Shown here: piece after piece, positions 1-64,000 of the stretch | Layout: each line of letters opens with the position of its first letter | Numbering within the stretch: position 1 is the first letter of the stretch | NCBI GenBank assembly: GCA_001603805.1 | Contig: LUZY01000013.1 | Span: 722,723-786,722 of the forward strand | Source of the DNA: Deferribacterales bacterium Deferri_01 | GTDB lineage: Bacteria > Chrysiogenota > Deferribacteres > Deferribacterales > Geovibrionaceae | Length of the DNA stretch: 64,000 nucleotides | Reading direction: 5' to 3' | Made by a program: the position numbers and the translations under genes | Notes under the pieces: model-generated | Told to the model about the DNA's origin: nothing | The model's input: the letters and a program-made list of their open reading frames with translations, nothing else | The model's database searches: none

Positions 1-306
1 GCTGCTGCAATCGCGGCAGGTCCCGCAAAAATCGATCTTAAAACATGGGTCGCAGGCGAACCTTCCAAACCCGCAGTTCAGTTCCCCCACGATGTACACC
101 AGGCTAAAAACGCATGTACTGACTGTCACGTTACTGAAGAAGGCGGCGCTCTTAAAAACCTTAAAGCAGGCGGCGAAGTAAGCTTTAAAGGTGCAATCGG
201 CGTTAAAAAGACTAAGAATGACGCTCATGACCTTTTCTGCTGGGAATGCCATGTTACTAAAAAAGTTCCTCAGGGCAAATCTTGTAACAAATGCCACGCA
301 AAGTAA
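1..306 (+). CDS. Multihaem cytochrome c (class III, trihaem type), 3' part only
   Basis: The reading frame is open from the left edge and stops with TAA at 304-306. The visible 101 residues carry three CXXCH haem motifs (CTDCH, CWECH, CNKCH) plus extra histidines (PHDVH) that could be axial ligands. This is the pattern of small cytochrome c7/c3-type periplasmic electron carriers such as Geobacter PpcA. The N-terminus and signal peptide lie outside the window, so the full haem count is unknown. A terminator follows 25 bp downstream, so this is the last gene of its transcript. The role (periplasmic electron transfer) is inferred from family. Confidence 0.85.
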   Translation, partial: AAAIAAGPAKIDLKTWVAGEPSKPAVQFPHDVHQAKNACTDCHVTEEGGALKNLKAGGEVSFKGAIGVKKTKNDAHDLFCWECHVTKKVPQGKSCNKCHAK

Positions 307-329
307 CAGCGACATAACTAAAAAAACAA

Positions 330-366
330 CAGCCCCGCCCGGCAATGCCGTTCGGGGTTTTTTTAT
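330..366 (+). terminator. Rho-independent terminator, probably bidirectional
   Basis: A GC-rich stem (CCCCG at 333-337 with CGGGG at 353-357, and an inner GGCA/TGCC-type pairing) is followed by an eight-T run on the plus strand. An A-rich run before it (318-327) gives a T-run on the minus strand. It therefore could end both the cytochrome gene on the left and the diguanylate cyclase gene arriving from the right. Confidence 0.8.
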
Positions 367-384
367 TTTAACCAAAAAACCTAA

Positions 385-1683
385 TTAAACTGTTACTCCG
401 CTTCCGACAACCATATTCCTTCCCATGTTCTTTGACTGGTAAAGCCTTTCATCAGCCAGATTCACAAGCTTATCGCTGCACTTTGTTTCGGATATGCAGG
501 CAACACCAAAGCTGCTTGTTATGCGGGTATTTATCCCTTGAAAAACAGTTCCTTCTATGGTTTTTCTGAGCTTTTCAGCCAGAGTGTAAGCTCCTTTGCA
601 TTCGGTTTCAGGAAGAAGTATGATAAACTCCTCTCCTCCGTAGCGTGCAACAGTGTCTGAGTCTCTGGTGAGTGAGCAGGCGATCGAGGCTATCTCTCTT
701 ATCACTTCATCACCAAGAATATGCCCGAACCTGTCATTTATTCGTTTAAAATGGTCTATATCAAATATTATCAATGAGTAAGGCTCTTTTGTCCTGCGAG
801 ACCTGCTGTCTTCCTTGCTAAGAGTTTCATAAAAATAGCGTCTGTTGTATATGCCCGTCAGCCCGTCTGTAATCGCCTGAAGCTGAAGGAGTTTATTGGT
901 TTTCTCCATATCATCCAGCAGTATTTTGTTGAGAAGATGAGCCCTTAAACGCAGGTAAAATTCCTCAACATCAAACGGTTTATGAAAAAAATCATTCACG
1001 CCTGTATAGAAAAGGCTGTTGCGTACTTCACGGTCATCAGAGACTGTCATTGCGATGATGGGAATATTCTTAAAGTTGTAATCTTTTTTCAGAAAGTTTA
1101 CGAACTCTCCGCTGGTTTGACCTGAACCGAAAAAATAGTCGATAAGGACAACATCAGGAACATAGCTGCCGCTCTTCAGAAGATCCATTGCGCTTTCTAT
1201 GTTTTCCATGCAGATAGGGGTAACGCCGGATTTCTTCAAAAGACCGCTGATAAAATTACGCTGAAGCTTGCTGTCCTCAACAATCAGAGCCTTCATTCCG
1301 CTAAAGCAGCAGGTGCTGACAAAATCTTTAACATTTTGCAGAAACACGCCAAGCCCTTCTCTTACAGAATTTTTTATAAAGTACCCGAAAGCTCCGTTCT
1401 GAAAGCACTGAATACGCACTGAATCATCAATTAAAGAGGTTATAATAATTACTACTGTCTGTTCAAACTTTTGCTGGTACTTCATTTCTCTGCACAGTTC
1501 CAACCCTTTTCCATCGGGCAGAACCATGTCAAGGGTCACCACGTCATAATAGTTTTCAGTCAGTTTTTTTCTTGCCTCGTTCAGATCTGCCGCTTCATCA
1601 ACTTTATAACTGAATTTTTCCAGTTCGCTCCTGATGCTTTTACGTATCAGTCGGCTGTCATCAACAACTAATGCTTTTTCCAT
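385..1683 (-). CDS. Response regulator with two receiver domains and a GGDEF diguanylate cyclase domain (PleD-like)
   Basis: The 432-residue protein has REC1 (about 1-120; phospho-acceptor D52, T82, K104), REC2 (about 130-252; D182, T213, K235) and a C-terminal GGDEF domain (about 268-432). GGEEF lies at 349-353, with the metal/substrate motif DIDHFKRIND around 308-317. An RxxD inhibitory site (RDSD, 340-343) lies five residues before GGEEF, as in PleD. It should make c-di-GMP from two GTP in the cytoplasm, activated by phosphorylation-driven dimerisation and limited by product inhibition. Both receivers keep the key residues, whereas the second receiver of Caulobacter PleD is mainly an adaptor. 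The cognate kinase is not in the window. Confidence 0.92.
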   Translation of the reverse strand: MEKALVVDDSRLIRKSIRSELEKFSYKVDEAADLNEARKKLTENYYDVVTLDMVLPDGKGLELCREMKYQQKFEQTVVIIITSLIDDSVRIQCFQNGAFGYFIKNSVREGLGVFLQNVKDFVSTCCFSGMKALIVEDSKLQRNFISGLLKKSGVTPICMENIESAMDLLKSGSYVPDVVLIDYFFGSGQTSGEFVNFLKKDYNFKNIPIIAMTVSDDREVRNSLFYTGVNDFFHKPFDVEEFYLRLRAHLLNKILLDDMEKTNKLLQLQAITDGLTGIYNRRYFYETLSKEDSRSRRTKEPYSLIIFDIDHFKRINDRFGHILGDEVIREIASIACSLTRDSDTVARYGGEEFIILLPETECKGAYTLAEKLRKTIEGTVFQGINTRITSSFGVACISETKCSDKLVNLADERLYQSKNMGRNMVVGSGVTV

Positions 1684-1858
1684 ACCATACCTGTCTGAAT
1701 TTTAATAAAGAAATAATCATAAGACAATTATTGTCGGATCAAATAATAGCATTTGATTGTCTTCTTTCCCAGTGAAAAAAACGTGGAATTAGTGAACTTG
1801 GAACTCAATAGCACTTAAATGTTTCGGAATGAAGAGATAAAAAAATACAAAAAAATAA

Positions 1859-2761
1859 TTATTTTGCTTTAGGATGTGTCTGATCGTAGATACGCAAAAG
1901 GTCGCTGAGATTCAGGTGGGTGTACTTCTGCGTTGTTGAAAGGGATTCATGCCCCAGAAGCTCCTGAATAGTCCGCAGATCGGCACCGCCTTCCAATAGG
2001 TGTGTGGCAAAAGAGTGCCTGAATGAGTGCGGAGAGAAATCCACCGGAAGTCCCGCTGCTTTAAGATATTTCTCCACCATGCGCCCGACAGAGCGTTCAG
2101 TAAGTCTGCCGCCGTATTTATTAAGAAAAACTGCATCATCTTTAGGATAATGTCCTTCAGCCGGCACATCAGCACGCACACGCATATATGCTGTAATCAG
2201 GTCACCCAGAATGTCACCCAGAGGGATCACCCGCTCCTTTTTACCTTTACCCCGAACACGTATACGCATTCCCCGCAGATCAATATCAGAGAGGTTCAGC
2301 CCCGTAAGCTCTGAAACACGAACTCCCGTGCCGTACATCAGCTCAAGGAGAAGAGCATCACGCATACCTGCAGGTTCTGTTTTATCCGGCAGTTCCAGAA
2401 GATTCAGAAGATCATCTATGTTGAAGACATTAAACGATTTTTTTTCCTTTTTAGGGAATTTCAGCATACGTGCGTAGTTATCTTCTATGACTGATTTTTT
2501 ATGAAGGTATTTATAGAATGATTTAAGGGTGGACACCTTACGTTCTGCGGTGGATTTGGAGATCCCTTTGTCAAACTGAGATGCGATAAAACCACGCAGA
2601 ATATAAAAATCAGCGGATTCTATATCGCTTATCTTTTCAGCATCCAGATAGTCTGCAAGCTCTGACAGATCTCCGGAATATGCTTTTATTGTATGTTCGG
2701 AGGCATTTTTTTCATTCCGCAGATATAAAATAAAGTCAGCAACAGCACGGTCAATGTTCAA
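1859..2761 (-). CDS. xerC: Tyrosine recombinase XerC
   Basis: This 300-residue integrase-family recombinase has an N-terminal SAM-like DNA-binding domain (about 5-95) and a catalytic domain. The catalytic set is visible: R148 (GTGVRVSEL), K172 region, H245-x-x-R248 (HSFRHSFATH), H271 (LLGHESL) and nucleophile Y280 (TQKYTH). The C-terminal IYDQTHPKAK resembles the tail typical of XerC. It likely acts with XerD to resolve chromosome dimers at dif. Its start is 2 bp after the stop of the upstream Crp-type gene, so the two are probably translationally coupled. The XerC versus XerD assignment rests on the C-terminal tail and length. Confidence 0.9.
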   Translation of the reverse strand: MNIDRAVADFILYLRNEKNASEHTIKAYSGDLSELADYLDAEKISDIESADFYILRGFIASQFDKGISKSTAERKVSTLKSFYKYLHKKSVIEDNYARMLKFPKKEKKSFNVFNIDDLLNLLELPDKTEPAGMRDALLLELMYGTGVRVSELTGLNLSDIDLRGMRIRVRGKGKKERVIPLGDILGDLITAYMRVRADVPAEGHYPKDDAVFLNKYGGRLTERSVGRMVEKYLKAAGLPVDFSPHSFRHSFATHLLEGGADLRTIQELLGHESLSTTQKYTHLNLSDLLRIYDQTHPKAK

Positions 2762-2763
2762 TA

Positions 2764-3498
2764 TTAAGCTCCTGAACCAACATCATTATTTTTCATGCGG
2801 TTTTCCTCCCAGTCATAGAGATTGTCAAAAAGACTCTTATGAGCATACCTTTCCGTTCCCTCTTTACGATACAGTCCCCGCTTTTTCCATTCAAGCAAAA
2901 TGCGGTTCAGGGTAAGCGGAATTGTGTAAATAACCTGACTAAGCTCTGAATGGGTAAGCTTGACAGGGATATTAAACCATCCGTTTTCATTTTGAACTTC
3001 ATATCGCTGTACAAGGATTTTAAAAAGCACTGCAAGCCTTTCTTCCGGCGGACGGGCAATAATTGCTGCCATTCCCTCCAGGTCTGACTCTAAATCCAGC
3101 ATAAGATGATTCACAAGCATTTTACCGAAGTTATGGTGAGTTCGCACATATTCCCATACCGCTTCATGCTTAACATCAAGCAGCACGGTATCCCTTAAAG
3201 CAGTTGAGGCGATATTTGACAACCTGTTTGAAAGAAAAAAAGTTCCGCCCAGAACAGTACCCGGAAGCAGCAGGCTTATTGCCTTAACTTTTGATGTTTC
3301 TTTAAAAGTAAAACTTTCGCTGAATTTTGCTAAAAGACCGCTCAGAACCAGACTGAGATTAGGATAAAATTCATTGCCTTTAAAAACAGGCGTACCTTTG
3401 GGTATGTGTTTAAGAGTTCCGTAATCCGAAAAGAACTTTTGAAGCTCACTGCCAGCTTTCGACCTGACCCATGGGAAGCCGTGATACCTTATTCTCAT
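2764..3498 (-). CDS. Crp/Fnr-family transcriptional regulator
   Basis: This 244-residue protein has a cyclic-nucleotide-binding-like beta-barrel (about 25-120), a dimerisation helix (about 125-160) and a winged helix-turn-helix (about 175-225, around LTHSELSQVIYTIPLTLNRIL). There is no N-terminal cysteine cluster, so it is not an oxygen-sensing Fnr with an iron-sulfur cluster. The canonical cAMP-binding RxS motif was not found either, so the effector is unknown. It is transcribed divergently from the flavoprotein/cytochrome/MFS genes at 3725, with a 226-bp shared intergenic region, so it is the best local candidate to control them. xerC follows 2 bp downstream. Confidence 0.85.
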   Translation of the reverse strand: MRIRYHGFPWVRSKAGSELQKFFSDYGTLKHIPKGTPVFKGNEFYPNLSLVLSGLLAKFSESFTFKETSKVKAISLLLPGTVLGGTFFLSNRLSNIASTALRDTVLLDVKHEAVWEYVRTHHNFGKMLVNHLMLDLESDLEGMAAIIARPPEERLAVLFKILVQRYEVQNENGWFNIPVKLTHSELSQVIYTIPLTLNRILLEWKKRGLYRKEGTERYAHKSLFDNLYDWEENRMKNNDVGSGA

Positions 3499-3724
3499 AA
3501 TAAACCCTTTTTAAATAAAAATATTTCCATTTATTTAATATAAGCACTGACAAAAAAAAATGATATCCTTTTTAAATATAGCTCATCAAATTAATCCCAA
3601 AAGCATATATCCCAGTATATATATTTTTCCCTTACACGCTTGAGTCAAAAATCATGAAGTAGTAGCTTTTAGAAAAGCCGTGGAATTACACGGCGGTTTC
3701 ATTTTTTAACTTCAGGAGAGAATT

Positions 3725-5224
3725 ATGAAAAAGTTACTGTTCATTGCTATGTTATGCTCATTTGCTTTCGCACAGGTTTTTGCTGCTGACAAAGAGTACA
3801 ACGTTGATCTGGTTATCGTGGGCGCAGGTGCCGGCGGTCTCACTGCTGCTGTGTCGGCTCAGGAAAAAGGTCTTTCCACTGTATTGCTTGAGAAAAAACC
3901 CGCAGTGGGCGGCACAGGCAACTTTATGGAAGGCACATATGCGGTTGAAAGCTTCATGCAGAAGGAAGCAGGAGTTAAGCTCACAAAGCAGCAGGCTTTT
4001 AACGAAGTCATGAGCTATCACCACTGGAAATCAAATCCTCGTCTGGTGAAAGCTGTCATTGACCAGTCTGCGGAAACAATTAAATGGATCTGGGATCACG
4101 GTGTTCATTTTGAGGAAGTTAAGACAGCATGGCTTAACAAACCCAACAAAACTTGGCACATCTTCCCCGAGTCAGGCTCTAACTACATTAAAGCAATGGT
4201 AAATATCTATACCTCAAAAGGCGGTACTCTTCTTACAGAGACTCCCGGTAAGAAACTTCTCTTAGACAAAAACGGCGCAGTAACAGGTGTAATCGCTGAA
4301 AACGAAGACGGAGAAGTAATACAGGTTAATGCCAAAAGCGTAATCCTCGCCACAGGCGGTTATGCTAGCAACCTTGAAATGATCAAGAAATACGGCGGTC
4401 CGGAATCACTTCCCACTGTTCTCGGCAGCTACGGCGACGGCATAAACATGGCTCTTTCAGTCGGTGCAGCCCTCGACGGAATGGGACCGCTTATGCTTAA
4501 TGGAGCTTTCATGCTCGCACCCGGAGAAGCTATATGCAACGGTAAAAATGCCGAACTCCGTGCAATGTTCCGCCAGTCTCTTCTTTATGTTAACTCACAC
4601 GGCGAACGTTTCTTCAATGAGGAAGTAACAATCGACTGGCCTCTCGCCAGCAACGCTATCAGCCGTGAAGGCAAGTTTACATATGTTGTATTCGATGCAG
4701 AGACCCTTAAGGAATTTCAGACAAAAGGATATCTTAACGGATGCGGCAACTGGATAAAACGTGGGCAGCCAATGAAAAAGTTCGATCAGCTTTTCCCCGA
4801 AAACGAAAAGAAAGGAAACGCTTTCTCCGGCAAAACACTTGATGAAGTTGCCAAAAAGGCAGGTTTTGATCCTGAAGCGTTCAAACAGACAGCAAAGGAA
4901 ATTACTAAATACGCTAAACAGGGCAAAGATGAGCGCTTCGGCAAAAACCCCCGCACGCTCAGAGCAGTTGAAAAAGGACCATTCTATGTTCTCAAAGGAC
5001 AGCTCCACCACCTTACATCACTCGGCGGTTCCAGAGTTACAGAACACCTTCAGGTTGTAAACGAGCAGGGTAACGTAATTCCCGGTCTTTACGCTGTTGG
5101 CGGCGATGCAGGCGGTATGTACGGTGATTCTTACGACCTGACAATAGCAGAAGGCGCAGCAAGCTCATTTGCTATTAACGGCGCACGCCTTGCTGTTAAA
5201 AACATTGTAGCCACAGGGAAATAA
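3725..5224 (+). CDS. Secreted FAD-dependent reductase of the fumarate reductase/flavocytochrome c family, substrate unknown
   Basis: This 499-residue protein has a Sec signal peptide (MKKLLFIAMLCSFAFAQVFA, cleavage near AFA-AD). A Rossmann FAD motif follows (GAGAGGLTAA), then a mobile capping domain. Gly-rich C-terminal FAD motifs (LYAVGGDAGG) close the fold. Compared from memory with Shewanella flavocytochrome c3, the HH pair is kept (LHHLTSLGG). The substrate-binding His before P-T-Y and the acid Arg of T-T-R-D are not seen (VTIDW here), and the Arg of HGANRLGGN is also missing (MYGDSYDL here). It is therefore probably not a fumarate reductase. It has no haem motifs and presumably takes electrons from the tetrahaem cytochrome encoded next. 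Confidence 0.85.
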   Translation: MKKLLFIAMLCSFAFAQVFAADKEYNVDLVIVGAGAGGLTAAVSAQEKGLSTVLLEKKPAVGGTGNFMEGTYAVESFMQKEAGVKLTKQQAFNEVMSYHHWKSNPRLVKAVIDQSAETIKWIWDHGVHFEEVKTAWLNKPNKTWHIFPESGSNYIKAMVNIYTSKGGTLLTETPGKKLLLDKNGAVTGVIAENEDGEVIQVNAKSVILATGGYASNLEMIKKYGGPESLPTVLGSYGDGINMALSVGAALDGMGPLMLNGAFMLAPGEAICNGKNAELRAMFRQSLLYVNSHGERFFNEEVTIDWPLASNAISREGKFTYVVFDAETLKEFQTKGYLNGCGNWIKRGQPMKKFDQLFPENEKKGNAFSGKTLDEVAKKAGFDPEAFKQTAKEITKYAKQGKDERFGKNPRTLRAVEKGPFYVLKGQLHHLTSLGGSRVTEHLQVVNEQGNVIPGLYAVGGDAGGMYGDSYDLTIAEGAASSFAINGARLAVKNIVATGK

Positions 5225-5248
5225 ACACAGTCATAGCTTACCTCTTAA

Positions 5249-5276
5249 GCTGTCCCGGAAATTTATCCGGGACAGC
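5249..5276 (+). other. Perfect 11-bp hairpin between flavoprotein and cytochrome genes
   Basis: GCTGTCCCGGA (5249-5259) pairs perfectly with TCCGGGACAGC (5266-5276) across a 6-nt loop. No T-run follows (CCCCAATAAC), so it is not a standard intrinsic terminator. It sits 25 bp after one stop codon and 26 bp before the next start, inside an apparent operon. It could stabilise or process the mRNA, or act as a partial terminator that sets the flavoprotein to cytochrome ratio. Confidence 0.6.
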
Positions 5277-5302
5277 CCCAATAACACAGCATCGAGGAAA
5301 TA

Positions 5303-5671
5303 ATGCCGAAGTTTTTTATATTACTATTAACATTAATCTTATCTGTTTTTTTATCTGCCGCTTTTGCAGCCGGAGAAGAGAAAACACTCAGAGGGAAACA
5401 TCTTGAAGCAGAGCTTTCATGTGCGGACTGCCACGGAACAGACACACCGGAAAAGAAAGCTTCGCAAAAAGCCTGCAAAGGCTGTCATGAAGGTATGGAA
5501 AACGAACCTCCTGTTATCTTCATTGAAGAAAATGGCAAGAAACATGAAGTCAACCCCCATAATGCACACCCCGGACAGATGAGATGCACCCTGTGCCACA
5601 GCATACATAAACCCTCCACACTGTACTGCAATGAAGGCTGTCACCACACTTTCAATGCAAAAGTTCCGTAA
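5303..5671 (+). CDS. Periplasmic tetrahaem cytochrome c
   Basis: The 122-residue protein has a signal peptide (about 1-22, ending AAFAA). Three standard haem sites follow (CADCH, CKGCH, CTLCH). A fourth site has three residues between the cysteines (CNEGCH). Order and spacing resemble the small tetrahaem cytochromes (Shewanella CctA/STC) and the haem domain of flavocytochrome c fumarate reductase. It is the likely direct electron donor to the preceding flavoprotein, which has no haems of its own. GAGG precedes the ATG by a normal distance. The MFS gene starts 11 bp downstream, so the three genes form one unit. Confidence 0.88.
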   Translation: MPKFFILLLTLILSVFLSAAFAAGEEKTLRGKHLEAELSCADCHGTDTPEKKASQKACKGCHEGMENEPPVIFIEENGKKHEVNPHNAHPGQMRCTLCHSIHKPSTLYCNEGCHHTFNAKVP

Positions 5672-5682
5672 GGAAATATTTT

Positions 5683-6861
5683 ATGAATAAAATCAGCAGC
5701 AGAAGCGGATTTGTTATCTTATTTGCCATCAACTTTCTGGTAACATTCAGCTTTGCCGTTAATGACTCAATGTTCTCACTCTTTTGTGAGGACAACTATA
5801 TTTCAGGGTTCATTTTCGGGCTTGTTTTTGCTGTTTATTCACTCACAAAAATCATCTCCGCACCTTTTGCGGGCAAACTTGCCGACAAATTCGGCACACA
5901 TAAAATTCTTTTCACGGCACTGGTTCTTTATACCCTTGTGCCGTGCTTTTTTCTTATCACAGATGATAAGGCAGTCATTATCACGGTAAGGATACTTCAG
6001 GGGCTGGCATGTGCTATGTTTCGTCCGGTGATTTACTGTTTCTTCCCGGCAGATTCTGCACGCAAAGGAAGAATATTTGCCCTTTTTGATCTTTCCTTCT
6101 ATTCGGCAATAGCTCTGGCACCTTACTCAGGTAGCCTTATACTGGAAAGTTATGGTTTCAGCGGAGTATTCACATCCATGCTGACGTGCTGTATTGCAGC
6201 TCTGGCTATTTTTCCCGCTCTTACACAGGAAAAACCTGCCTTTAAGAACATGCCAAAGACCCAAATTCAAAAAAACAGCGGCAGTGCAATTAACCCTTTG
6301 CTGGTTTACATTTTTTTCAGAGGATGGGGCATTTCCGTAATAACTGCCTTTCTTCCAATATATCTTTCAAGAATGGATATTCCTCCATCAAAAATAGGCT
6401 TTACCCTTAGTGCGGCAGCTGCATTTACCACAATAAGTCTACCCCTATGCGGCAGGCTCACGGATATAATCCACAAGGAAACACTCATAGCTGCCGGAGG
6501 TTTCTGCGCATCCTTCATAACTATATTTACTGTGTTTTTTTCGGGTTTCGGGGAAATTTTTCTTCTGATGAGCATGGGGGGAATATTTACTGCTATGTCA
6601 CAGCCCGCCTGCCTTTCCTTCATTATGGAAAACACAGACGAGTGCAGCCTTGGTCATTCTATGGGAAAATTTAACGCATTCATGGGGATGGGGTTTGCCA
6701 GCGGCCCCGCATTCGGAGCTATGTTATCCTCCGCAGCAGGGCTCAAGTCAGTATTCATATTGACCGGTATTCTAGGCATTATTTCGGTGTTTGTATTTAT
6801 GTACGGAACACAGGTATACCCCGGCACTACAGGAACATCAGAGTTTAAGAAAACCTTTTAA
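5683..6861 (+). CDS. Major facilitator superfamily transporter
   Basis: This 392-residue integral membrane protein has about 12 hydrophobic segments. An MFS motif A-like loop between helices 2 and 3 (GKLADKFGTHK) is visible, with a weaker equivalent in the second half (GRLTDIIHKE). It is the third gene of the module, 11 bp after the cytochrome. It may move the substrate or product of the periplasmic reductase, but nothing in the sequence identifies the cargo. Its last 24 bp overlap the 3' end of the convergent trmFO gene. Confidence 0.85.
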   Translation: MNKISSRSGFVILFAINFLVTFSFAVNDSMFSLFCEDNYISGFIFGLVFAVYSLTKIISAPFAGKLADKFGTHKILFTALVLYTLVPCFFLITDDKAVIITVRILQGLACAMFRPVIYCFFPADSARKGRIFALFDLSFYSAIALAPYSGSLILESYGFSGVFTSMLTCCIAALAIFPALTQEKPAFKNMPKTQIQKNSGSAINPLLVYIFFRGWGISVITAFLPIYLSRMDIPPSKIGFTLSAAAAFTTISLPLCGRLTDIIHKETLIAAGGFCASFITIFTVFFSGFGEIFLLMSMGGIFTAMSQPACLSFIMENTDECSLGHSMGKFNAFMGMGFASGPAFGAMLSSAAGLKSVFILTGILGIISVFVFMYGTQVYPGTTGTSEFKKTF

Positions 6862-8139
6862 AGAATTAACAGCCTTTTCAGCCATCATGCTTTTTTTCAG
6901 TTTTTTATCCTTTATTCTCTCTTCAGGTGCAGGGAGCATGCCAAAATGGAAATTACTCGGAACATATTTTTTGCGTGTGGCTTCATATTTATCCGTAACA
7001 AACAAGCCCAGTGAACCCAAAGCACTGCCACGGGGGAAAGGTTTGCTTTCAACGCCTGTCAGCCTCAAAGCAAGGTCATACCCTGCAATCAGTCCCGATG
7101 CGATAGATTCCAGATAGCCTTCCACGCCGGTTATCTGACCTGCGAAGTAGAAGTTATCCTCGTACCTGAACCTGTCATCCAGCTTTGAAGGGGCATTTAT
7201 ATACGTATTACGGTGAACGGAACCGTAGCGGAGAAATTCTGCGTTTTCAAGTCCCGGAATCATACCGAAGACACGCTTCTGTTCCCCTATCTTCATCTTT
7301 GTCTGGCAGCCCACAAGGTTATATGATGTGCCTTCCTCATTCTCCTTGCGGAGCTGAAGAACAGCGTAATATCTTTTATCTGTTTCAGGGTGTTCAAGTC
7401 CCACAGGTTTCAAAGGACCAAAGGCAAGAGTCTTGCGTCCCCTCGCCGCCATCTCCTCTATGGGCATGCAGCCTTCAAACACATTCATTTTCTCAAAATC
7501 TTCAAAGGCGACCTTTTCAGCATCCATAAGCGCATCGTAGAAGGCATCGTATTCATCCTTTGTCATGGGGCAGTTAAGATAATCAGGATCACCCTTGCCG
7601 TAGCGGCTTTTGAAGTAGCATTTGGTCATATCCACTGAGTCAAAATCTATTATGGGCGAAATGGCATCAAAGAAATACAGTCCGCCGCCCATGAGAGACT
7701 TTATTTCATCCGCCAGAGCATCAGAAGTAAGCGGTCCGCTGGCAATAATGAGCGGTCTGTCCGTTGGAATATCTATTATTTCACCCCGCACTATCTGCAC
7801 ATTCTCCATAGCCTCAAGGCTCTCTGTAACCTTTGCGGAGAACATTTCTCTGTCAACGGCTAAAGAACCGCCGGCAGGTACTCTGCACTCCTTGGCTATG
7901 CGGATAAGCAGGCTGTCCATAAGTTCAAGTTCTGCCTTGAGAAGCCCTGAACCGGTGTCCAGAGCCTCCGCCTTCAGAGAGTTGGAGCAGACAAGCTCAG
8001 CGAAGCCGCCGCCGGAGTGGGCAGGAGTCATCACTTCAGGGCGCATCTCATAAATGATCACGGGGATATTACGTTTGGCGAGCTGATAAGCGGCCTCAGA
8101 ACCAGCGAGACCGCCTCCAATTATGTGAACAGGGTTCAT
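6838..8139 (-). CDS. trmFO: TrmFO, folate/FAD-dependent tRNA (uracil-54-C5)-methyltransferase
   Basis: The 433-residue flavoprotein starts with a dinucleotide-binding motif (IIGGGLAGSEAA) and has the characteristic early block SGGGFAELVCSNSLK. Later blocks typical of the family include KRYYAVLQLRKEN and the FAGQITGVEGYLES segment. It makes ribothymidine at position 54 of tRNA from 5,10-methylene-tetrahydrofolate with FADH2. It is the last gene of the lolA-to-trmFO run, 6 bp after topA. The 3' end overlaps the MFS gene on the other strand by 24 bp. Confidence 0.95.
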   Translation of the reverse strand: MNPVHIIGGGLAGSEAAYQLAKRNIPVIIYEMRPEVMTPAHSGGGFAELVCSNSLKAEALDTGSGLLKAELELMDSLLIRIAKECRVPAGGSLAVDREMFSAKVTESLEAMENVQIVRGEIIDIPTDRPLIIASGPLTSDALADEIKSLMGGGLYFFDAISPIIDFDSVDMTKCYFKSRYGKGDPDYLNCPMTKDEYDAFYDALMDAEKVAFEDFEKMNVFEGCMPIEEMAARGRKTLAFGPLKPVGLEHPETDKRYYAVLQLRKENEEGTSYNLVGCQTKMKIGEQKRVFGMIPGLENAEFLRYGSVHRNTYINAPSKLDDRFRYEDNFYFAGQITGVEGYLESIASGLIAGYDLALRLTGVESKPFPRGSALGSLGLFVTDKYEATRKKYVPSNFHFGMLPAPEERIKDKKLKKSMMAEKAVNSLKGFLKL

Positions 8140-8145
8140 GGAAAA

Positions 8146-10506
8146 CTATTCCTTAACAGTTATGGTGCCGTCTTCCAGAGTCTGAATAGGTTTGGCGTTT
8201 TTGCATTTCGGATATGCTGTGCAGGCGAAAAAGCGTCCCCTCGGACCTTTTTTAAGCGCCATAGGGCTGCCGCATTTCTCGCATTTGACATTTTCATCAA
8301 CCTTGAGAATTTCGGGAGTTATGTTGCCTTTCGCATCCGTAATGATATTTGCCGTAAAGCTGCATTCCGGATAGTTGCTGCATGCAATGAAATTGCCTCT
8401 TCTGCCTTTTTTAACGGCAAGCTTGCCGCCGCATTTCGGGCATGGAGTTTCGATTTCTGCCGTCATCTCCTCCACAAGCTTAACCTTGCCTTCCGCATCA
8501 CGCACATACTGCTTGATGTTCTTGCATTCGGGGTAAGCGGAGCAGGCAAGCATTTCACCGAAGCGTGATTTTTTAATAACCATTTCGCTTCCGCATTTAT
8601 CGCACTCAATGCCTGTGGATTCGCTTTTGGGTTTTTCAATGAGTTTTATAGTTCCGTCCTCCTGCCTTTCATAATCGGAGGAGAAGTCACATTCGGGATA
8701 CTTTGAGCAGGCTGCGAATGAACCGTTGCGTCCGTATTTTATAATGAGTCCGCCGCCGCATTTCGGACACTCGGAATCAAGAGTAAGGTTGACGCTGAAC
8801 TGTTTTTCCGCAACATCAAGAACAGGCTTGAAGCTTTTGAAAAACTCATCAAGAACTTCATCCCACTTCACAGCACCTTCGGCGACTTTGTCGAGGTCAT
8901 TCTCAAGTCCTGCGGTGAACTTTATCTCAAAAATGCTGGGGAAATTGCTTACCAAAAGCCTGTTTACAATTCGTCCAAGCTCTGTGGGGCGAAGTTTTTT
9001 CTCCACTGTCTCAACATATTCTCTTTCCTGAATAGTCGATATGATAGAAGCATAGGTACTGGGACGTCCGATACCTTCCTGCTCAAGGGTTTTCACAAGA
9101 GTAGCCTCGGTGTACCTTGCAGGAGGCTGGGTGAAGTTCTGTTTCGGGTCGAAGCTTTCGGGAACAGCGGGAGTATTCTCTTTTATATCGAAAAGAATAG
9201 CTTCCGCATCTTTCTGAGTTTCCTCATCGCCTTCTATATACAGCTGTCTGAAACCGGGGAACTTGAGGATTTTGCCCTGAGCCTTAAATTCGTAAGCTCC
9301 TCCGGTGATAAGTATCGTACTCTGATCATATTCCGCATCAGCCATCTGGCTTGCTACAAAGCGCTCCCAGATGAGCTTATACAGTTTGTACTGCTCTGCT
9401 GAAAGGAACTTCTCCACAGATTCGGGAGTGCGTTCAACAGATGTAGGACGGATAGCCTCGTGAGCGTCCTGCGCCTTGACTTTGGATTCTTTTGCTTTCC
9501 TAACACTTTTGGCAAGGAAATCCGAACCGAATTCTTTTTTGATATAGTCTGCCGCTTCCTTAGCCGCTTCATCAGATATTCTCACTGAGTCAGTACGCAT
9601 ATAGGTAATAAGACCGGCAGGTCCCTGACTTCCCAGATCCATACCTTCGTAAAGTTTCTGGGCAGTCACCATAGTCCGTTTTGCCGAGTAGCCAAGCTTG
9701 CGGCTTGCCTCCTGCTGAAGCATTGAGGTTGAGAAAGGCAGCGGCGCTTTCTGCATTACTGTCTTTCTTATTACATCGGTTACAGAAAAAGATGCTTTTT
9801 TAAGATCCGAAAGAACCTTATCAGCTTCCTCTTTTTTACCGACTTTTATTTTTTTGCCGTCTTTTTTCTCAAGACGTGCTTTGAGTTTTCTGCTTTCGTC
9901 ATTGTCCAGAAGGAACATACCATCGATAGTCCAGTATTCTTCCGGCTTGAACTTCTCAATCTCCTCCTCACGTTCGCATATGAGGCGGAGAGCAACGGAC
10001 TGAACTCTTCCTGCTGAAAGGCCGAACTTAAGAGGCTTCCAGAGGAGAGGACTGACCATATAGCCCACAAGCCTGTCCAGCACACGGCGGGACTGCTGGG
10101 CCATTGCCATATCCATATTTATATCAACGGGATTTTCAATTCCGTCATGTATACCTTTTTTGGTGATTTCGTTAAAGTAGACACGTTTGATTTTGTCATT
10201 ATTTTTTTTGCCGAGTTCGCCTGCGATATGCCATGCGATAGCCTCACCCTCACGGTCGGGGTCAGGAGCCAGAAAGATCTTTTCTGCTGTCTGCGCCTCT
10301 TTCTTGAGGTCATCCAGAACCTTTTTCTTCCCTCTGATTGTGATATATTCGGGATTAAAGCCGTTTTCTATATCTACTCCAAGCTTATTGGAGGGAAGAT
10401 CTTTAACATGCCCCACGCTAGCGAGGACTTTGTAACTTTTGCCCAGATATTTCTCTATGGTTTTGGCTTTCGCCGGAGACTCAACAATAACAAGGTTTTT
10501 TGCCAT
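8146..10506 (-). CDS. topA: DNA topoisomerase I
   Basis: This 786-residue type IA topoisomerase relaxes negative supercoils. The N-terminal Toprim domain starts at VIVESPAKAKTIEKYLG and has the acidic DPDREGEA cluster (82-89). The active-site tyrosine is Y302 in ITYMRTDSVRIS. Four C-terminal C4 zinc ribbons follow, each of the form CxxCG...ACxxYPxC, between about residues 575 and 775. It follows smg by 14 bp and precedes trmFO by 6 bp, so it sits in a recombination, topology and tRNA-modification operon. Confidence 0.97.
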   Translation of the reverse strand: MAKNLVIVESPAKAKTIEKYLGKSYKVLASVGHVKDLPSNKLGVDIENGFNPEYITIRGKKKVLDDLKKEAQTAEKIFLAPDPDREGEAIAWHIAGELGKKNNDKIKRVYFNEITKKGIHDGIENPVDINMDMAMAQQSRRVLDRLVGYMVSPLLWKPLKFGLSAGRVQSVALRLICEREEEIEKFKPEEYWTIDGMFLLDNDESRKLKARLEKKDGKKIKVGKKEEADKVLSDLKKASFSVTDVIRKTVMQKAPLPFSTSMLQQEASRKLGYSAKRTMVTAQKLYEGMDLGSQGPAGLITYMRTDSVRISDEAAKEAADYIKKEFGSDFLAKSVRKAKESKVKAQDAHEAIRPTSVERTPESVEKFLSAEQYKLYKLIWERFVASQMADAEYDQSTILITGGAYEFKAQGKILKFPGFRQLYIEGDEETQKDAEAILFDIKENTPAVPESFDPKQNFTQPPARYTEATLVKTLEQEGIGRPSTYASIISTIQEREYVETVEKKLRPTELGRIVNRLLVSNFPSIFEIKFTAGLENDLDKVAEGAVKWDEVLDEFFKSFKPVLDVAEKQFSVNLTLDSECPKCGGGLIIKYGRNGSFAACSKYPECDFSSDYERQEDGTIKLIEKPKSESTGIECDKCGSEMVIKKSRFGEMLACSAYPECKNIKQYVRDAEGKVKLVEEMTAEIETPCPKCGGKLAVKKGRRGNFIACSNYPECSFTANIITDAKGNITPEILKVDENVKCEKCGSPMALKKGPRGRFFACTAYPKCKNAKPIQTLEDGTITVKE

Positions 10507-10520
10507 ACACCCGCACCTGT

Positions 10521-10937
10521 TTAGTGATCATATTCCTCATAATCCCCAGCACCTTCAGCAAAAAGGGATTTTTTCTCCATCAGGTTAAAGAGAACATGGT
10601 TCTTCACCTGTTCAACCCCTATACGGTAGTTATCCGTGTCTATTAGGGATTCAATAACCGTTTCGAGTGAAACCATATCCATTACTCCTGTGATGTGGAG
10701 CTTCTGGAGATAGTTCATCGCTTCATCAGTGAAAATATTTTTTTCTCTTCTGGAGAAGTATCTGTAACCCGCAAAAGGGGCGAAACTGTTCATATCAAGA
10801 ACGGCAAGCACCTGTCTTATCTCGTTGTCCTCAAAGCCGGTGGACTGAAGATAGTCGGCAAGATCCTTTTCGCTGACTTTGTCAGAGGAGTCGATGTAAT
10901 CGATTACCAGATTAAGTGCAATCACAAACTTTTCCAC
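10521..10937 (-). CDS. smg: Smg family protein (DUF494)
   Basis: This 138-residue acidic, helical protein matches the Smg/DUF494 family in length and pattern. Features are an N-terminal helix-rich segment with the repeat-like motif DLADYLQSTGFEDNEI and the later GVMDMVSLETVIESLID, typical of the family. Its molecular role is not established. The gene order dprA-smg-topA is a recurring arrangement in bacteria (smf-smg near a topA-like gene in E. coli). The start overlaps the end of dprA by 26 bp. Confidence 0.8.
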   Translation of the reverse strand: MEKFVIALNLVIDYIDSSDKVSEKDLADYLQSTGFEDNEIRQVLAVLDMNSFAPFAGYRYFSRREKNIFTDEAMNYLQKLHITGVMDMVSLETVIESLIDTDNYRIGVEQVKNHVLFNLMEKKSLFAEGAGDYEEYDH

Positions 10938-12039
10938 CTGCGCCTCCGTTTATTCTATATTTGCCGTCAATGTCGCAAACTATAACCCCTTCAAGCTCCA
11001 ATTCGCTGAGGATTACCATCATATCGCCGACTTTCATTGCCACTGTGATGCAAAGTTCATCTCTGTTCAAGGGACCTTTTGCAAGGAGGTTATAGATTTT
11101 GTGCTTTTCAGGACTGTCAAAGACTATATTACACTCTTCTTGTTTGTCAATGAATTTTCCCCTCGGCAGAAGGGGGCTGAACTCCTCAACAACGTCGTAA
11201 TAGCTTTCTATAAGCCTCGCTCCGTTCCTGATGAGGTCGTTTGTGGCACGGTTGCGGCAGTCGGGGGAAGCGGGCACCGCAAAAACCTCTCTGCCCTGCT
11301 CGTTGGCGTATCTGGCTGTTATGAGAGAGCCGCTCTTTGTGGATGCCTCTATCACCACAACACCGTGGGAAATACCGCTTATTATTCTGTTACGTATGGG
11401 AAAATTTCGTGCATGAGGGGGTTCGTCCAAAGGAAATTCACTCAAAAAACAGCCGGATTCACAGACTCCGGCAGCGTAACGTGCATTTGCTTCGGGGTAA
11501 AGGCTCATCAGTCCGTTGCCCAGAACAGCCGTGGTATAACCTTTTTTCAGCGCTCCCCTGTGGGCATGTATATCCACACCTGCTGCAAAACCGCTTACCA
11601 CATTGAAGCCGACCTCAGCCAGATCTTCTGCGAGTTTTTCAGTATAAGCCATAGAAGACCTTGAGGCGTTTCTTGACCCCACTACAGCGATACAGGGCAT
11701 ACGCAGAGGTTCAAGCCGTCCTTTACTGAAAAGAACAGCAGGAGGGGCATATATTTCACGCAGCATAGGGGGATAACCGCCCTCCTCCAGCGTGGTTATG
11801 TCTATATTATGTTTTCCGGCGAGGCGTATCTGGTTTTCAACAAACTTTCTGTCAACATTCCGGCTTATAACCGCCTGCGCCTGACGCTGATTGAATCCTG
11901 CTTCAGCAAGTTCCGTCAGCCCGAGGTCGAACACACCGTCCAGTGTGCCGAGCCTTCCCAGAGCTTTTGAAACTGTCTCATCGCTTATTCCTTTAATGGA
12001 TTTCAGCGCAAGATAAGTGTAAGCCAGACGAAAATTCAA
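10912..12039 (-). CDS. dprA: DNA-processing protein DprA (Smf)
   Basis: The 375-residue protein has an N-terminal helix-hairpin-helix/SAM-like region (about 1-80), a Rossmann-like core and a C-terminal winged-helix domain (about 300-365). The core carries the family blocks AVVGSRNASRSS and NVVSGFAAGVDIHAHRGAL, and the long block ending in FPIRNRIISGISHG. DprA binds incoming single-stranded DNA and loads RecA in natural transformation; many non-competent bacteria also carry it. No other competence genes are present here. It overlaps smg by 26 bp. Confidence 0.95.
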   Translation of the reverse strand: MNFRLAYTYLALKSIKGISDETVSKALGRLGTLDGVFDLGLTELAEAGFNQRQAQAVISRNVDRKFVENQIRLAGKHNIDITTLEEGGYPPMLREIYAPPAVLFSKGRLEPLRMPCIAVVGSRNASRSSMAYTEKLAEDLAEVGFNVVSGFAAGVDIHAHRGALKKGYTTAVLGNGLMSLYPEANARYAAGVCESGCFLSEFPLDEPPHARNFPIRNRIISGISHGVVVIEASTKSGSLITARYANEQGREVFAVPASPDCRNRATNDLIRNGARLIESYYDVVEEFSPLLPRGKFIDKQEECNIVFDSPEKHKIYNLLAKGPLNRDELCITVAMKVGDMMVILSELELEGVIVCDIDGKYRINGGAGGKVCDCT

Positions 12040-12051
12040 TATACTGTTCCT

Positions 12052-13182
12052 TTAACCGAAATACCTGTCAATGCTGTAAGCAAGCTTAATCCACATATCA
12101 GCAGAAGCTACCACGGTGGGAGTAGGCACATAAAAATCCCCGCTGTGAAGCGGCGGATGGTTTCCATGCTCATTTGCTCCTGTCCACACAAAAACGCCTT
12201 TAACAAGCCTTACATATTCGGAGAAGTCCTCCCCGCCCAGAGATGCTTTATCAAAAGGAACACGGGGCAGACTGTTTTCATCAGCAATATCGCATATAAA
12301 TGCAGCAAGAGCAGGATCGTTCATAACAGGGTGAGTGCCGTCCTTGATATCTATTTCAATCTTTACCCCGTAAAGCTCTTCAATGCCTGATGCAAGAGAC
12401 TCCATTCCTTTCTCAATTGTATCCTTCACTTCTGAGTGAAAATAGCGAAAAGTGCCTTTCAGCTCAAGTTTATCAGGAATAATATTGTCCGCACTTCCGC
12501 CGTGTATGCTGCCGAAGGATATAAGCCCCGGAAGAATGGGATCTTTAAGACGGGAGACGATCATCTGTGCTTTTGTTATGTAGTCTGCGGCGGCTGTGAT
12601 AACATCATTGCCAAGGTGAGGCATTGCTGCGTGAGTCGCCTTCCCTGTAAATGTCAGGGCAATATGATGAGAACCAGCCATACACGGACCGGATTTGACA
12701 CCTAACTTGCCCATGGGTATTTCGTTTTCGGCGTGGGCGGCGAATATACAATCCACACCGTCAAGACAGCCCTTTTCTATCATAAACTTAGCACCGCTGA
12801 CTATCTCTTCAGCGGGCTGAAATATGTAGCGGATATTAACCTTGGGTTTGACTTCGCTTCTCTGCACAGCCTCCAGAAGAAGGAGAAGCGCTGTCATATT
12901 ATGATGGTGTCCGCAGAGGTGTTTATATTCTGTTTTATCAGGGTTTGCCGGCAGAGCGTCTATATCCGACCTGAAAGCCACTGTTTTTTCCGCACCGAAG
13001 TCCAGTGTGCCGTAACAGCCTGTTTCAAAGATGTGGGAAGGGGTTATGCCTGTTTTTTTAAGGAAGGCAACAATATATTCCGTGGTTTTATATTCCTTAA
13101 ATGAAGGCTCGGCAAGAAGAGCCAGATCATTCATAAGCCTTTCGGCAAGCCCTGCATCAGGCTGAATTCGCTTTACATCCAT
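12052..13182 (-). CDS. M20 family metallo-amidohydrolase
   Basis: The 376-residue protein belongs to peptidase family M20 (subfamily M20D-like: hippurate hydrolase, N-acyl-amino-acid amidohydrolase, IAA-amino acid hydrolase). Metal-ligand motifs are visible: FRSDIDALP, the Cys/His block LCGHHHNMTA, the Glu pair FQPAEE, AAHAEN, and a C-terminal PPLHSGDF. A lid/dimerisation domain is inserted around 175-290 (GSHHIALTFTGKATHAAMPH). It should be a cytoplasmic amidase acting on an N-acyl amino acid or similar compound; the substrate cannot be read from sequence. It lies between lolA and dprA. Confidence 0.88.
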   Translation of the reverse strand: MDVKRIQPDAGLAERLMNDLALLAEPSFKEYKTTEYIVAFLKKTGITPSHIFETGCYGTLDFGAEKTVAFRSDIDALPANPDKTEYKHLCGHHHNMTALLLLLEAVQRSEVKPKVNIRYIFQPAEEIVSGAKFMIEKGCLDGVDCIFAAHAENEIPMGKLGVKSGPCMAGSHHIALTFTGKATHAAMPHLGNDVITAAADYITKAQMIVSRLKDPILPGLISFGSIHGGSADNIIPDKLELKGTFRYFHSEVKDTIEKGMESLASGIEELYGVKIEIDIKDGTHPVMNDPALAAFICDIADENSLPRVPFDKASLGGEDFSEYVRLVKGVFVWTGANEHGNHPPLHSGDFYVPTPTVVASADMWIKLAYSIDRYFG

Positions 13183-13223
13183 GACTGTTCCTTTCTGACT
13201 TTATTAATGCGCACTTTTGTGAG

Positions 13224-13820
13224 TTAGTTATATTCAAAAATTTCTGTTCCGGCAGGGACAGTGGGTTCAAAGATCTTTTTATCTATATCTATATTGAGAT
13301 GAATATTGGTGAAAGTCACCTCCGTTCTGTTGCCTGTGGGATCTTCGCTCATAACTTTGGTAATACGGCTTCCGTCTGTGTCCACTTTAATATAGCGTAC
13401 GCCTATGTCACTGAGAGGTACAAGATTGAGAGTATTTTCACCGCTTAATGTCACATGAAAATTCTGGCGTATGTTTCCGATATCAAGCATCAGCCTCGTA
13501 ATGGCATTCTGGTTTCCTTCTGCATTCTTCTGGCGGACAAGCTGTCGTATCTCGCTGTCATAATAGTCAACTCTGTCTGAAGTAAAAAGGTAATACTGCC
13601 TGTAAGGGTAACTGTAGTCCCAAAGGGCACGGTATTTGTTCACCACATATATTCTGCCCACATACTCGTCTTTTCCGAAGTTTTCTATCTCCGTAACCTG
13701 CCTGAAATCAGCTCTGTAGCTTTGCAGTCCGCTGAAAGATGCAAGGATTTCGTCTATTGTGGCGCCAAAAGCGCTCATGCTTATGCAAAGAGCAGTAAAA
13801 AGCATTATTACTTTTTTCAT
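13224..13820 (-). CDS. lolA: LolA, periplasmic outer-membrane lipoprotein carrier
   Basis: The 198-residue protein has a signal peptide (1-19, ending SAFGA) and the LolA core. Features are an early FRQVTEIENFG segment, YVVNKYRALWDYSYPYRQYYLFTSD (a W-x-Y type strand pair) and VDYYDSEIRQLVRQ. It ferries lipoproteins from the LolCDE exporter across the periplasm to the outer membrane. Its presence indicates a diderm cell envelope. A strong SD (GGCGGAGG) precedes the ATG, and a near-consensus promoter lies at 13847-13874. It is the first gene of the run to trmFO; 41 bp separate it from the M20 gene. Confidence 0.92.
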   Translation of the reverse strand: MKKVIMLFTALCISMSAFGATIDEILASFSGLQSYRADFRQVTEIENFGKDEYVGRIYVVNKYRALWDYSYPYRQYYLFTSDRVDYYDSEIRQLVRQKNAEGNQNAITRLMLDIGNIRQNFHVTLSGENTLNLVPLSDIGVRYIKVDTDGSRITKVMSEDPTGNRTEVTFTNIHLNIDIDKKIFEPTVPAGTEIFEYN

Positions 13821-13846
13821 AAAAAACCTCCGCCTGAATCAGCCGT

Positions 13847-13874
13847 ATCATATTCTGACATTTATAAGTGTCAA
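13847..13874 (-). promoter_or_regulatory. Sigma-70-type promoter for the lolA-to-trmFO operon
   Basis: On the minus strand, TTGACA (13869-13874) and TATGAT (13847-13852) are separated by 16 bp, 27 bp upstream of the lolA start codon. Both boxes are near consensus. Confidence 0.7.
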
Positions 13875-14146
13875 AGGTTTTATTGATTGTACAGTAAAAA
13901 ATAAATCACTCTTAAGACACAAATATATAAATCCGATTATCATTACTTTTTATTAACCGATATTTACACATTATATATAATATACCATCGTTTAATTATA
14001 GATACAGCCTATTGATATTCAGCACATGCCTTCGAAAATAAGAAATAATAACACATATTCTATTTTTTATTATCTATACTAATTTGCGCACCCTTTAAAT
14101 ATCAATAAAAAAACTAAACCATCCGTATAGCCTTATATTTTAGGGC
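13875..14146. other. AT-rich divergent intergenic region, no gene seen
   Basis: This stretch between the lolA and pyc promoters is strongly AT-rich and contains no ORF with coding character, no RNA gene and no clear repeat. No obvious conserved regulator site was recognised. Confidence 0.5.
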
Positions 14147-14175
14147 TTGACTTCAATAATACATTATTTTATTAT
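14147..14175 (+). promoter_or_regulatory. Sigma-70-type promoter for pyruvate carboxylase
   Basis: TTGACT (14147-14152) and TATTAT (14170-14175) are separated by 17 bp. An AGAGGA Shine-Dalgarno at 14194-14199 precedes the pyc start codon at 14206. Confidence 0.7.
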
Positions 14176-14205
14176 CGAATACTTTCAGCCATCAGAGGAT
14201 AAGTT

Positions 14206-17200
14206 ATGAGAATAAAGAAACTTATGTCCGCAAACAGAGGCGAGATAGCCATCAGAACATTCCGTGCCTGTACAGAGCTTGGAATCCGCACTGTGGCGGT
14301 TTATTCCACCGAAGACCGTTACTCACTCCACAGATATAAAGCAGACGAAGCCTACCATATAGGACGAGGGCTTGATCCTGTTGCTGCTTACCTTAATATT
14401 GACGAAATAGTTGAACTTGCAGTGCGGGAGAATATAGACGCAATTCACCCCGGTTACGGCTTCCTCGCCGAAAATGCAGACTTTGCAACAGCCTGTGAGG
14501 AAAAAGGAATCATATTTGTTGGTCCCTCACCGGAAACAATCAGAATTTTCGGCGATAAAAAAAGTGCAAAAGATCTTGCCGTATCCTGCGGTGTACCGGT
14601 TATTAAGGGTTCCGAAGGGATTGTGAAAGACCTTGCCTCAGCCAAAAAATCCGCAGCGGAGATAGGCTACCCTGTACTTCTCAAGGCTATAGCAGGCGGA
14701 GGAGGAAGAGGCATCCGTGTTGCAAGGGATGAAAAAGAGCTTGCAGAAAACTTCGACTCCGCCAAAAGCGAAGCTCTGAAGGCTTTCGGCAACGGCGACA
14801 TAATAATAGAGAAATACATCGAAAAACCAAAACATATAGAGGTTCAGCTCCTCGGGGACAAAGGCGGAAATGTGATCCATCTCTTCGAAAGGGACTGTTC
14901 TGTTCAGCGAAGACACCAGAAGCTCATAGAGATTGCCCCTTCAATTAATGTTCCGCAGACTACACTTGATAAAATGTACGAAGCTTCAATCGCCATAGGC
15001 AAGGCTTCCAAGCTGAAAAACGCAGCTACTGTGGAATTTCTGGTAGATAAACACAATGACTTCTACTTCCTCGAAGTTAACCCCCGTATTCAGGTGGAAC
15101 ACACGGTTACAGAACTTATAACAGGCATAGACATAGTTCAGAGTCAGATTTTCATCAGCGCCGGCGAACTTATGTCCAGCGAAAATATTGACATAAAATC
15201 GCAGGAGACCGTCACAAAGTCCGGTTATGCAATCCAGTGCCGTGTCACAACGGAAGATCCCGCCAATAATTTCATGCCTGACACAGGAGAGATTGAAGCA
15301 TATAGAATAGCCACGGGATTCGGAGTGCGGCTTGATGCCGGAAACGGTTTTACCAACGCAAAGATCACTCCTCATTACGACTCTTTGCTTGTTAAGGTCT
15401 CCACGCACTCTCTTCAGTTTCACCGTGCCGCAAGCAAGATGCTGCGTTCATTAAGCGAATTCAGAATCAGAGGGGTTAAAACGAATATCCCCTTTCTGGA
15501 AAAAGTCATAAACCACAAAGACTTCCTCGAAGGCAACATATGTACAACCTTTGTGGATAATACGCCGGAGCTTTTTCAGTTTCCCACACCCAAGGACAGA
15601 GCAAGCAAAGCGCTGATGTTTCTTGCGAATAATGTGGTAAACAACCCATCCGGCGTTAAGCTCACTCCGGAGCGTATTCTTCCTAAAACAGATGCCCCGG
15701 TAACTCTCTTCGGAGAAAAAATACCATCCGGCACAAAAGACATTCTCATGCGTGGCGGTGTTCAGGGTGTGATTGACCACATCCGCAAATCAAAGGAAAT
15801 CCTCTTCACCGATACAACTCTGCGTGATGCTCACCAGTCGCTGCTTGCCACAAGAGTACGCACGCACGATATGCTGAAAATTTCAGACGTTTACGCCAAA
15901 CACTTGAGCCAGCTTTTCTCCCTTGAAATGTGGGGCGGAGCAACATTTGACGTTGCTTACAGATTCCTCAAAGAATCCCCGTGGGACAGGCTGCGCCTTC
16001 TCCGTGAGAGGATACCTAACATTCTTTTTCAGATGCTTCTGCGTGCATCAAACGCAGTGGGCTATACTAACTATCCGGACAATGTGGTAAAGGAATTCAT
16101 AAAACAGGCTTCGGAATCAGGTATAGATGTTTTCAGAATCTTTGACTGTTTCAACTGGACCGACCAGATGATCCCCGCAATTGAAGAAGTTAAGAAAAAC
16201 GGGCGCATAGCCGAAGCTGCGATCTGTTATACCGGTGATATTGAGAACCCCGCCCGCACAAAATATTCTCTGAAATATTACTCAGGTCTCGCAAAGGAAC
16301 TCGCTGAAGCGGGAACAGACATCATCGGCATCAAAGATATGGCCGGGCTTCTTAAGCCTTATGCGGCAAAAATCCTTGTTAAAGCTATCAAAGAAGAAAC
16401 CGGACTTCCGGTACACTTTCACACCCATGACACCAGCGGTAACGGCGAAGCGTCTGTTCTTATGGCTATAGAAGGCGGGGCGGATATAATTGACGCCGCC
16501 ATAAGCTCCATGAGCGGACTCACCAGCCAGCCGAACCTTAATTCCATACTTGCGGCGACTGCTTTTGCAAAAAAAGCCTCATCAGTTGACACCGAATGGA
16601 GTCAGAAAGTATCCGACTATTTTGAGCGTGTCCGCCGTTACTATTTCCCTTTTGAAAGCGGGCTGAAATCAGCCACTGCCGAGGTTTATAAGCATGAAAT
16701 CCCCGGCGGTCAGTATTCCAACCTGATAGTTCAGGTGGAGGCTATGGGTCTCATAGACAGATGGGAAGAGGTGCGGAATATGTACGCTCAGGTAAATGCG
16801 GAGCTGGGCGACATAATAAAAGTTACGCCTTCATCTAAAGTTGTGGGTGATTTTGCACTATTTCTCGTTAGAAACAATCTTTCAGTTGACGATATATACG
16901 ATAAGAGTGATACACTCTCCTATCCGGATTCAGTTGTGTCATTTTTCAAAGGAATGCTTGGACAGCCATACGGCGGATTCCCCTACAGGCTTCAAAAAGC
17001 AGTCCTCAAAGATGAGAAACCAATAACAGAACGCCCCGGCGATGCACTGCCGCCCTTTGATTTTGAAGCGGCGCATGCAGAGCTGAAAAAAATATTCGGG
17101 CGTGACTTTAACAATGAAGAAATTTTAGCATACGCTCTTTATCCGGCAGTGTTTAAGGATTTTGTAAAGTTTACAGCAGAATACGGTGATCCTTCAGTGT

Positions 17201-17640
17201 TTGACACGAAATCTTTCTTCTACCCCCTTCATAAAGAAGAGGAGATTGAGGTTAAGATTGAACAGGGTAAGACACTGATAATCAAGTACCTGGGTGAAAG
17301 TATGCCCGATGAGAAGGGATACCGCAAGGTTTACTTTGAGTTAAACGGAACCCCACGTACAGTTAAAATAAAAGATAACACATTGACAGACATCATAAAG
17401 TCAAATATTAAAGGTGAGCTGGGAAATCCGCAGGAGATATGTGCGACAATGCCCGGAACAATCACCAAAGTTAATGTGAAAAAAGGCGATAAGGTGCAGA
17501 AAGGCGATCTGCTTGTAATCACCGAAGCCATGAAGATAGAAACCAAGATCACATCCGCCGCAGGCGGTGAAGTTGCAGAAGTCCTCCTGAATCAAGGGGA
17601 TAAAATTGAGGCGGGCGACCTCATAATAAAACTGGGCTGA
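14206..17640 (+). CDS. pyc: Pyruvate carboxylase, single-chain
   Basis: The 1144-residue enzyme carboxylates pyruvate to oxaloacetate using ATP, bicarbonate and biotin. Domain order is biotin carboxylase (about 1-450; glycine-rich ATP loop AGGGGRGI, metal/catalytic block EVNPRIQVEHTVTE), carboxyltransferase (about 525-800; TDTTLRDAHQSLLA, metal motif HFHTHDTSG), PYC/OADA domain (about 815-1010) and biotin carrier. The biotinylated lysine is K1110 in EAMKIE. The length matches the single-chain alpha4-type enzyme. It stands alone behind its own promoter and is the anaplerotic entry to the oxaloacetate-fumarate-succinate route that the sdh operon also serves. Confidence 0.97.
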   Translation: MRIKKLMSANRGEIAIRTFRACTELGIRTVAVYSTEDRYSLHRYKADEAYHIGRGLDPVAAYLNIDEIVELAVRENIDAIHPGYGFLAENADFATACEEKGIIFVGPSPETIRIFGDKKSAKDLAVSCGVPVIKGSEGIVKDLASAKKSAAEIGYPVLLKAIAGGGGRGIRVARDEKELAENFDSAKSEALKAFGNGDIIIEKYIEKPKHIEVQLLGDKGGNVIHLFERDCSVQRRHQKLIEIAPSINVPQTTLDKMYEASIAIGKASKLKNAATVEFLVDKHNDFYFLEVNPRIQVEHTVTELITGIDIVQSQIFISAGELMSSENIDIKSQETVTKSGYAIQCRVTTEDPANNFMPDTGEIEAYRIATGFGVRLDAGNGFTNAKITPHYDSLLVKVSTHSLQFHRAASKMLRSLSEFRIRGVKTNIPFLEKVINHKDFLEGNICTTFVDNTPELFQFPTPKDRASKALMFLANNVVNNPSGVKLTPERILPKTDAPVTLFGEKIPSGTKDILMRGGVQGVIDHIRKSKEILFTDTTLRDAHQSLLATRVRTHDMLKISDVYAKHLSQLFSLEMWGGATFDVAYRFLKESPWDRLRLLRERIPNILFQMLLRASNAVGYTNYPDNVVKEFIKQASESGIDVFRIFDCFNWTDQMIPAIEEVKKNGRIAEAAICYTGDIENPARTKYSLKYYSGLAKELAEAGTDIIGIKDMAGLLKPYAAKILVKAIKEETGLPVHFHTHDTSGNGEASVLMAIEGGADIIDAAISSMSGLTSQPNLNSILAATAFAKKASSVDTEWSQKVSDYFERVRRYYFPFESGLKSATAEVYKHEIPGGQYSNLIVQVEAMGLIDRWEEVRNMYAQVNAELGDIIKVTPSSKVVGDFALFLVRNNLSVDDIYDKSDTLSYPDSVVSFFKGMLGQPYGGFPYRLQKAVLKDEKPITERPGDALPPFDFEAAHAELKKIFGRDFNNEEILAYALYPAVFKDFVKFTAEYGDPSVFDTKSFFYPLHKEEEIEVKIEQGKTLIIKYLGESMPDEKGYRKVYFELNGTPRTVKIKDNTLTDIIKSNIKGELGNPQEICATMPGTITKVNVKKGDKVQKGDLLVITEAMKIETKITSAAGGEVAEVLLNQGDKIEAGDLIIKLG

Positions 17641-17784
17641 CAGATAACTTTTTCGGGAAGTCCCCCTTCACTGACGAAAAGTCTGCCGGTCCACGGCGAA
17701 GTCTGAATTGGGCGATTCAGGCTAAGTTCCTTCCAGCTTGAGGGTTAAGGCGGCTCTGAAAGGGGTCGCCTCCCCTCTTATATG
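17641..17784 (+). other. Non-coding region with several short potential hairpins downstream of pyc
   Basis: No coding sequence is seen. Short self-complementary pieces lie close together: GACgaaaaGTC, GCCGgtccaCGGC, CTGAATtgggcgATTCAG and GGCGgctctgaaaggggtCGCC. It could hold the pyc terminator or a small structured RNA, but it matches no RNA family I can recognise and has no strong T-run. The tandem repeat array begins directly after it. Confidence 0.4.
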
Positions 17785-18160
17785 ATAATTCAAAATTTTC
17801 CATCCCTGGAAATTTTGAATACACGCTCACGGGTGGATAAATCACCCTTCGCTACGCACGGCGCAACGTCTTATCTTGATAATTCAAAATTTTCCATCCT
17901 TGGAAATTTTGAATACACGCTCGCACCGCATAAATGCGGTTTCGCTACGCACGGCGCAACTCCATCCTTCGAGTTGTATAACCCCCAACTTCAAATACCT
18001 GCTATTCCTTGGAAATTTTGAATACACGCTCACGGGTGGATAAACCACCCTTCGCTACGCACGGCGCAACTCCATCCTTCGAGTTGTATAACCCCCAACT
18101 TCAAATGCCTGCTATTACTTGGAAATTTTGAATACACGCTCACTGGTGGATAAACCACCC
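17785..18160 (+). repeat. Structured tandem repeat array, locus 1 (four units)
   Basis: Four units each contain the linker ACACGCTCAC (ACACGCTCGC in unit 2) at 17821, 17915, 18024 and 18134, followed by a hairpin with a TAAA loop. Arms are GGGTGG/CCACCC in units 1, 3 and 4 (with one wobble or mismatch in units 1 and 4) and ACCGCA/TGCGGT in unit 2. After the hairpin comes TTCGCTACGCACGGCG at 17848, 17941 and 18051; unit 4 is truncated. Units 2 and 3 add a third hairpin CAACTC...GAGTTG (17957-17976, 18067-18086). An AT-rich palindrome (ATTCAAAATTTTCC/GGAAATTTTGAAT) precedes units 1 and 2; units 3 and 4 keep only its right half. The period is 110 bp between the last complete copies. The array lies between the 3' ends of convergent pyc and uvrC. 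Confidence 0.85.
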
Positions 18161-18179
18161 TTCGTTAATCAATCAGAAT

Positions 18180-19979
18180 TTACAAACTCTGCATGTAATC
18201 CGCAACACGGCGGCATATTTCGATTGGTATTCCTGTCTCAGCGTTTATTTCTTCTGCTGTTATCCCTTTTCGGGCATGAATATCCGGTATTGCCTCAAGA
18301 AGTTTTCGCAGACGCTTTTCGCCAAGCCCCTCAATGGTAAGCATCGGTGATTTAGTGAGGTTTTTCAGTGCAAGACTGCGGGAATACGTGATGGCAAACC
18401 TGTGTGCCTCATCCCTCATCTTCTGGACAAACATAAGCAGCGGATCATTCTTCTTAAGATTGACAGGGTTTTTGCGCCCGTATAAATGGATGGATTCAAT
18501 GGAATCCGCTCCATCATGCTTCATAAATTTTATGCTTCGACCCTTGGAAATGGAAATAAAGATAGAGTCTGAACCCGCTTCATCTGCCGCACGAACAGCG
18601 GAATTAAGCTGTCCTATGCCGCCGTCAATAATGTAGAGATCCGCTGCTTTTTCAGAACCTTCGGCAATATTTTCCATTTTTCTGCTGAAAAGCTCATAAA
18701 TTGACGTAAAATCATCATTCTCTGCGAATTTTATCTTATATTTTCTGTATTCGCCCTTGGTGAAGCTTCCATCTATGCTTGTCACGGCGACACCCACAGT
18801 GTGATTACCGCCCAGATGCGATATATCCACACACTCTATACGGCGTATATCTCTGTCAGTTTTGAGGAGATTTTTTAGCCTTTCGTTAACGTCCTTACGC
18901 CTGCCAAGCTGGCGGATGTATGTTTCGGTCTGTATGCGGGCATTTTCCAAAGCAGTTTCCTGAAGCTTTTTAAAACCTCTGGTGATGACAGTTTTCTTCT
19001 TTCCTGCCATCTTGCTCAGTGCTTCTGCCAGACGTGAGTTATCATCCAGTCCGAACGGAACAACCACATCAGGAAACTGGCGCACCTGACCGTAAAACTG
19101 CATGATGTAGGACTCAAGAACATTTTCTGTATCCTCATCCTCAAAGAAAACTGTCTCGCTTCCTATGAGTTTTCCGTTACGGATAAACTGCATGGTAATT
19201 CCAGGCAGATTCTCGAAAGTATGCGGAATAAACACATCCACTGCACGCTGTTCATCGGTGAAAACAACCGTCTGCCGATAAAACAGCTTCTCCATTGAAC
19301 GCAGCCTGTCCCTTATAAATGCTGCTTTTTCATACTCCATACGCTCTGAATAAACCGACATGTCGCTTTTCAGACGCTCCCGCACTCCGTCCGTATCGCC
19401 TTTGAAAAATGAGCGTATCTGCTCCACCATCTTCACGTATTCTTCTTCTGTGATAGTGCCTTCGCATGGACCCAGACATTTTTTTATCTGAAATTTCAGG
19501 CAGTGCTTTTTCTCTGAAAATTTACGGTCATTACAGGAACGGAGCGGAAAAACCCGCAAGATCTCTGACAAAATACCCCTCAGTTCGCTCACGTTCACAA
19601 AAGGTCCGAAGTATGAGGCATTTTCATCTGATGTGTTTCTGGTTACGGCAAGTTTGGGAAACCTCTCATCGGTTATTTTTATATAAGGATAGCTCTTAGA
19701 ATCTTTCAGGCGGATATTATACCGCGGCTGCTCCGTTTTGATAAAATTAGCTTCCAGAAGAAGGGCTTCCGCCTCGTTATCAGTAACCACAAAGCGCAGT
19801 GATACTGCCGCCTGAACCATGCGGATAACCTTAAGAGGTTTATCAGTATCAACAAAATACGAAGAAACACGGGAGCGGAGGTTCTTTGCCTTGCCCACGT
19901 AGAGTATTTCGCCTTTTTTGCCTAAAAAAAGGTAAACTCCGGGATTTTCGGGAATTTCATGCAGGGGATATTTGTCCAT
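18180..19979 (-). CDS. uvrC: UvrABC excinuclease subunit C
   Basis: The 599-residue nucleotide-excision-repair nuclease has an N-terminal GIY-YIG domain (GVYLFLGKKGEILYVGKAKNLRSRV, about 14-38), a UvrB-interacting UVR motif (about 200-235) and an RNase H-like C-terminal nuclease. The nuclease acidic residues lie in CVDISHLGG and YIIDGGIGQL. Tandem helix-hairpin-helix motifs close the protein (LTIEGLGEKRLRKLLEAI). It cuts on both sides of DNA lesions in the UvrB complex. No Shine-Dalgarno is evident before the ATG; a TATAAT lies only about 7 bp upstream, so a leaderless transcript is possible but unproven. Confidence 0.96.
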   Translation of the reverse strand: MDKYPLHEIPENPGVYLFLGKKGEILYVGKAKNLRSRVSSYFVDTDKPLKVIRMVQAAVSLRFVVTDNEAEALLLEANFIKTEQPRYNIRLKDSKSYPYIKITDERFPKLAVTRNTSDENASYFGPFVNVSELRGILSEILRVFPLRSCNDRKFSEKKHCLKFQIKKCLGPCEGTITEEEYVKMVEQIRSFFKGDTDGVRERLKSDMSVYSERMEYEKAAFIRDRLRSMEKLFYRQTVVFTDEQRAVDVFIPHTFENLPGITMQFIRNGKLIGSETVFFEDEDTENVLESYIMQFYGQVRQFPDVVVPFGLDDNSRLAEALSKMAGKKKTVITRGFKKLQETALENARIQTETYIRQLGRRKDVNERLKNLLKTDRDIRRIECVDISHLGGNHTVGVAVTSIDGSFTKGEYRKYKIKFAENDDFTSIYELFSRKMENIAEGSEKAADLYIIDGGIGQLNSAVRAADEAGSDSIFISISKGRSIKFMKHDGADSIESIHLYGRKNPVNLKKNDPLLMFVQKMRDEAHRFAITYSRSLALKNLTKSPMLTIEGLGEKRLRKLLEAIPDIHARKGITAEEINAETGIPIEICRRVADYMQSL

Positions 19980-20070
19980 CGGAACTATTATAATAAATAT
20001 ATTGTTTTTGTGGAGAGGATATTTTAAGCAGGGTCAGATTCATCTGCAAGAACCCGACCCCGCATAATAT

Positions 20071-21717
20071 TTATGTTCTGAATCTGCCTACAAGGTTCTC
20101 AAGGCTTTCCGCCTGATTGCTCAGCTCGGAAACTGTAGAGGCGATTTCCCCTATGGAGTATGAACTCCTTTCTATATTGCCGGAGATAACCTGTGTGTTC
20201 TGATTAATATTCTGTATTGCCGTGACCTGCTCCTCAACGCTGGATGAGATTATGCCGCTTGCCGTATCTATCTGCTGCACAGACTCGACAATTTTATCAA
20301 AGAAGCTTTGTGTTTCCTCAATGCGCCCGACACCGCCCTCAACCTTGTCTTTTGCTTTGAACATTCCTTCAGAAGCCATATCCGCTTCCTTCTGAAGAGC
20401 GGTTATTATACTGTCTATCTCTTTGATGGCACTCTGCGAGCGTTCGGCGAGCTTGCGGACTTCATCAGCTACCACGGCAAAGCCTCTGCCGTGTTCCCCT
20501 GCCCTTGCGGCCTCTATTGCGGCATTAAGCGCCAGAAGGTTTGTCTGATCCGCAATATCATTAATAACATTAAGAATATTACCTATTTTACGTGAAGACT
20601 GCGAAAGATTATCAACGGTTGAACCCAGTTCATCCACATTATTTTTTATATCAAGTATTTCATTAACTGCTGAAAGGAGCTTGCTTCTTCCTGCCGCAAT
20701 ATCCTTATCTGCCGTTTCTGTTCTGCTTTTCATCTCATCCAGAGAACGCAGAACCTCTTCGGAAGAAACACTTATTTCTTCTGTTGCAGACGCCGTGGCA
20801 ACTATCTGCGATGATTGATCACCAAAACTCACTGCAAGCTGCTCCGAAGTTGCAGAAAGCTGTGTGCTTCCTGCTGCAACCTGACGGGCAGAGTCTTTAA
20901 CTGTGTTGATTATTTCGCTAAGTTTTTTTACAAACCGGTTAAAATGTTCCGCCATTTCACCGACTTCGTCATTTCCTTTGACAGGGAGAGAGACAGTAAG
21001 GTCGCCTTCGCCCTCTGAAATCTGCTTGAGGACACTGTTTGCGCTTTTGATTCCGGTCAGGAGGGTTGTTGAGATAACAAAAGCAACTATCATGCCGAAT
21101 GCAATACCAAAAACGGTGAAGAATATGAGTCCGTATGATGCCTTTTTTTCCACAGCATGTGCCAGAACACCAAGCTCCGTAATAAAATTATTGTTAAGCT
21201 CCGTAAGGGCATCGATTTGGTCTCTCATTGCCTGAAACGCCTTGGAAGCATCATTCAAGGTTATTACAAGGGCTCTGCCTCTTCCTTCTGCGGTGTCATC
21301 TGTGCGTGCCTTGACCACCTCAGCAGACAATGTTTCCCATTCTGCCCGATACTTTTCATACTCGGCAATAAGAGCCTTTTCCTCCGGAGTGTCCGCAGTT
21401 TCCTTATATTTATTCATTCTGTCTTTTGACTGTTTAAAGTTATCGTTATAGTCCTTGAGAAGCTGCTGGAAGTTATCACTCTCTGCATTGGAGAAAATCA
21501 TAGTTCTCTCTGCAATCAGGAGCTGGTGAAGATCCCTGTCCGCTTCAAGAAGCAGCTGAACTGCGGGCAACCGCTTTGATAGTGCATTTTGCAGCAATTC
21601 ATCAATACTCTGTGTGCTGTTATGCCCCACAAAACCGCTTACAGCCAGTAGGATAAGAAGAATCCCGAAGCTTATAAGAAGTTTTGTTTTTATCCTGATA
21701 TTACTGAGCAGTGACAT
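20071..21717 (-). CDS. Methyl-accepting chemotaxis protein with four-helix-bundle sensor
   Basis: The 548-residue chemoreceptor has TM1 (about 9-29), a roughly 160-residue periplasmic helical domain of the 4HB_MCP type, TM2 (about 193-215) and a HAMP domain (about 216-268). A long signalling coiled coil follows, with the conserved tip [20 protein letters not shown]. No C-terminal NWETF-type pentapeptide is present, so it may not tether CheR. The ligand is unknown. It has its own promoter (21761-21788) and follows the trp operon terminator, so it is independent of tryptophan synthesis. Confidence 0.92.
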
Positions 21718-21760
21718 GAATATCTCTCCCTGAGTTAAAATTGATTTAATCTTATAAACA

Positions 21761-21788
21761 ATTATACGGTCGAGTGAATAATTTTCAA
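21761..21788 (-). promoter_or_regulatory. Sigma-70-type promoter for the chemoreceptor gene at 20071-21717
   Basis: On the minus strand, TTGAAA (21783-21788) and TATAAT (21761-21766) are separated by 16 bp, 43 bp upstream of the start codon. Confidence 0.6.
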
Positions 21789-21816
21789 GCTAATGTCATA
21801 TTCGGAAAATAAAGAA

Positions 21817-21845
21817 TTTCTGCCGGAAATGTTCTCCGGCAGAAA
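21817..21845 (-). terminator. Terminator of the trp operon
   Basis: An 11-bp perfect stem (TTTCTGCCGGA 21817-21827 with TCCGGCAGAAA 21835-21845) lies just after the trpA stop. On the minus strand it is followed by ATTCTTTATTTTC, a T-rich but interrupted tail. Confidence 0.7.
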
Positions 21846-21857
21846 GATATTAACACT

Positions 21858-22559
21858 TTATATAAGAGAATTAACAAAATCAGTATATTTTGAAGTATTT
21901 TTTTGATGTTTAACTGCTGCGGTTCCCACAACAAAACCGTCAGCAACGCTCAACGCCTTGTCTGCATCGGTTTTATCTTTTATTCCGAACCCCATAACAA
22001 TTTTTTTATCAGTGAACCCCTTTATCTGCTTAATTCTATCTGATATTTCCGGGGAAGAAAGTTCAACACTTCCTCCTGTTGTCCCTCTGATACCTATAAA
22101 GTAGATAAAATCACCCTTAAGACCGGCTGCTTTTTTGATATCCTCTTCCCTTGATTCCGGGGTGACAAAAGGTATGATCGGTATTTCAAACCCTCTGTCA
22201 TAAAAATATGAATGAAGCGGGTTCGGCACATCGGGAATAATGAGTCCTGAAAGAACATTACTGAAGTCGTCCGAAAACTTTTTTATTCCGTAGTTATATA
22301 TAATATTTGCATATGTCATTATGTACAGTTTGGCATTCTTCTTATTCAGCTTTTTTAATCCGGCCAGAACATCCGCCGCCTTAACTCCTGTGCTTAGAGC
22401 CTCCTGCACTGCAGATGCAATAACAGGACCATCCGCCACAGGCTCGCTGAAAGGCACTCCTATTTCCACAAATTCGTATCCTGCGCTTATTACAGCATCA
22501 AAGCATTTGATAAAGCTGTCTTTGTCGGGGTAATTGCCAATTATGTATATGCCTCTCAT
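21858..22559 (-). CDS. trpA: Tryptophan synthase alpha chain
   Basis: The 233-residue TIM barrel converts indole-3-glycerol phosphate to indole and glyceraldehyde 3-phosphate. Catalytic E32 ([11 protein letters not shown]) and D43 (VADGPVI) are present, and the phosphate-binding GIRGTTGG and VMGFGIKDK loops are intact. It is about 30 residues shorter than typical TrpA; the N-terminal helix before the first strand is missing and the C-terminus is trimmed. The start overlaps the trpB stop by 4 bp (ATGA). It is the last gene of the operon. Confidence 0.93.
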
Positions 22560-23698
22560 ATCTCCCTCTCAGAATCCTTATCTCCCCTGCCGGAAAGATT
22601 TATAAGCACTTTTTTACCTTTAAAGATATCTTTGTTTTTCAGGACATAGGCTATCGCGTGGCTCGATTCAACAGCAGGCACTATGCCCTCTTTGTGTGCA
22701 AGCTCACGGAAGGCAAAAACAGCATCTGCATCACGTACATTGTCATACTTCACCCTGCCTGTGCTGTGCAGATATGAGTGTTCAGGCCCTATACCGGGAT
22801 AGTCCAGCCCTGCGGCAACGGAATGAACATCGGCAACCTGTCCGTCTTCAGTCTGCATAAGATAAGTTATACAGCCATGAAGAATACCTGCTCTTCCTTT
22901 GCCTATTGCCATGGCGTGTTCACCTTCATTATCCGAAAACCCGCCTGCTTCAATGCCGTAAAGCGCACAGTCCGTATCCAGAAAGCCCTTGAATATGCCT
23001 ATAGCGTTGCTTCCGCCGCCCACACAGGCGACTACAGCATCCGGCAGGAAACCCATCTCCTCAAAGGTTTGCCGTGCCTCTTTTCCTATGACACTCTGGA
23101 AGTGTGCCACCATCTCAGGAAAAGGGTGCGGTCCGATGACAGAGCCTATTATGTAGTGAGTATCCTCAACATTCTTCACCCAGTCACGCATTGCTGCGTT
23201 TGTGGCGTCCTTAAGGGTTTTTGAGCCGTCATGCACAAGCTCAAGTTTTGCTCCCAGAAGTTTCATTCTGTCCACATTCGGTTTCTGCCTTTCGGCATCC
23301 ACTGCACCCATGTAAACAGTGCAGTCGAGCCCGAAGAGAGCGGCAACTGTGGCAGTAGCGACACCGTGCTGACCTGCTCCGGTCTCAGCTATTATCCTAT
23401 TTTTACCCATGTAACGGGTGAGGAGAGCCTGACCGATGGTATTGTTTATCTTGTGGGAACCGGTATGGTTAAGGTCTTCCCTTTTAAGGTAAATATCCAC
23501 ACCGTATTCTGCCGAAAGCCTCGATGCGTAATACACAGGCGAAGGTCTGCCTATATACGTTGAGCTGTATTTTAAAAGATCCGCCTTGAATGCCGGATCA
23601 TCTTTCAGCCTGTTAAACTCTCTCTCAAGCTGTTCCACCGCAGGAACAAGGGTTTCGGGAATGAACGTTCCCCCGAAATCACCGAAAAATCCTTTCAT
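22556..23698 (-). CDS. trpB: Tryptophan synthase beta chain (TrpB1 type)
   Basis: The 380-residue PLP enzyme condenses indole with serine. The PLP lysine is K83 in [15 protein letters not shown], and the phosphate-binding [10 protein letters not shown] and catalytic Glu region GAGQHGVA are present. It forms the alpha2beta2 complex with TrpA from the overlapping downstream gene, with a 4-bp overlap on each side (trpF and trpA). A second, divergent TrpB (TrpB2) is encoded at 36441-37796. Confidence 0.97.
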
Positions 23699-24234
23699 CT
23701 GTCCGCTCCTCTTACTGCATCTATAAATTTTTTCATGAGTTCATAGTCTTTTACGCCGTTCTTTTCCACACCGGAGGAAACATCCGCCCCAAAGGGACGC
23801 ACGCTTTTCACTGTTTCCGCCACATTTTCAGGATTCAGCCCGCCGGAAATAAGCAGCTTATCTCTATATGTATCAAGCCATTCAGGAAAGCCTTTGTATA
23901 TTCCTGATCCACGGCTTGCATCATACACAAACAAAGCACAGCTTACGTCCTGCTCATCCTTATCTGAAGCATAAGCGAGATTCGGAATAGCGACCGGTTC
24001 CGACACCTGAACATAGTCAGCCAGGTGCGCCGCATCCTTCACCTCATCGTAAGATACACCCACAACGAACGTTTTTATCCTTCCTTCAGCGTACTTTATA
24101 AGCTCTGATGCTGTTTTTGCGTCCACATATCTTTTACTTGGTCTGTGCATCACAAAGCCCACGGCGTCATAACCGAGACTGACGGCGTGGTCAATCTGCT
24201 CAAAGGTTTTTAATCCGCATACCTTTACGAACAT
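23695..24234 (-). CDS. trpF: Phosphoribosylanthranilate isomerase
   Basis: This 179-residue small TIM barrel is shorter than the usual ~200. It starts with the conserved FVKVCGLKT, which holds the catalytic cysteine (C6). The catalytic aspartate is likely in [10 protein letters not shown], and the C-terminal phosphate loops are [11 protein letters not shown] and GADVSSGVE. It catalyses the Amadori rearrangement in tryptophan synthesis. It overlaps trpC by 10 bp and trpB by 4 bp. Confidence 0.92.
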
Positions 24235-24974
24235 GCTGCCGCCATCATTTCGCTGAAAAGCTCATCCAACCTGTCTGATGACATAAGACCGGAGCCGATG
24301 AGGAAAGCATCCGCTCCGGCTCCACGCATCATAGCCACGTCCATGGGCTTTTTCATGCCGCTTTCAGCTACTTTCATATAATCACCGTTGAGGATATCCA
24401 GCATATGCGCTCCGTAACCCATATTGATTTCAAGGGTTTTCAGGTTACGGTTGTTTACACCCAAAAGCTTCGGTTCGCAGGCAAGCACAGCTTCAATCTC
24501 TTCAAGGGAATGTACTTCAAAAAGCACTTCAAGCCCCAGAACCCGTGCTTTTTTGGAGAGATAAAGCATCTCCTCCTTATTCAGCACAGAGGCCATGAGC
24601 AAAACACAGTCTGCACCTGCGGTGTATGCGTTGGTTATCTGCTTTTCATCAATGATAAAATCCTTGCAAAGAACAGGAATATGCACCTCACCAGCCACAG
24701 CTGCAAGGTCGTTTAAACTGCCCTTGAAATATTTTTCATCGCAAAGCACACTAACCGCTCCGGCTCCCAGACGTTCATAAGTCTTTGCTTGCATAACGGG
24801 GTCGGCTGCGGTGTTGATATCCCCCAGAGTGGGAGAAGCCTTCTTAACTTCTGCTATGATCGGCTTTGTTTTCAGTGATTCCCTGAAGTTCAGAACAGGC
24901 TTGCTCCGCCTGCCCGGAAAAGTTTTCAGAGTTTCTATTTCTTTACGTTTATTGGCAATAATTTCATCAAGCAT
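24225..24974 (-). CDS. trpC: Indole-3-glycerol-phosphate synthase
   Basis: The 249-residue TIM barrel opens with LDEIIANKRKEIE. Catalytic lysines lie in IIAEVKKASPTLG and VLCKDFIID, and the catalytic block LGVNNRNLKTLEI and AESGMKK phosphate loop are present. It is a stand-alone TrpC, not fused to TrpF. The start lies 5 bp after trpD and the end overlaps trpF by 10 bp. Confidence 0.96.
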   Translation of the reverse strand: MLDEIIANKRKEIETLKTFPGRRSKPVLNFRESLKTKPIIAEVKKASPTLGDINTAADPVMQAKTYERLGAGAVSVLCDEKYFKGSLNDLAAVAGEVHIPVLCKDFIIDEKQITNAYTAGADCVLLMASVLNKEEMLYLSKKARVLGLEVLFEVHSLEEIEAVLACEPKLLGVNNRNLKTLEINMGYGAHMLDILNGDYMKVAESGMKKPMDVAMMRGAGADAFLIGSGLMSSDRLDELFSEMMAAACS

Positions 24975-24979
24975 CGGCT

Positions 24980-25963
24980 TTATCCCCTGAGGCTTTCCAG
25001 TTTTTCAACCACTTTTCCGCTTTTTATCACGGATTTCGCCTTTTCAAAACCTTCTTTCATATCAATGCAGATTCCGCTGACATAAAATGCTAATGCAGTG
25101 TTAATGGCTATTAGTTCAGTGAGCTGTTTATCCATGCCGGAGATCGCTTTCATAAACTGTATTTGTGCGTCTTCACTGTCAGCCACCACAGGCATTTCAA
25201 ACGGCTCAAAGAAATCTGCGGGGTTAATGCTGAACCTTTCTGTTCCGTCTGCAGTTATTTTATAACAGGTGGTCACAGCATTGCTTGAAACCTCGTCATA
25301 TCCGTCTTCGGAGCTGTAGAGAATGACTCCCGTGCGTCCGAGCTTTTCCATAGCCTTGGCAAGTTTCTCCAGCTTTTCAATATTGCTGATTCCGATAAGC
25401 TGATAATCCGGGTCACAGGGGTTTGACAGGGGGCCCAGAAAGTTGAAGACAGTGGGAACCTTAATCGCTTTTCTCACCGGTCCGGCAAACTTCATAGCCG
25501 GATGAAACTTGGGGGCAAAAAGAAACACATAGCCGTGTTTTTCAAAATATGCTCTGTCCATGCCTTCATCAAACTCGATGGGTACACCAAGCTGGCGGAG
25601 AATATCCGCAGAACCGACTTTACCGCTCTGGGCTACGTTGCCATGCTTGACAATATTCACACCGGAAGCTGCCAGCACGAGGGAAACAGCAGTGGAAACA
25701 TTCACAGTTGATTTGCCGTCTCCGCCTGTTCCGCAGGTGTCTATAACTATCCTGTCGCCTTTATCAAGACGTATCTTTTTCTTGTTCATGGCGTTTGCAG
25801 CTCCGGCTATTTCATCCGGCGTTTCGCCTCTGAGGCGCATGGCAACAAGAACTGCTGCAATCTCCGCTTCGGTAAGCTCTCCCGCCATTATGGAGTCGAA
25901 CAGCTCGCTTGCTTCCTCAAAGCTAAGTTCATGACCCAATGCTGTTTTCTGTACCAGTGTCAT
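24980..25963 (-). CDS. trpD: Anthranilate phosphoribosyltransferase
   Basis: The 327-residue enzyme transfers phosphoribose from PRPP to anthranilate. The PRPP motif is DTCGTGGDGKSTVNVST, followed by the conserved KHGNVAQSGKVGSAD block (HGN binds anthranilate) and a downstream NFLGPLSNP. It is unfused. The start overlaps trpG by 4 bp. Confidence 0.96.
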   Translation of the reverse strand: MTLVQKTALGHELSFEEASELFDSIMAGELTEAEIAAVLVAMRLRGETPDEIAGAANAMNKKKIRLDKGDRIVIDTCGTGGDGKSTVNVSTAVSLVLAASGVNIVKHGNVAQSGKVGSADILRQLGVPIEFDEGMDRAYFEKHGYVFLFAPKFHPAMKFAGPVRKAIKVPTVFNFLGPLSNPCDPDYQLIGISNIEKLEKLAKAMEKLGRTGVILYSSEDGYDEVSSNAVTTCYKITADGTERFSINPADFFEPFEMPVVADSEDAQIQFMKAISGMDKQLTELIAINTALAFYVSGICIDMKEGFEKAKSVIKSGKVVEKLESLRG

Positions 25964-26514
25964 TTTATCCCCCTTGCGAAGTTTATAAAATTAGTAACCA
26001 TTTTTGCGCCCTCTTCACTGCGCACAGATTCAGGGTGAAACTGCACACCGAAGAGCATTTTATCCACATCTTCCATAGCCATAGCTTCGCCGTCACTGGC
26101 TGCTCTTGCTGTAACAAGCCTGTCTGCTCCCTTGACCGCCAGAGAGTGATAGCGAACAGCCTCAAACTCATCGATTCCATCAAATATCACGCTTTTTTCA
26201 GCCTTAACCCTGTCTATCTTGCCGTGCATAACAGACTTTGCTTTGCCAACCTCATAACCCAGATGGTAGCCGATAGCCTGCATGCCGAGGCACACACCAA
26301 ATATGGGTTTTCTGCCTGTGTATTCTTTCAGGTAGTGCAGGCTTGTGCCGGAATTGGAAGGATGGGAAGGTCCGGGGGAAATGATTATCCCTTCGTATTT
26401 ATCTGCATTTACAGTTTCATTATTTTTTATAAGCTCAACCTCCGCCCCGTTCAGATGAAAAAGAGCGTACAGGTTGTATGTGAATGAGTCATAGTTATCA
26501 ACGAGCAAAAACAT
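25960..26514 (-). CDS. trpG: Anthranilate synthase component II (glutamine amidotransferase)
   Basis: The 184-residue class I amidotransferase supplies ammonia to TrpE. It begins with LLVDNYDSFTYNL. The nucleophile Cys lies in FGVCLGMQAIGYHLG, and the His/Glu pair in GVQFHPESV. It is a separate subunit, not fused to TrpD. The start overlaps the trpE end by 17 bp. A shared role with PabB in folate synthesis is possible in this family, but no pabB is present here. Confidence 0.94.
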   Translation of the reverse strand: MFLLVDNYDSFTYNLYALFHLNGAEVELIKNNETVNADKYEGIIISPGPSHPSNSGTSLHYLKEYTGRKPIFGVCLGMQAIGYHLGYEVGKAKSVMHGKIDRVKAEKSVIFDGIDEFEAVRYHSLAVKGADRLVTARAASDGEAMAMEDVDKMLFGVQFHPESVRSEEGAKMVTNFINFARGIK

Positions 26515-27982
26515 TGTTGTCCTCCAGATTTTTCAGCCTTTCGCATGCTGCGAACAGGGCATTAAGCTTGTTGTGCACTTCCTTGAACTCGTTTGCAGGC
26601 TTGCTGTCATAAACAATGCCCGCTCCGGCACGGAGTATCATTTTATCAGGTTTAATCATTGCACTTCTTATTGTGATGCAGGTGTCAAGGTTGCCGCTGT
26701 AGCCGAAATAGCCCACACATCCTGCATAAAATCCTCTGGCTGTGGTTTCATATTTGCTGATAAGCTCCATCGCCCTCACCTTCGGTGCGCCGCTGACTGT
26801 TCCTGCGGGAAAGGTTTTCATGAATGCGTTGAGGGGTGAGAAATCCTTTTTAAGCTCACCGGAAACAGAGGAAACTATATGAACCACATGGGAGTAAACC
26901 TCCGCCTGAAAAGATTCATCAACCTTAACACTCTCTGGCTCACATCCGGCGTAAAGGTCGTTTCTGGCGAGATCAAGAAGCATAAGATGCTCGGATATTT
27001 CCTTCGGGTCATTAAGAAGAGCCTTTTTTATCCCTTCAATATCAGCACCTACGGGGTAGGTTCCGGCGATTGGTTTGAGAACAGCTTTATTCCCCACGAC
27101 TTTCAGATGGATTTCAGGGGATGAACCGCAGAGAACATCCTTGCCGAATTTAAGATAAAACAGATAAGGAGAAGGGTTTACATTACGAAGCGCCCTGTAG
27201 AAGCTCACTGGATTCACCTTTGCTTTTATCTCGAACCTGTTGGAAAGCACAACCTGAATTGCCTCGCCCTCGATTATCTCGCCCCTTAACTTCTCCACAA
27301 GCTCCATATACTGCTCCTGCTCAAACTCAAGGGAGGGGCCAGCCATTTCAGAGTCATGTGAATCGAAGTTAAGTCCATGCAGTTCCCCTGCCATAGCCTC
27401 CGTGCGCTTTACAGCCTTTTCGTAAGCCTCTTTGGCATTTCCATTCAGCAGGACGGAGCATGCGGCGTATATTCTCGCCATGCGGTTGTCAAAAACATAA
27501 AACTCATCCACCTCAAAGAAGCCTATAAGGTTCTGATCCGTGGGTTCGGGCAGAAGCTCTCGGAGTGTCCCCATATAATTTGCAGACTCATACCCGAAAT
27601 AACCGACAAAGCCTCCGGCAAAATCTCCGAAGCGTCCGTCGTTGTAGCCTTTACTTTTGAAAAATTCCTGCCCCAGATAGTCCATGGGGTTCATCATGAA
27701 TGTGTTTTTCTTTCCGCCCTTTTCTTCTGTGAGCGTGCCGTTTTTGAATGTAATTACCCTTTTCGGTTTGCGTCCGAAAAATGAGAACCTTGAAAAGCTC
27801 TTATCAAGATTCGCACTTTCCAGAAGAAACACGTTTTTCTCATTTGAGAAGTTACGCAGGAGAGCAATGGGGGTAAGAGTATCCCCTGCTATTTCTCTGT
27901 AAACAGTTGCCCTTTCATATTTGACGCCGTCAATTCTGCCGTCGGCGATGTCTTTAAACACATTCAATTCCGGATAAATCAT
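26498..27982 (-). CDS. trpE: Anthranilate synthase component I
   Basis: The 494-residue chorismate-binding enzyme converts chorismate plus ammonia to anthranilate. The N-terminal regulatory region includes LLESANLDKSFSRFSFFG (an LLES-type tryptophan feedback site). The chorismate-binding half contains QVVLSNRFEIKA, LKPIAGTYPVG, LDLARNDL and FPAGTVSGAPKVRAMELI. It is the first structural gene behind the trp leader; AGGAG lies 7 nt before the ATG. Expected controls are end-product inhibition and attenuation at 28030-28215. Confidence 0.96.
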   Translation of the reverse strand: MIYPELNVFKDIADGRIDGVKYERATVYREIAGDTLTPIALLRNFSNEKNVFLLESANLDKSFSRFSFFGRKPKRVITFKNGTLTEEKGGKKNTFMMNPMDYLGQEFFKSKGYNDGRFGDFAGGFVGYFGYESANYMGTLRELLPEPTDQNLIGFFEVDEFYVFDNRMARIYAACSVLLNGNAKEAYEKAVKRTEAMAGELHGLNFDSHDSEMAGPSLEFEQEQYMELVEKLRGEIIEGEAIQVVLSNRFEIKAKVNPVSFYRALRNVNPSPYLFYLKFGKDVLCGSSPEIHLKVVGNKAVLKPIAGTYPVGADIEGIKKALLNDPKEISEHLMLLDLARNDLYAGCEPESVKVDESFQAEVYSHVVHIVSSVSGELKKDFSPLNAFMKTFPAGTVSGAPKVRAMELISKYETTARGFYAGCVGYFGYSGNLDTCITIRSAMIKPDKMILRAGAGIVYDSKPANEFKEVHNKLNALFAACERLKNLEDNNVFAR

Positions 27983-28029
27983 TTTATATCTCCTGATTAA
28001 TTGATTTTTTCTTTTTCCTAACCGAAGAT

Positions 28030-28072
28030 AAAAAAAAAGAGAGGGTCGTTGTTTTACAACAACGACCCTCTC
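28030..28072 (-). terminator. trp attenuator: strong intrinsic terminator before trpE
   Basis: A perfect 15-bp stem (28039-28053 with 28058-28072) and a 4-nt loop are followed on the minus strand by nine T residues (28030-28038). It lies between the leader peptide gene and trpE, 48 bp before the trpE start codon. It is either the attenuation terminator itself or a second one behind the hairpin at 28094-28123. Confidence 0.85.
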
Positions 28073-28089
28073 TTAAATTCGGTTAAACC

Positions 28090-28123
28090 AAAAAGAGCCG
28101 CTCGGCATGCGCCGCGCGGCTCT
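28090..28123 (-). promoter_or_regulatory. trp leader hairpin with short U tract (candidate first terminator)
   Basis: On the minus strand, AGAGCCGC (28116-28123) pairs with GCGGCTCT (28094-28101) around an inner GGC-gcat-GCC helix and is followed by TTTTT. It lies between the leader peptide and the stronger terminator. Upstream GGCTGT could pair with ACAgaGCC overlapping its 5' arm, a possible antiterminator; that pairing is weak and was assessed only by eye. Confidence 0.6.
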
Positions 28124-28155
28124 GTATTATCACAGTATCTCAAGCGGACAGCCTC

Positions 28156-28215
28156 CTATTCTGAAAGCGTCCACCACCAAAAACTAGCTGTAAAGTTGAA
28201 ACCTTTAAATTCCAT
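28156..28215 (-). CDS. trpL: trp operon leader peptide TrpL, with three consecutive Trp codons
   Basis: The predicted peptide is MEFKGFNFTASFWWWTLSE, 19 residues, with the Trp codons at 28171-28179. An in-frame ATG two codons upstream (28219-28221) could add ME. Stalling of the ribosome at the Trp run when charged tRNA-Trp is scarce would favour an antiterminated leader RNA. No SD precedes either ATG. The -10 box at 28230-28235 puts the transcript start within a few bases of the upstream ATG, so translation may be leaderless. Confidence 0.85.
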   Translation of the reverse strand: MEFKGFNFTASFWWWTLSE

Positions 28216-28229
28216 TTCCATAATCTGCG

Positions 28230-28257
28230 ATTATATGTATCCGTAATAAGAAGTCAA
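28230..28257 (-). promoter_or_regulatory. Promoter of the trp operon
   Basis: On the minus strand, TTGACT (28252-28257) and a perfect TATAAT (28230-28235) are separated by 16 bp. The -35 box overlaps the stop codon of the preceding MFS gene. Confidence 0.8.
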
Positions 28258-29399
28258 GCATAAATTTTTCTATCCTGCATAAACCATGCAATAATAAGCG
28301 CAGTCACCAGGATTGAACCTATAAAAACAAGGAATGAATTCCAGCCTAAACTGCTGTAGATAAACCCCGGAATAAAAGAGCCAAAGGCTCCGCCAAGATA
28401 ATAAAACGACACATACAAACCGTTTGTTATGCCTTTTTTATCATCTGCAATTTTATTAACATAGCCGGAAGCAACTGAATGAGCCAGAAACATGCCGCAG
28501 CAGAACAAAAACATTCCGAAAAACATCACATAAAGGCTCGGATAAGTAAAAAGAAAAAGAGTACAGGCGTAAAAAGCAAGAGCAGAAAATACAGTGTTCA
28601 TCTCCCCTTTGAAAACTTTGATTATCTTCACGGCATTCAGTGACATGACTATACCCATGATGTAGCCCATATACATCACACCGATGGTAAAAGATGAGGA
28701 GCCTGCACTTATCTCCCTCACCCTGAAGGGAATAAAGTTCAGGATAGCGGCAAAAGTGGAAAATGTGGCGAATATCAGCAGGTACACTGTTGCAAACTGT
28801 CTTTTTTTAAGTACATCAAGTACAGAGCGGAAGCAGAATCTTGAGATTTTGATCTCTGCTTCATGCAGACTGCGGATAAGAAAAACAGCTAAACCAAGGC
28901 TGAAGGCAAGAATCAGAAAAGTCCAGCGCCAGCCGAAATATGAGGCTATCAGCCCTGAAAAAAACCTTCCTGCAAAACCGCCGAGAATTGTTGATGATAT
29001 ATAAAAAGCCATTTGCCGCTGAACAGTCTCCCGTTTTGTTACAGTGGAGATGTATGTCATAATTGATGTAAGCACCGCAGGTATCGCCATACCCACAAAA
29101 AAGCGTATCACTATGAGAAGCTGGAAATTTTCCGTAAAAAAGAATGCTAGCTGAAGAAGGGCAAGGGCGCCGACTCCGATTGAAAAAAGCTTTTTGGATG
29201 AAAAAGATTCCAGCATATAGCCATAGACTATGGGAGCAATACTCAGCGGAATCATGGTTACAGTGGTAAGAAGAGCCGCCTGCTCCTTACTGACTCCGAA
29301 TTCGCTCATTAATACCGGCTGGAGAGGCTGCGGAGCATACAGGGCGGAAAATGTCATGACCGTGGCATATACCATGACCAACGTATGGTAAAAACGCAC
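28254..29399 (-). CDS. MFS transporter, drug/metabolite efflux type
   Basis: The 381-residue protein has about 12 hydrophobic helices and begins YHTLVMVYATVMTFSALYAPQPLQP. That N-terminus resembles the YnfM/arabinose-efflux-like MFS branch (conserved Y-x-P-Q-P-L-L-P after helix 1). The cargo is unknown. Its start is 1 bp after the DUF1461 gene stop, so it is the last gene of the cytochrome/flavin reductase/HD-GYP unit. Its stop codon overlaps the trp promoter -35 box, so read-through from this unit into trp must pass the attenuator. Confidence 0.85.
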   Translation of the reverse strand: MRFYHTLVMVYATVMTFSALYAPQPLQPVLMSEFGVSKEQAALLTTVTMIPLSIAPIVYGYMLESFSSKKLFSIGVGALALLQLAFFFTENFQLLIVIRFFVGMAIPAVLTSIMTYISTVTKRETVQRQMAFYISSTILGGFAGRFFSGLIASYFGWRWTFLILAFSLGLAVFLIRSLHEAEIKISRFCFRSVLDVLKKRQFATVYLLIFATFSTFAAILNFIPFRVREISAGSSSFTIGVMYMGYIMGIVMSLNAVKIIKVFKGEMNTVFSALAFYACTLFLFTYPSLYVMFFGMFLFCCGMFLAHSVASGYVNKIADDKKGITNGLYVSFYYLGGAFGSFIPGFIYSSLGWNSFLVFIGSILVTALIIAWFMQDRKIYA

Positions 29400-29400
29400 G

Positions 29401-30141
29401 TCAGTTTATTCCTTTATTTAGGCCGAAAAGTACACCAGCGATGAACATAAGGGCAGTATAAAAAACAAAAGCAAGTATGACAAGCACTAAGGCTATATAA
29501 CCGAAAATATCAGGCGCATGCATCAAAACTGTCATCAGAGATTCTTCATAATAGAAAAACCACTGGTGTTCCTTGAAAACAACTTCATGGAGGAAATAGA
29601 AAACCTCTTTCGCACCCAGAAAATAGACCAAAACTCCAAAGACACAAAGCACACCTAAGGTTGCAGGAACAGCAAAAGCAGCCCGTGCGGGGTTTATTTT
29701 CCGGTTTATCATAGTAATAATACAAAAAAGACCTATTATGATAAAGAGATATGAGCTTATCTTAAACCAGAAAACAACATCCGCTACGTCCATAAGATGC
29801 TGAACTTCCGGCAGTGTAAGAAGTTTAAAAGACTTATCAGACATCATTGGCTTAAACTCAATATCCTCAAGCCCTTCCCCTGCATTGTTTATGCTTCTGC
29901 TGATTTCCCCGAAAAGCCTTATCCGTTCTTCCCTGTCCGTCAGAACAAACATTTTCTTTTCATTATCAGCATTCTTAGGGGCGTATTTACGTACCATTCC
30001 GTCTATATCAAGCATCTCATACATTGCAGAGTAGCCAAAGTCAACTTTTGACATTGCCGTCCACGCAAAGAAGGCTGAGGTGTAAAAAATACAGATACAG
30101 AAAAGTATGTTAAGCAGAATCCCTGCTGTTTTTTTGTTCAT
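29401..30141 (-). CDS. DUF1461 family integral membrane protein
   Basis: The 246-residue protein has about four membrane helices (about 7-28, 127-148, 155-175, 208-240) and an extracytoplasmic N-terminal loop rich in charged residues. Two blocks resemble the DUF1461/TIGR01906 family: LTLPEVQHLMDVADV and a long block running from FYFLHEVVF to HAPDIF. The function is unknown. It lies 5 bp after the HD-GYP gene and 1 bp before the MFS gene. Confidence 0.7.
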   Translation of the reverse strand: MNKKTAGILLNILFCICIFYTSAFFAWTAMSKVDFGYSAMYEMLDIDGMVRKYAPKNADNEKKMFVLTDREERIRLFGEISRSINNAGEGLEDIEFKPMMSDKSFKLLTLPEVQHLMDVADVVFWFKISSYLFIIIGLFCIITMINRKINPARAAFAVPATLGVLCVFGVLVYFLGAKEVFYFLHEVVFKEHQWFFYYEESLMTVLMHAPDIFGYIALVLVILAFVFYTALMFIAGVLFGLNKGIN

Positions 30142-30146
30142 ATATT

Positions 30147-31295
30147 TCAGTGTTCTCCATCGGGGGCATCTTTATAAGTTTCCCTTATTTCAAGAAATTT
30201 ATCCAAATTATCAAAAAATACCTTAACCAGAGCCGGGTCAAAATGCTGCCCGCTCTCCTCTCTGAAGAGTTCCAGAATCCTGTCCAGTTCCCATGCTTTT
30301 TTATACACCCTGTCGCTTCCCAGAGCATCGAAAACATCCGCTATGGCGGTTATGCGCCCGAACAGGTGTATATCTTCCCCTGCGAGACCGTAAGGATAAC
30401 CTTTTCCGTTCCATTTTTCATGGTGGGTCAACGCAACTGTCGCAGCAGCCTTGAGAATTTTCCTCTCGGAATGTTTAAGAATGTTATAGCCCATTAAAGC
30501 ATGACTCCGCATAACATCCCATTCCTCATCGGTCAGCTTGCCGGGCTTAAGGAGTATAGAGTCCGGAATCGCAACTTTGCCTATATCGTGCATCGGAGAA
30601 GCCATTTTCAGAAGTTCTGCTTCTTTTTCATTCATGCCGCAGCCTATCGCCAGAATATAGGAATACTCCGCAACCCTTTTAACATGATGTCCTGTCTCTT
30701 TGGAGCGCATCTCACCGGCTTCCGCCATAGTGAAGATAATCTCCTTCTGGGTCCATTCTATCTCCTGCTGCATAAGCACTGTGGAAAGCTCTTTACCTGT
30801 GTATGTGGCGGCAAGCATAAGCCTTCTCACATCCTCTTCTGTAAACTTTCCGTCTTCCGTCATTTTATTTATAGACTGAAAAACCCCTATAACGTTCCCG
30901 TCAGGGTCGTGATAGGGGATTGCGATCATGTTTCTTGTGCGGTATCCGGTCTGCATATCAACAGTTTTGTCAAAGCGGGGGTCATTATAGGCATCATTTA
31001 TTATAATAACCTCATCATTCTCCGCAGCTTTGCCGGCTATTCCGCATCCCAGAGGAATACTTATTCTGTCTACCCCGTGGGCAACCTTTGTCCAGAGTAT
31101 ATCCCAGCGCCTGTCTATAAGCCAGACAGTACACCTGTCAGCAACCACGAGGTCCCTGCCCATATCGGCGAGTATAACCAGCATCCGGTCAAGGCTGTGT
31201 TCGTTGGCAATAAGTCCGATATAATTAAATATGGAAGCTACAAGCTCTTCAGCAGTCGGTTCAGGTTTGGGTGTATAAAGCTGTCCGGGCATCAT
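30147..31295 (-). CDS. GAF-sensor HD-GYP phosphodiesterase
   Basis: The 382-residue cytoplasmic protein has a GAF domain (about 35-175) and a C-terminal HD-GYP domain (about 190-370). The HD motif is H236-D237 (MHDIGK), with H265, H291-H292 and GYP at 299-301 (HHEKWNGKGYPYGL), so the metal-binding set is present. HD-GYP enzymes hydrolyse c-di-GMP to pGpG or GMP, and some act on cGAMP. The GAF domain probably binds a small ligand or cofactor. It starts at ATG 31295, overlapping the stop codon of a 53-residue membrane protein. Together with the GGDEF protein at 385 and PilZ protein at 60904 it implies c-di-GMP signalling. Confidence 0.92.
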   Translation of the reverse strand: MMPGQLYTPKPEPTAEELVASIFNYIGLIANEHSLDRMLVILADMGRDLVVADRCTVWLIDRRWDILWTKVAHGVDRISIPLGCGIAGKAAENDEVIIINDAYNDPRFDKTVDMQTGYRTRNMIAIPYHDPDGNVIGVFQSINKMTEDGKFTEEDVRRLMLAATYTGKELSTVLMQQEIEWTQKEIIFTMAEAGEMRSKETGHHVKRVAEYSYILAIGCGMNEKEAELLKMASPMHDIGKVAIPDSILLKPGKLTDEEWDVMRSHALMGYNILKHSERKILKAAATVALTHHEKWNGKGYPYGLAGEDIHLFGRITAIADVFDALGSDRVYKKAWELDRILELFREESGQHFDPALVKVFFDNLDKFLEIRETYKDAPDGEH

Positions 31296-31453
31296 TTCTT
31301 CCTTGATTCTATAATCATATGCACTACTACAATTACTACCATAACAAAACCGGTTGCAAGTAAAATCATTTTTCCATCCGTCAAAGAGGACTGGAAATGC
31401 TTCTGGGCTGAGGCTACTTTATTCGGCAGCTGGCTGTAGAAAATGAAGTCCAT
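31292..31453 (-). CDS. Small single-pass membrane protein, 53 residues
   Basis: ATG at 31451-31453 is preceded by a good SD (GGAG, 5 nt away) that overlaps the stop of the upstream gene. The reading frame ends in TGA at 31292-31294, overlapping the ATG of the HD-GYP gene (ATGA-type coupling). Residues 29-48 (MILLATGFVMVVIVVVHMII) form one membrane helix, followed by the positive tail ESRKK, so the C-terminus is likely cytoplasmic. The N-terminal 28 residues are polar. I recognise no family. Tight packing on both sides and the SD argue that it is real. Confidence 0.7.
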   Translation of the reverse strand: MDFIFYSQLPNKVASAQKHFQSSLTDGKMILLATGFVMVVIVVVHMIIESRKK

Positions 31454-31455
31454 GG

Positions 31456-31959
31456 CTACTCCGTGAATACTTTCAATATTTCACCGGTATAAATTCTGTG
31501 ATAATCTTTTGTCGGGTAAAATTTTTCAGCACCCTGATCAAGAAAATTAGTGCTGTCCATATCCTGAAAATACATCTTTTTACAAAGAAGCGCCAGATGT
31601 GACTGTTCAAAGCCCACTGAACTGCCAAGAGCCACAGGAGTGAGTCCGGTTTCCAAAGCCTTGTCATAATCACGCCCGGATTTTGAGCCGCAGAAATTCA
31701 GCGCAGAGCGGTATTCCTCACTGAAAAAAGAGATCGTAAACTCGTCATATTTTTCAACAAATTCATAAGTGTATCTTGTCGGGCGCACATATATGGTAAC
31801 GGCGGGCTTGTTCCAGAGAATACCCACGCTTCCCCAGCTTGCGGTCATTGTATTGAACTTTTCTTCTGTTCCCGCCGTAATCAGCATCCAGTCTTTGCCG
31901 ATCAGCCTGAAAGGATTAAACTCCAGCTCTTCAGGCTTAATCTCCTTAAATTTCTTCAT
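31456..31959 (-). CDS. Flavin reductase-like FMN-binding protein (flavoredoxin type)
   Basis: The 167-residue protein has the flavin reductase-like split-barrel fold, with LITAGTEEKFNTMTASWGSVGILWNKPAVTIYVRPTRYTYEFVEK as the recognisable FMN-binding stretch (given here only to locate it; key residues are the TMTASWG and RPTRYT segments). Start chosen at ATG 31959, 1 bp after the cytochrome stop, with GGGAG about 10 nt upstream; an upstream TTG at 31983 in frame is less likely. Likely a small cytoplasmic FMN electron carrier or reductase. It lies between a monohaem cytochrome c and the small membrane protein. Confidence 0.82.
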   Translation of the reverse strand: MKKFKEIKPEELEFNPFRLIGKDWMLITAGTEEKFNTMTASWGSVGILWNKPAVTIYVRPTRYTYEFVEKYDEFTISFFSEEYRSALNFCGSKSGRDYDKALETGLTPVALGSSVGFEQSHLALLCKKMYFQDMDSTNFLDQGAEKFYPTKDYHRIYTGEILKVFTE

Positions 31960-31960
31960 T

Positions 31961-32221
31961 CTATTTTTTCTCCCTTGAAGCAAGGAATTCCGCCACGGCA
32001 GAGGTTTCGGAAGAATTAATTTTAAGTCCGAACCCCTTCATCCTTTCCACGGTGGAAACCCACTTTTTTTGATCATAATCCTTTTTTAAAGCAAGCTCAA
32101 GACTGTGGCATCCGGCACATTTTGATATGAAAACCTTTTCACCGTCAGCGGCTTTTGCATTTACAGTTATCAATATACAGACAGAAACTACTACGATAAG
32201 AAAAATAATAAAAGATTTCAT
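31961..32221 (-). CDS. Small monohaem cytochrome c
   Basis: The 86-residue protein has an N-terminal hydrophobic segment (3-20; signal peptide or membrane anchor, with NAKAAD following). One haem motif CAGCH lies at about 35-39, and a methionine at ERMKG could be the sixth ligand. It is a probable periplasmic electron carrier or membrane-anchored cytochrome. AAGGAGG lies 7 nt before the ATG, and this SD region forms the edge of the repeat unit at 32228-32517. It is the first gene of the unit ending at the MFS gene. Confidence 0.85.
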   Translation of the reverse strand: MKSFIIFLIVVVSVCILITVNAKAADGEKVFISKCAGCHSLELALKKDYDQKKWVSTVERMKGFGLKINSSETSAVAEFLASREKK

Positions 32222-32227
32222 GATAAT

Positions 32228-32517
32228 GCCTCCTTAACTGATAGCAGTAATCTGCACGTCCTTGTCAGATTACTGCACACGCTCACGCCGTGGTAAACAC
32301 GGCTACGCTGCGCACGGCGTCGGCACTTCCTGTGCCTCCTTAACTGATAGCAGTAATCCGCACATCCTCATCAGATCTACTGCACACGCTCACGCCGTGG
32401 TAAACACGGCTACGCTGCGCACGGCGTCGGCACTTCCTGTGCCTCCTTAACTGATAGCAGTAATCCGCACATCCTTGTCAGATTACTGCACACGCTCACG
32501 CCGTGGTAAACACCACT
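32228..32517 (+). repeat. Structured tandem repeat array, locus 2 (three units)
   Basis: Units start at the hairpin arms 32244, 32350 and 32457 (period 106-107 bp). Each has an 11-bp hairpin GCAGTAATCTG/CAGATTACTGC (perfect in unit 1), then linker ACACGCTCAC (32277, 32384, 32490). Hairpin GCCGTG-gtaaa-CACGGC follows (32287-32303, 32394-32410), then TACGCTGCGCACGGCG and hairpin GGCAC-ttcct-GTGCC (32322-32336, 32429-32443). Unit 3 stops inside the middle hairpin, where GTGGT/ACCAC can still pair. Linkers and the TAAA loop match locus 1 although the arms are unrelated. Each unit also carries the complement of the SD context of the cytochrome gene (GCCTCCTTAACTGATAGC). Confidence 0.85.
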
Positions 32518-32539
32518 GCATACTTAATTTTATCACTGC

Positions 32540-33232
32540 CTATGACAGAATCAAGGTCAGATAATCGTAAACAGGAGTGATGAAGATCGCAGGAAGCATA
32601 TTCGCCGTACGGAATCTGGCAATACCCGATAAGCTTATGCCTATACTGAGAATTATCACACCGCCGGTGACAGATATAGCGCTGACATACATAGGTTCGT
32701 TAAGCAGAAATCGCAGATTAAATGCCAGAAGACTTAAAATTCCCTGATAAATAAATACGCTTGCAGCGGAAAACATTACACCGATTCCAAGTGTAGAGGC
32801 GAGAATAACAGAGATAATGCCGTCGAGAAGGCTTTTTACATAAAGAAGGCTCGGATCATTCATAAGTCCGTCCTTTAAACTTCCCAGAATGGCAAATGAG
32901 CCCACGCAATATATAACCGAAGCGGTTACAAAACCGTTCACAAAGTTCTCGGACTTACTTTTAATTGCTTTTCTCAGAGTTTCGCCAAGCTTTTCCAACC
33001 GCCCTTCAATATCAAGAAGCTCGCCTATCACAGTCCCGATCACAAGAGACACTATCACGGGAAAAAAGTCATGATCCTCAAAGGCCATCTTGATGCCCAA
33101 AACAGCCACAGCAAGCCCCACAACCTTTATAACAGAATCTTTAACCGGTTCTCCGAGCCTTTTCCCGAATACAAGTCCTGCGATACTTCCTGCTGCTATG
33201 GCAGCGCTGTTTACTATTGTTCCGGTTATCAT
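32540..33232 (-). CDS. DUF554 family membrane protein
   Basis: The 230-residue integral membrane protein has about seven hydrophobic segments, starting MITGTIVNSAAIAAGSIAGL with GKRLGEPVKDSV next. This matches the YdfK/YqgA DUF554 family, which includes the conserved GTVIGELLDIEGRLEKLG. Function is not established; transport has been suggested for the family. The start overlaps the stop of the PLD-family gene by 4 bp. The repeat array follows within 25 bp of its stop. Confidence 0.85.
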   Translation of the reverse strand: MITGTIVNSAAIAAGSIAGLVFGKRLGEPVKDSVIKVVGLAVAVLGIKMAFEDHDFFPVIVSLVIGTVIGELLDIEGRLEKLGETLRKAIKSKSENFVNGFVTASVIYCVGSFAILGSLKDGLMNDPSLLYVKSLLDGIISVILASTLGIGVMFSAASVFIYQGILSLLAFNLRFLLNEPMYVSAISVTGGVIILSIGISLSGIARFRTANMLPAIFITPVYDYLTLILS

Positions 33233-33855
33233 CTGAAAAATTTCTCCACATATTCAGTGGCTTCCGCCGCCAGAGATTCCGACTCAAGGCGCATGGTCAC
33301 TTCATCATTATAATTAAATGCGCTGTAGGTATAATTGTGACTGCCGGAGTAAACTATCCGCCTGTCAATAACTGTCATTTTGGTATGAAGACGTTTTTTC
33401 GGACTGTCATACATAACAACAGCGCCCGCCTTAGCCAGATCCGTACCCGTTTCTCTGTTTGCTTTATTGAGAAACGAGCTTTCATCGTTTTCAATATCAA
33501 AAACAACACGAACACGAACACCCCTTTTAGCGGCATTCTCAAGGGCAAGCAGAAGAAGCTCCGTATCTGCGGGTTTGTCCCTGTCTGCCTTAAACATGTA
33601 TATTGTCATGTCTATTGAATGTTCGGCGGATGTTATATCATCTATCAGCGGAACGATAAGCCTCTTCCCGTCCAGAAACGCAACCTCCGCCGTGTGCGTA
33701 TGCAGACGGGCGGACAGGTTGGAATATACGAAAAAGACTATAAATGCAAATACGATTAGTGATTTAAAGACCCGCGACCGAGCGGAGCGTTTCCCAGAGA
33801 TTTTCTTTGCCGTTTCCCGTAACAGACGAGTAAAGAAAGAAATGTTCCTTATCAA
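33229..33855 (-). CDS. Phospholipase D-like protein with N-terminal membrane anchor
   Basis: The protein has a hydrophobic anchor (FKSLIVFAFIVFFVYSNL) followed by a single PLD-like domain. The HKD motif is HTKMTVIDRRIVYSGSHN, and MTIYMFKADRDK is the upstream strand. Single-HKD proteins of this size act as dimeric nucleases or phospholipases (Nuc type), likely periplasmic here. The start is uncertain: no ATG or GTG lies near the anchor. TTG at 33855 with AGAGG upstream is the best candidate and overlaps engB by 92 bp. A longer in-frame ATG at 34041 would run through engB coding sequence and is unlikely. The stop overlaps the DUF554 start by 4 bp. Confidence 0.7.
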   Translation of the reverse strand: MIRNISFFTRLLRETAKKISGKRSARSRVFKSLIVFAFIVFFVYSNLSARLHTHTAEVAFLDGKRLIVPLIDDITSAEHSIDMTIYMFKADRDKPADTELLLLALENAAKRGVRVRVVFDIENDESSFLNKANRETGTDLAKAGAVVMYDSPKKRLHTKMTVIDRRIVYSGSHNYTYSAFNYNDEVTMRLESESLAAEATEYVEKFFR

Positions 33856-34339
33856 TTCCCACTTCCTCTGCAATAAGGCGAACCTGTTTTGCAATCTGAT
33901 TCTTTGAAAGTTTGTCAGTTTTTGTAAGTACCACAAGAGTGTTGGTTTCTGTGTCAGAAAGCCATGACAGCATATCCATGTCCTCTTCTGAGGGAAGACG
34001 CCTGATATCCAGAATAAGCACACAAGCTTTAAGGTTATCACGGGTGGTAAGATAAGTTTCTATACACTTTGCCCATGATGCACGTTCGGACTTGGAAACA
34101 GCGGCAAAGCCGTAACCGGGGAGATCCACAAACATTATTTCATTATCAATGTTGAAGAAATTCAGAGTACGTGTTTTTCCGGGTTTTGCGCTGACCTTCA
34201 CCAGCTTTTTACGCCCCAGAAGGGAGTTTATCATGGATGATTTTCCCACATTGCTTCGACCTACAAAGGCGATTTCGGGCAGGGCGCTTTCCGGATAATC
34301 CTTCTGAAAAACGGCTGATTTTATAAATTCGGCATTCAC
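33764..34339 (-). CDS. engB: Ribosome biogenesis GTPase EngB (YihA/YsxC)
   Basis: This 191-residue TRAFAC GTPase has G1 GRSNVGKSS (27-35), a switch region GKTRTLNFF, G3 DLPGYGFA, and G4 TKTDKL. The family role is assembly of the 50S ribosomal subunit. The start overlaps the DHH phosphoesterase gene by 4 bp, so the two are coupled. Confidence 0.95.
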   Translation of the reverse strand: MNAEFIKSAVFQKDYPESALPEIAFVGRSNVGKSSMINSLLGRKKLVKVSAKPGKTRTLNFFNIDNEIMFVDLPGYGFAAVSKSERASWAKCIETYLTTRDNLKACVLILDIRRLPSEEDMDMLSWLSDTETNTLVVLTKTDKLSKNQIAKQVRLIAEEVGIDKEHFFLYSSVTGNGKENLWETLRSVAGL

Positions 34340-35181
34340 TCAAAAACCCCCATTTCACGGAGAAGGCTCTTCATGCCGAAACCGAAATCCACGCTGAAAC
34401 CTGCAGCATTTTTATGTCCGCCTCCGCCGTTTCTTACGGCAATTTCAGAGACATCAACCTCCGGGATTGAGCGCATGGAGACTTTTTTCTTCTGCGCATT
34501 TACAATCACCACGTAATCAACACCCAGTTCGTTTGTTATATAATTACCAACTTCGGAATTATATTCCTCGCAGAACACGGCGTAAGCGCTGCGCCCTTTG
34601 GTGTCAGTAAACAGGAAGCCGGACTTGGCGGAATTGCGGATATATCTGTCACGCCTGTCTTCCTCTATTTCGATTATAAGTGCCTCACTCTCGCCGAATT
34701 CTGTTGAAGGAACGGTGAGAAAACGGGCCTCGAATCTGTCTATGCCCAGCTTCATGAAAAGAATATTCATCTGGAGACTATCCGCACGCTTCATGTGCCA
34801 CATGTCGAAATCGTTCACACAGTCCACAAAATCAGCGTATGGAGAAACATAATACCCTTGTGATTCAAGCCACTCATAAGTAAGCTTTGTGGCAGATTTT
34901 GAAGTATCATGCACCACGCCGTGATTGCCTTTCAGCCATGCAGAGGTAGGGTGATGGTCGATGAAAGTTATCTCGGTCTCGCCCAGGACACTTTCGTAAG
35001 CACGCTTTGACGGCGAAACATCTGTGATTATCACGCTGTCATAACCTCCGCTTTCCTCTTCCAGAGCCTGATCCACCTCATTGTAGTTAAGATAAAGCGT
35101 GTTCACGTTTTTGAGATATTTCTTGATAAGTATGCCGCAGCCTACCCCGTCAAGATCGTTATGTGATATATGAAGATGCAA
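34336..35181 (-). CDS. DHH-family phosphoesterase
   Basis: The 281-residue protein has N-terminal HISHNDLDGVGCG (metal-binding D/H), DVSPSKRAY, the DHH triad at 75-77 (FIDHHPTS), VNDFDMW, and the C-terminal DHHA1-type GGGGHKNAAGF. Such proteins are Mn-dependent nanoRNases or pAp/cyclic-dinucleotide phosphodiesterases (NrnA/RecJ-like). Which of these applies cannot be decided from the sequence. It lacks membrane or PAS domains, so it is not a GdpP. It is coupled to engB. Confidence 0.85.
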   Translation of the reverse strand: MHLHISHNDLDGVGCGILIKKYLKNVNTLYLNYNEVDQALEEESGGYDSVIITDVSPSKRAYESVLGETEITFIDHHPTSAWLKGNHGVVHDTSKSATKLTYEWLESQGYYVSPYADFVDCVNDFDMWHMKRADSLQMNILFMKLGIDRFEARFLTVPSTEFGESEALIIEIEEDRRDRYIRNSAKSGFLFTDTKGRSAYAVFCEEYNSEVGNYITNELGVDYVVIVNAQKKKVSMRSIPEVDVSEIAVRNGGGGHKNAAGFSVDFGFGMKSLLREMGVFE

Positions 35182-35240
35182 AATCCTCTCCTCGTATAGG
35201 GTTAAGTTTTTTCTCCAACCCTCTCTTTTTTATTACGGAA

Positions 35241-35660
35241 TTACTCGCCTATTATCTTAACAAGCACCCTTTTGCGGCGTCTGCCGTCAAATTCGCCGTA
35301 GAAAATCTGCTCCCAAGTGCCGAAATCAAGCCGCCCTTCAGTCACGGCGACAACAACTTCTCTGCCCATTATCTGCCTTTTATGATGAGCGTCTCCGTTG
35401 TCTTCCCCTGTGAGGTTATGTCTGTAGCGGCTTAAAGGTTCATGGGGCGCAAGCTCCTCAAGCCACTTTTCATAGTCTGCTATCAGCCCGTGTTCATCAT
35501 CATTGATAAATACAGAGGCGGTAATGTGCATAGCGTTCACCAGACACAAACCCTCCTGTATTCCGCTTTCATTGAGTGCTTTTTCCACATCACGGGTGAT
35601 GTTTATAAACTCCATCCGTTTTGTTGTGTTAAAAAACAGCTCTTTTCTGAATGATTTCAC
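35241..35660 (-). CDS. YjbQ/UPF0047 family protein
   Basis: The 139-residue protein matches UPF0047: conserved segments [38 protein letters not shown] and [13 protein letters not shown]. The His/Glu/Asp-rich middle suggests a metal site. Members have been called secondary thiamine-phosphate synthases on genetic evidence. GTG start at 35660 is supported by AGGAG 8 nt upstream. It lies 4 bp after the DUF2905 gene. Confidence 0.85.
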
Positions 35661-35664
35661 CGGC

Positions 35665-35877
35665 CTATCTCCTGAAAAATATATTCAGAATAATCGTAAG
35701 GATAATACTCACAACTATTGACGTAACGATGGGAAAATGGAAGGAGAAATTCTCTCTTTTTATGGATATGTCACCGGGCAGACGCCCAAGACCGAACTTC
35801 TCACCTACGGTGAATATCACCCCTGCTATAACGAGAATAATACCCGCAGTAATGAGCAGTTTACCCATTCCTCCCAT
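35665..35877 (-). CDS. DUF2905 family small membrane protein
   Basis: The 70-residue protein has two membrane helices (about 6-24 and 49-67) separated by a loop with the family signature [20 protein letters not shown]. Function is unknown. The ATG directly abuts the queH stop and the gene ends 4 bp before the YjbQ-family start, so it is part of the same transcript. Confidence 0.85.
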
Positions 35878-36444
35878 TTAAAGCCCTTCTTTAAGTTTAG
35901 CGAACTTTTTCGAGAGACGCCCTTTGAAAGCATCCTCCTCGCTGTATATGCAGCCGCAGTATTTCTGGCGGTACATCTCCATGCGCTTTGATTCGTCTAT
36001 GCCGAACTGCCAGCCTTCCCGCCAGTCTTCATAATGAAACGGCACGCCGTATTTTTTTGCCGCCGCTTCGCACAGCTCAATAATAAGTTCATGCTTCTGA
36101 TACCTGCTGTAAAGCAGTGTGGTGGAGAAACTGTCGAAACCTTTCTCCGCCGCAAGCTCCGCCGCTTTTTCCATACGGGAGGAATAGCAGTATGCACAGC
36201 GCATATTTTCACGGTAGGCAGCATTTCTGGTAAAATCTGTCAGCCCGTAAGTGTCGTCAGCTATCATCCCGATACTTTCCGCCTTATTGAACAAAACAGC
36301 CTGCTCAAAACGGGCATACAGTTCCGTGAGCGGATGGATGTTAGGATTGAAAAAATATGCGCATATATCGTGCCCGCCCTCCTTCAGCTCCTTAACCGGA
36401 TAAACTGAACAGGGGGCGCAGCACTGATGAAGAAGTATTTTCAT
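35878..36444 (-). CDS. queH: Epoxyqueuosine reductase QueH
   Basis: This 188-residue DUF208 protein has the N-terminal C8-C9-x-x-C12 cluster (LLHQCCAPC), the FFNPNIHP segment, the RCAYCY pair, and STTLLYSRYQKHE. A C-terminal YCGCIYS block completes the cysteine set thought to bind an iron-sulfur cluster and metal. It does the last step of queuosine synthesis in tRNA, replacing the cobalamin-dependent QueG. It overlaps trpB2 by 4 bp. Confidence 0.93.
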   Translation of the reverse strand: MKILLHQCCAPCSVYPVKELKEGGHDICAYFFNPNIHPLTELYARFEQAVLFNKAESIGMIADDTYGLTDFTRNAAYRENMRCAYCYSSRMEKAAELAAEKGFDSFSTTLLYSRYQKHELIIELCEAAAKKYGVPFHYEDWREGWQFGIDESKRMEMYRQKYCGCIYSEEDAFKGRLSKKFAKLKEGL

Positions 36445-37796
36445 TTTACCTCAGGCAGATTTTTGAGCGACTCTTCAATGGCGGCTTCGGGGTAAGCATA
36501 GTCTTCAAGCTTGCCGTCTGTGAAAGCCTCATAAGACATCATATCAAAATGTCCGTGCCCGCTGAGGCAGAAGAGCAGTGTCTTAGCCTCTCCGCTTTCC
36601 TTGCATTTCAACGCCTCTTTGATTGTAGCGGCTATTGCGTGGGACGATTCGGGAGCAGGAACTATTCCCTCCTCCTTGGCAAACATAAGAGCGCTGTTAA
36701 AGACCTCAAGCTGGGGAACGTTCTGCGCCGTAATCAGACCCTGATTATACAGAGCGCTCACAAGGGGAGATTCTCCGTGATAACGCAGACCGCCGGAATG
36801 GATCGCTGGCGGTTCAAAGTCATGACCAAGGGTGTACATCTGCATAATTGGTGTAAGCTTTGCCACATCGCCGTAGTCGTAAGTATAAACGCCTTTTGTA
36901 AGTGTGGGACAGCTTGCAGGTTCAACGGCAACTGCGGTTACTTTTTTCCCGTTAATTTTATCCTGTACAAAGGGGAATGCGATTCCTGCAAAGTTTGAGC
37001 CGCCGCCGCACGCAGCAAATATCATATCAGGATAAGCGCCTATTTTGGCAAACTGCTTCTGAGCCTCAAGCCCGATAACGGTCTGATGGAGGCAGACGTG
37101 GTTAAGAACGGAGCCAAGTGCATAGTTAGTGTCCTTGCGCCCTGCCGCTTCCTCCACAGCCTCGCTGATAGCCAGCCCAAGACTTCCTGATGTTTCAGGA
37201 TTCCGCTTAATAGCTTCACGCCCTGCGTTTGTAAGCTCAGACGGGCTGGGGTATATTTCAGCACCGAACATCTTCATAAAAGCCTTTCTGTATGGTTTCT
37301 GAAAATAGCTTACCTTAACCATGTAGACTCTGCATTCCATGCCGAACTGGGCACATGAAAAGCTGAGGGCGCTTCCCCATTGTCCGGCTCCGGTTTCAGT
37401 GGTGAGTCTTTTTATTCCTGCTTCCTTATTGTAATACGCCTGAGCAACAGCTGTGTTTGTTTTATGGCTTCCCGCAGGGGAAAGACCTTCGTATTTATAG
37501 TAGATTTTAGCGGGTGTCCCAAGGGCTTTTTCAAGTCTTCTAGCCCTTACAAGGGGCGACGGACGCCACAGGGAAATAATCTCACGGACATCTTCCGGTA
37601 TGTCTATCCATCTTTTATCTGTCATCTCCTGTTCAATAAGGGAAGGAGGGAAAATTGCAAGAAGCTCTTCCGGTGCAACAGGCTTACCGGTTACAGGGCT
37701 TACAGGCGGAGCAGGAAGCTTGGGCATGTCCGCCATGATGTTGTACCACTGTTTGGGAACCTCGTCTTTATCAAGATACACTCTGTCTTTATCCAT
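36441..37796 (-). CDS. trpB2: TrpB2-type tryptophan synthase beta chain
   Basis: Start chosen at ATG 37796 (GGAGG 10 nt upstream), giving 451 residues; an in-frame start at 37862 lacks an SD. The PLP lysine is K112 (SPAGSHKTNTAVAQA) and the phosphate loop is ACGGGSNFAG. The N-terminal extension before the catalytic core and the GAGQWGSALSF block are typical of the TrpB2 class, which does not pair efficiently with TrpA. TrpB2 proteins are thought to salvage indole with serine. The complete trpEGDCFBA operon is about 8.5 kb away, so this is a second copy. queH overlaps its stop. Confidence 0.92.
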   Translation of the reverse strand: MDKDRVYLDKDEVPKQWYNIMADMPKLPAPPVSPVTGKPVAPEELLAIFPPSLIEQEMTDKRWIDIPEDVREIISLWRPSPLVRARRLEKALGTPAKIYYKYEGLSPAGSHKTNTAVAQAYYNKEAGIKRLTTETGAGQWGSALSFSCAQFGMECRVYMVKVSYFQKPYRKAFMKMFGAEIYPSPSELTNAGREAIKRNPETSGSLGLAISEAVEEAAGRKDTNYALGSVLNHVCLHQTVIGLEAQKQFAKIGAYPDMIFAACGGGSNFAGIAFPFVQDKINGKKVTAVAVEPASCPTLTKGVYTYDYGDVAKLTPIMQMYTLGHDFEPPAIHSGGLRYHGESPLVSALYNQGLITAQNVPQLEVFNSALMFAKEEGIVPAPESSHAIAATIKEALKCKESGEAKTLLFCLSGHGHFDMMSYEAFTDGKLEDYAYPEAAIEESLKNLPEVK

Positions 37797-37897
37797 TGAA
37801 ATAAAGCCTCCGTAAAATATGATATACCCGCTCATTTTAGGTGAAGTTAAATGAGTTTTCAATATATTATAAGTAAAAGAAGATTGGAGTGTGTTTA

Positions 37898-38449
37898 ATG
37901 GCTAAAATAGCATTAATCCTTGCGGACGGATTTGAAGAGATAGAGGCTCTCGCAACAACGGATATTCTCCGCAGAGCAAAGGCGGATGTTTTTATAGCAG
38001 GACTGAAAGAGGGTCCGGTTTCATCCGCAAGAGGGGTAAAAATTCTGCCGGACGGTCTTATAGACAGTGTCAGAGCTGATAGCTTTGATGCGCTTGTTCT
38101 CCCCGGCGGTCAGCCCGGAGCAGACAACCTCAATGCAGACAAGCGTGTGGCGGAGCTGCTTTATGACTTTAACGCCAAGAATAAGCTGATCTGCGCCATA
38201 TGCGCCGCTCCGTATATGCTCGCCGAAAAGGGACTGCTGAAAGGCAGAAAGGCAACATGCTTTCCATCATACGCAGAGGTTCTGGGCGAAAGTTATGTCG
38301 AAAAAAAGGTTGTGGAGGACGGCAATATAATCACGAGCAGAGGACCTGCAACAGCACCGGATTTTGCCTTTGCGATAGTTGACAGGCTGGTTGACAAACG
38401 CATCACAGACACCTTAAGAAAAGCCATGCTCTACTACTGCGGATGTTGA
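37898..38449 (+). CDS. DJ-1/PfpI family protein (YajL/DJ-1 type)
   Basis: The 183-residue protein (start at ATG 37898, GGAG 8 nt upstream) begins AKIALILADGFEEIEALAT. It has the nucleophile elbow with C102 (ICAICAAPYML), a nearby conserved glutamate in GFEE, and the LPGGQPGADNL motif. The length and motifs match DJ-1/YajL/ThiJ proteins, reported as deglycases, chaperones or glyoxalases; the activity is debated. It is divergent from trpB2 and convergent with the transglutaminase gene, so it stands alone. Confidence 0.88.
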   Translation: MAKIALILADGFEEIEALATTDILRRAKADVFIAGLKEGPVSSARGVKILPDGLIDSVRADSFDALVLPGGQPGADNLNADKRVAELLYDFNAKNKLICAICAAPYMLAEKGLLKGRKATCFPSYAEVLGESYVEKKVVEDGNIITSRGPATAPDFAFAIVDRLVDKRITDTLRKAMLYYCGC

Positions 38450-38456
38450 GACAGCC

Positions 38457-40367
38457 TTAAGAGATCCCCTTTATCTGCTTCAAAAGCTCCGTCAGCCGCT
38501 TTTTTTCATCAGCATTAAAGGTTCTGCTTCTGTAATATGCCCCGTGAAAGACAGAGGTGAACTCATCTGCGAGCTTTCTTAGTTCAGGGTCAGGTATATC
38601 AATTTCCGTGAGCCCTGCGGACGGATTCACATCATATCCCTTTGCTTTCATGAGCCTGCGGAAACTTACTGCGTACCTTTCATCCCCTTTTGCCCTGAAA
38701 GCTCCACGGAAACGCCACGCCAGAAGAAGAATTACAACAGATAAAATATACGGAATAGCCTTAACCGCCTGAGATACGACTGTTTTGTAATCATTTTTCA
38801 GCTTTTCGGCAGCGCTCCGAACAGAACGTACAGCCTTGACCTGTTTTGAAAAATCATAATTAATAACAAGTGCGTTCCAGTAAAAATTCACAGTGTCCGC
38901 CAAAAGACGCATCCTGAAAGCCAGTGTTCTTTCCCCGCCGCTGAAAACCGAAGCGGTTGCGGGTGTGGGGTCTATACGCCGCCACCCTTTGTCATCGATA
39001 TAAGCCTCGACCCATACATGGGCGTTTCTCTGGGGTACGGCGTAGTATCCGCCGGCACCGTTGTAATACCCCCCTGCGTAGCCGCCCACAAGCCTTGCGG
39101 GAATACCGTTCCTCCGCAGAATAACCGCAGCAGCCGAGGCGTAATATTCACAGTTGCCGAGCTTTGAGCTGAAAAGAAAATCCTCCAGAGGAGTATCGGA
39201 AACAGGCAGCCGATCCAGCGAATATTTAAATCCGTTTCTGATGAAATACACCTGCATAAGCTCCGCAAGCTCTTCACCGGAGGCTGTGTCCTTAAAACTG
39301 TCTGCAAAATCCGCCAGCTCCGCAGAGAGAACAGGCAGTTCCAGAAACTTTTCATAGCTTTGGTATTCTTCGGTCAGATATTTATCAGAAGCAGAAAAAG
39401 CAGTGTACTGAATACGTTTCTGCACAGGTCGGTTCAGAGCATAAACAAACCCCTGCTCCCTGTCGCTGCCCCTCATATCCACATGAAATGGAACATCCAG
39501 TCCAAACAGGTATTTATCACCGTATGGTTCAAGATAAATTGTCTGCTCAGTGAGTTTTTCCGGTGGACGTATCCGTTTTTTTCTCTCCTGACTCTCTGAT
39601 GCGCTCCATGCCCTGCCGTCGAAGCTGTCCATGACAATTCCACGCCAGTAAGGGGATGAACCCATGATTTCAGGCATTTCAGCACGGAAAATCAGCCTTG
39701 AATCCTGCTGAATCTCCGAAACATTGCCAAGGGCAACACTGTCGGAAAAGCCTGTCATAGTGCCGTCTTCCCTGTTAAGAAACTGAAAAACAGGATAGTT
39801 TGTTCTGGGAAGCACGGTAAAAAGCATCACTGCAACGGGAATAGAAATAAGAGGAATAGCGGCGGTTTTGTATATTATCCGCTTTATATGCTTCAAGGGC
39901 ATTACCGTTCGTTCGTCCTCTGTCATATAAGTCAGCAGAACCATCGAAACAGAGATCAGCATAAAAAGAACGAGAACAAACGCCAGAAACCATATACTGA
40001 GGCTGATGAGCGCAGAGCCCGCCGCCATAAACATTGCGATCATGTATATCTGCATGTAATCACGGAACTTTTTGTTTGGCTCAATAAACTTAACAGCCTG
40101 AATTGCAAGAAGCGCTTCAAGGGCCGGGATAACCATATTATCCATATTCATGCGTGAGACAGTAAAAAGAATAATCACAACAGACAGTATGTTAAGCCAT
40201 AATCTCGGCATTGAGACTTTTTTCCGGGATTCAGCCCATGCGCCGTAAATCATTGCGATAAAAAATGCTGCTGCGTAGAGAACCCCGGTCTCGCCAATCA
40301 GAGGTAGAACGCCTATGACTGCAATGAGATAAGTAAGAATATTAACTACATTTCTTATTTCAGTCAT
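38457..40367 (-). CDS. Membrane-anchored transglutaminase-like protein (DUF3488/TgpA type)
   Basis: The 636-residue protein (start ATG 40367, GGAG 10 nt upstream, overlapping the DUF58 stop) has six or so N-terminal membrane helices (about 1-190). A periplasmic transglutaminase-like domain follows with Cys in LGNCEYYASAA, His in NAHVWVEAYID and Asp in RIDPTPA. A further membrane helix (about 540-560) and a C-terminal cytoplasmic region complete it. The family includes Pseudomonas TgpA. It is the third gene of a MoxR/DUF58/transglutaminase set, a very common trio whose target is unclear. Confidence 0.9.
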   Translation of the reverse strand: MTEIRNVVNILTYLIAVIGVLPLIGETGVLYAAAFFIAMIYGAWAESRKKVSMPRLWLNILSVVIILFTVSRMNMDNMVIPALEALLAIQAVKFIEPNKKFRDYMQIYMIAMFMAAGSALISLSIWFLAFVLVLFMLISVSMVLLTYMTEDERTVMPLKHIKRIIYKTAAIPLISIPVAVMLFTVLPRTNYPVFQFLNREDGTMTGFSDSVALGNVSEIQQDSRLIFRAEMPEIMGSSPYWRGIVMDSFDGRAWSASESQERKKRIRPPEKLTEQTIYLEPYGDKYLFGLDVPFHVDMRGSDREQGFVYALNRPVQKRIQYTAFSASDKYLTEEYQSYEKFLELPVLSAELADFADSFKDTASGEELAELMQVYFIRNGFKYSLDRLPVSDTPLEDFLFSSKLGNCEYYASAAAVILRRNGIPARLVGGYAGGYYNGAGGYYAVPQRNAHVWVEAYIDDKGWRRIDPTPATASVFSGGERTLAFRMRLLADTVNFYWNALVINYDFSKQVKAVRSVRSAAEKLKNDYKTVVSQAVKAIPYILSVVILLLAWRFRGAFRAKGDERYAVSFRRLMKAKGYDVNPSAGLTEIDIPDPELRKLADEFTSVFHGAYYRSRTFNADEKKRLTELLKQIKGIS

Positions 40368-41250
40368 GGAGGGCAAGCTCCTTAAGCATATCAAGCCTGT
40401 GAGGCAGAGTTACGTCTGGAGGATAAAGCCTTTCAGGTGTTCTTAAACCCACAGGTGCCCCTTTATCCATCAGGCTGTTAATCAGCCATGCAGCGCAGGA
40501 GAGCCTTTTCTCCAAATCTCCGGAAAGCTTATCAGGCTCTATTATCACAGGTTCAGCACCCAGTGCCGCCATCTCTTTGACCTTCAGGTTTCCGGTTCTG
40601 GCAGTTGCCTTCCAGTGTATCATCCGCATAGAATCACCCGGAGTGTAGCCTCGTATTGACATAAGCTCCGAATCAAAGCCCTTCATATTGGTGTCCTTCT
40701 CGCCCTGACCGCCTGTTCTGGAGTCCGAATAAACAGACATACACTGCAAAGGAGCAGGAAACACTATCACGTCTTTTGTATCTTCAAGATCTTTATAACG
40801 AATGAAAAAATTGAACGGAAACACTGTGGAAACGTACACGTTTTGTATTGTATGTCTGCCTCTGACTGCGAAGACTATTTCGGCAAACTTTATACTCTCT
40901 CCGCCGGTATCGGTAAAAGGGAAAAGAACTTCCTGACCATTAATATGAACCCTTATGAGAAAAGCGGGAAGAAACCTGCGCCCGTTCACCAGCCTTACAC
41001 TCACAAGACAGACACGCCCGGCGTATATTTCATCCGGCAGACCAATTTCAACACGCAGGCGGTTCATGTCTGCAACACCGAAAAAGCCGGAAACTGCCAT
41101 AAACCCAAGCATAATGGCAACAATGATATATACAAGATTGTTAGCCGTGTTCACTGCGCCCACACCCATAAATATGCAGAGGGCAATGTATATCCACCCT
41201 GCTTTTTTTATTCGTATGACTGCGGGCGCCCCTTCTTTAGTTTTCCTCAT
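40360..41250 (-). CDS. DUF58 domain protein
   Basis: The 296-residue protein has two N-terminal membrane helices (about 15-55) and the DUF58 core around RGYTPGDSMRMIHWKATARTGNLKVKEM (the RxYxxGDxxRxIHWKxxAR signature). DUF58 proteins resemble von Willebrand A-type folds and partner MoxR ATPases. It overlaps moxR by 4 bp and the transglutaminase gene by 8 bp, so all three are co-translated. Confidence 0.92.
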   Translation of the reverse strand: MRKTKEGAPAVIRIKKAGWIYIALCIFMGVGAVNTANNLVYIIVAIMLGFMAVSGFFGVADMNRLRVEIGLPDEIYAGRVCLVSVRLVNGRRFLPAFLIRVHINGQEVLFPFTDTGGESIKFAEIVFAVRGRHTIQNVYVSTVFPFNFFIRYKDLEDTKDVIVFPAPLQCMSVYSDSRTGGQGEKDTNMKGFDSELMSIRGYTPGDSMRMIHWKATARTGNLKVKEMAALGAEPVIIEPDKLSGDLEKRLSCAAWLINSLMDKGAPVGLRTPERLYPPDVTLPHRLDMLKELALHD

Positions 41251-42179
41251 GCGGGCATATTCACTTCATCTATCAGCGAGCGGATATAAAAGTCTCTGTC
41301 GCTTCCCTGAAACTCTTCATTAAACAAGACTCTGTGAGTGATTATGTATGGGCAAAGTTCCTTTATATCTTCAGGGATAACAAAATCACGCCCTTTAAAA
41401 TATGCATTCGCCTTGCCGAGACGTATCATAAAAAGAGTCGCCCTTGTGGAAAGCCCCGCACGCAGAAACCTGCTGCTGCGTGTAGCCTGAGCTATATCAA
41501 GAACATAGTCTATAATTCTGTCCGATGCCTGAACATCCTTCTCTATCTCTTTTTGTATATCGTCAATATCCGCAGGTGAGAGAAGAGGCTTTATGTCGTA
41601 AAGTTCCCTGCGCCTGCTTCCGCCACTCAATATAATCTTCTCTGCGGCTCTGTTCGGATAACCGAGGCTGATTTTCATCATAAACCTGTCAAGCTGGGAT
41701 TCCGGCAGGGGGAATGTGCCGAACTGATCCACAGGGTTTTGTGTGGCTATAACAAAAAACGGACGGTTAAGGCTGTATGTGCTGCCTTCCGCCGTAACCT
41801 GTTTTTCTCCCATCGCCTCTAAAAGAGCGCTCTGGGTTTTAGGGGTTGCTCTGTTCACCTCATCCACAAGAACAATGTTATTGAATACAGGTCCCCGCTG
41901 AAACTCAAACCTGTTGTCATCCTTATTATAGAGTGAAAGCCCTGTAACGTCCGTGGGCAGAAGGTCGTTTGTACACTGGATACGCCCGAAGCTCAAACCA
42001 AGAGCCTTGGCAAGACCTATCGCAAGCGTTGTTTTCCCCAGACCGGGCAAGTCCTCTATAAGCAGATGCCCTTTCGTAAAAAATGTGAGGAGAGCAAGTC
42101 TGAGCCCCTGATCTTTGCCGTGGAGAAATTCACCGAGAAAATTCATCAGCCCGGTTATCTTTTCATTTTTAACTTCCAT
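41247..42179 (-). CDS. MoxR-family AAA+ ATPase
   Basis: The 310-residue ATPase (start ATG 42179; GGAGGGAG precedes it) has Walker A DLPGLGKTTLA, Walker B IVLVDEVNRATPKTQSALLEAM, sensor 1 IATQNP, and a C-terminal helical lid with sensor 2 in GLSTRA. MoxR ATPases are thought to act as chaperones assembling or activating partner proteins. It heads the three-gene set with DUF58 and transglutaminase genes. An in-frame ATG at 42191 has a poorer SD. Confidence 0.94.
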   Translation of the reverse strand: MEVKNEKITGLMNFLGEFLHGKDQGLRLALLTFFTKGHLLIEDLPGLGKTTLAIGLAKALGLSFGRIQCTNDLLPTDVTGLSLYNKDDNRFEFQRGPVFNNIVLVDEVNRATPKTQSALLEAMGEKQVTAEGSTYSLNRPFFVIATQNPVDQFGTFPLPESQLDRFMMKISLGYPNRAAEKIILSGGSRRRELYDIKPLLSPADIDDIQKEIEKDVQASDRIIDYVLDIAQATRSSRFLRAGLSTRATLFMIRLGKANAYFKGRDFVIPEDIKELCPYIITHRVLFNEEFQGSDRDFYIRSLIDEVNMPA

Positions 42180-42381
42180 TGCTCCCTCCATACCCTTTTT
42201 ACTATTCTACCCCAAAGATCATATTAATAAACAGAATTTCTTTTCAGCCGCATTTCATAAATTAACTATTAATTGAACCATTAAAACGACAGTAACAATC
42301 TTATTCTAACATCATCCCCTATTTTGCAGAACCTTTGTCCGTTATTCAATCTCTAGTTATTGAGTAGGGTTTTACTATCAA

Positions 42382-42411
42382 TTGACAAACACTACTATAA
42401 CAGATTAACAT
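42382..42411 (+). promoter_or_regulatory. Possible promoter of the CZB chemoreceptor gene
   Basis: A perfect TTGACA (42382-42387) is followed after 18 bp by TAACAT (42406-42411, four of six consensus matches), 47 bp before the start codon at 42459. The -10 box is weak. Confidence 0.4.
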
Positions 42412-42458
42412 TATTATATTATTCAATAATGTCCCGATAAATATTAAGGGGAGAAAGA

Positions 42459-43961
42459 ATGAATTCGATAACGTGCCTTTCAATCAAAACCAAGTTCCAC
42501 ATAATGCTTGCTCTTACCATACTGATGTTTACAGTGGTAACTCTTTACCCGTCATACATAACAGCCGCTGTATGCGCTGTCTTTTTCCTGCTGGCGATGT
42601 ATATCCTTTTCAATTCAGTAACTGCCAAGCTCAAAGAAGTCAGCGACAAACTGGCCTACCTGAGCAGCGGTAAAAATGACCTCACTGCAAGAATGCCGGT
42701 TATGAAGCCTGACTGCTCTTGCATGATTACAGACATGTCCCAGTCACTGAACACCTTTCTTGACTTTGTTGACAATGAGTTTGTTGACACACTCTACCGT
42801 ATAGGCGAGGCAGCGGAGAAAACAATGCCTGTCTCCATGGCTGTTATAAAGGTGCGTGAATCTGTTGATGAAAACATGACAATGGCAACACAAGTTGCCG
42901 CCGCAAGTGCACAGATGCGTCTTGCCATAAGCGATATTGCAATGAGCGTAAACGACTCCTCCATGAAAGCGGCACAGAGTGTTGAGATGGCACAGCATGG
43001 AACAAAGGCTATACAGGAATCTAAAGCTTCAATGGAAAGCATAAACGGTATAATAAGCGATCTTGGCGGAGAAGTCTCCAAGCTCACTGAAAATGCCAAT
43101 AAAATCGGCAATGTTATCTCTGTTATCAATGATATATCCGATCAGACAAACCTTCTTGCTCTTAACGCAGCAATTGAAGCAGCCAGAGCAGGTGAAGCAG
43201 GCAGAGGATTTGCCGTTGTCGCCGACGAAGTGCGCAAGCTTGCCGAAAGAACGCAGAACTCTACAAAAGAGATAGAAAACATGGTCAAGGAAATGCAGTC
43301 AAACATCCGCATAGTATCCGAAGGCGCACAGGGAGTTATCGACTCTGTGGCTGTTCAGAAAAGCTTCACTGAAAACGCTTTTGAAAGCTTCCACACAATT
43401 AATGCCGCAGTTGAAGATCTCAACAGCTCAATAGGCAGCATATCCGCCGCAATAGAAGAACAAAGCGCAACAACAGAGGAGATAGCAGGCAGTGTTGAGA
43501 ATGTGGCCCGCGGTTCAGAACACACTAACGAAGTTGTGACAGAGCTGATGTCTGATGCAAATCACCTCACCGGAAGTCTCAACGGCATTGCAGAGAAGTA
43601 CGCCAAGCTCACTTACACCAGCAAAGGCTTCTACTTCGTAACCGCAAAAATAGCCCACATAGCATTTATGAAGCGTATATTTGACTGCTTCCAGAACGGA
43701 ACCACAATCCAGCTTCCGGATCATACCACATGCGGATTCGGAAAATTCTATTTCGGCAAAGGGATGGAACTCTTCGGCAAAGACCCTGACTTTCAGGCTC
43801 TGGCAAAGCCCCACGAAGGTGTTCATAAACTAGGCAATGAAATAATGAGCAGACTTAAGAGTAATAACAAATCAGGAATAGAAGAAGCAATAAACGAACT
43901 TGATAATAATGTCAGAAGCCTTGTGGCAAAACTTGACTTCTTGTCTGAAAAATACAGATAA
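42459..43961 (+). CDS. Methyl-accepting chemotaxis protein with C-terminal zinc-binding CZB domain
   Basis: The 500-residue receptor has two closely spaced N-terminal membrane helices (about 13-29 and 32-52) with almost no periplasmic loop. A HAMP-like region follows, then a signalling hairpin with the tip [20 protein letters not shown]. The C-terminal CZB domain (about 400-500) has His in [10 protein letters not shown], Cys in [12 protein letters not shown] and two His in [10 protein letters not shown], the 3His/1Cys zinc site of this family. Sensing is therefore cytoplasmic; CZB domains are known to respond to zinc or to oxidants such as hypochlorous acid. GGGGAG precedes the ATG. Confidence 0.93.
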
Positions 43962-43970
43962 AGCCTTTGA

Positions 43971-44019
43971 CATCACACCTCTCATTTTCTATAAATAACA
44001 ATAACGGAGGGGTGTGATG
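43971..44019 (+). promoter_or_regulatory. Inverted repeat pairing the chemoreceptor 3' end with the next start codon
   Basis: CATCACACC (43971-43979) is perfectly complementary to GGTGTGATG (44011-44019), which contains the ATG of the following gene and abuts its SD (GGAGG 44006-44010). In mRNA a 9-bp helix with a 31-nt loop could mask that start. Confidence 0.45.
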
Positions 44020-44280
44020 GTCGTTATTTTCCTTGCAGTAACATCTATATACGCATATTACAAAATAGGGAGCTTCCTGCTTATTGCCCTTACCGCCGCT
44101 GTTTTCGTTGTTAACAAGATTGCCCGCTACCGAATGGATCATGACCGCAGAAAAAAACGCCTGCCTTCGGATCAGGTCGCTCCATACGCCACAGACATAA
44201 ATATCATTACATTTCTCATACTGGTGGTCACTTTCGTACACAGCATGTACCGGATGCTCACCTTCGGAGTTCCTGCCTGA
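44017..44280 (+). CDS. Small membrane protein, unrecognised
   Basis: This 87-residue protein starts at ATG 44017, with GGAGG 6 nt upstream. Hydrophobic segments lie at about 2-30 (possibly two short helices) and 59-78. A basic middle region ARYRMDHDRRKKRLPSD is probably cytoplasmic. I recognise no family. It follows the CZB chemoreceptor by 55 bp. The strong SD, composition and placement support a real gene. An in-frame GTG one codon upstream is possible. Confidence 0.6.
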   Translation: MVVIFLAVTSIYAYYKIGSFLLIALTAAVFVVNKIARYRMDHDRRKKRLPSDQVAPYATDINIITFLILVVTFVHSMYRMLTFGVPA

Positions 44281-44367
44281 ATTAGCTTTAAGGTAAATTT
44301 CACTTGCGTATAAATACGCCATGTCTAACTTTATAATTAACAGTAAATTACAAATTGGGAGACATGT

Positions 44368-44982
44368 ATGCACAGAATTCTGTTTATAATACTGATACTA
44401 TCCGTTCTTTTCGGATGCACTTCATACACTGTTAATGTAACCGGATACGGCGGACTGGATAAGTACCCTGCAAAGACATATGACTTTGTGCTTTCACAGG
44501 ACATAAAGACAGATCTTGAAGCTATGGGTTATGTGGCAATGCTTGAGAATCAACTCGCCTGCATAGGATGGGAGAGAAACACCAAGTCACCTGAATATAT
44601 GATTTCACCATCCTTCGGAATTTTAAGAGGCAAGGATGAGGAACCCAGAGCCCGCTTCGGTGTGGGTGTCGGAGCAGGAAGCTTCGGAACGGGACTCTCT
44701 CTCGGAACTTTCCTAGGCACAGGGATAGGTTCTTCCTCAAGGGATGACTTCGTTAAGTTCCTCGATGTAAAGCTTTTTGCCAAGGATAAAACTAATGAGC
44801 AGCCACTCTGGCAGGGAAAAATCTTCATTGAAGACAGTGAAGACAAACTCAGCGAGGTAATGCCCATCCTTGTGAAATACGCTGTGGAAAACTTCGGTAA
44901 ATCCACAGACGGCAGCAAGGAGTTTACTTTCAACGCCACAGGCAAAAGCATGGAAGCCCTCAAGACCTGCCCGGCAGAGTAA
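44368..44982 (+). CDS. Outer-membrane-type lipoprotein, DUF4136-like
   Basis: The 204-residue protein has a lipoprotein signal peptide with lipobox LFGC, lipidated Cys at 17. Residue +2 is Thr, which predicts outer-membrane sorting by the E. coli rule. The mature part has the order tyrosine-rich N-terminus, a helix LEAMGYVAMLENQLACIGW, a glycine-rich stretch GVGVGAGSFGTGLSLGTFLGTG and a beta region. The arrangement resembles DUF4136-type lipoproteins, but that match is from memory and uncertain. A GGGAG SD lies 7-8 nt upstream. Confidence 0.7.
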   Translation: MHRILFIILILSVLFGCTSYTVNVTGYGGLDKYPAKTYDFVLSQDIKTDLEAMGYVAMLENQLACIGWERNTKSPEYMISPSFGILRGKDEEPRARFGVGVGAGSFGTGLSLGTFLGTGIGSSSRDDFVKFLDVKLFAKDKTNEQPLWQGKIFIEDSEDKLSEVMPILVKYAVENFGKSTDGSKEFTFNATGKSMEALKTCPAE

Positions 44983-45006
44983 GAAGTATAATTATATTTC
45001 AACACT

Positions 45007-45041
45007 CAACAGTATTTTCCCATTTTGGGAAAATACTGTTG
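45007..45041 (+). promoter_or_regulatory. Palindromic operator of the higBA promoter
   Basis: A perfect inverted repeat has 16-bp arms (CAACAGTATTTTCCCA at 45007-45022, its complement at 45026-45041) and a 3-bp centre. Its right end overlaps the -35 box of the promoter at 45039-45067. This placement suits autorepression by the HigA antitoxin, as is usual for type II modules. Confidence 0.7.
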
Positions 45042-45067
45042 ACATCCCCAATGCTTCATTATATTTT
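45039..45067 (+). promoter_or_regulatory. Promoter of higBA
   Basis: TTGACA (45039-45044) and TATTTT (45062-45067) are 17 bp apart. The start codon of higB is at 45073, so the predicted transcription start falls at or next to the ATG and the mRNA is likely leaderless. Confidence 0.65.
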
Positions 45068-45072
45068 TATTT

Positions 45073-45366
45073 ATGAGAATAATTGCCCGGAAAACCATAA
45101 TAGACTTCTATACTCTGCATCCAGATAGTAAAAATGCCCTTGAAGCATGGTTTTTTGAAGCAAAACAGGCAAAATGGAACAGCTTCAACTGTATAAAAGA
45201 CAGATACAGAAGTGCAAGCTTGATAGCCGGCAACAGAGTAATTTTTAATATATGCGGCAACAAATACAGGCTTATAGTCAAAATACATTATACTGTTGGG
45301 CTTATCTACATACGCTTTATAGGAACCCACAAAGAGTATGACAAAATTAACGCCGCAGAGGTGTAA
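45073..45366 (+). CDS. higB: HigB-family toxin (RelE-like mRNA interferase)
   Basis: The 97-residue basic protein matches the HigB_toxin family (PF09907-type): MRIIARKTIIDFYTLHPDSK, a tryptophan-containing helix EAWFFEAKQAKWNSF, then VIFNICGNKYRLIVKIHY and the C-terminal YIRFIGTHKEYDKI. Such toxins cut ribosome-bound mRNA. No SD precedes the ATG; the promoter suggests a leaderless message. The antitoxin gene starts immediately after, the toxin-first order typical of higBA. Confidence 0.88.
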   Translation: MRIIARKTIIDFYTLHPDSKNALEAWFFEAKQAKWNSFNCIKDRYRSASLIAGNRVIFNICGNKYRLIVKIHYTVGLIYIRFIGTHKEYDKINAAEV

Positions 45367-45367
45367 G

Positions 45368-45715
45368 ATGAAACCGATAAGAACAGAAGAAGATTACAGC
45401 AACTGCCTGAGAAGAATAGATATTCTTATGGATATGCCTGAAACACAGGAAAATATTGATGAGCTGGAAATCCTCTCCATTCTTACAGAGAAATATGAAC
45501 AAGAGCAGTTCCCCATAAGCACCCCTTCCCCTGTGGAAGCAATAAAATTTCGTATGGAGCAAATGGGGCTTACCAACAGTGATATAGCTCCGTCACTAGG
45601 CGGACACAACAGAGTCAGTGAAGTTTTAAAAGGCAAAAGAAACCTGAGCATCAACATGATAAGGAATCTGCACAAAGATTTTAACATACCTTATGAATCG
45701 CTTATAGAGGTATAG
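45368..45715 (+). CDS. higA: HigA-family antitoxin with helix-turn-helix domain
   Basis: The 115-residue protein (start ATG 45368, SD AGAGG; a GTG-type or ATG start at 45338 within higB is less likely) is acidic at the N-terminus. Its C-terminal HTH region (about 55-110) reads IKFRMEQMGLTNSDIAPSLG then VSEVLKGKRNLSINMIRNL. It should neutralise HigB and bind the palindrome at 45007-45041. The long acidic N-terminal part (about 50 residues before the HTH) is typical of the HigA group paired with PF09907-type toxins. Confidence 0.87.
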   Translation: MKPIRTEEDYSNCLRRIDILMDMPETQENIDELEILSILTEKYEQEQFPISTPSPVEAIKFRMEQMGLTNSDIAPSLGGHNRVSEVLKGKRNLSINMIRNLHKDFNIPYESLIEV

Positions 45716-45753
45716 CAGAAGAAAATCATAAAGACAGGCAAATACTTATAATA

Positions 45754-45785
45754 CAAAAAAAGCCCCTCTAAGAGGGGCTTTTTTA
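45754..45785. terminator. Bidirectional terminator between higA and glyQ
   Basis: Stem AAGCCCCTC/GAGGGGCTT with a 3-nt loop is flanked by A7 on the left and T6 on the right, so it works in both directions for the convergent higA and glyQ transcripts. Confidence 0.9.
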
Positions 45786-45788
45786 TTT

Positions 45789-46661
45789 CTATTTCTCTTT
45801 CAGCCTCGGAAAACCCATACTCTCACGCATGGCGAGGTAGCTTTCAGCGCAGAGTTTCGCAAGGTTGCGGACTCTGCCTATGTAGCCGGTTCTCTCCGTT
45901 ACACTTATTGCGTTGCGTGCATCAAGCAAGTTGAATGTATGCGAGCATTTAAGGCAGTAGTCATAAGCCGGAAGCGGCAGACCTGACTCAACTATTCTTA
46001 TGCACTCTTTCTCGTACATCTCGAAAAGTTTGAACAGCATGTCCGTATCCGCAACCTCAAAGTTGTGCCTTGAATACTGAACCTCATTATTATGATAAAC
46101 TTCGCCGTATGTTACATCTTTATTCCACTTAAGGTCATAGACGGATTCCACGCCCTGAAGGTACATAATCATCCTTTCCAGACCGTAGGTGATCTCACCG
46201 GAAACAGGTTTGAGGTCGATACCCCCCGCCTGCTGAAAATAGGTGAACTGCGTAATTTCCATACCGTCCAGCCATACTTCCCATCCAAGTCCCCATGCGC
46301 CGAGGGTGGGAGATTCCCAGTCATCCTCAACAAAACGGATATCATGCTCCTCCGCTTTAATACCCAGATTACGCAGACTATCCAGATAAAGCTCCTGAAT
46401 ATTATCAGGTGAAGGTTTAAGAAGAACCTGAAACTGATAATAATGCTGAAGCCTGTTGGGGTTTTCACCGTATCGTCCGTCTGTGGGACGGCGGCTGGGC
46501 TCAACATAGGCAACTTTCCACGGTTCGGGTCCGAGGCAGTAAAGGAAGGTGGCGGGGTTGAATGTGCCCGCACCAACTTCAATATCATAGGGCTGGTAAA
46601 GCACACAGCCGTTATCACGCCAGAATTGCTGAAGGCTTAAGATTGCATCCTGAAAATACAT
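45789..46661 (-). CDS. glyQ: Glycyl-tRNA synthetase alpha subunit
   Basis: The 290-residue class II synthetase subunit starts at ATG 46661, where AAGGAGG precedes it. It reads [14 protein letters not shown], then [25 protein letters not shown] and [20 protein letters not shown] (motif 2 region). GlyQ binds ATP and glycine; GlyS, the tRNA-binding subunit, is required for activity but is not the next gene. A terminator follows the stop directly. It is the last gene of the arg operon, 10 bp after argG. Confidence 0.95.
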
Positions 46662-46671
46662 CCGCACCTCC

Positions 46672-47883
46672 TTACTTTTTCGCTCTTGCGGCGTGAGCCT
46701 TAAGAGGAAGAGCGTGGAGCTTGATAAAGCCCACTGCATCTGTCTGGTCGTATGCACCTTTATCATCATCCATAGAAACAACCATCATGTTGTACATGGA
46801 GTATTTTGACTCTCTGCCGATGCAGATTACGTTGCCTTTATAAAGCTCAAGACGGACAGTACCTGTAACGTATTCCTGAGATTTTTCAAGGAGCGCCTTA
46901 AGGCATTCCATTTCGCTTGAGAACCAGTAGCCGTTGTAAACAAGGCTTGCGAAACGGGGCATGAGTGTTTCCTTAAGGTTAATTACAGAACCGTCAAGGG
47001 TAAGCGCTTCAAGGTCTCTGTGGGCAGCCATGAGTATTGTTCCGCCGGGAGTTTCATAAACGCCTCTGGATTTCATTCCCACATATCTGCTTTCGACCAT
47101 GTCAACACGTCCGATGCCGTGTTTGCCGCCGAGTTTGTTAAGTTCAACAAGCATATTTGCAGGGCTGAGTGTTTTACCGTTAAGTTTAACTGCCTCACCT
47201 TTTTCAAATTCAAGTTCGATTACTTCTGCCTGATCAGGTGCGTCTTTAGGATCAACGGAATATTCAAACATTTCCTTAGGAGGTCTGTTAGCCGGATCTT
47301 CAAGGACGCCCGCCTCAAAGCTTATGTGCATAAGGTTATCATCACTGCTCCACGGCTGGCTTTTTGTTGCCTTTACAGGGATGCCGTGTTCCTGAGCAAA
47401 GTCCATAGCTTCCTGACGTCCTTTTATTTTGTTGAAGAATTCGGGGATTCTCCAGGGAACTATTGTAGTAAGAGAAGGATCAAGAGCGGCAGCAGCGAGT
47501 TCAAAGCGAACCTGATCGTTTCCTTTGCCTGTTGCGCCGTGAGCAAGAAATTTAGCACCTGTTTTCTGAGCGACTTCAACCATACCTTTTGCGATTAGGG
47601 GTCTGGCAAGCGATGTGCCGAGAAGGTAGCGTCCTTCGTACAGAGCGTTGAATTTTATTGATGTGTACACATAATCTTTAACAAATTCTTCTTTGAGATC
47701 AAGGCAGTGGAAATCCACAGCACCTGAGTTGAGGGCTTTTTCCTTAATAGGGGCAACATCGTCTATCTGACCGAGATCCGCAACATATGCAACCACGTCA
47801 TAGCCTTTCAGCTGAAGCCATTTAAGAATTACAGAAGTGTCCAGACCGCCGGAATAGGCAAGAACTATTTTGTCTCTGCTCAT
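46672..47883 (-). CDS. argG: Argininosuccinate synthase
   Basis: The 403-residue enzyme condenses citrulline and aspartate with ATP. The PP-loop is [17 protein letters not shown] near the N-terminus; other family blocks are [33 protein letters not shown] and [18 protein letters not shown]. It lies between argF and glyQ; argH is not present in the window. Confidence 0.97.
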
Positions 47884-47915
47884 GTTATTATCCTCCGCAA
47901 GAGTATGCGTTTAAA

Positions 47916-48842
47916 TTATTTATTACCGCCCATAAGTTCAACCATTACGGCCTTCTGGGCATGAAGTCTGTTTTCTGCCTCATCAAACACAACGGAAACC
48001 TCAGACTCGAATACATCCTCCGTTACCTCCTCCCCCAGATGAGCGGGAAGGCAGTGCATGAAATAGGTTTTCCTGCCGGTGGCTTTCATAAGCTTTTCAT
48101 TCACCTGATAAGGAGCAAAAATACTTTTGCGCCCTTCAAGCTGATCTTCCTCGCCCATGCTCGCCCACACATCAGTATAGATCACATCTGCGCCTTTTAC
48201 CGCTTCAAAAGGGTCACGCAGAGTTTCTATCTTCGCTCCGGTGGATTCGGCAACTTTTTTCGCCCCTTCCACAGCCGCAGGAAGACATTCATAGCCTTCG
48301 GGAGTTGCAACGGAAAAATCTATCCCGAATTTTGCCGCTCCGTAAAGCCATGAGTTCGCCATGTTGTTCCCGTCACCAATATATGCGACCTTAACCTTGT
48401 AAGTGCCGAATATTTCATAGATTGTCATAACATCCGCAAGCACCTGACAAGGATGGAAGTCATCCGTAAGTCCGTTGATGACAGGAACAGACGCATATTT
48501 TGCCAAATCTGTAAGCTTAGAGTGTTCAAAGGTGCGGATCATTATTCCGTCAACATAACGGGACAGGTTGCGTGCGGTATCCTTTATGCTTTCCCCACGC
48601 CCGATCTGTATATCATTACGGCTTAAAAAGAGGGGGTATCCGCCAAGCTCGTACATCCCCACTTCAAAGGAAACACGTGTACGGGTTGAGGATTTTTCAA
48701 AAATCAGGGCAATTTTTTTACCTTCAAGAAGGTAGTGTTTTTTGCCCTCTTTCCTCTCTTTTTTCAGCTGTATAGCATTGTCTACAAGTCTTTTAAGGTC
48801 TTCAGAACTCCAGTCCCTAAGGGTAAGAAAGTCTCTTTTCAA
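47916..48842 (-). CDS. argF: Ornithine carbamoyltransferase
   Basis: The 308-residue enzyme makes citrulline. The carbamoyl phosphate motif is FEKSSTRTRVSFEVG, with DDFHPCQVLAD and the ornithine/carbamoyl phosphate loop MHCLPAHLGEEV. The GDGNNMANSW segment is typical of OTCases. The start overlaps argD by 4 bp. Confidence 0.96.
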   Translation of the reverse strand: MKRDFLTLRDWSSEDLKRLVDNAIQLKKERKEGKKHYLLEGKKIALIFEKSSTRTRVSFEVGMYELGGYPLFLSRNDIQIGRGESIKDTARNLSRYVDGIMIRTFEHSKLTDLAKYASVPVINGLTDDFHPCQVLADVMTIYEIFGTYKVKVAYIGDGNNMANSWLYGAAKFGIDFSVATPEGYECLPAAVEGAKKVAESTGAKIETLRDPFEAVKGADVIYTDVWASMGEEDQLEGRKSIFAPYQVNEKLMKATGRKTYFMHCLPAHLGEEVTEDVFESEVSVVFDEAENRLHAQKAVMVELMGGNK

Positions 48843-50002
48843 AATCTACCTCCCGCAAGGACTTTTTCAATAATCGCAAGACCCTTGTCAAGATTTTCTC
48901 TGTCTATATTTATTGAGGGGTAAATCCTCACCGTTTCATGCCCTGCAGGGATGACAAGCAGCCCTTCTGCAAGGCAGGCTTTCACAAAATCCGCTGATCT
49001 TTCATGGAACTGAACACCAATCATCAACCCGGTTCCACGAACTTCCACAACTTTATCGCCAAAAATTGATTTGAGCCTTTCCTTAAAGTAAGCGCCTTTT
49101 TCACGCACACTTTCCAGAAAGCCGTCAGCGGTTAGCACATCAAGCACGGCGTTTCCTGCGGCGCACGCAAGGTAGTTTCCTCCGAATGTTGTTCCGTGAG
49201 TTCCGGGAACAAGGTAATCTGCATACTCAGCCTTCGCAATGACAGCGCCTATAGGTACACCATTGCCCAGAGCCTTAGCAGTGGTGAGGATATCCGGTGC
49301 TACCCCGAAGTGTTCATATCCGAAGATATGCCCCATCCTGCCCATGGCAGTCTGGATTTCATCATAGATAAGCAGAATCCCTTTTTTGTCGCAGTATGAG
49401 CGGAGGCGTTCGAGATAACCCTTCTCAATGGGGCAGACGCCCCCCTCACCCTGAACAAGTTCAAGGATAACAGCAACAACATCACCCTTTGCGCATACCT
49501 TATCCACTGCATCAAAATCGTTGTACGGAACATGGACAAACCAGTCCGCTACAGGCTCAAAGCCTTTATGTATCTTCTCCTGCCCTGTAGCGGAGAGAGT
49601 AGCGAAGGTTCTGCCGTGAAACGAATTTTTCATCGAGATCACTTTATAGCGTAAACCGTCGTGTTTTTTGTTTCCATATATTCTGGCAATCTTCAAAGCA
49701 GCTTCATTAGCTTCAGCTCCGGAATTGCAGAAAAATACCTTGCCGCCGAAGGAAAGTTCACTGAGCCGCCTGCCCAGTTCTTCCTGTACGGGGTTTCGGT
49801 AGAGGTTGGAAGTGTGTATAAGGGTCTGCGCCTGTCGTGTCACGGCTTCCGTAACAGCAGGATTGCAGTGACCAAGGCTCACAACGCTGATTCCGCATCC
49901 GAAATCAAGATACTCTCTTCCTGCTTCATCATAGAGAAAGCAGCCGTTCCCTCTCACGAACGCAACATCATAACGTCCGTAATTTCCAACCAAACTTGAC
50001 AT
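48839..50002 (-). CDS. argD: Acetylornithine aminotransferase
   Basis: The 387-residue class III PLP aminotransferase (start ATG 50002 with GGAGG 5 nt upstream) has the cofactor-binding FFCNSGAEANEAALKIAR, IYDEIQTAMGRMG and the PLP lysine in TTAKALGNGVPIGA. It converts N-acetylglutamate semialdehyde to acetylornithine, and may also serve lysine synthesis as in E. coli. It is the first gene of argD-argF-argG-glyQ. No arginine-repressor box was recognised upstream. Confidence 0.94.
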   Translation of the reverse strand: MSSLVGNYGRYDVAFVRGNGCFLYDEAGREYLDFGCGISVVSLGHCNPAVTEAVTRQAQTLIHTSNLYRNPVQEELGRRLSELSFGGKVFFCNSGAEANEAALKIARIYGNKKHDGLRYKVISMKNSFHGRTFATLSATGQEKIHKGFEPVADWFVHVPYNDFDAVDKVCAKGDVVAVILELVQGEGGVCPIEKGYLERLRSYCDKKGILLIYDEIQTAMGRMGHIFGYEHFGVAPDILTTAKALGNGVPIGAVIAKAEYADYLVPGTHGTTFGGNYLACAAGNAVLDVLTADGFLESVREKGAYFKERLKSIFGDKVVEVRGTGLMIGVQFHERSADFVKACLAEGLLVIPAGHETVRIYPSINIDRENLDKGLAIIEKVLAGGRF

Positions 50003-50148
50003 TTCTACCTCCATAGCCGGTGAAAAACATGCTCCTGTCGGTTTGCCGCCTACAGCCCTTATGCCATACGGAAAATTTAAAACCGTAAAGCCAAAAAGGA
50101 AATATTAATAAAAGCATATTTCATGGATTTCTTCAAGAAAATGATGTG

Positions 50149-50703
50149 TTAAACGGATTTTTCGCCGAAGACTGCCGCCTCAAAGCGGTAAAGATCTATT
50201 TTATCAGTTTTCCATGCGTCATAAGGCAGCCCTGCCTTAGCGCATGTATGAGATATAAATTCATACTTATCCCACCCGTACTCAGTTGCCACCTGCGGAA
50301 GAAGTACGCCCCGGTTAAAGCCTTTCACAACGTAAAGTCCGTCTCGGCCCACCTCTGCCTCTTCAACTGATTTTATGGGAATCATCGGTGAAAGCACTGA
50401 TATTTCAAACTCAAGAGAATCAAACTCGCCTGCTGAAACAGAAGGAAAGCGAGGATCCTGCAAAGCTGCCTGAACAGCCATATCCGCAACGTTTTTTACG
50501 ATGTTCACATCACTGCGGAAGTTGCCTATACATCCTCTAAGCACTCCATTCATATGGAGCGTAACAAAACAGCCGCTTTTAAAATTAAGCCCCTCCGGCA
50601 GGGGCGGAATAATAAACGGGCTGTTATCCAGAGAGGATTTAACAGCATTTCTTGCTGTTTCCAGAAGAAAATTCATCTCTTCCCTGTTTATATCAAAGCT
50701 CAT
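50149..50703 (-). CDS. AMMECR1 family protein (AmmeMemoRadiSam system protein A)
   Basis: The 184-residue protein starts at ATG 50703 with GGAGG upstream. It has the AMMECR1 signature LRGCIGNF, the later ALQDPRFPSVSAGEFDSLEFEISVLSP, and VGRDGLYVVKGFNRGVLLPQVA. AMMECR1 proteins often occur with a MEMO-type protein and a radical SAM enzyme; neither partner is in the window. The biochemical function is unknown. Confidence 0.9.
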   Translation of the reverse strand: MSFDINREEMNFLLETARNAVKSSLDNSPFIIPPLPEGLNFKSGCFVTLHMNGVLRGCIGNFRSDVNIVKNVADMAVQAALQDPRFPSVSAGEFDSLEFEISVLSPMIPIKSVEEAEVGRDGLYVVKGFNRGVLLPQVATEYGWDKYEFISHTCAKAGLPYDAWKTDKIDLYRFEAAVFGEKSV

Positions 50704-50769
50704 ACAGCCTCCTGTATAACTAAAGTATAGACCCCGCAAATAAAAAATAAAAATAAATTACATGAACAT

Positions 50770-50797
50770 TTGAAATCCTGCGGACAAAGTATATGAT
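50770..50797 (+). promoter_or_regulatory. Sigma-70-type promoter for the chemoreceptor at 50867
   Basis: TTGAAA (50770-50775) and TATGAT (50792-50797) are 16 bp apart, about 70 bp before the start codon. Confidence 0.55.
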
Positions 50798-50866
50798 TAC
50801 TTATACACACAAATCGATACGTCTGCCGCTATCATGACAGAAGCAATATTAAGGCAGGGAGAAAAC

Positions 50867-52723
50867 ATGATTAAGAATCTTTCACTCAAACAGAAAATAA
50901 CCGGTTTGGGCATAATAGCCTTAACTGGTTTCGTGCTGATATTCATAAGCACACAGGTTTATATCAGAAAATCCGGACTTCTCTTCAATCAGGAGCGCAC
51001 TCTGCTTGAAACAGCCACAAGCGTACTTGAACTCCGAAGGCACGAAAAGGATTTTCTGGCAAGAAGCAGCATGGGAAATGTGGAAAAATTCAAAAAAGAG
51101 ATCGCACATACCCGTTCTCTGCTGGACGTTCTCAACTCAATGCTGAAAGACGCATCCGTTGAATCCTTTATTAGTTCTCTGGATGTTTATGAACAATCTT
51201 TTGACAAAATAGTTGAACTCAAACAAAAAATAGGACTTACAGAAGCAGAAGGGCTCCTGAAAGGACTTGAAAATTCATCAGGAGATCTTGAAAACCTCCC
51301 TGTTTTAAAAAATTCTTTGAATACCAATAATGCTCTGCTGATGCTTAAAAACTATGAAAAAAGTTTTCTTCACAGCAAAAAAACCGAATTTAGCGAAAAA
51401 TTTGATGAAGCATTCCAAACTCTTATCAATCGGGCACAAGAGAACGGCATAGGCAGTAATGACGAATTTATACAACTCAGTAAAGAATATCAGAACAGAT
51501 TTCACCAGCTTGTAAAAGCTGAAACAGAATTGGGGCTCACGCCTGACAGCGGGTTATTGGGTGAAATGAGAAGAAGTGTCCACGGACTTGAAAAAGCCGT
51601 GGAGGAGAGCATGATTAATGTCAAACAGATCATTGACGCAGAATCAAAACGCAACACTGTGCTTAATATTTCTATCATAGTCATGATAACAGTTCTGGTC
51701 GGATTCCTTACCTTCTCATTAATTATAAATGTCAGAAAGCTGATAGGCTCACTCCAGAAGACAACGGACAAGCTTCTCCATTTTGCCGCAATATCGCAGG
51801 GTTCAGACAGCACAGGAAAAGGGTGCGAGATAACATCAATCATCAATGTTCAGAATATGCTGACCGAAAAAACATCGGATGCAATGAAAATGGTAAAACT
51901 CAGTTCAGCAAGCGTTGCCGCAGCCAGCAGTGAACTTTCGGCAGCCGCAGAAGAACTCTCCTCAACTTTTGAATCGCAGAACGAGCAAATGAACAATGCC
52001 GCAGGGGCAATGGAGGAGATGTCTGCTTCTTCTCAGGAAGTTCTGGAAAACCTCCGTATAGCTCTTGATAAAAACAATCATGCAATAAAAAGCGTGGAAA
52101 AAGGTAAAACAAAACTGAGGGATCTTTTTGCTTCAAATGAGTCCATAAAAAAAGAGACAGAAAAACTGGCAGGCACAATAAACGGTTTAACCGAATCATC
52201 GAAGGAGATCAGCAATATCCTGACAGTAATAAACGATATAGCAGATCAGACAAACCTTCTCGCTCTCAATGCTGCCATAGAAGCCGCCAGAGCCGGAGAG
52301 GCTGGCAGAGGATTTGCTGTGGTTGCTGATGAAGTACGCAAGCTTGCGGAGAAAACACAACAGGCTATCAATCAGGTAGACAGCATAATATCAAGACTGA
52401 CTCAGGAAACCGACGAAGCATCAAGCAACATGAACATTGCAGCAAAGAGTGTTGAAAAAGGCACTCAGGCTGCAGAAGAAATGGGCAGTGTGTTTGAGGA
52501 AGTAATCGACAGCGTAAATGATGCAGGGCATGCTAACAGCCTCATCGGAGCAGCGGTAAACGAGCAGTCCATGACTATTCAGTCCATCAATAGCAATATC
52601 CAGATTGCCGCCAAAGGGCTTGAGGAAAGCTCCATAGCCATTTCAGAAGTGGCAAACACAGTTGGAGATCTTCAGAGACAGGCAGCAGATCTGGACACTC
52701 AGGTCGAAGCTTTTAATGTTTAA
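50867..52723 (+). CDS. Methyl-accepting chemotaxis protein with large helical periplasmic domain
   Basis: The 618-residue receptor (start ATG 50867, GGGAG upstream; an in-frame ATG at 50834 is less supported) has TM1 (about 8-28), a roughly 230-residue all-helical periplasmic domain, TM2 (about 262-284) and the cytoplasmic signalling hairpin with tip [20 protein letters not shown]. The periplasmic part has two similar segments ([14 protein letters not shown] and [14 protein letters not shown]) and looks like a HBM-type bimodular helical sensor. Residues after TM2 give no clear HAMP. Ligand unknown. Confidence 0.9.
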
Positions 52724-52730
52724 TCAGCCG

Positions 52731-52756
52731 GGAGGGAAGGAACAATCCTTCCCTCC
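52731..52756 (+). terminator. Terminator-like hairpin after the chemoreceptor gene
   Basis: An 11-bp perfect stem (GGAGGGAAGGA 52731-52741 with TCCTTCCCTCC 52746-52756) is followed by TAATTTTC, a weak T tract, 8 bp after the stop codon. Confidence 0.65.
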
Positions 52757-53122
52757 TAATTTTCAAAACAAAAAATAATCAATGATTTTTATTTCCATTA
52801 TCTACTCAATATTTCTTTTTTATGTTTATCCGTTAATATAAAAAAGCACCTGATAACCCGTGAAGCCTGTCAAATTAAGTTTTTGTACTCCTCGTTCATA
52901 ACAGAACCCCCCTGTTATCATACTTTCCAACTAGTTTTATAACAGGGTTTATTTTTTTCATATTATACTATAGTATTGTTAAACATTCCAAACATACAGT
53001 CCGTTGCGGGTGTCGAATGTATACAATATACAATATGGTTTGACATGATGGGCTAATTATGATAGTAATTTTTTGGAATAATTTAACATCGTTTGTTTTA
53101 ATAACTACGACAGGAGTGTACA
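52757..53122 (+). other. AT-rich region upstream of sdhCDAB with a possible weak promoter
   Basis: No gene is seen. A perfect TTGACA at 53040-53045 is followed after 17 bp by TAGTAA, a poor -10. AT-rich dyads (ATACTATAGTAT near 52972, GTATACAATATACAATAT near 53015) may be regulator sites but match no box I know. The sdhC start has GGAG 6 nt upstream. Confidence 0.4.
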
Positions 53123-53476
53123 ATGCCAAGGAAAGACCTTGTTACCTACCCGAAGAAAACCGGGTACCGCAAGCACACCGGAATGGTCGCATGGCTGCTG
53201 CACCGTATAACTGGGGTTATAATCGGTGCTTACCTTATTATGCACATTCTGGGCGTTTCAGGAACTGTTTCCGCTCTTTCATCAGTTACCGGCGCCTCAG
53301 TTGTGAAAGCTCTGTTCCTCGTGAGCTTCTCGTTTCACGCTTTTAACGGCGTGAGGATCATCCTTATGGAGTTCGGAGCAGGTGCCCACAGGGAAAACTT
53401 CTCCAAATACTTCATGGCAGTGGTTTTCATAACCATCGTCATAACCGTGATCGGCGCGATCCCGATCTTCAGCTAA
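53123..53476 (+). CDS. sdhC: Succinate dehydrogenase cytochrome b556 subunit (SdhC)
   Basis: The 117-residue membrane anchor has three helices (about 21-45, 60-80, 92-115). Histidines H27, H41 and H72 are candidate haem b ligands; H72 lies in FSFHAFNGVRIILMEFG, the place of the haem-ligating His of E. coli SdhC. It starts with a charged N-terminus followed by the family block MVAWLLHRITGVIIG. It is the first gene of sdhCDAB, the same order as in E. coli. Confidence 0.9.
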   Translation: MPRKDLVTYPKKTGYRKHTGMVAWLLHRITGVIIGAYLIMHILGVSGTVSALSSVTGASVVKALFLVSFSFHAFNGVRIILMEFGAGAHRENFSKYFMAVVFITIVITVIGAIPIFS

Positions 53477-53488
53477 GGAGGAAAACTA

Positions 53489-53797
53489 ATGAACAATTAC
53501 AAATTTATGGGTTCAAGCAACACCGGAACTTTTGCATGGCTCATGCAGAGAATCTCCGGCGTAATACTCATCCTTGTTGTTCTTATGCACTTCTTCTCCA
53601 TGATGAAGGGCGGAGAATACGGTATGATGCAGGCTGTTCTGGCACCTGTTATCGCTTTCGGTCTTTTCCACACTTTCAACGGATTTAAGATGATTACCGA
53701 TGACTATGTCTCAAGCGCAGGCTGGAGAGGTATAATCCTCGGCGCATACTGGATAATCGGAATCACTCTTGCGGTTCTGGCGATCAAAGTCATCTGA
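53489..53797 (+). CDS. sdhD: Succinate dehydrogenase membrane anchor subunit (SdhD)
   Basis: The 102-residue protein has three membrane helices (about 17-37, 47-68, 80-101). H61 in FGLFHTFNGFKMITDDYV is the likely haem ligand, and Y73 in the DDYV motif corresponds to the quinone-site tyrosine of E. coli SdhD. It lies 12 bp after sdhC. Two separate anchor proteins indicate an SQR of the type with two anchors and probably a single haem b. Confidence 0.9.
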   Translation: MNNYKFMGSSNTGTFAWLMQRISGVILILVVLMHFFSMMKGGEYGMMQAVLAPVIAFGLFHTFNGFKMITDDYVSSAGWRGIILGAYWIIGITLAVLAIKVI

Positions 53798-53823
53798 TTT
53801 AAAAATTACAAGAGGTATTACCT

Positions 53824-55593
53824 ATGTCTGTTAAAGTTGAATATCACAAGTTCGATGTGGTTGTCGTGGGTGCCGGCGGCGCAGGGCTCAATGCGGCTCA
53901 GGTTGCGTCACAGCATGTAAAAACTGCCGTTATCTCGGAAGTTTACCCCACAAGAAGCCACACGATCTCTGCTCAGGGCGGTATTTCCGCTTCCCTCGGC
54001 AACCTTGAAGAAGACCACTGGCACTGGCACATGTTCGATACTGTTAAAGGCAGCGACTATCTTGCGGATCAGGACGCAGCCGAATACATGACTAGAAAAG
54101 CACCCGAGATGATCATCGCTCTTGAGCATATCGGTCTGCCTTTCAGCCGTACTCCGGACGGAAAAATCGCACAGCGTCCCTTCGGCGGACACACTGCCGA
54201 ATTCGGTAAAAGACCTGTTAAAAGAGCATGTTATGCTGCTGACAGAACTGGTCACGCTATGCTCCAGAACCTTTATGAGAAATCAGTTGAGCAGGGAACG
54301 CACTTCTACAGCGAGTTCTATGCCCTCGAACTTCTCGTAAACAACGGTACAGTTAACGGCGTTCTCTGCTATGACATCCAGAACGGAGAATTCCACATAT
54401 TCCACGCTAAAGCGATTATCTTCGCCACAGGCGGTAACTGCCGTATCTACCAGACAAACTCAAACGCTCACATAAACACCGGTGACGGTCTTGCTCTGGC
54501 TCTCAGAAAAGGCTTCAGCTGGTCTGATGCTGAATTCTTCCAGTTCCACCCGACAGGAATCTACGGTGCGGGCAACCTTATCACAGAAGGCGTGCGCGGT
54601 GAAGGCGGTATCCTCCTTAACAAAGACGGCGAACGCTTTATGGAGCGCTATGCGCCCACCATTAAAGACCTCGCACCCAGAGATATAGTTTCACGCTCCA
54701 TGATGAAAGAGATTCTTGACGGAAGAGGCGTCGGTCCCAAGGCTGACCATATCCTCCTCAAAATCGACCACATCGGTATCGAAGCTATTCTTGAAAAACT
54801 CCCCGGTATCCACGAACTTTCACTCGTTTTCGCCGGTGCTGACTGTACTAAAGAACCTATCCCCGTTGTACCCACTGCCCACTACCAGAACGGCGGTATC
54901 CCCACAGGCTACCTCACTCAGGTTATTAAAGGCAATATGGACGGCGAAGAGTTCGTACCCGGCTTCTTTGCTGCCGGCGAATGCGCTTCCGCTTCCGTAC
55001 ACGGTGCAAACAGGCTCGGAACTAACTCACTGCTTGACCTTGTTGTCTTCGGACGTACTGCGGGTGAGCAGGCGGCTAAGTTCGCTCAGGAAAACCCCTT
55101 CGTTGATCTCGTTGAAGACGCAGGCAAAGAAGGTCTGGCTACAATGCAGAAATTTGCTAACTCAAACGGTACAAACACTTTCGGACCGGTTTGGGAAGAG
55201 CTTACAAGAATCATGCAGACCAACGTTGGCGTGTTCAGAACTGAAGCGCTTATGACAGAGGCTCTTGAAGTTCTTGATAAACTTGAAGCAAAAATGGATG
55301 ACTTCAGAGTTGTGGACAAATCTTCCGTTTACAACCTCGACCTCATTGAAGCTCTTGAGCTTAACAACATGATTCTCGTTGCAAAAGCTGCTGCTAAAGC
55401 TGCTCTGGCAAGAAAAGAATCAAGAGGCGGTCACTACAGGGATGACTATCCCGATAGGGACGACGTTAACTTCCTCAAACACACAGAAGTGTATCTTGAA
55501 GAAGACGGCAAAACTCCGAGGGTGGACTACAGAAAAGTGCGCATGCAGCCGCTTACTGTTGAGCCTTTCCCGCCTAAAGCCAGAGTATATTAA
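53824..55593 (+). CDS. sdhA: Succinate dehydrogenase/fumarate reductase flavoprotein subunit
   Basis: The 589-residue flavoprotein has FAD motif VVGAGGAGLNAAQVA (14-28) and the covalent-FAD histidine H46 in TRSHTISAQGG. The catalytic residues of the family are evident in the FQFHPTG, RDIVSRSM and HGANRLGTNSLLDLV blocks, including the substrate-binding Arg that the periplasmic flavoprotein at 3725 lacks. It oxidises succinate, or reduces fumarate in reverse, on the cytoplasmic side. It is encoded between sdhD and sdhB. Confidence 0.97.
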   Translation: MSVKVEYHKFDVVVVGAGGAGLNAAQVASQHVKTAVISEVYPTRSHTISAQGGISASLGNLEEDHWHWHMFDTVKGSDYLADQDAAEYMTRKAPEMIIALEHIGLPFSRTPDGKIAQRPFGGHTAEFGKRPVKRACYAADRTGHAMLQNLYEKSVEQGTHFYSEFYALELLVNNGTVNGVLCYDIQNGEFHIFHAKAIIFATGGNCRIYQTNSNAHINTGDGLALALRKGFSWSDAEFFQFHPTGIYGAGNLITEGVRGEGGILLNKDGERFMERYAPTIKDLAPRDIVSRSMMKEILDGRGVGPKADHILLKIDHIGIEAILEKLPGIHELSLVFAGADCTKEPIPVVPTAHYQNGGIPTGYLTQVIKGNMDGEEFVPGFFAAGECASASVHGANRLGTNSLLDLVVFGRTAGEQAAKFAQENPFVDLVEDAGKEGLATMQKFANSNGTNTFGPVWEELTRIMQTNVGVFRTEALMTEALEVLDKLEAKMDDFRVVDKSSVYNLDLIEALELNNMILVAKAAAKAALARKESRGGHYRDDYPDRDDVNFLKHTEVYLEEDGKTPRVDYRKVRMQPLTVEPFPPKARVY

Positions 55594-55611
55594 TTCGGGA
55601 GGTCTGAGATA

Positions 55612-56319
55612 ATGAAGAAGGTTACATTCGAAATATTCAGGTACGATCCCGATAAAGACAAGGAACCGTACTACAAAACATATGAAGTCGAGCTGAGAAG
55701 ACCCGGTTATCTTATGCTTGACGCTCTCAACCAGATAAAATGGGAGCAGGATCCCACGTTTACTTACCGCAGATCATGCCGTGAAGGTGTTTGCGGCTCT
55801 GACGGTATTAACGTAAACGGTGTAAACATGCTTTCCTGCATGACTAAGGTTGAAGACCTCGGCAGTGATCACATAGTGCTTCAGCCGCTTCCCGGTATGA
55901 ACGTTATGAGAGACCTCGTGGTTGATGTTGATGATTTCTTTGCGAAATTCATCACTGTTAAACCTTACCTCATAAGAAAATCACCCAACCCCGACAAGGA
56001 AATCTACCAGTCTCCTGAAGACAGGAAGAAACTTGACGGTCTTTATGAGTGTATCGCATGCGGATGCTGCTCATCCTCATGCCCCTCATACTGGGCTGAT
56101 AAAAAATACCTCGGACCCAACGCTTTCCTCAGAGCATGGAGATATCTCGCTGACTCTAGGGACGAAGGTGCTGAGGAGCGTCTGCCTATCCTTAACGATA
56201 AGCACGGCGTTTGGAGATGCCACACAATCTACAACTGCGTAGAGGCATGCCCCAAAGAACTCAACCCCACAGAAGCAATTATGAACATCAGAAAAATGCT
56301 TCTGGACACTGAGTTCTGA
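55612..56319 (+). CDS. sdhB: Succinate dehydrogenase iron-sulfur subunit
   Basis: The 235-residue protein has an N-terminal [2Fe-2S] domain with C56, C61, D64 and C76. The third ligand is aspartate, as in E. coli SdhB. The C-terminal ferredoxin domain has C147, C150, C153 and C213 for [4Fe-4S], and C157, C203 and C209 for [3Fe-4S]. It passes electrons from SdhA FAD to quinone at SdhC/D. It is the last gene of the operon; a strong terminator follows 21 bp after the stop. Confidence 0.97.
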   Translation: MKKVTFEIFRYDPDKDKEPYYKTYEVELRRPGYLMLDALNQIKWEQDPTFTYRRSCREGVCGSDGINVNGVNMLSCMTKVEDLGSDHIVLQPLPGMNVMRDLVVDVDDFFAKFITVKPYLIRKSPNPDKEIYQSPEDRKKLDGLYECIACGCCSSSCPSYWADKKYLGPNAFLRAWRYLADSRDEGAEERLPILNDKHGVWRCHTIYNCVEACPKELNPTEAIMNIRKMLLDTEF

Positions 56320-56339
56320 TTTCCCGTTTTAAAAACATC

Positions 56340-56376
56340 AAAGCCCGCTTCTTTTTCGGAAGCGGGCTTTTTTTAT
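56340..56376 (+). terminator. Rho-independent terminator of sdhCDAB
   Basis: Stem AAAGCCCGCTTC / GAAGCGGGCTTT with a 6-7-nt loop is followed by a seven-T run. Confidence 0.9.
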
Positions 56377-56449
56377 CTCCTTAAATCCTTAGATCTTTTA
56401 AAATCCTCAAACTTATGATAAATATAATCAAAAACAATGAAGGCGTAAC

Positions 56450-56926
56450 ATGAAAAAACCGCAGGACAGCGTAGCAAAAGTCACACAGGCTCTCAAAGAT
56501 ATGGGAGTGGACACAGAAGTTCTTACATTCTCACAATCCACCAAAACATCTCAGGAAGCGGCAGACGCAGCAGGATGCGATCTGGCACAGATTGCTAAAT
56601 CCATTGTTTTCAGAGCAAAAAAGGCAGATAAAGCTGTCCTCGTCATAACAAGTGGTGTGAACAGGGTCGATACAAAGCTGATACGTGATCATCTGGGAGA
56701 AAAGCCAGACAAAGCAGACGCTGATTTTGTCAGAGAAAAAACAGGGTATGTAATCGGCGGAGTTCCGGCAATCGCACACAAAGAAGAGCCGATCGTTTTT
56801 CTGGATGAAACACTCACAACATTTGATGAAATATGGTCAGCAGCGGGCTCTCCCTATTCTATCTATAAAATAACACCACAGGAGCTTCTGCGGATAACCG
56901 GAGCTAAAGTCATCAAAGTCTGCTGA
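56450..56926 (+). CDS. YbaK/EbsC-family aminoacyl-tRNA deacylase
   Basis: The 158-residue protein matches the YbaK/ProX family: SQEAADAAGCDLAQIAKSIVFRA, VLVITSGVNRVDTKLI, then the family block GYVIGGVPAIAHKEEPIVFLDETL and the C-terminal SPYSIYKITPQELLRITGAKV. Family members remove wrong amino acids (for example Cys from tRNA-Pro). The exact substrate is not evident. It is a single gene after the sdh terminator. Confidence 0.88.
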   Translation: MKKPQDSVAKVTQALKDMGVDTEVLTFSQSTKTSQEAADAAGCDLAQIAKSIVFRAKKADKAVLVITSGVNRVDTKLIRDHLGEKPDKADADFVREKTGYVIGGVPAIAHKEEPIVFLDETLTTFDEIWSAAGSPYSIYKITPQELLRITGAKVIKVC

Positions 56927-56958
56927 ATTGACACAGTAGGAAAAGGATATTTGTCGGC

Positions 56959-57834
56959 TTAAGAGGCTTTAACTTTCTTGTTGATCAAATAAACAGCACA
57001 CAGAGCTATACCGCCGCCGACAAATGTACTCCATGCAACCTTTTCACCAAGAAATACCATACTGAAAATGAGTGCGCTAACCGGGACAAGGAACACAAAT
57101 GAGCTTGCCTTGTCAGAACCAAGCTTAGTGGCACATAAAAAATACACTGAAGTTCCGAAAGTGGTTGCGAAGACTGCGAGCATAAAAAGATTGAGCCAGA
57201 AAATCCCGTCAAAAGATGAAATACTTCCCACATCTCCCTTCATGTAAGCAAATACAAATATCGTTGTAAACAGAGACAGATAGAAGTTAAAACCGATGGG
57301 GGAAAGAATGGTTCTAACCCTTGAACTCAGGTTTGTAAGCGCAGCCCATGTCGCAGCAGCAAGCAGAAAAAATACATTTCCGCTGTGAAACAGTGCATAC
57401 CAGTCCATTTCCCATATTCTCAGGATGAATCCTGCGCCTACAGCACCGATTGAAAGCCCCACAATGTCCTTCCCCATAAAACCATCACGGTTGATAAGCT
57501 TGTTTATAAGATAAGTTGCGGCGGGAATAAGCGTGGTGGTAAGCACTCCGCCAACACTTGCCAATCCTTTATTAAGCCCCATGAAAAAGAAAAAATTATA
57601 TACAAGAAGAAGAACAGCCCCTGACAGTGCGGCAAAAAAACCTGTTCTGCGGAAACGGAATCCTTCTTTCAGAACAATCATAACAGGGATAAGAGTAAGG
57701 CTTGTAAGGGCAAAACGCCAGAAGATAAGCTGATCCGGTGCAGCGTAGCGCACAAGGATTTTAGCGTTTATCCACGAACCGCCCCATGAGATCATCACGA
57801 GGAACATTAAAAACATCAGCAGCATATTTGACAT
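56959..57834 (-). CDS. EamA/DMT-family transporter
   Basis: The 291-residue membrane protein has about ten hydrophobic helices in two EamA repeats (about 1-140 and 150-288). It begins MLLMFLMFLVMISWGGSWIN, as is typical (SWGGSWINAK). The drug/metabolite transporter superfamily exports amino acids or other metabolites; the cargo is unknown. It converges on the ybaK gene with 32 bp between stops. Confidence 0.87.
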   Translation of the reverse strand: MSNMLLMFLMFLVMISWGGSWINAKILVRYAAPDQLIFWRFALTSLTLIPVMIVLKEGFRFRRTGFFAALSGAVLLLVYNFFFFMGLNKGLASVGGVLTTTLIPAATYLINKLINRDGFMGKDIVGLSIGAVGAGFILRIWEMDWYALFHSGNVFFLLAAATWAALTNLSSRVRTILSPIGFNFYLSLFTTIFVFAYMKGDVGSISSFDGIFWLNLFMLAVFATTFGTSVYFLCATKLGSDKASSFVFLVPVSALIFSMVFLGEKVAWSTFVGGGIALCAVYLINKKVKAS

Positions 57835-57907
57835 TATTTATCTTATTCTAAAATTCTGATTTTTGGAAAGAGGAAAGATGAAAGTGTATGTAAAGTTTTT
57901 TTAACAC

Positions 57908-57944
57908 GCCTTCTGCCTGAAGTTGTTTGTACCCGGCAGAAGGC
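57908..57944. other. Perfect 10-bp hairpin without T tract
   Basis: GCCTTCTGCC (57908-57917) pairs with GGCAGAAGGC (57935-57944) across a 17-nt loop, in the gap after the isochorismatase-family gene and before the EamA gene (minus strand). It has no T-run on either side downstream of the stem. It may be a Rho-dependent or processed 3' end. Confidence 0.5.
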
Positions 57945-57959
57945 CGTATAATGAACTCA

Positions 57960-58508
57960 TTACTTGATAAGCTTTGAAACTTCTTTAAATTCAGGCGTGC
58001 CTGCCGTTCCGAGAAGCTGGAACAAAACTGCCTCAGAAATGGTAACGACAGCACCGGCCTTCTCCATGAATCGGAGACCTATTTCCCAGTTAAACTTTGC
58101 ACGGGAGCATACAGAGTCTGCAACAACGTGGACGCCGAAACCGGCTTCAAGAAGATCCACCGCTGTCTGCAATACGCATACGTGTGTTTCCATTCCCGCA
58201 AGCACAACATTCCGGATTCCTTTATTTTTCAGTTCTTCCACAAACGCTTTCTCGCCGCAGCATGAGAATGTTACTTTCTCAAAAAAATCGTTTCCTGCTT
58301 CAGCAGTAATCTCACTGACAGTATTGCCGAGACCTTTTGTGTACTGCTGCGTTACAAGTACCGGAGAACCGATGATCTTAAACCCCTTTATAAGCTTGAT
58401 TATGTTGTTTCTGATACGCTCGTAAACCTTGGGGTCCATTGCGGGAGTGAGCCTTTCCTGAACATCAATCACTATAAGTGCCGTGTCTGCCTTAGAAATT
58501 TTGAACAT
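57960..58508 (-). CDS. Isochorismatase-family cysteine hydrolase
   Basis: The 182-residue protein (start ATG 58508, GGAGG 6 nt upstream) has the family triad positions: Asp in ALIVIDVQERL, a lysine in FFEKVTFSCCGE and the nucleophile Cys in LAGMETHVCVLQTAVDLL. It resembles YcaC/nicotinamidase-like hydrolases acting on amides; the substrate is unknown. The gene follows the HAD gene by 14 bp and may be co-transcribed. Confidence 0.87.
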   Translation of the reverse strand: MFKISKADTALIVIDVQERLTPAMDPKVYERIRNNIIKLIKGFKIIGSPVLVTQQYTKGLGNTVSEITAEAGNDFFEKVTFSCCGEKAFVEELKNKGIRNVVLAGMETHVCVLQTAVDLLEAGFGVHVVADSVCSRAKFNWEIGLRFMEKAGAVVTISEAVLFQLLGTAGTPEFKEVSKLIK

Positions 58509-58522
58509 AAGCAACCTCCGTA

Positions 58523-59122
58523 TTAAATTTCCACATATTTTTTAAGTTCATCAGCCGCCTGTTCAAAGGTTTCATACAGTACGGCATTCATCCCCACGCC
58601 GAGCGCACGGGCGATATTTCCCTTATTATCATCAATAAACACCGCTTCCTGCGGAAAAATGTTCAGCTTATTACATGTTTCTGTGAAATATGACGGATTC
58701 TGCTTGCTGTTTCCGTCATGATAAGAGTTAAAAACATGCTGAAAGCTTCCGAAAAAGCTGTCTCTGGCATTTAATTCATCCAGCCAGTGTGTCTGATCGC
58801 TCAGGATAGCTGTCCTGTAGTTTTTGCCAAGTTTTTCAGCAAGTTCAATCACATAAGGACGTACAACAAAGCGTGGGAGTATCTCCGCCTTAAGCTCTTC
58901 AACACTCATAGGCACACTGATCTGTTTTTTCACATAGTCCCAGTAACCATATTCATCCACCTTGCCCACGCAAAAGCCTGTTTCAGTGATTGCCTGCACG
59001 CAGAGTTCAAAGAAGCTTTCGGGCTCATGACCGCATTTACCTGCAATGACCCTTATCCCTTTTGCCCAGCCTTCCTCAGCGATTACACCGCCAAAATCGA
59101 AAATAACTGTTGAAACTTTCAT
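58523..59122 (-). CDS. HAD-superfamily hydrolase, subfamily IA
   Basis: The 199-residue protein has motif I FDFGGVIAEE (the usual second Asp is Gly, as in some HAD-IA members such as YihX), motif II LSDQTHW and motif III/IV FIDDNKGNIARALGVG. It is a likely small-molecule phosphatase. The start was taken at ATG 59122 (GGGA upstream). It is divergent from mnmA and precedes the isochorismatase-family gene. Confidence 0.88.
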   Translation of the reverse strand: MKVSTVIFDFGGVIAEEGWAKGIRVIAGKCGHEPESFFELCVQAITETGFCVGKVDEYGYWDYVKKQISVPMSVEELKAEILPRFVVRPYVIELAEKLGKNYRTAILSDQTHWLDELNARDSFFGSFQHVFNSYHDGNSKQNPSYFTETCNKLNIFPQEAVFIDDNKGNIARALGVGMNAVLYETFEQAADELKKYVEI

Positions 59123-59197
59123 CAAATCCCTTTTAATACATAGTGTTCATAATAAGTGCTAACATTCCGTACCGAAAAAGTAAAGAAAGGAAAATAC

Positions 59198-60232
59198 ATG
59201 AAAGAAAAAGTAATGGTGGCTATGAGCGGCGGCGTTGACAGTACGACCTGTGCTATGCTTATGCTTGAACAGGGTTATGACGTAACAGGCGTTACTCTGC
59301 ACCTTTTTGACGGGCAGGAGCAGGCCCTTGAAGACGCTGAAAAATGCGCTAAACAACTAGGAATTAAATGGTATGCGGCAGATTACCGTAAATTCTTCGG
59401 AGAGGATGTTATCTCCTACTTCATACGCACATATAAGCTGGGTAAAACCCCTAACCCCTGCTGCCACTGCAATCATGGGGCAAAGTTTAATTATCTTTAC
59501 CGTGAAATGATGTCCGAAGGCTGTAGCGCACTAGTTTCAGGGCACTATGCAAGAATAGTCGAAAAAGACGGAAAAAAGCTCGTGGCTAAAGGTACGGACA
59601 CAAAAAAGGATCAGTCCTACTACCTTTCGCTTATGGAGCCATATCAGCTTGAGGTAATACGTTTTCCTCTGGGTGAAATGACAAAGGATCAAACCCGTGA
59701 ACTCGCTAAGAAATACGGACTGACCGTAGCAGAGAAAAAGGACAGTCAGGATGTATGTTTCCTGATGGGTCAGGACTACAGAGATTATCTCAGAAGCAAG
59801 CTGAAAGAAAAAGACGTGAGGAAAGGAAACTTCATCCTTGACGGGAAACCTCTTAAAGAGCATGACGGCATTGTTTTCTACACAGTCGGACAGCGAAAAG
59901 GGCTAGGCATAGGTTATCATGAACCTTTATACGTTAGCGCTATTGATCCAAAAAGCGGTGATGTGCATCTTGGAATAAAAGAGGAGTCTGCACGAAGGGG
60001 CGTAAAGCTGAAGGATTGTGTTTTTGCCGATTCAAGCAGATATATACGCCGAGCCAAAGCACGGCTTCGTTACAGGATGCAGGAAGCGCCCTGCACTCTT
60101 GAGATCCTTCCGGAAGGAAAAGCAGCGCTGCTGTTTGATGAACCACAACTTTCGCCGGCACCCGGACAGGTTGCAGCGATATATGAAAAAGAGGTGCTGC
60201 TTGGCGGCGGTTTTATTGAATCGGTATTTTGA
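59198..60232 (+). CDS. mnmA: tRNA-specific 2-thiouridylase MnmA
   Basis: The 344-residue enzyme (start ATG 59198, AAGGA upstream; the in-frame start 42 nt earlier lacks an SD) thiolates U34 of tRNA-Lys, Glu and Gln. The PP-loop is SGGVDS (10-15). The sulfur-relay cysteines are C88 (or C89) in NPCCHCN and C187 in SQDVCFL. The TVGQRKGLGIG block and C-terminal beta-barrel are typical. NPCCHCN (C88, C89, C91) has extra cysteines that could bind an iron-sulfur cluster, as reported for some MnmA homologues. It overlaps the LarE-like gene by 50 bp. Confidence 0.93.
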   Translation: MKEKVMVAMSGGVDSTTCAMLMLEQGYDVTGVTLHLFDGQEQALEDAEKCAKQLGIKWYAADYRKFFGEDVISYFIRTYKLGKTPNPCCHCNHGAKFNYLYREMMSEGCSALVSGHYARIVEKDGKKLVAKGTDTKKDQSYYLSLMEPYQLEVIRFPLGEMTKDQTRELAKKYGLTVAEKKDSQDVCFLMGQDYRDYLRSKLKEKDVRKGNFILDGKPLKEHDGIVFYTVGQRKGLGIGYHEPLYVSAIDPKSGDVHLGIKEESARRGVKLKDCVFADSSRYIRRAKARLRYRMQEAPCTLEILPEGKAALLFDEPQLSPAPGQVAAIYEKEVLLGGGFIESVF

Positions 60233-60923
60233 AAAATTTGATCAGGCAGTAGTAGCTTTCAGCGGCGGGGCGGACAGTACGGCGGTTCTTATGATGGCGG
60301 TGGAATATCTCGGTGCGGAAAATGTCATTGCTGTAACGATGGAATCACCCCACATCTTTTGGTATCAGGTGGAAAACGCACGTAAAACAGCCTCCCGGCT
60401 CGGTGTTCAGTGGATCTCCAAAAAACTTAATATTACAGATGAATTTCTGGAAAATAAACCTAACAGGTGCTATGTCTGCAAAAAGGAGATTCTGAAATCC
60501 ATAACAGAAACAGCCATAGAAAAAGGAATTGAACATATTTTTGACGGTACAAATATAGAAGACACAAAAGAATACCGTCCGGGTATGGCGGCTATCATCG
60601 AATACGGCGTAGTCTCCCCACTGCTGGACAATGAACTCGGCAAGGAATACGTCAGCAAAGTCATAGCTCCGCTTATAGCAGACGGCTGGAAATTTCCCAA
60701 TGACTCCTGTGTGGCGACAAGGATAAACGGCACAATAACAAAGGATAAACTAAGAGCTGTTGAAAGGGCGGAAAACACCTTGAGAGACGAATTTGAAGGC
60801 ATACGGATGCGTCTGTTTGATAATCCGCCGAGGGTGCTGTTCAAGCATCCGAAGAAACTCACACCAGAGCAGCTGCTTAAGTTAAGCTTTGAGCTAAAGA
60901 AATCTATCCCCGAATCTGTTTAA
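60183..60923 (+). CDS. LarE-family ATP-dependent sulfur transferase
   Basis: This 246-residue protein begins with an N-type ATP pyrophosphatase PP-loop, AFSGGADSTAVL (25-36). It has C96-x-x-C99 in NRCYVCKKE and C176 in DSCVATRING. C176 matches the sacrificial/catalytic cysteine of LarE (ACLASR type). LarE inserts sulfur into the nickel-pincer nucleotide cofactor of lactate racemase. The set of three cysteines suggests the [4Fe-4S] form described in Thermotoga. The start is uncertain: ATG 60183, or TTG 60201 with GAGG upstream. larA, larB and larC are not in the window. Confidence 0.78.
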   Translation: MKKRCCLAAVLLNRYFEKFDQAVVAFSGGADSTAVLMMAVEYLGAENVIAVTMESPHIFWYQVENARKTASRLGVQWISKKLNITDEFLENKPNRCYVCKKEILKSITETAIEKGIEHIFDGTNIEDTKEYRPGMAAIIEYGVVSPLLDNELGKEYVSKVIAPLIADGWKFPNDSCVATRINGTITKDKLRAVERAENTLRDEFEGIRMRLFDNPPRVLFKHPKKLTPEQLLKLSFELKKSIPESV

Positions 60924-61584
60924 GTTCTATCTGGCGCTTAAAAACATATTTGATGAGAGGGTTGCGCTCCGACTCTTTTTTAAAGCGGAATTCAACACTG
61001 ATCTGGTTCTTACCTTCAAGACGCACAGTGCGTATCACTTTGCCCTGAAGAACCACACCTTTGCCAAGAATATCAGACAGATCCACACTTACATGCTGCC
61101 CCTTAGCCGCCTCCGCTTCGGTGATAAGCCGACACCCCCCTCCGGAGAGGTCAACAATTAAACAGTCCCGTGTGTCATATGCCTGACTGGTTTTTTCGCC
61201 TTGTGCAAGGGGATGATAGAGGGAAATACTCCCCTTTATTCTGGTGGAAACCCGGAAAAAGTCCCTAAGCTGATTACGTTCCATAGTTTCCGGTTTACGG
61301 AGCTTAAGAAAATAGATGGAACCTGTTTTTACCCTTCCCTGAACCGCAGTGTCAAACCTGTAGCGGCTGTCAGGACCCATGAAGCTGACTTCAGCCTTTG
61401 TTCCCGGAATAAGCGGCACAGGAATCCCTCCGCTGGAAGGCATGGCGGCAAGAATACTCCCGTCTTTATCAAAGTCCTCCACTCTGGAGTCGTAACTGCC
61501 GGCATAGTCACCGTCATTTACAATGAGAGTAATTTTTGTATTTATCGTAAAAAGTTTATCGAAATCACTTATCTGTTCTGCCAT
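60904..61584 (-). CDS. PilZ-domain protein (YcgR-like), c-di-GMP receptor
   Basis: The 226-residue protein has an N-terminal YcgR_N/PilZN-like beta domain (about 10-100) and a C-terminal PilZ domain (about 104-215). The c-di-GMP binding motifs RxxxR (107-111, RDFFR) and DxSxxG (145-150, DLSGGG) are both intact. YcgR-type proteins act on the flagellar motor or other targets. The start is uncertain: ATG 61584, or TTG 61644 adding 20 residues; neither has a clear SD. The stop overlaps the LarE-like gene by 20 bp (convergent). Confidence 0.85.
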   Translation of the reverse strand: MAEQISDFDKLFTINTKITLIVNDGDYAGSYDSRVEDFDKDGSILAAMPSSGGIPVPLIPGTKAEVSFMGPDSRYRFDTAVQGRVKTGSIYFLKLRKPETMERNQLRDFFRVSTRIKGSISLYHPLAQGEKTSQAYDTRDCLIVDLSGGGCRLITEAEAAKGQHVSVDLSDILGKGVVLQGKVIRTVRLEGKNQISVEFRFKKESERNPLIKYVFKRQIELKQIRG

Positions 61585-61772
61585 AGTGTTCTTATACAGG
61601 ACTTTCAACGGCTCTTCAAGATTTTCTAAGTTATCACAGGACAATAAATTTTATTTCAACTGCCCCCTCTGTCCTTCTTAATTTTCTTCCATTCTCTGTT
61701 TTTATACGTATAATTGTCTTTCTCATATTCCCGCAACTGTAAAGGGGATGTGATTTTTATATGAGGTAGTTG

Positions 61773-62348
61773 ATGGACAAAGCCAGCCTTGAAATTGAAA
61801 ATTTTGACATTCTTGACGGAGACGTTCTTATGGAGCTGGATGATTTTTCCAAGCTTCTGTGGGGATGGATCAATGAGGATGTGCTGTCTGTTTTGCCGGA
61901 AAGACCCTCAATTGGCTCAGGTTCTCTGCAGTCAGACCCTGTAGCTGAATATAAGTATGTTTTCTTTATTCATTATTTCAACCTGCTCATGGTTCATGTT
62001 CTGGGACACAGTCTGGGCAAATACAGGTCATTTGCGAAAAAACATCTTACTGACAAAAATATGCGCGACTTTTTAACAAAAAAACAGAGCATTCAGGATA
62101 TACTTGCTAAAAACGCCAGAAACATCACAGTGCTTAACGCTATCATCCGTAACTTCATATCAAAACTGATGGAAAACGGAATAAGCACTCAAAGACTGGA
62201 CAGCAGTCTTGATATGCATTATCTTAATGCTGTCTCAGTTGTTGTTCCCAACATCAGAAAAAACGCCGCTCTGAGAGAGCATATTATTCCCTTGGTTATT
62301 GAAGACGCTTCTCTCGCAGGCAGGTTGAAAAGACTTTTCAGCAAGTAG
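61773..62348 (+). CDS. Hypothetical protein, all-helical
   Basis: This 191-residue protein (start ATG 61773, GAGG 6 nt upstream) is largely alpha-helical. The acidic N-terminus LEIENFDILDGDVLMELDDF is followed by hydrophobic helices around KYVFFIHYFNLLMVHVLGHSL and a basic C-terminus. No signal peptide, membrane helix or known motif is evident, and I recognise no family. It lies 5 bp before the next gene, so the two form one unit. A cytoplasmic role is inferred from the lack of export signals. Confidence 0.7.
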   Translation: MDKASLEIENFDILDGDVLMELDDFSKLLWGWINEDVLSVLPERPSIGSGSLQSDPVAEYKYVFFIHYFNLLMVHVLGHSLGKYRSFAKKHLTDKNMRDFLTKKQSIQDILAKNARNITVLNAIIRNFISKLMENGISTQRLDSSLDMHYLNAVSVVVPNIRKNAALREHIIPLVIEDASLAGRLKRLFSK

Positions 62349-62353
62349 GTAAA

Positions 62354-63097
62354 ATGAACAATATCAAACTCATAAGAGTAAAACAGAAAGTCGGTTCCGG
62401 CGTTCGTGTATTTGCTTATGTTCTTGTAAATGTACGTACAAAAAAGCACGGATATTCAGAAACCATAAGTGTTGATGTTACGCCAATCATAAAAGACGAG
62501 CTGTTAAGCGGCGTTCCGGAAGAAGATCTCTCCAAAACAACCCCTCTTGACGACAAAACCAACAGATTCATCGCCACAGCAGATGCCAACAGAGAGACTG
62601 TAACCATTGCTGCCGGACCGAGAATGATGCTAGGCTCCAGCATCCGCAACAAAGGGGTCGGAACTTTCGCACTGAATGAAATAATACGCTGGATGATAGT
62701 AAAATATCCCAACTATATGGTTGATGTAATCAATATCTCTTCAAGTTTTCTTCCTGACAAGGACGACAGAAAAAGGTCCGTACACTTCTTCTCCAACTTC
62801 GGATTCAATTTCAAAGAAAGCGGCAGCGAATATGAGGGAACCATGGAAGCTGTCCTCTGCATGAATCTGCATGAATATCTGAACCGCGGAAAAATTGATG
62901 AAATAGATATAAGTAAATTCATCAGAGAACTCTTAAGGGAACGGTATATGATTGAGGAAACCATAAAAAATCAGGGCAGACTCATTCAGGAGCATGAAGT
63001 TTTCAGACATAAAGCAGAGAAGGACAAGTTCACCAGTGTATTGATAAATATTCTGATCGTTATGAGTGCCCTTTTTCTTCTCTTCTACCTCAGATAA
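62354..63097 (+). CDS. GNAT-like protein with C-terminal membrane anchor, unrecognised family
   Basis: This 247-residue protein has RNKGVG at 98-103, which fits the R/Q-x-x-G-x-G/A acyl-CoA binding motif of GNAT acyltransferases. A following helix, and the RSVHFFSNFGFNF segment (141-153), fits the usual C-terminal GNAT motif B. Residues about 186-222 form a charged helix. Residues 227-245 (TSVLINILIVMSALFLLFYL) are a C-terminal membrane helix, so the N-terminal domain probably stays in the cytoplasm as a tail-anchored protein. The function and acceptor are unknown. It follows the helical gene by 5 bp and converges on the aldolase gene with an 8-bp overlap. Confidence 0.65.
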   Translation: MNNIKLIRVKQKVGSGVRVFAYVLVNVRTKKHGYSETISVDVTPIIKDELLSGVPEEDLSKTTPLDDKTNRFIATADANRETVTIAAGPRMMLGSSIRNKGVGTFALNEIIRWMIVKYPNYMVDVINISSSFLPDKDDRKRSVHFFSNFGFNFKESGSEYEGTMEAVLCMNLHEYLNRGKIDEIDISKFIRELLRERYMIEETIKNQGRLIQEHEVFRHKAEKDKFTSVLINILIVMSALFLLFYLR

Positions 63098-63662
63098 TGC
63101 CGTTTTTTACAAAAAGCTTTTTTAACATCAGTGCTTTTGCATAAAACTCCAGACCTGAGATGTAGACATAACACTCCTTCAGCGTGTCGCCTACTGCAAA
63201 GACTCCATGATCCTTCACAATAACTATTTTATTCATGGTGAGCCCTTCTGCGACGTTAACGGCAAGCTCATCCGACCCGCTTTTACCTGTCACCACAGGG
63301 ACATATTTAAGAAACGGCAGAATCTCCGCAGCGGCAAAACAGGCTGCCTCTTTAAAAAAATCGCCGGCAAGAATTGAGAAAACAGTATGTGCGTGCATTA
63401 CTCTTTTTGCACCAGTCTCACAGATTATCTTTTTATGAACACAAAGTTCTGTGGTTGCAAGTTTGTCATTCGGGCATTCTTTATCAAGGAAAAGCTCAAC
63501 TATGTTCTCCTCACCAAGGTCATCAAGCATAGAACCTGTTTTAGTGGCATAGAGTACGCCGTTTTCATAAGCTGAAATATTGCCGAAGAATGAAGTTGTG
63601 AGACCGTTTTCCACAAGTTTTCTGCCAAAAACTGTCATTTCATTTTTAATTATATTATTCAT
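63090..63662 (-). CDS. Class II aldolase/adducin-family protein
   Basis: The 190-residue protein matches the class II aldolase fold: NISAYENGVLYATKTGS, catalytic-region TTELCVHKKIICETG (a Glu in TTEL), zinc histidines in RVMHAHTVFS and the third His in VKDHGVFAVGDTLKEC. It is related to L-fuculose-1-phosphate aldolase and methylthioribulose dehydratase-type enzymes. The substrate cannot be assigned. The start is taken at ATG 63662 (AGGA upstream, rather close); an ATG at 63686 lacks an SD. Confidence 0.88.
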   Translation of the reverse strand: MNNIIKNEMTVFGRKLVENGLTTSFFGNISAYENGVLYATKTGSMLDDLGEENIVELFLDKECPNDKLATTELCVHKKIICETGAKRVMHAHTVFSILAGDFFKEAACFAAAEILPFLKYVPVVTGKSGSDELAVNVAEGLTMNKIVIVKDHGVFAVGDTLKECYVYISGLEFYAKALMLKKLFVKNGII

Positions 63663-63686
63663 ATTTCCTGCCGCTAAATTAATCAT

Positions 63687-63953
63687 TTTTTGAACCGGAG
63701 TGTTTTACGCAAAAGAACAATTCATTTGCTTGAAAAAGTATAAGATATTTGAATAAAAGAGCAAATATATTTTTCACAACAGACCTTAAGGCACAATGTT
63801 AGCAAAAATAAACGCAATAAATAACATAAAAAGACATAAAAACAAAAGGCATAAGTTAATGAGGCGCTATGGCTGCTATAAAGAAGAATATAAGTTTGAC
63901 AACTTAAATTATGAGACAAAAAACTTTAAAAAAAAGACAAATTAGCAAAAAAA
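63687..63953. other. AT-rich intergenic region, no gene seen
   Basis: No convincing coding sequence, RNA or repeat was found here. Base composition is strongly A-rich on the plus strand in the last 100 bp. A small ORF on the minus strand (63722-63919) has no SD and no recognisable content. Confidence 0.5.
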
Positions 63954-63982
63954 ACCTGAACCGCAGAACATACGGTTCAGGT
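63945..63982 (-). terminator. Intrinsic terminator of a leftward gene beyond the right edge
   Basis: A perfect 10-bp stem (ACCTGAACCG 63954-63963 with CGGTTCAGGT 63973-63982) is followed on the minus strand by a T8 run (the A-rich stretch just left of 63954). A minus-strand gene must therefore end to the right of the window. Confidence 0.75.
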
Positions 63983-64000
63983 AAAAACATGAAAAGAAAA

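Follow-up and report, generated by a model that had tools for sequence, protein, structure and literature searches.

The two hairpin arrays of the window, by which we mean the whole 64,000-nt stretch of DNA from Deferribacterales bacterium Deferri_01 analysed here, are local copies of a dispersed intergenic element that is insertion-polymorphic, amplifies in tandem and has its hairpin structure under strong selection, a description that we regard as near certain. Taking strand, position and loop sequence into account, we consider it probable that this mobile or duplicating element supplies the untranslated regions of mRNAs with CsrA-type hairpins in pairs. We found no account of an element of this kind in the literature searched, and the results suggest a family of dispersed protein-binding RNA elements that is apparently undescribed so far.

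Architecture of the element and its arrays in the window

Read on the plus strand, which is the strand of the preliminary description, a unit of about 110 bp consists of an AT-rich left end (CTTATTTATAAT-like), a first hairpin (hp1), the linker ACACGCTCRC, a central hairpin (hp2), the linker TTCGCTRCGCACGGCG and a third hairpin (hp3). The stem of hp1 has about 11 pairs and a single unpaired base in its 5' arm, followed by 2–3 pairs and the loop; hp2 has 6–7 pairs with a TAAA-like loop, and hp3 has 6–8 pairs. The unpaired base of hp1 (column 28 of alignment A1) is present in 50/50 units without fixed identity and may soften the stem under the loop.

Array 1 (17788–18163, minus strand) carries four 5' linkers, at 17821, 17915, 18024 and 18134, and is preceded in mRNA direction by the stop codon of uvrC (18180–19979, minus strand). 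Its unit 1 starts with hp1 at 17788–17820 (mRNA loop C-AGGGAU-G, stem of 11 bp interrupted by one bulge), followed at 17821–17863 by linker ACACGCTCAC, hp2 GGGTGG/TCACCC and linker TTCGCTACGCACGGCG (plus-strand letters). In unit 2, hp1 (17882–17914, mRNA loop C-AAGGAU-G) is followed by the linkers with hp2 ACCGCA/TGCGGT (17915–17956) and by hp3 CAACTC-catccttc-GAGTTG (17957–17976), whose loop contains GGA and whose closing pair is changed. Unit 3 comprises the linkers, hp2 GGGTGG/CCACCC and hp3 at 18024–18086, with the 5' arm of hp1 rearranged, while unit 4 (18134–18163) is truncated after hp2 and adjoins the 3' end of uvrC. Array 2 (32244–32513, minus strand) holds two full units and a truncated one, with GCCGTG/CACGGC arms and TACGCTGCGCACGGCG. 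Here, hp1 of unit 1 (32244–32276, mRNA loop C-AAGGAC-G) lies just upstream of the Shine-Dalgarno sequence (SD) of a small gene on the minus strand (SD AAGGAGG at 32229–32235, ATG at 32219–32221) and is followed by linkers with hp2 GCCGTG/CACGGC (32277–32319) and by hp3 GGCAC-ttcct-GTGCC (32322–32336; mRNA loop AGGAA, C–G closing pair). Linkers, hp2 and hp3 of unit 2 occupy 32384–32443 and the truncated unit 3 occupies 32490–32513; all these features lie on the minus strand.

Both arrays thus exist where the preliminary description had placed them, including the third arm pair in array 2. Its statement that the linkers of array 1 are kept exactly holds for the four 5' linkers, whereas three units keep the 3' linker TTCGCTACGCACGGCG without change and unit 4 has it truncated to TTCGTTAATC. 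Likewise, ACCGCA/TGCGGT was found in unit 2 as given, whereas GGGTGG/CCACCC, attributed to most units, is exact in unit 3, since unit 1 has TCACCC with one G–T pair and unit 4 has TGGTGG/CCACCC with one mismatch. The 3' linker occurs exactly five times, compared to 0.38 occurrences in shuffles even with two mismatches allowed.

Distribution within and beyond the genus

A search for the linker pattern in the whole genome and in related genomes, which the preliminary description had suggested along with a covariance model, returned many more copies. Exact copies of the linker pair number 45 in the window's genome (G000, 2.85 Mb; reversed pattern 0) and 43 and 63 in two sister species, with none in 37 other genomes from the family and order. 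With the covariance model, at least 150 copies were found in the complete, single-contig sister genome G002, all scored candidates having E <= 2e-19. Copies occur singly or in tandem, with 2 to 6 units per array.

Elsewhere in the phylum, six genera gave additional, weaker matches to the model, mostly within two families. In these relatives the linkers drift, and at least one C-A(N)GGAX-G loop is present in 56 of the 61 aligned matches and two loops in 35, a count somewhat biased by the fact that the model itself scores the loop. Scanning a genome contig collection, from which the genus is apparently absent, for the linker pair yielded six hits, each standing alone in coding-like sequence and none accompanied by the repeat, and the pair had no match in viral contigs, phages or plasmids. 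Viral contigs also lacked matches to two patterns guessed for possible relatives from other phyla, and no Rfam family matched at threshold, the matches below threshold being unrelated.

Covariation of the hairpin arms

The arms are highly diverse, with 82, 40 and 68 different arm sequences for hp1, hp2 and hp3 among 119 distinct units as delimited by an automatic stem caller. Among the 50 units of alignment A1, two-sided changes were observed in 22 of the 24 pairs and in 382 cells compared to 117 in shuffles, and 91.5% of the paired cells can pair, a value that falls to 34–47% when the partner is slid. RNAalifold agrees with these pair-change counts, which bears out the original claim of selection on base pairing. 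A compensatory change is also visible at an orthologous locus, where hp3 reads TGCCCCC/GGGGGCA in the window's genome (L029) and CGCCCCC/GGGGGCG in both sisters (L156/L157), and where both hp2 arms differ (GCCGTG vs GGCAGG). Since identical hp2 arms are combined with many different hp1 arms, the parts evolve or recombine independently.

Orientation and position relative to genes

The element is strongly oriented with respect to its neighbours. The gene next to hp3 runs antisense to the plus-strand reading used above at 71 of 80 loci, and both flanking genes are antisense at 54 loci compared to both sense at 4. The transcribed strand, which we assigned from gene orientation at these 80 loci, is therefore the reverse complement of the strand originally described. 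In the other genera both genes are antisense in 16 cases and both sense in 6, with G003 and G023 as exceptions in which the element shows no sense bias. At many loci the element starts, in mRNA sense, at most about 13 nt after the preceding stop codon, or ends 9–20 nt before the next start codon.

Wobble pairs provide a modest strand signal: A–C, which corresponds to G–U in the mRNA, was found 37 times and G–T 20 times, with ratios of 20:9 in hp1 and 10:2 in hp2, hp3 by itself (7 to 9) lacking the signal. In G002, the sense strand of the element lies on one replichore strand in 59 of 77 clusters, compared to about 62% leading-strand coding, a bias weaker than that relative to genes. Folds of the mRNA strand are stable (z −2.9 to −3.9) and display the hp1 and hp3 loops together with a central hairpin around hp2. 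No T tract follows the stems, and no terminator-like site was found within array 1. Of the candidates initially put forward, a structured RNA fits best, given the strict orientation against transcription of the strand first described and the kept GGA loop on the mRNA strand, and we consider it likely that the element acts as RNA, on the mRNA strand.

The GGA loop and its probable relation to CsrA

In 138 units picked by their linkers alone and left unfiltered, the mRNA-strand loop C-A(N)GGAX-G was found in 117 copies of hp1 and 101 copies of hp3, compared to 1.4% in shuffled flanks. The failures in hp3 are mostly unit-to-unit joints without hp3 or loops with one letter changed; in alignment A1, whose choice of rows is biased, the loop is present in 49/50 and 46/50 units. 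The letters kept are C, A, GGA and the closing G, while X can be any base and N is present in about half. The preliminary description noted that the flanking hairpins differ in sequence at matching positions in the two arrays, but missed their common loop and the opposite transcribed strand.

This is the arrangement known from NMR spectroscopy of RsmE, which binds an A(N)GGAX loop with a C–G closing pair in which A and GGA are fixed, X is variable and N is variable or optional (PMC4005645). The element carries such a loop with C–G closing on a stem. For CsrA, SELEX yielded the consensus RUACARGGAUGU, a preference for short stems, and an optimal spacing of more than 18 nt for dimer bridging (PMC7652899). 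The two loops of a unit are separated by about 43 nt plus half stems, a distance compatible with bridging by a CsrA dimer. As a counterpoint, hp1 stems of 11 bp stand against the preference for short stems, although a conserved bulge lies 2–3 bp below the hp1 loop.

GGA is also prominent in DNA that was not selected for the element. It is the commonest of the 64 loop triplets in the window, G002, G003 and G042, and the second in G023, with 6 GGA-loop hairpins compared to a mean of 0.31 in the window, 11 compared to 0.71 in G002, and 23 compared to 0.81 in G003. No enrichment was observed in unselected DNA of G005, G017 or the csrA-less G020. In G042, from a distant family of the phylum, two near-identical stretches (L243:4573–4740 and L245:14076–14240, minus strand) each carry a pair of neighbouring GGA hairpins (CACTCACAGGAAGTGAGTG and CACTGCAGGGATGCAGTG or close variants) and may represent a repeat or an sRNA that binds CsrA.

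The csrA gene is present once per genome in the family and in all 22 genomes matched by the model. It lies directly downstream of fliW in the window's genome, and the encoded protein (MLVLSRK...VSVHRKEI) keeps LVLSRK and VSVHRKEI. Since csrA is also found in the element-free genomes G005 and G017, its presence discriminates only weakly. CsrA is nevertheless the best single explanation, as it predicts the fixed letters, the variable letters, the strand and the position, and from the sequence we predict that the loops of the element are probably bound by it.

Mobility and alternative explanations

Comparison of the genus's three element-bearing genomes revealed insertion polymorphism. Where two genes overlap, putatively ftsW and murG on our reading of the sequence, the site at their boundary is empty in the window's genome (L162) and occupied in both sisters (L068/L085), where the element is flanked by the 25-bp direct repeat TTTTTCTYACTCATGAGCCCGCCTC and both genes are left whole. 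A second site is empty in G000 and G002 (L160/L161) and holds a dimer with repeats of about 46–50 bp in G001 (L092). The element therefore displays the presence/absence polymorphism with target duplication by which mobile elements of MITE or SINE type are recognized. In many arrays the repeated unit is the element plus flank, which is what later amplification of an inserted copy together with its target duplication would produce.

The search for an autonomous partner covered the Y1 transposase and reverse transcriptase families. A reverse transcriptase (PF00078) was found in the window's genome (L107/L251, C3:114810–115451, an open frame of about 501 codons) and is without counterpart in the two sisters, G001 and G002; a reverse transcriptase or group II intron derivative was consequently rejected as mobiliser. 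Another idea, suggested by loci L061, L071 and L090, was that the 3' arm of hp3 derives from the host, having been copied or selected through pairing with the target. It was discarded, since the cleaner sites, L092/L160 and L153, show hp3 to be part of the element, and tandem copies may have left the other cases behind as remnants. Two further repeats of the genus were encountered along the way. A second, longer element family (L153:250–470, also in the left flank of L061) has the same GGA-loop end hairpins, another internal sequence (CTCACTCGCAG...CACTCCGCA) and a 41-bp direct repeat on its flanks, and a different dispersed repeat (GTCATTGCGAAC...GCAATCTC, also GTCATTCTGAGC...GAATCTC) often adjoins or interrupts arrays (L045, L063, L081, L089, L094, L156 and L158).

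These observations raise the question of whether the hairpins are read as DNA. Were they recognized as folded single-stranded or cruciform DNA by a transposase or integrase, with the CATCC loop as the enzyme's mark, the element would be a non-autonomous mobile DNA element whose orientation derives from target choice near stop codons or SDs. The insertion polymorphism with target duplications and the replichore bias in G002 are in line with this, and because the loop CATCCATGG is almost self-complementary, CATCC could have a reader at the DNA level. Integron attC sites, whose stems can vary under structural recognition, are a precedent for variable stems; inspection of the element linkers by eye, confined to these linkers, revealed no attC R/L box (GTTRRRY). 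However, orientation relative to genes (54 to 4) is stronger than that relative to the replication fork, the genus lacks a Y1 transposase in all three genomes, and the loop variation matches the CsrA rule in detail, with X free and N optional, so that we regard recognition as DNA as unlikely. The more specific candidates of the preliminary description, a REP/BIME element or a hairpin moved by a RAYT or IS200-like Y1 transposase, match the element in being short, intergenic, palindromic and of high copy number. The search for such a gene was run, and no match to PF01797 was found in G000, G001 or G002, the three element-bearing genomes of the genus; tandem units with long target duplications do not resemble what IS200/RAYT elements produce, and whereas REP sequences keep their stem and tag, the element does the reverse, holding its loops constant while its stems vary. 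With neither a Y1 transposase nor a shared reverse transcriptase, REP/RAYT is not supported and appears highly improbable.

Two unrelated satellite expansions would account for the near-identity of units within an array, local flank included, but are refuted by the same linkers being found at dozens of loci in three species, and we give them practically no weight. A structured mRNA element independent of CsrA, serving as 3'-end stabiliser, as separator of operon genes or, through an SD-like GGA in its loop, as ribosome standby or decoy site, would agree with the location between stop codon and SD, with the stable folds of the mRNA strand and with the resemblance of GGA to the SD. Stability alone, however, leaves the kept A, GGA and C–G closing pair with a variable X unexplained, and the lack of T tracts after the stems and of a terminator-like site in array 1 further speaks against this explanation, which we consider rather improbable.

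Proposed model

We propose a model in which a short intergenic element would insert near gene ends and starts, duplicating 25–50 bp of target, and the inserted copy would then be amplified in tandem along with its flank. The mRNA would gain two C-A(N)GGAX-G hairpins flanking a central hairpin (about 43 nt with linkers), located after the stop codon and/or just before the SD. One CsrA dimer would be expected to grip both loops of a unit, altering translation or decay of that mRNA, and the hundreds of copies would be expected to serve also as a distributed CsrA sink. The stems would be free to vary because the protein would recognize the loop with its GGA and whether a stem is there, not the letters of that stem.

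We tentatively suggest a self-spreading element with a cargo of paired, predicted CsrA-binding hairpins, dispersed, duplicated and diversified over several genera, which may set the level of free CsrA in place of a CsrB-type sRNA. If this is true, bacterial repeats whose stems change while their loops stay would be explained by how an already known RNA-binding protein reads its targets, and a mobile element would be able to rewire a global post-transcriptional network. The hundreds of paired GGA hairpins with differing stems form a natural library, useful for measuring CsrA specificity.

Comparison with known systems

Among DNA repeats, REP/BIME sequences with RAYT (GTAG- and CGTC-tagged repeats, PMC3733652) are likewise short, high-copy intergenic palindromes, at times in tandem. 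The element differs from them in having no Y1 gene, a constant loop on a variable stem, long target duplications and strict orientation relative to genes. MITE-like small repeats such as ERIC, Correia and RUP share the intergenic location, the non-coding nature and the target duplication; the duplication is, however, 25–50 bp rather than a few bp long here, terminal inverted repeats were not seen, and amplification occurs in tandem with the flank.

Among RNAs, the CsrA sponges CsrB/CsrC and RsmX/Y/Z similarly display several A(N)GGAX hairpins that are closed by C–G and whose stems are free to vary. They are encoded by one or few dedicated sRNA genes, whereas the element is scattered in more than 100 copies over mRNA untranslated regions; in further contrast to CsrB and RsmZ, it has fixed linkers and a central non-GGA hairpin, inserts and amplifies, and is without Rfam match. 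CsrA sites in mRNA leaders, as in hcnA of P. fluorescens and glgC of E. coli, resemble the element in the GGA hairpin near the SD and in two sites at a spacing that a dimer can bridge. Those leader sites arose singly, whereas here one repeated element brings sites to many genes.
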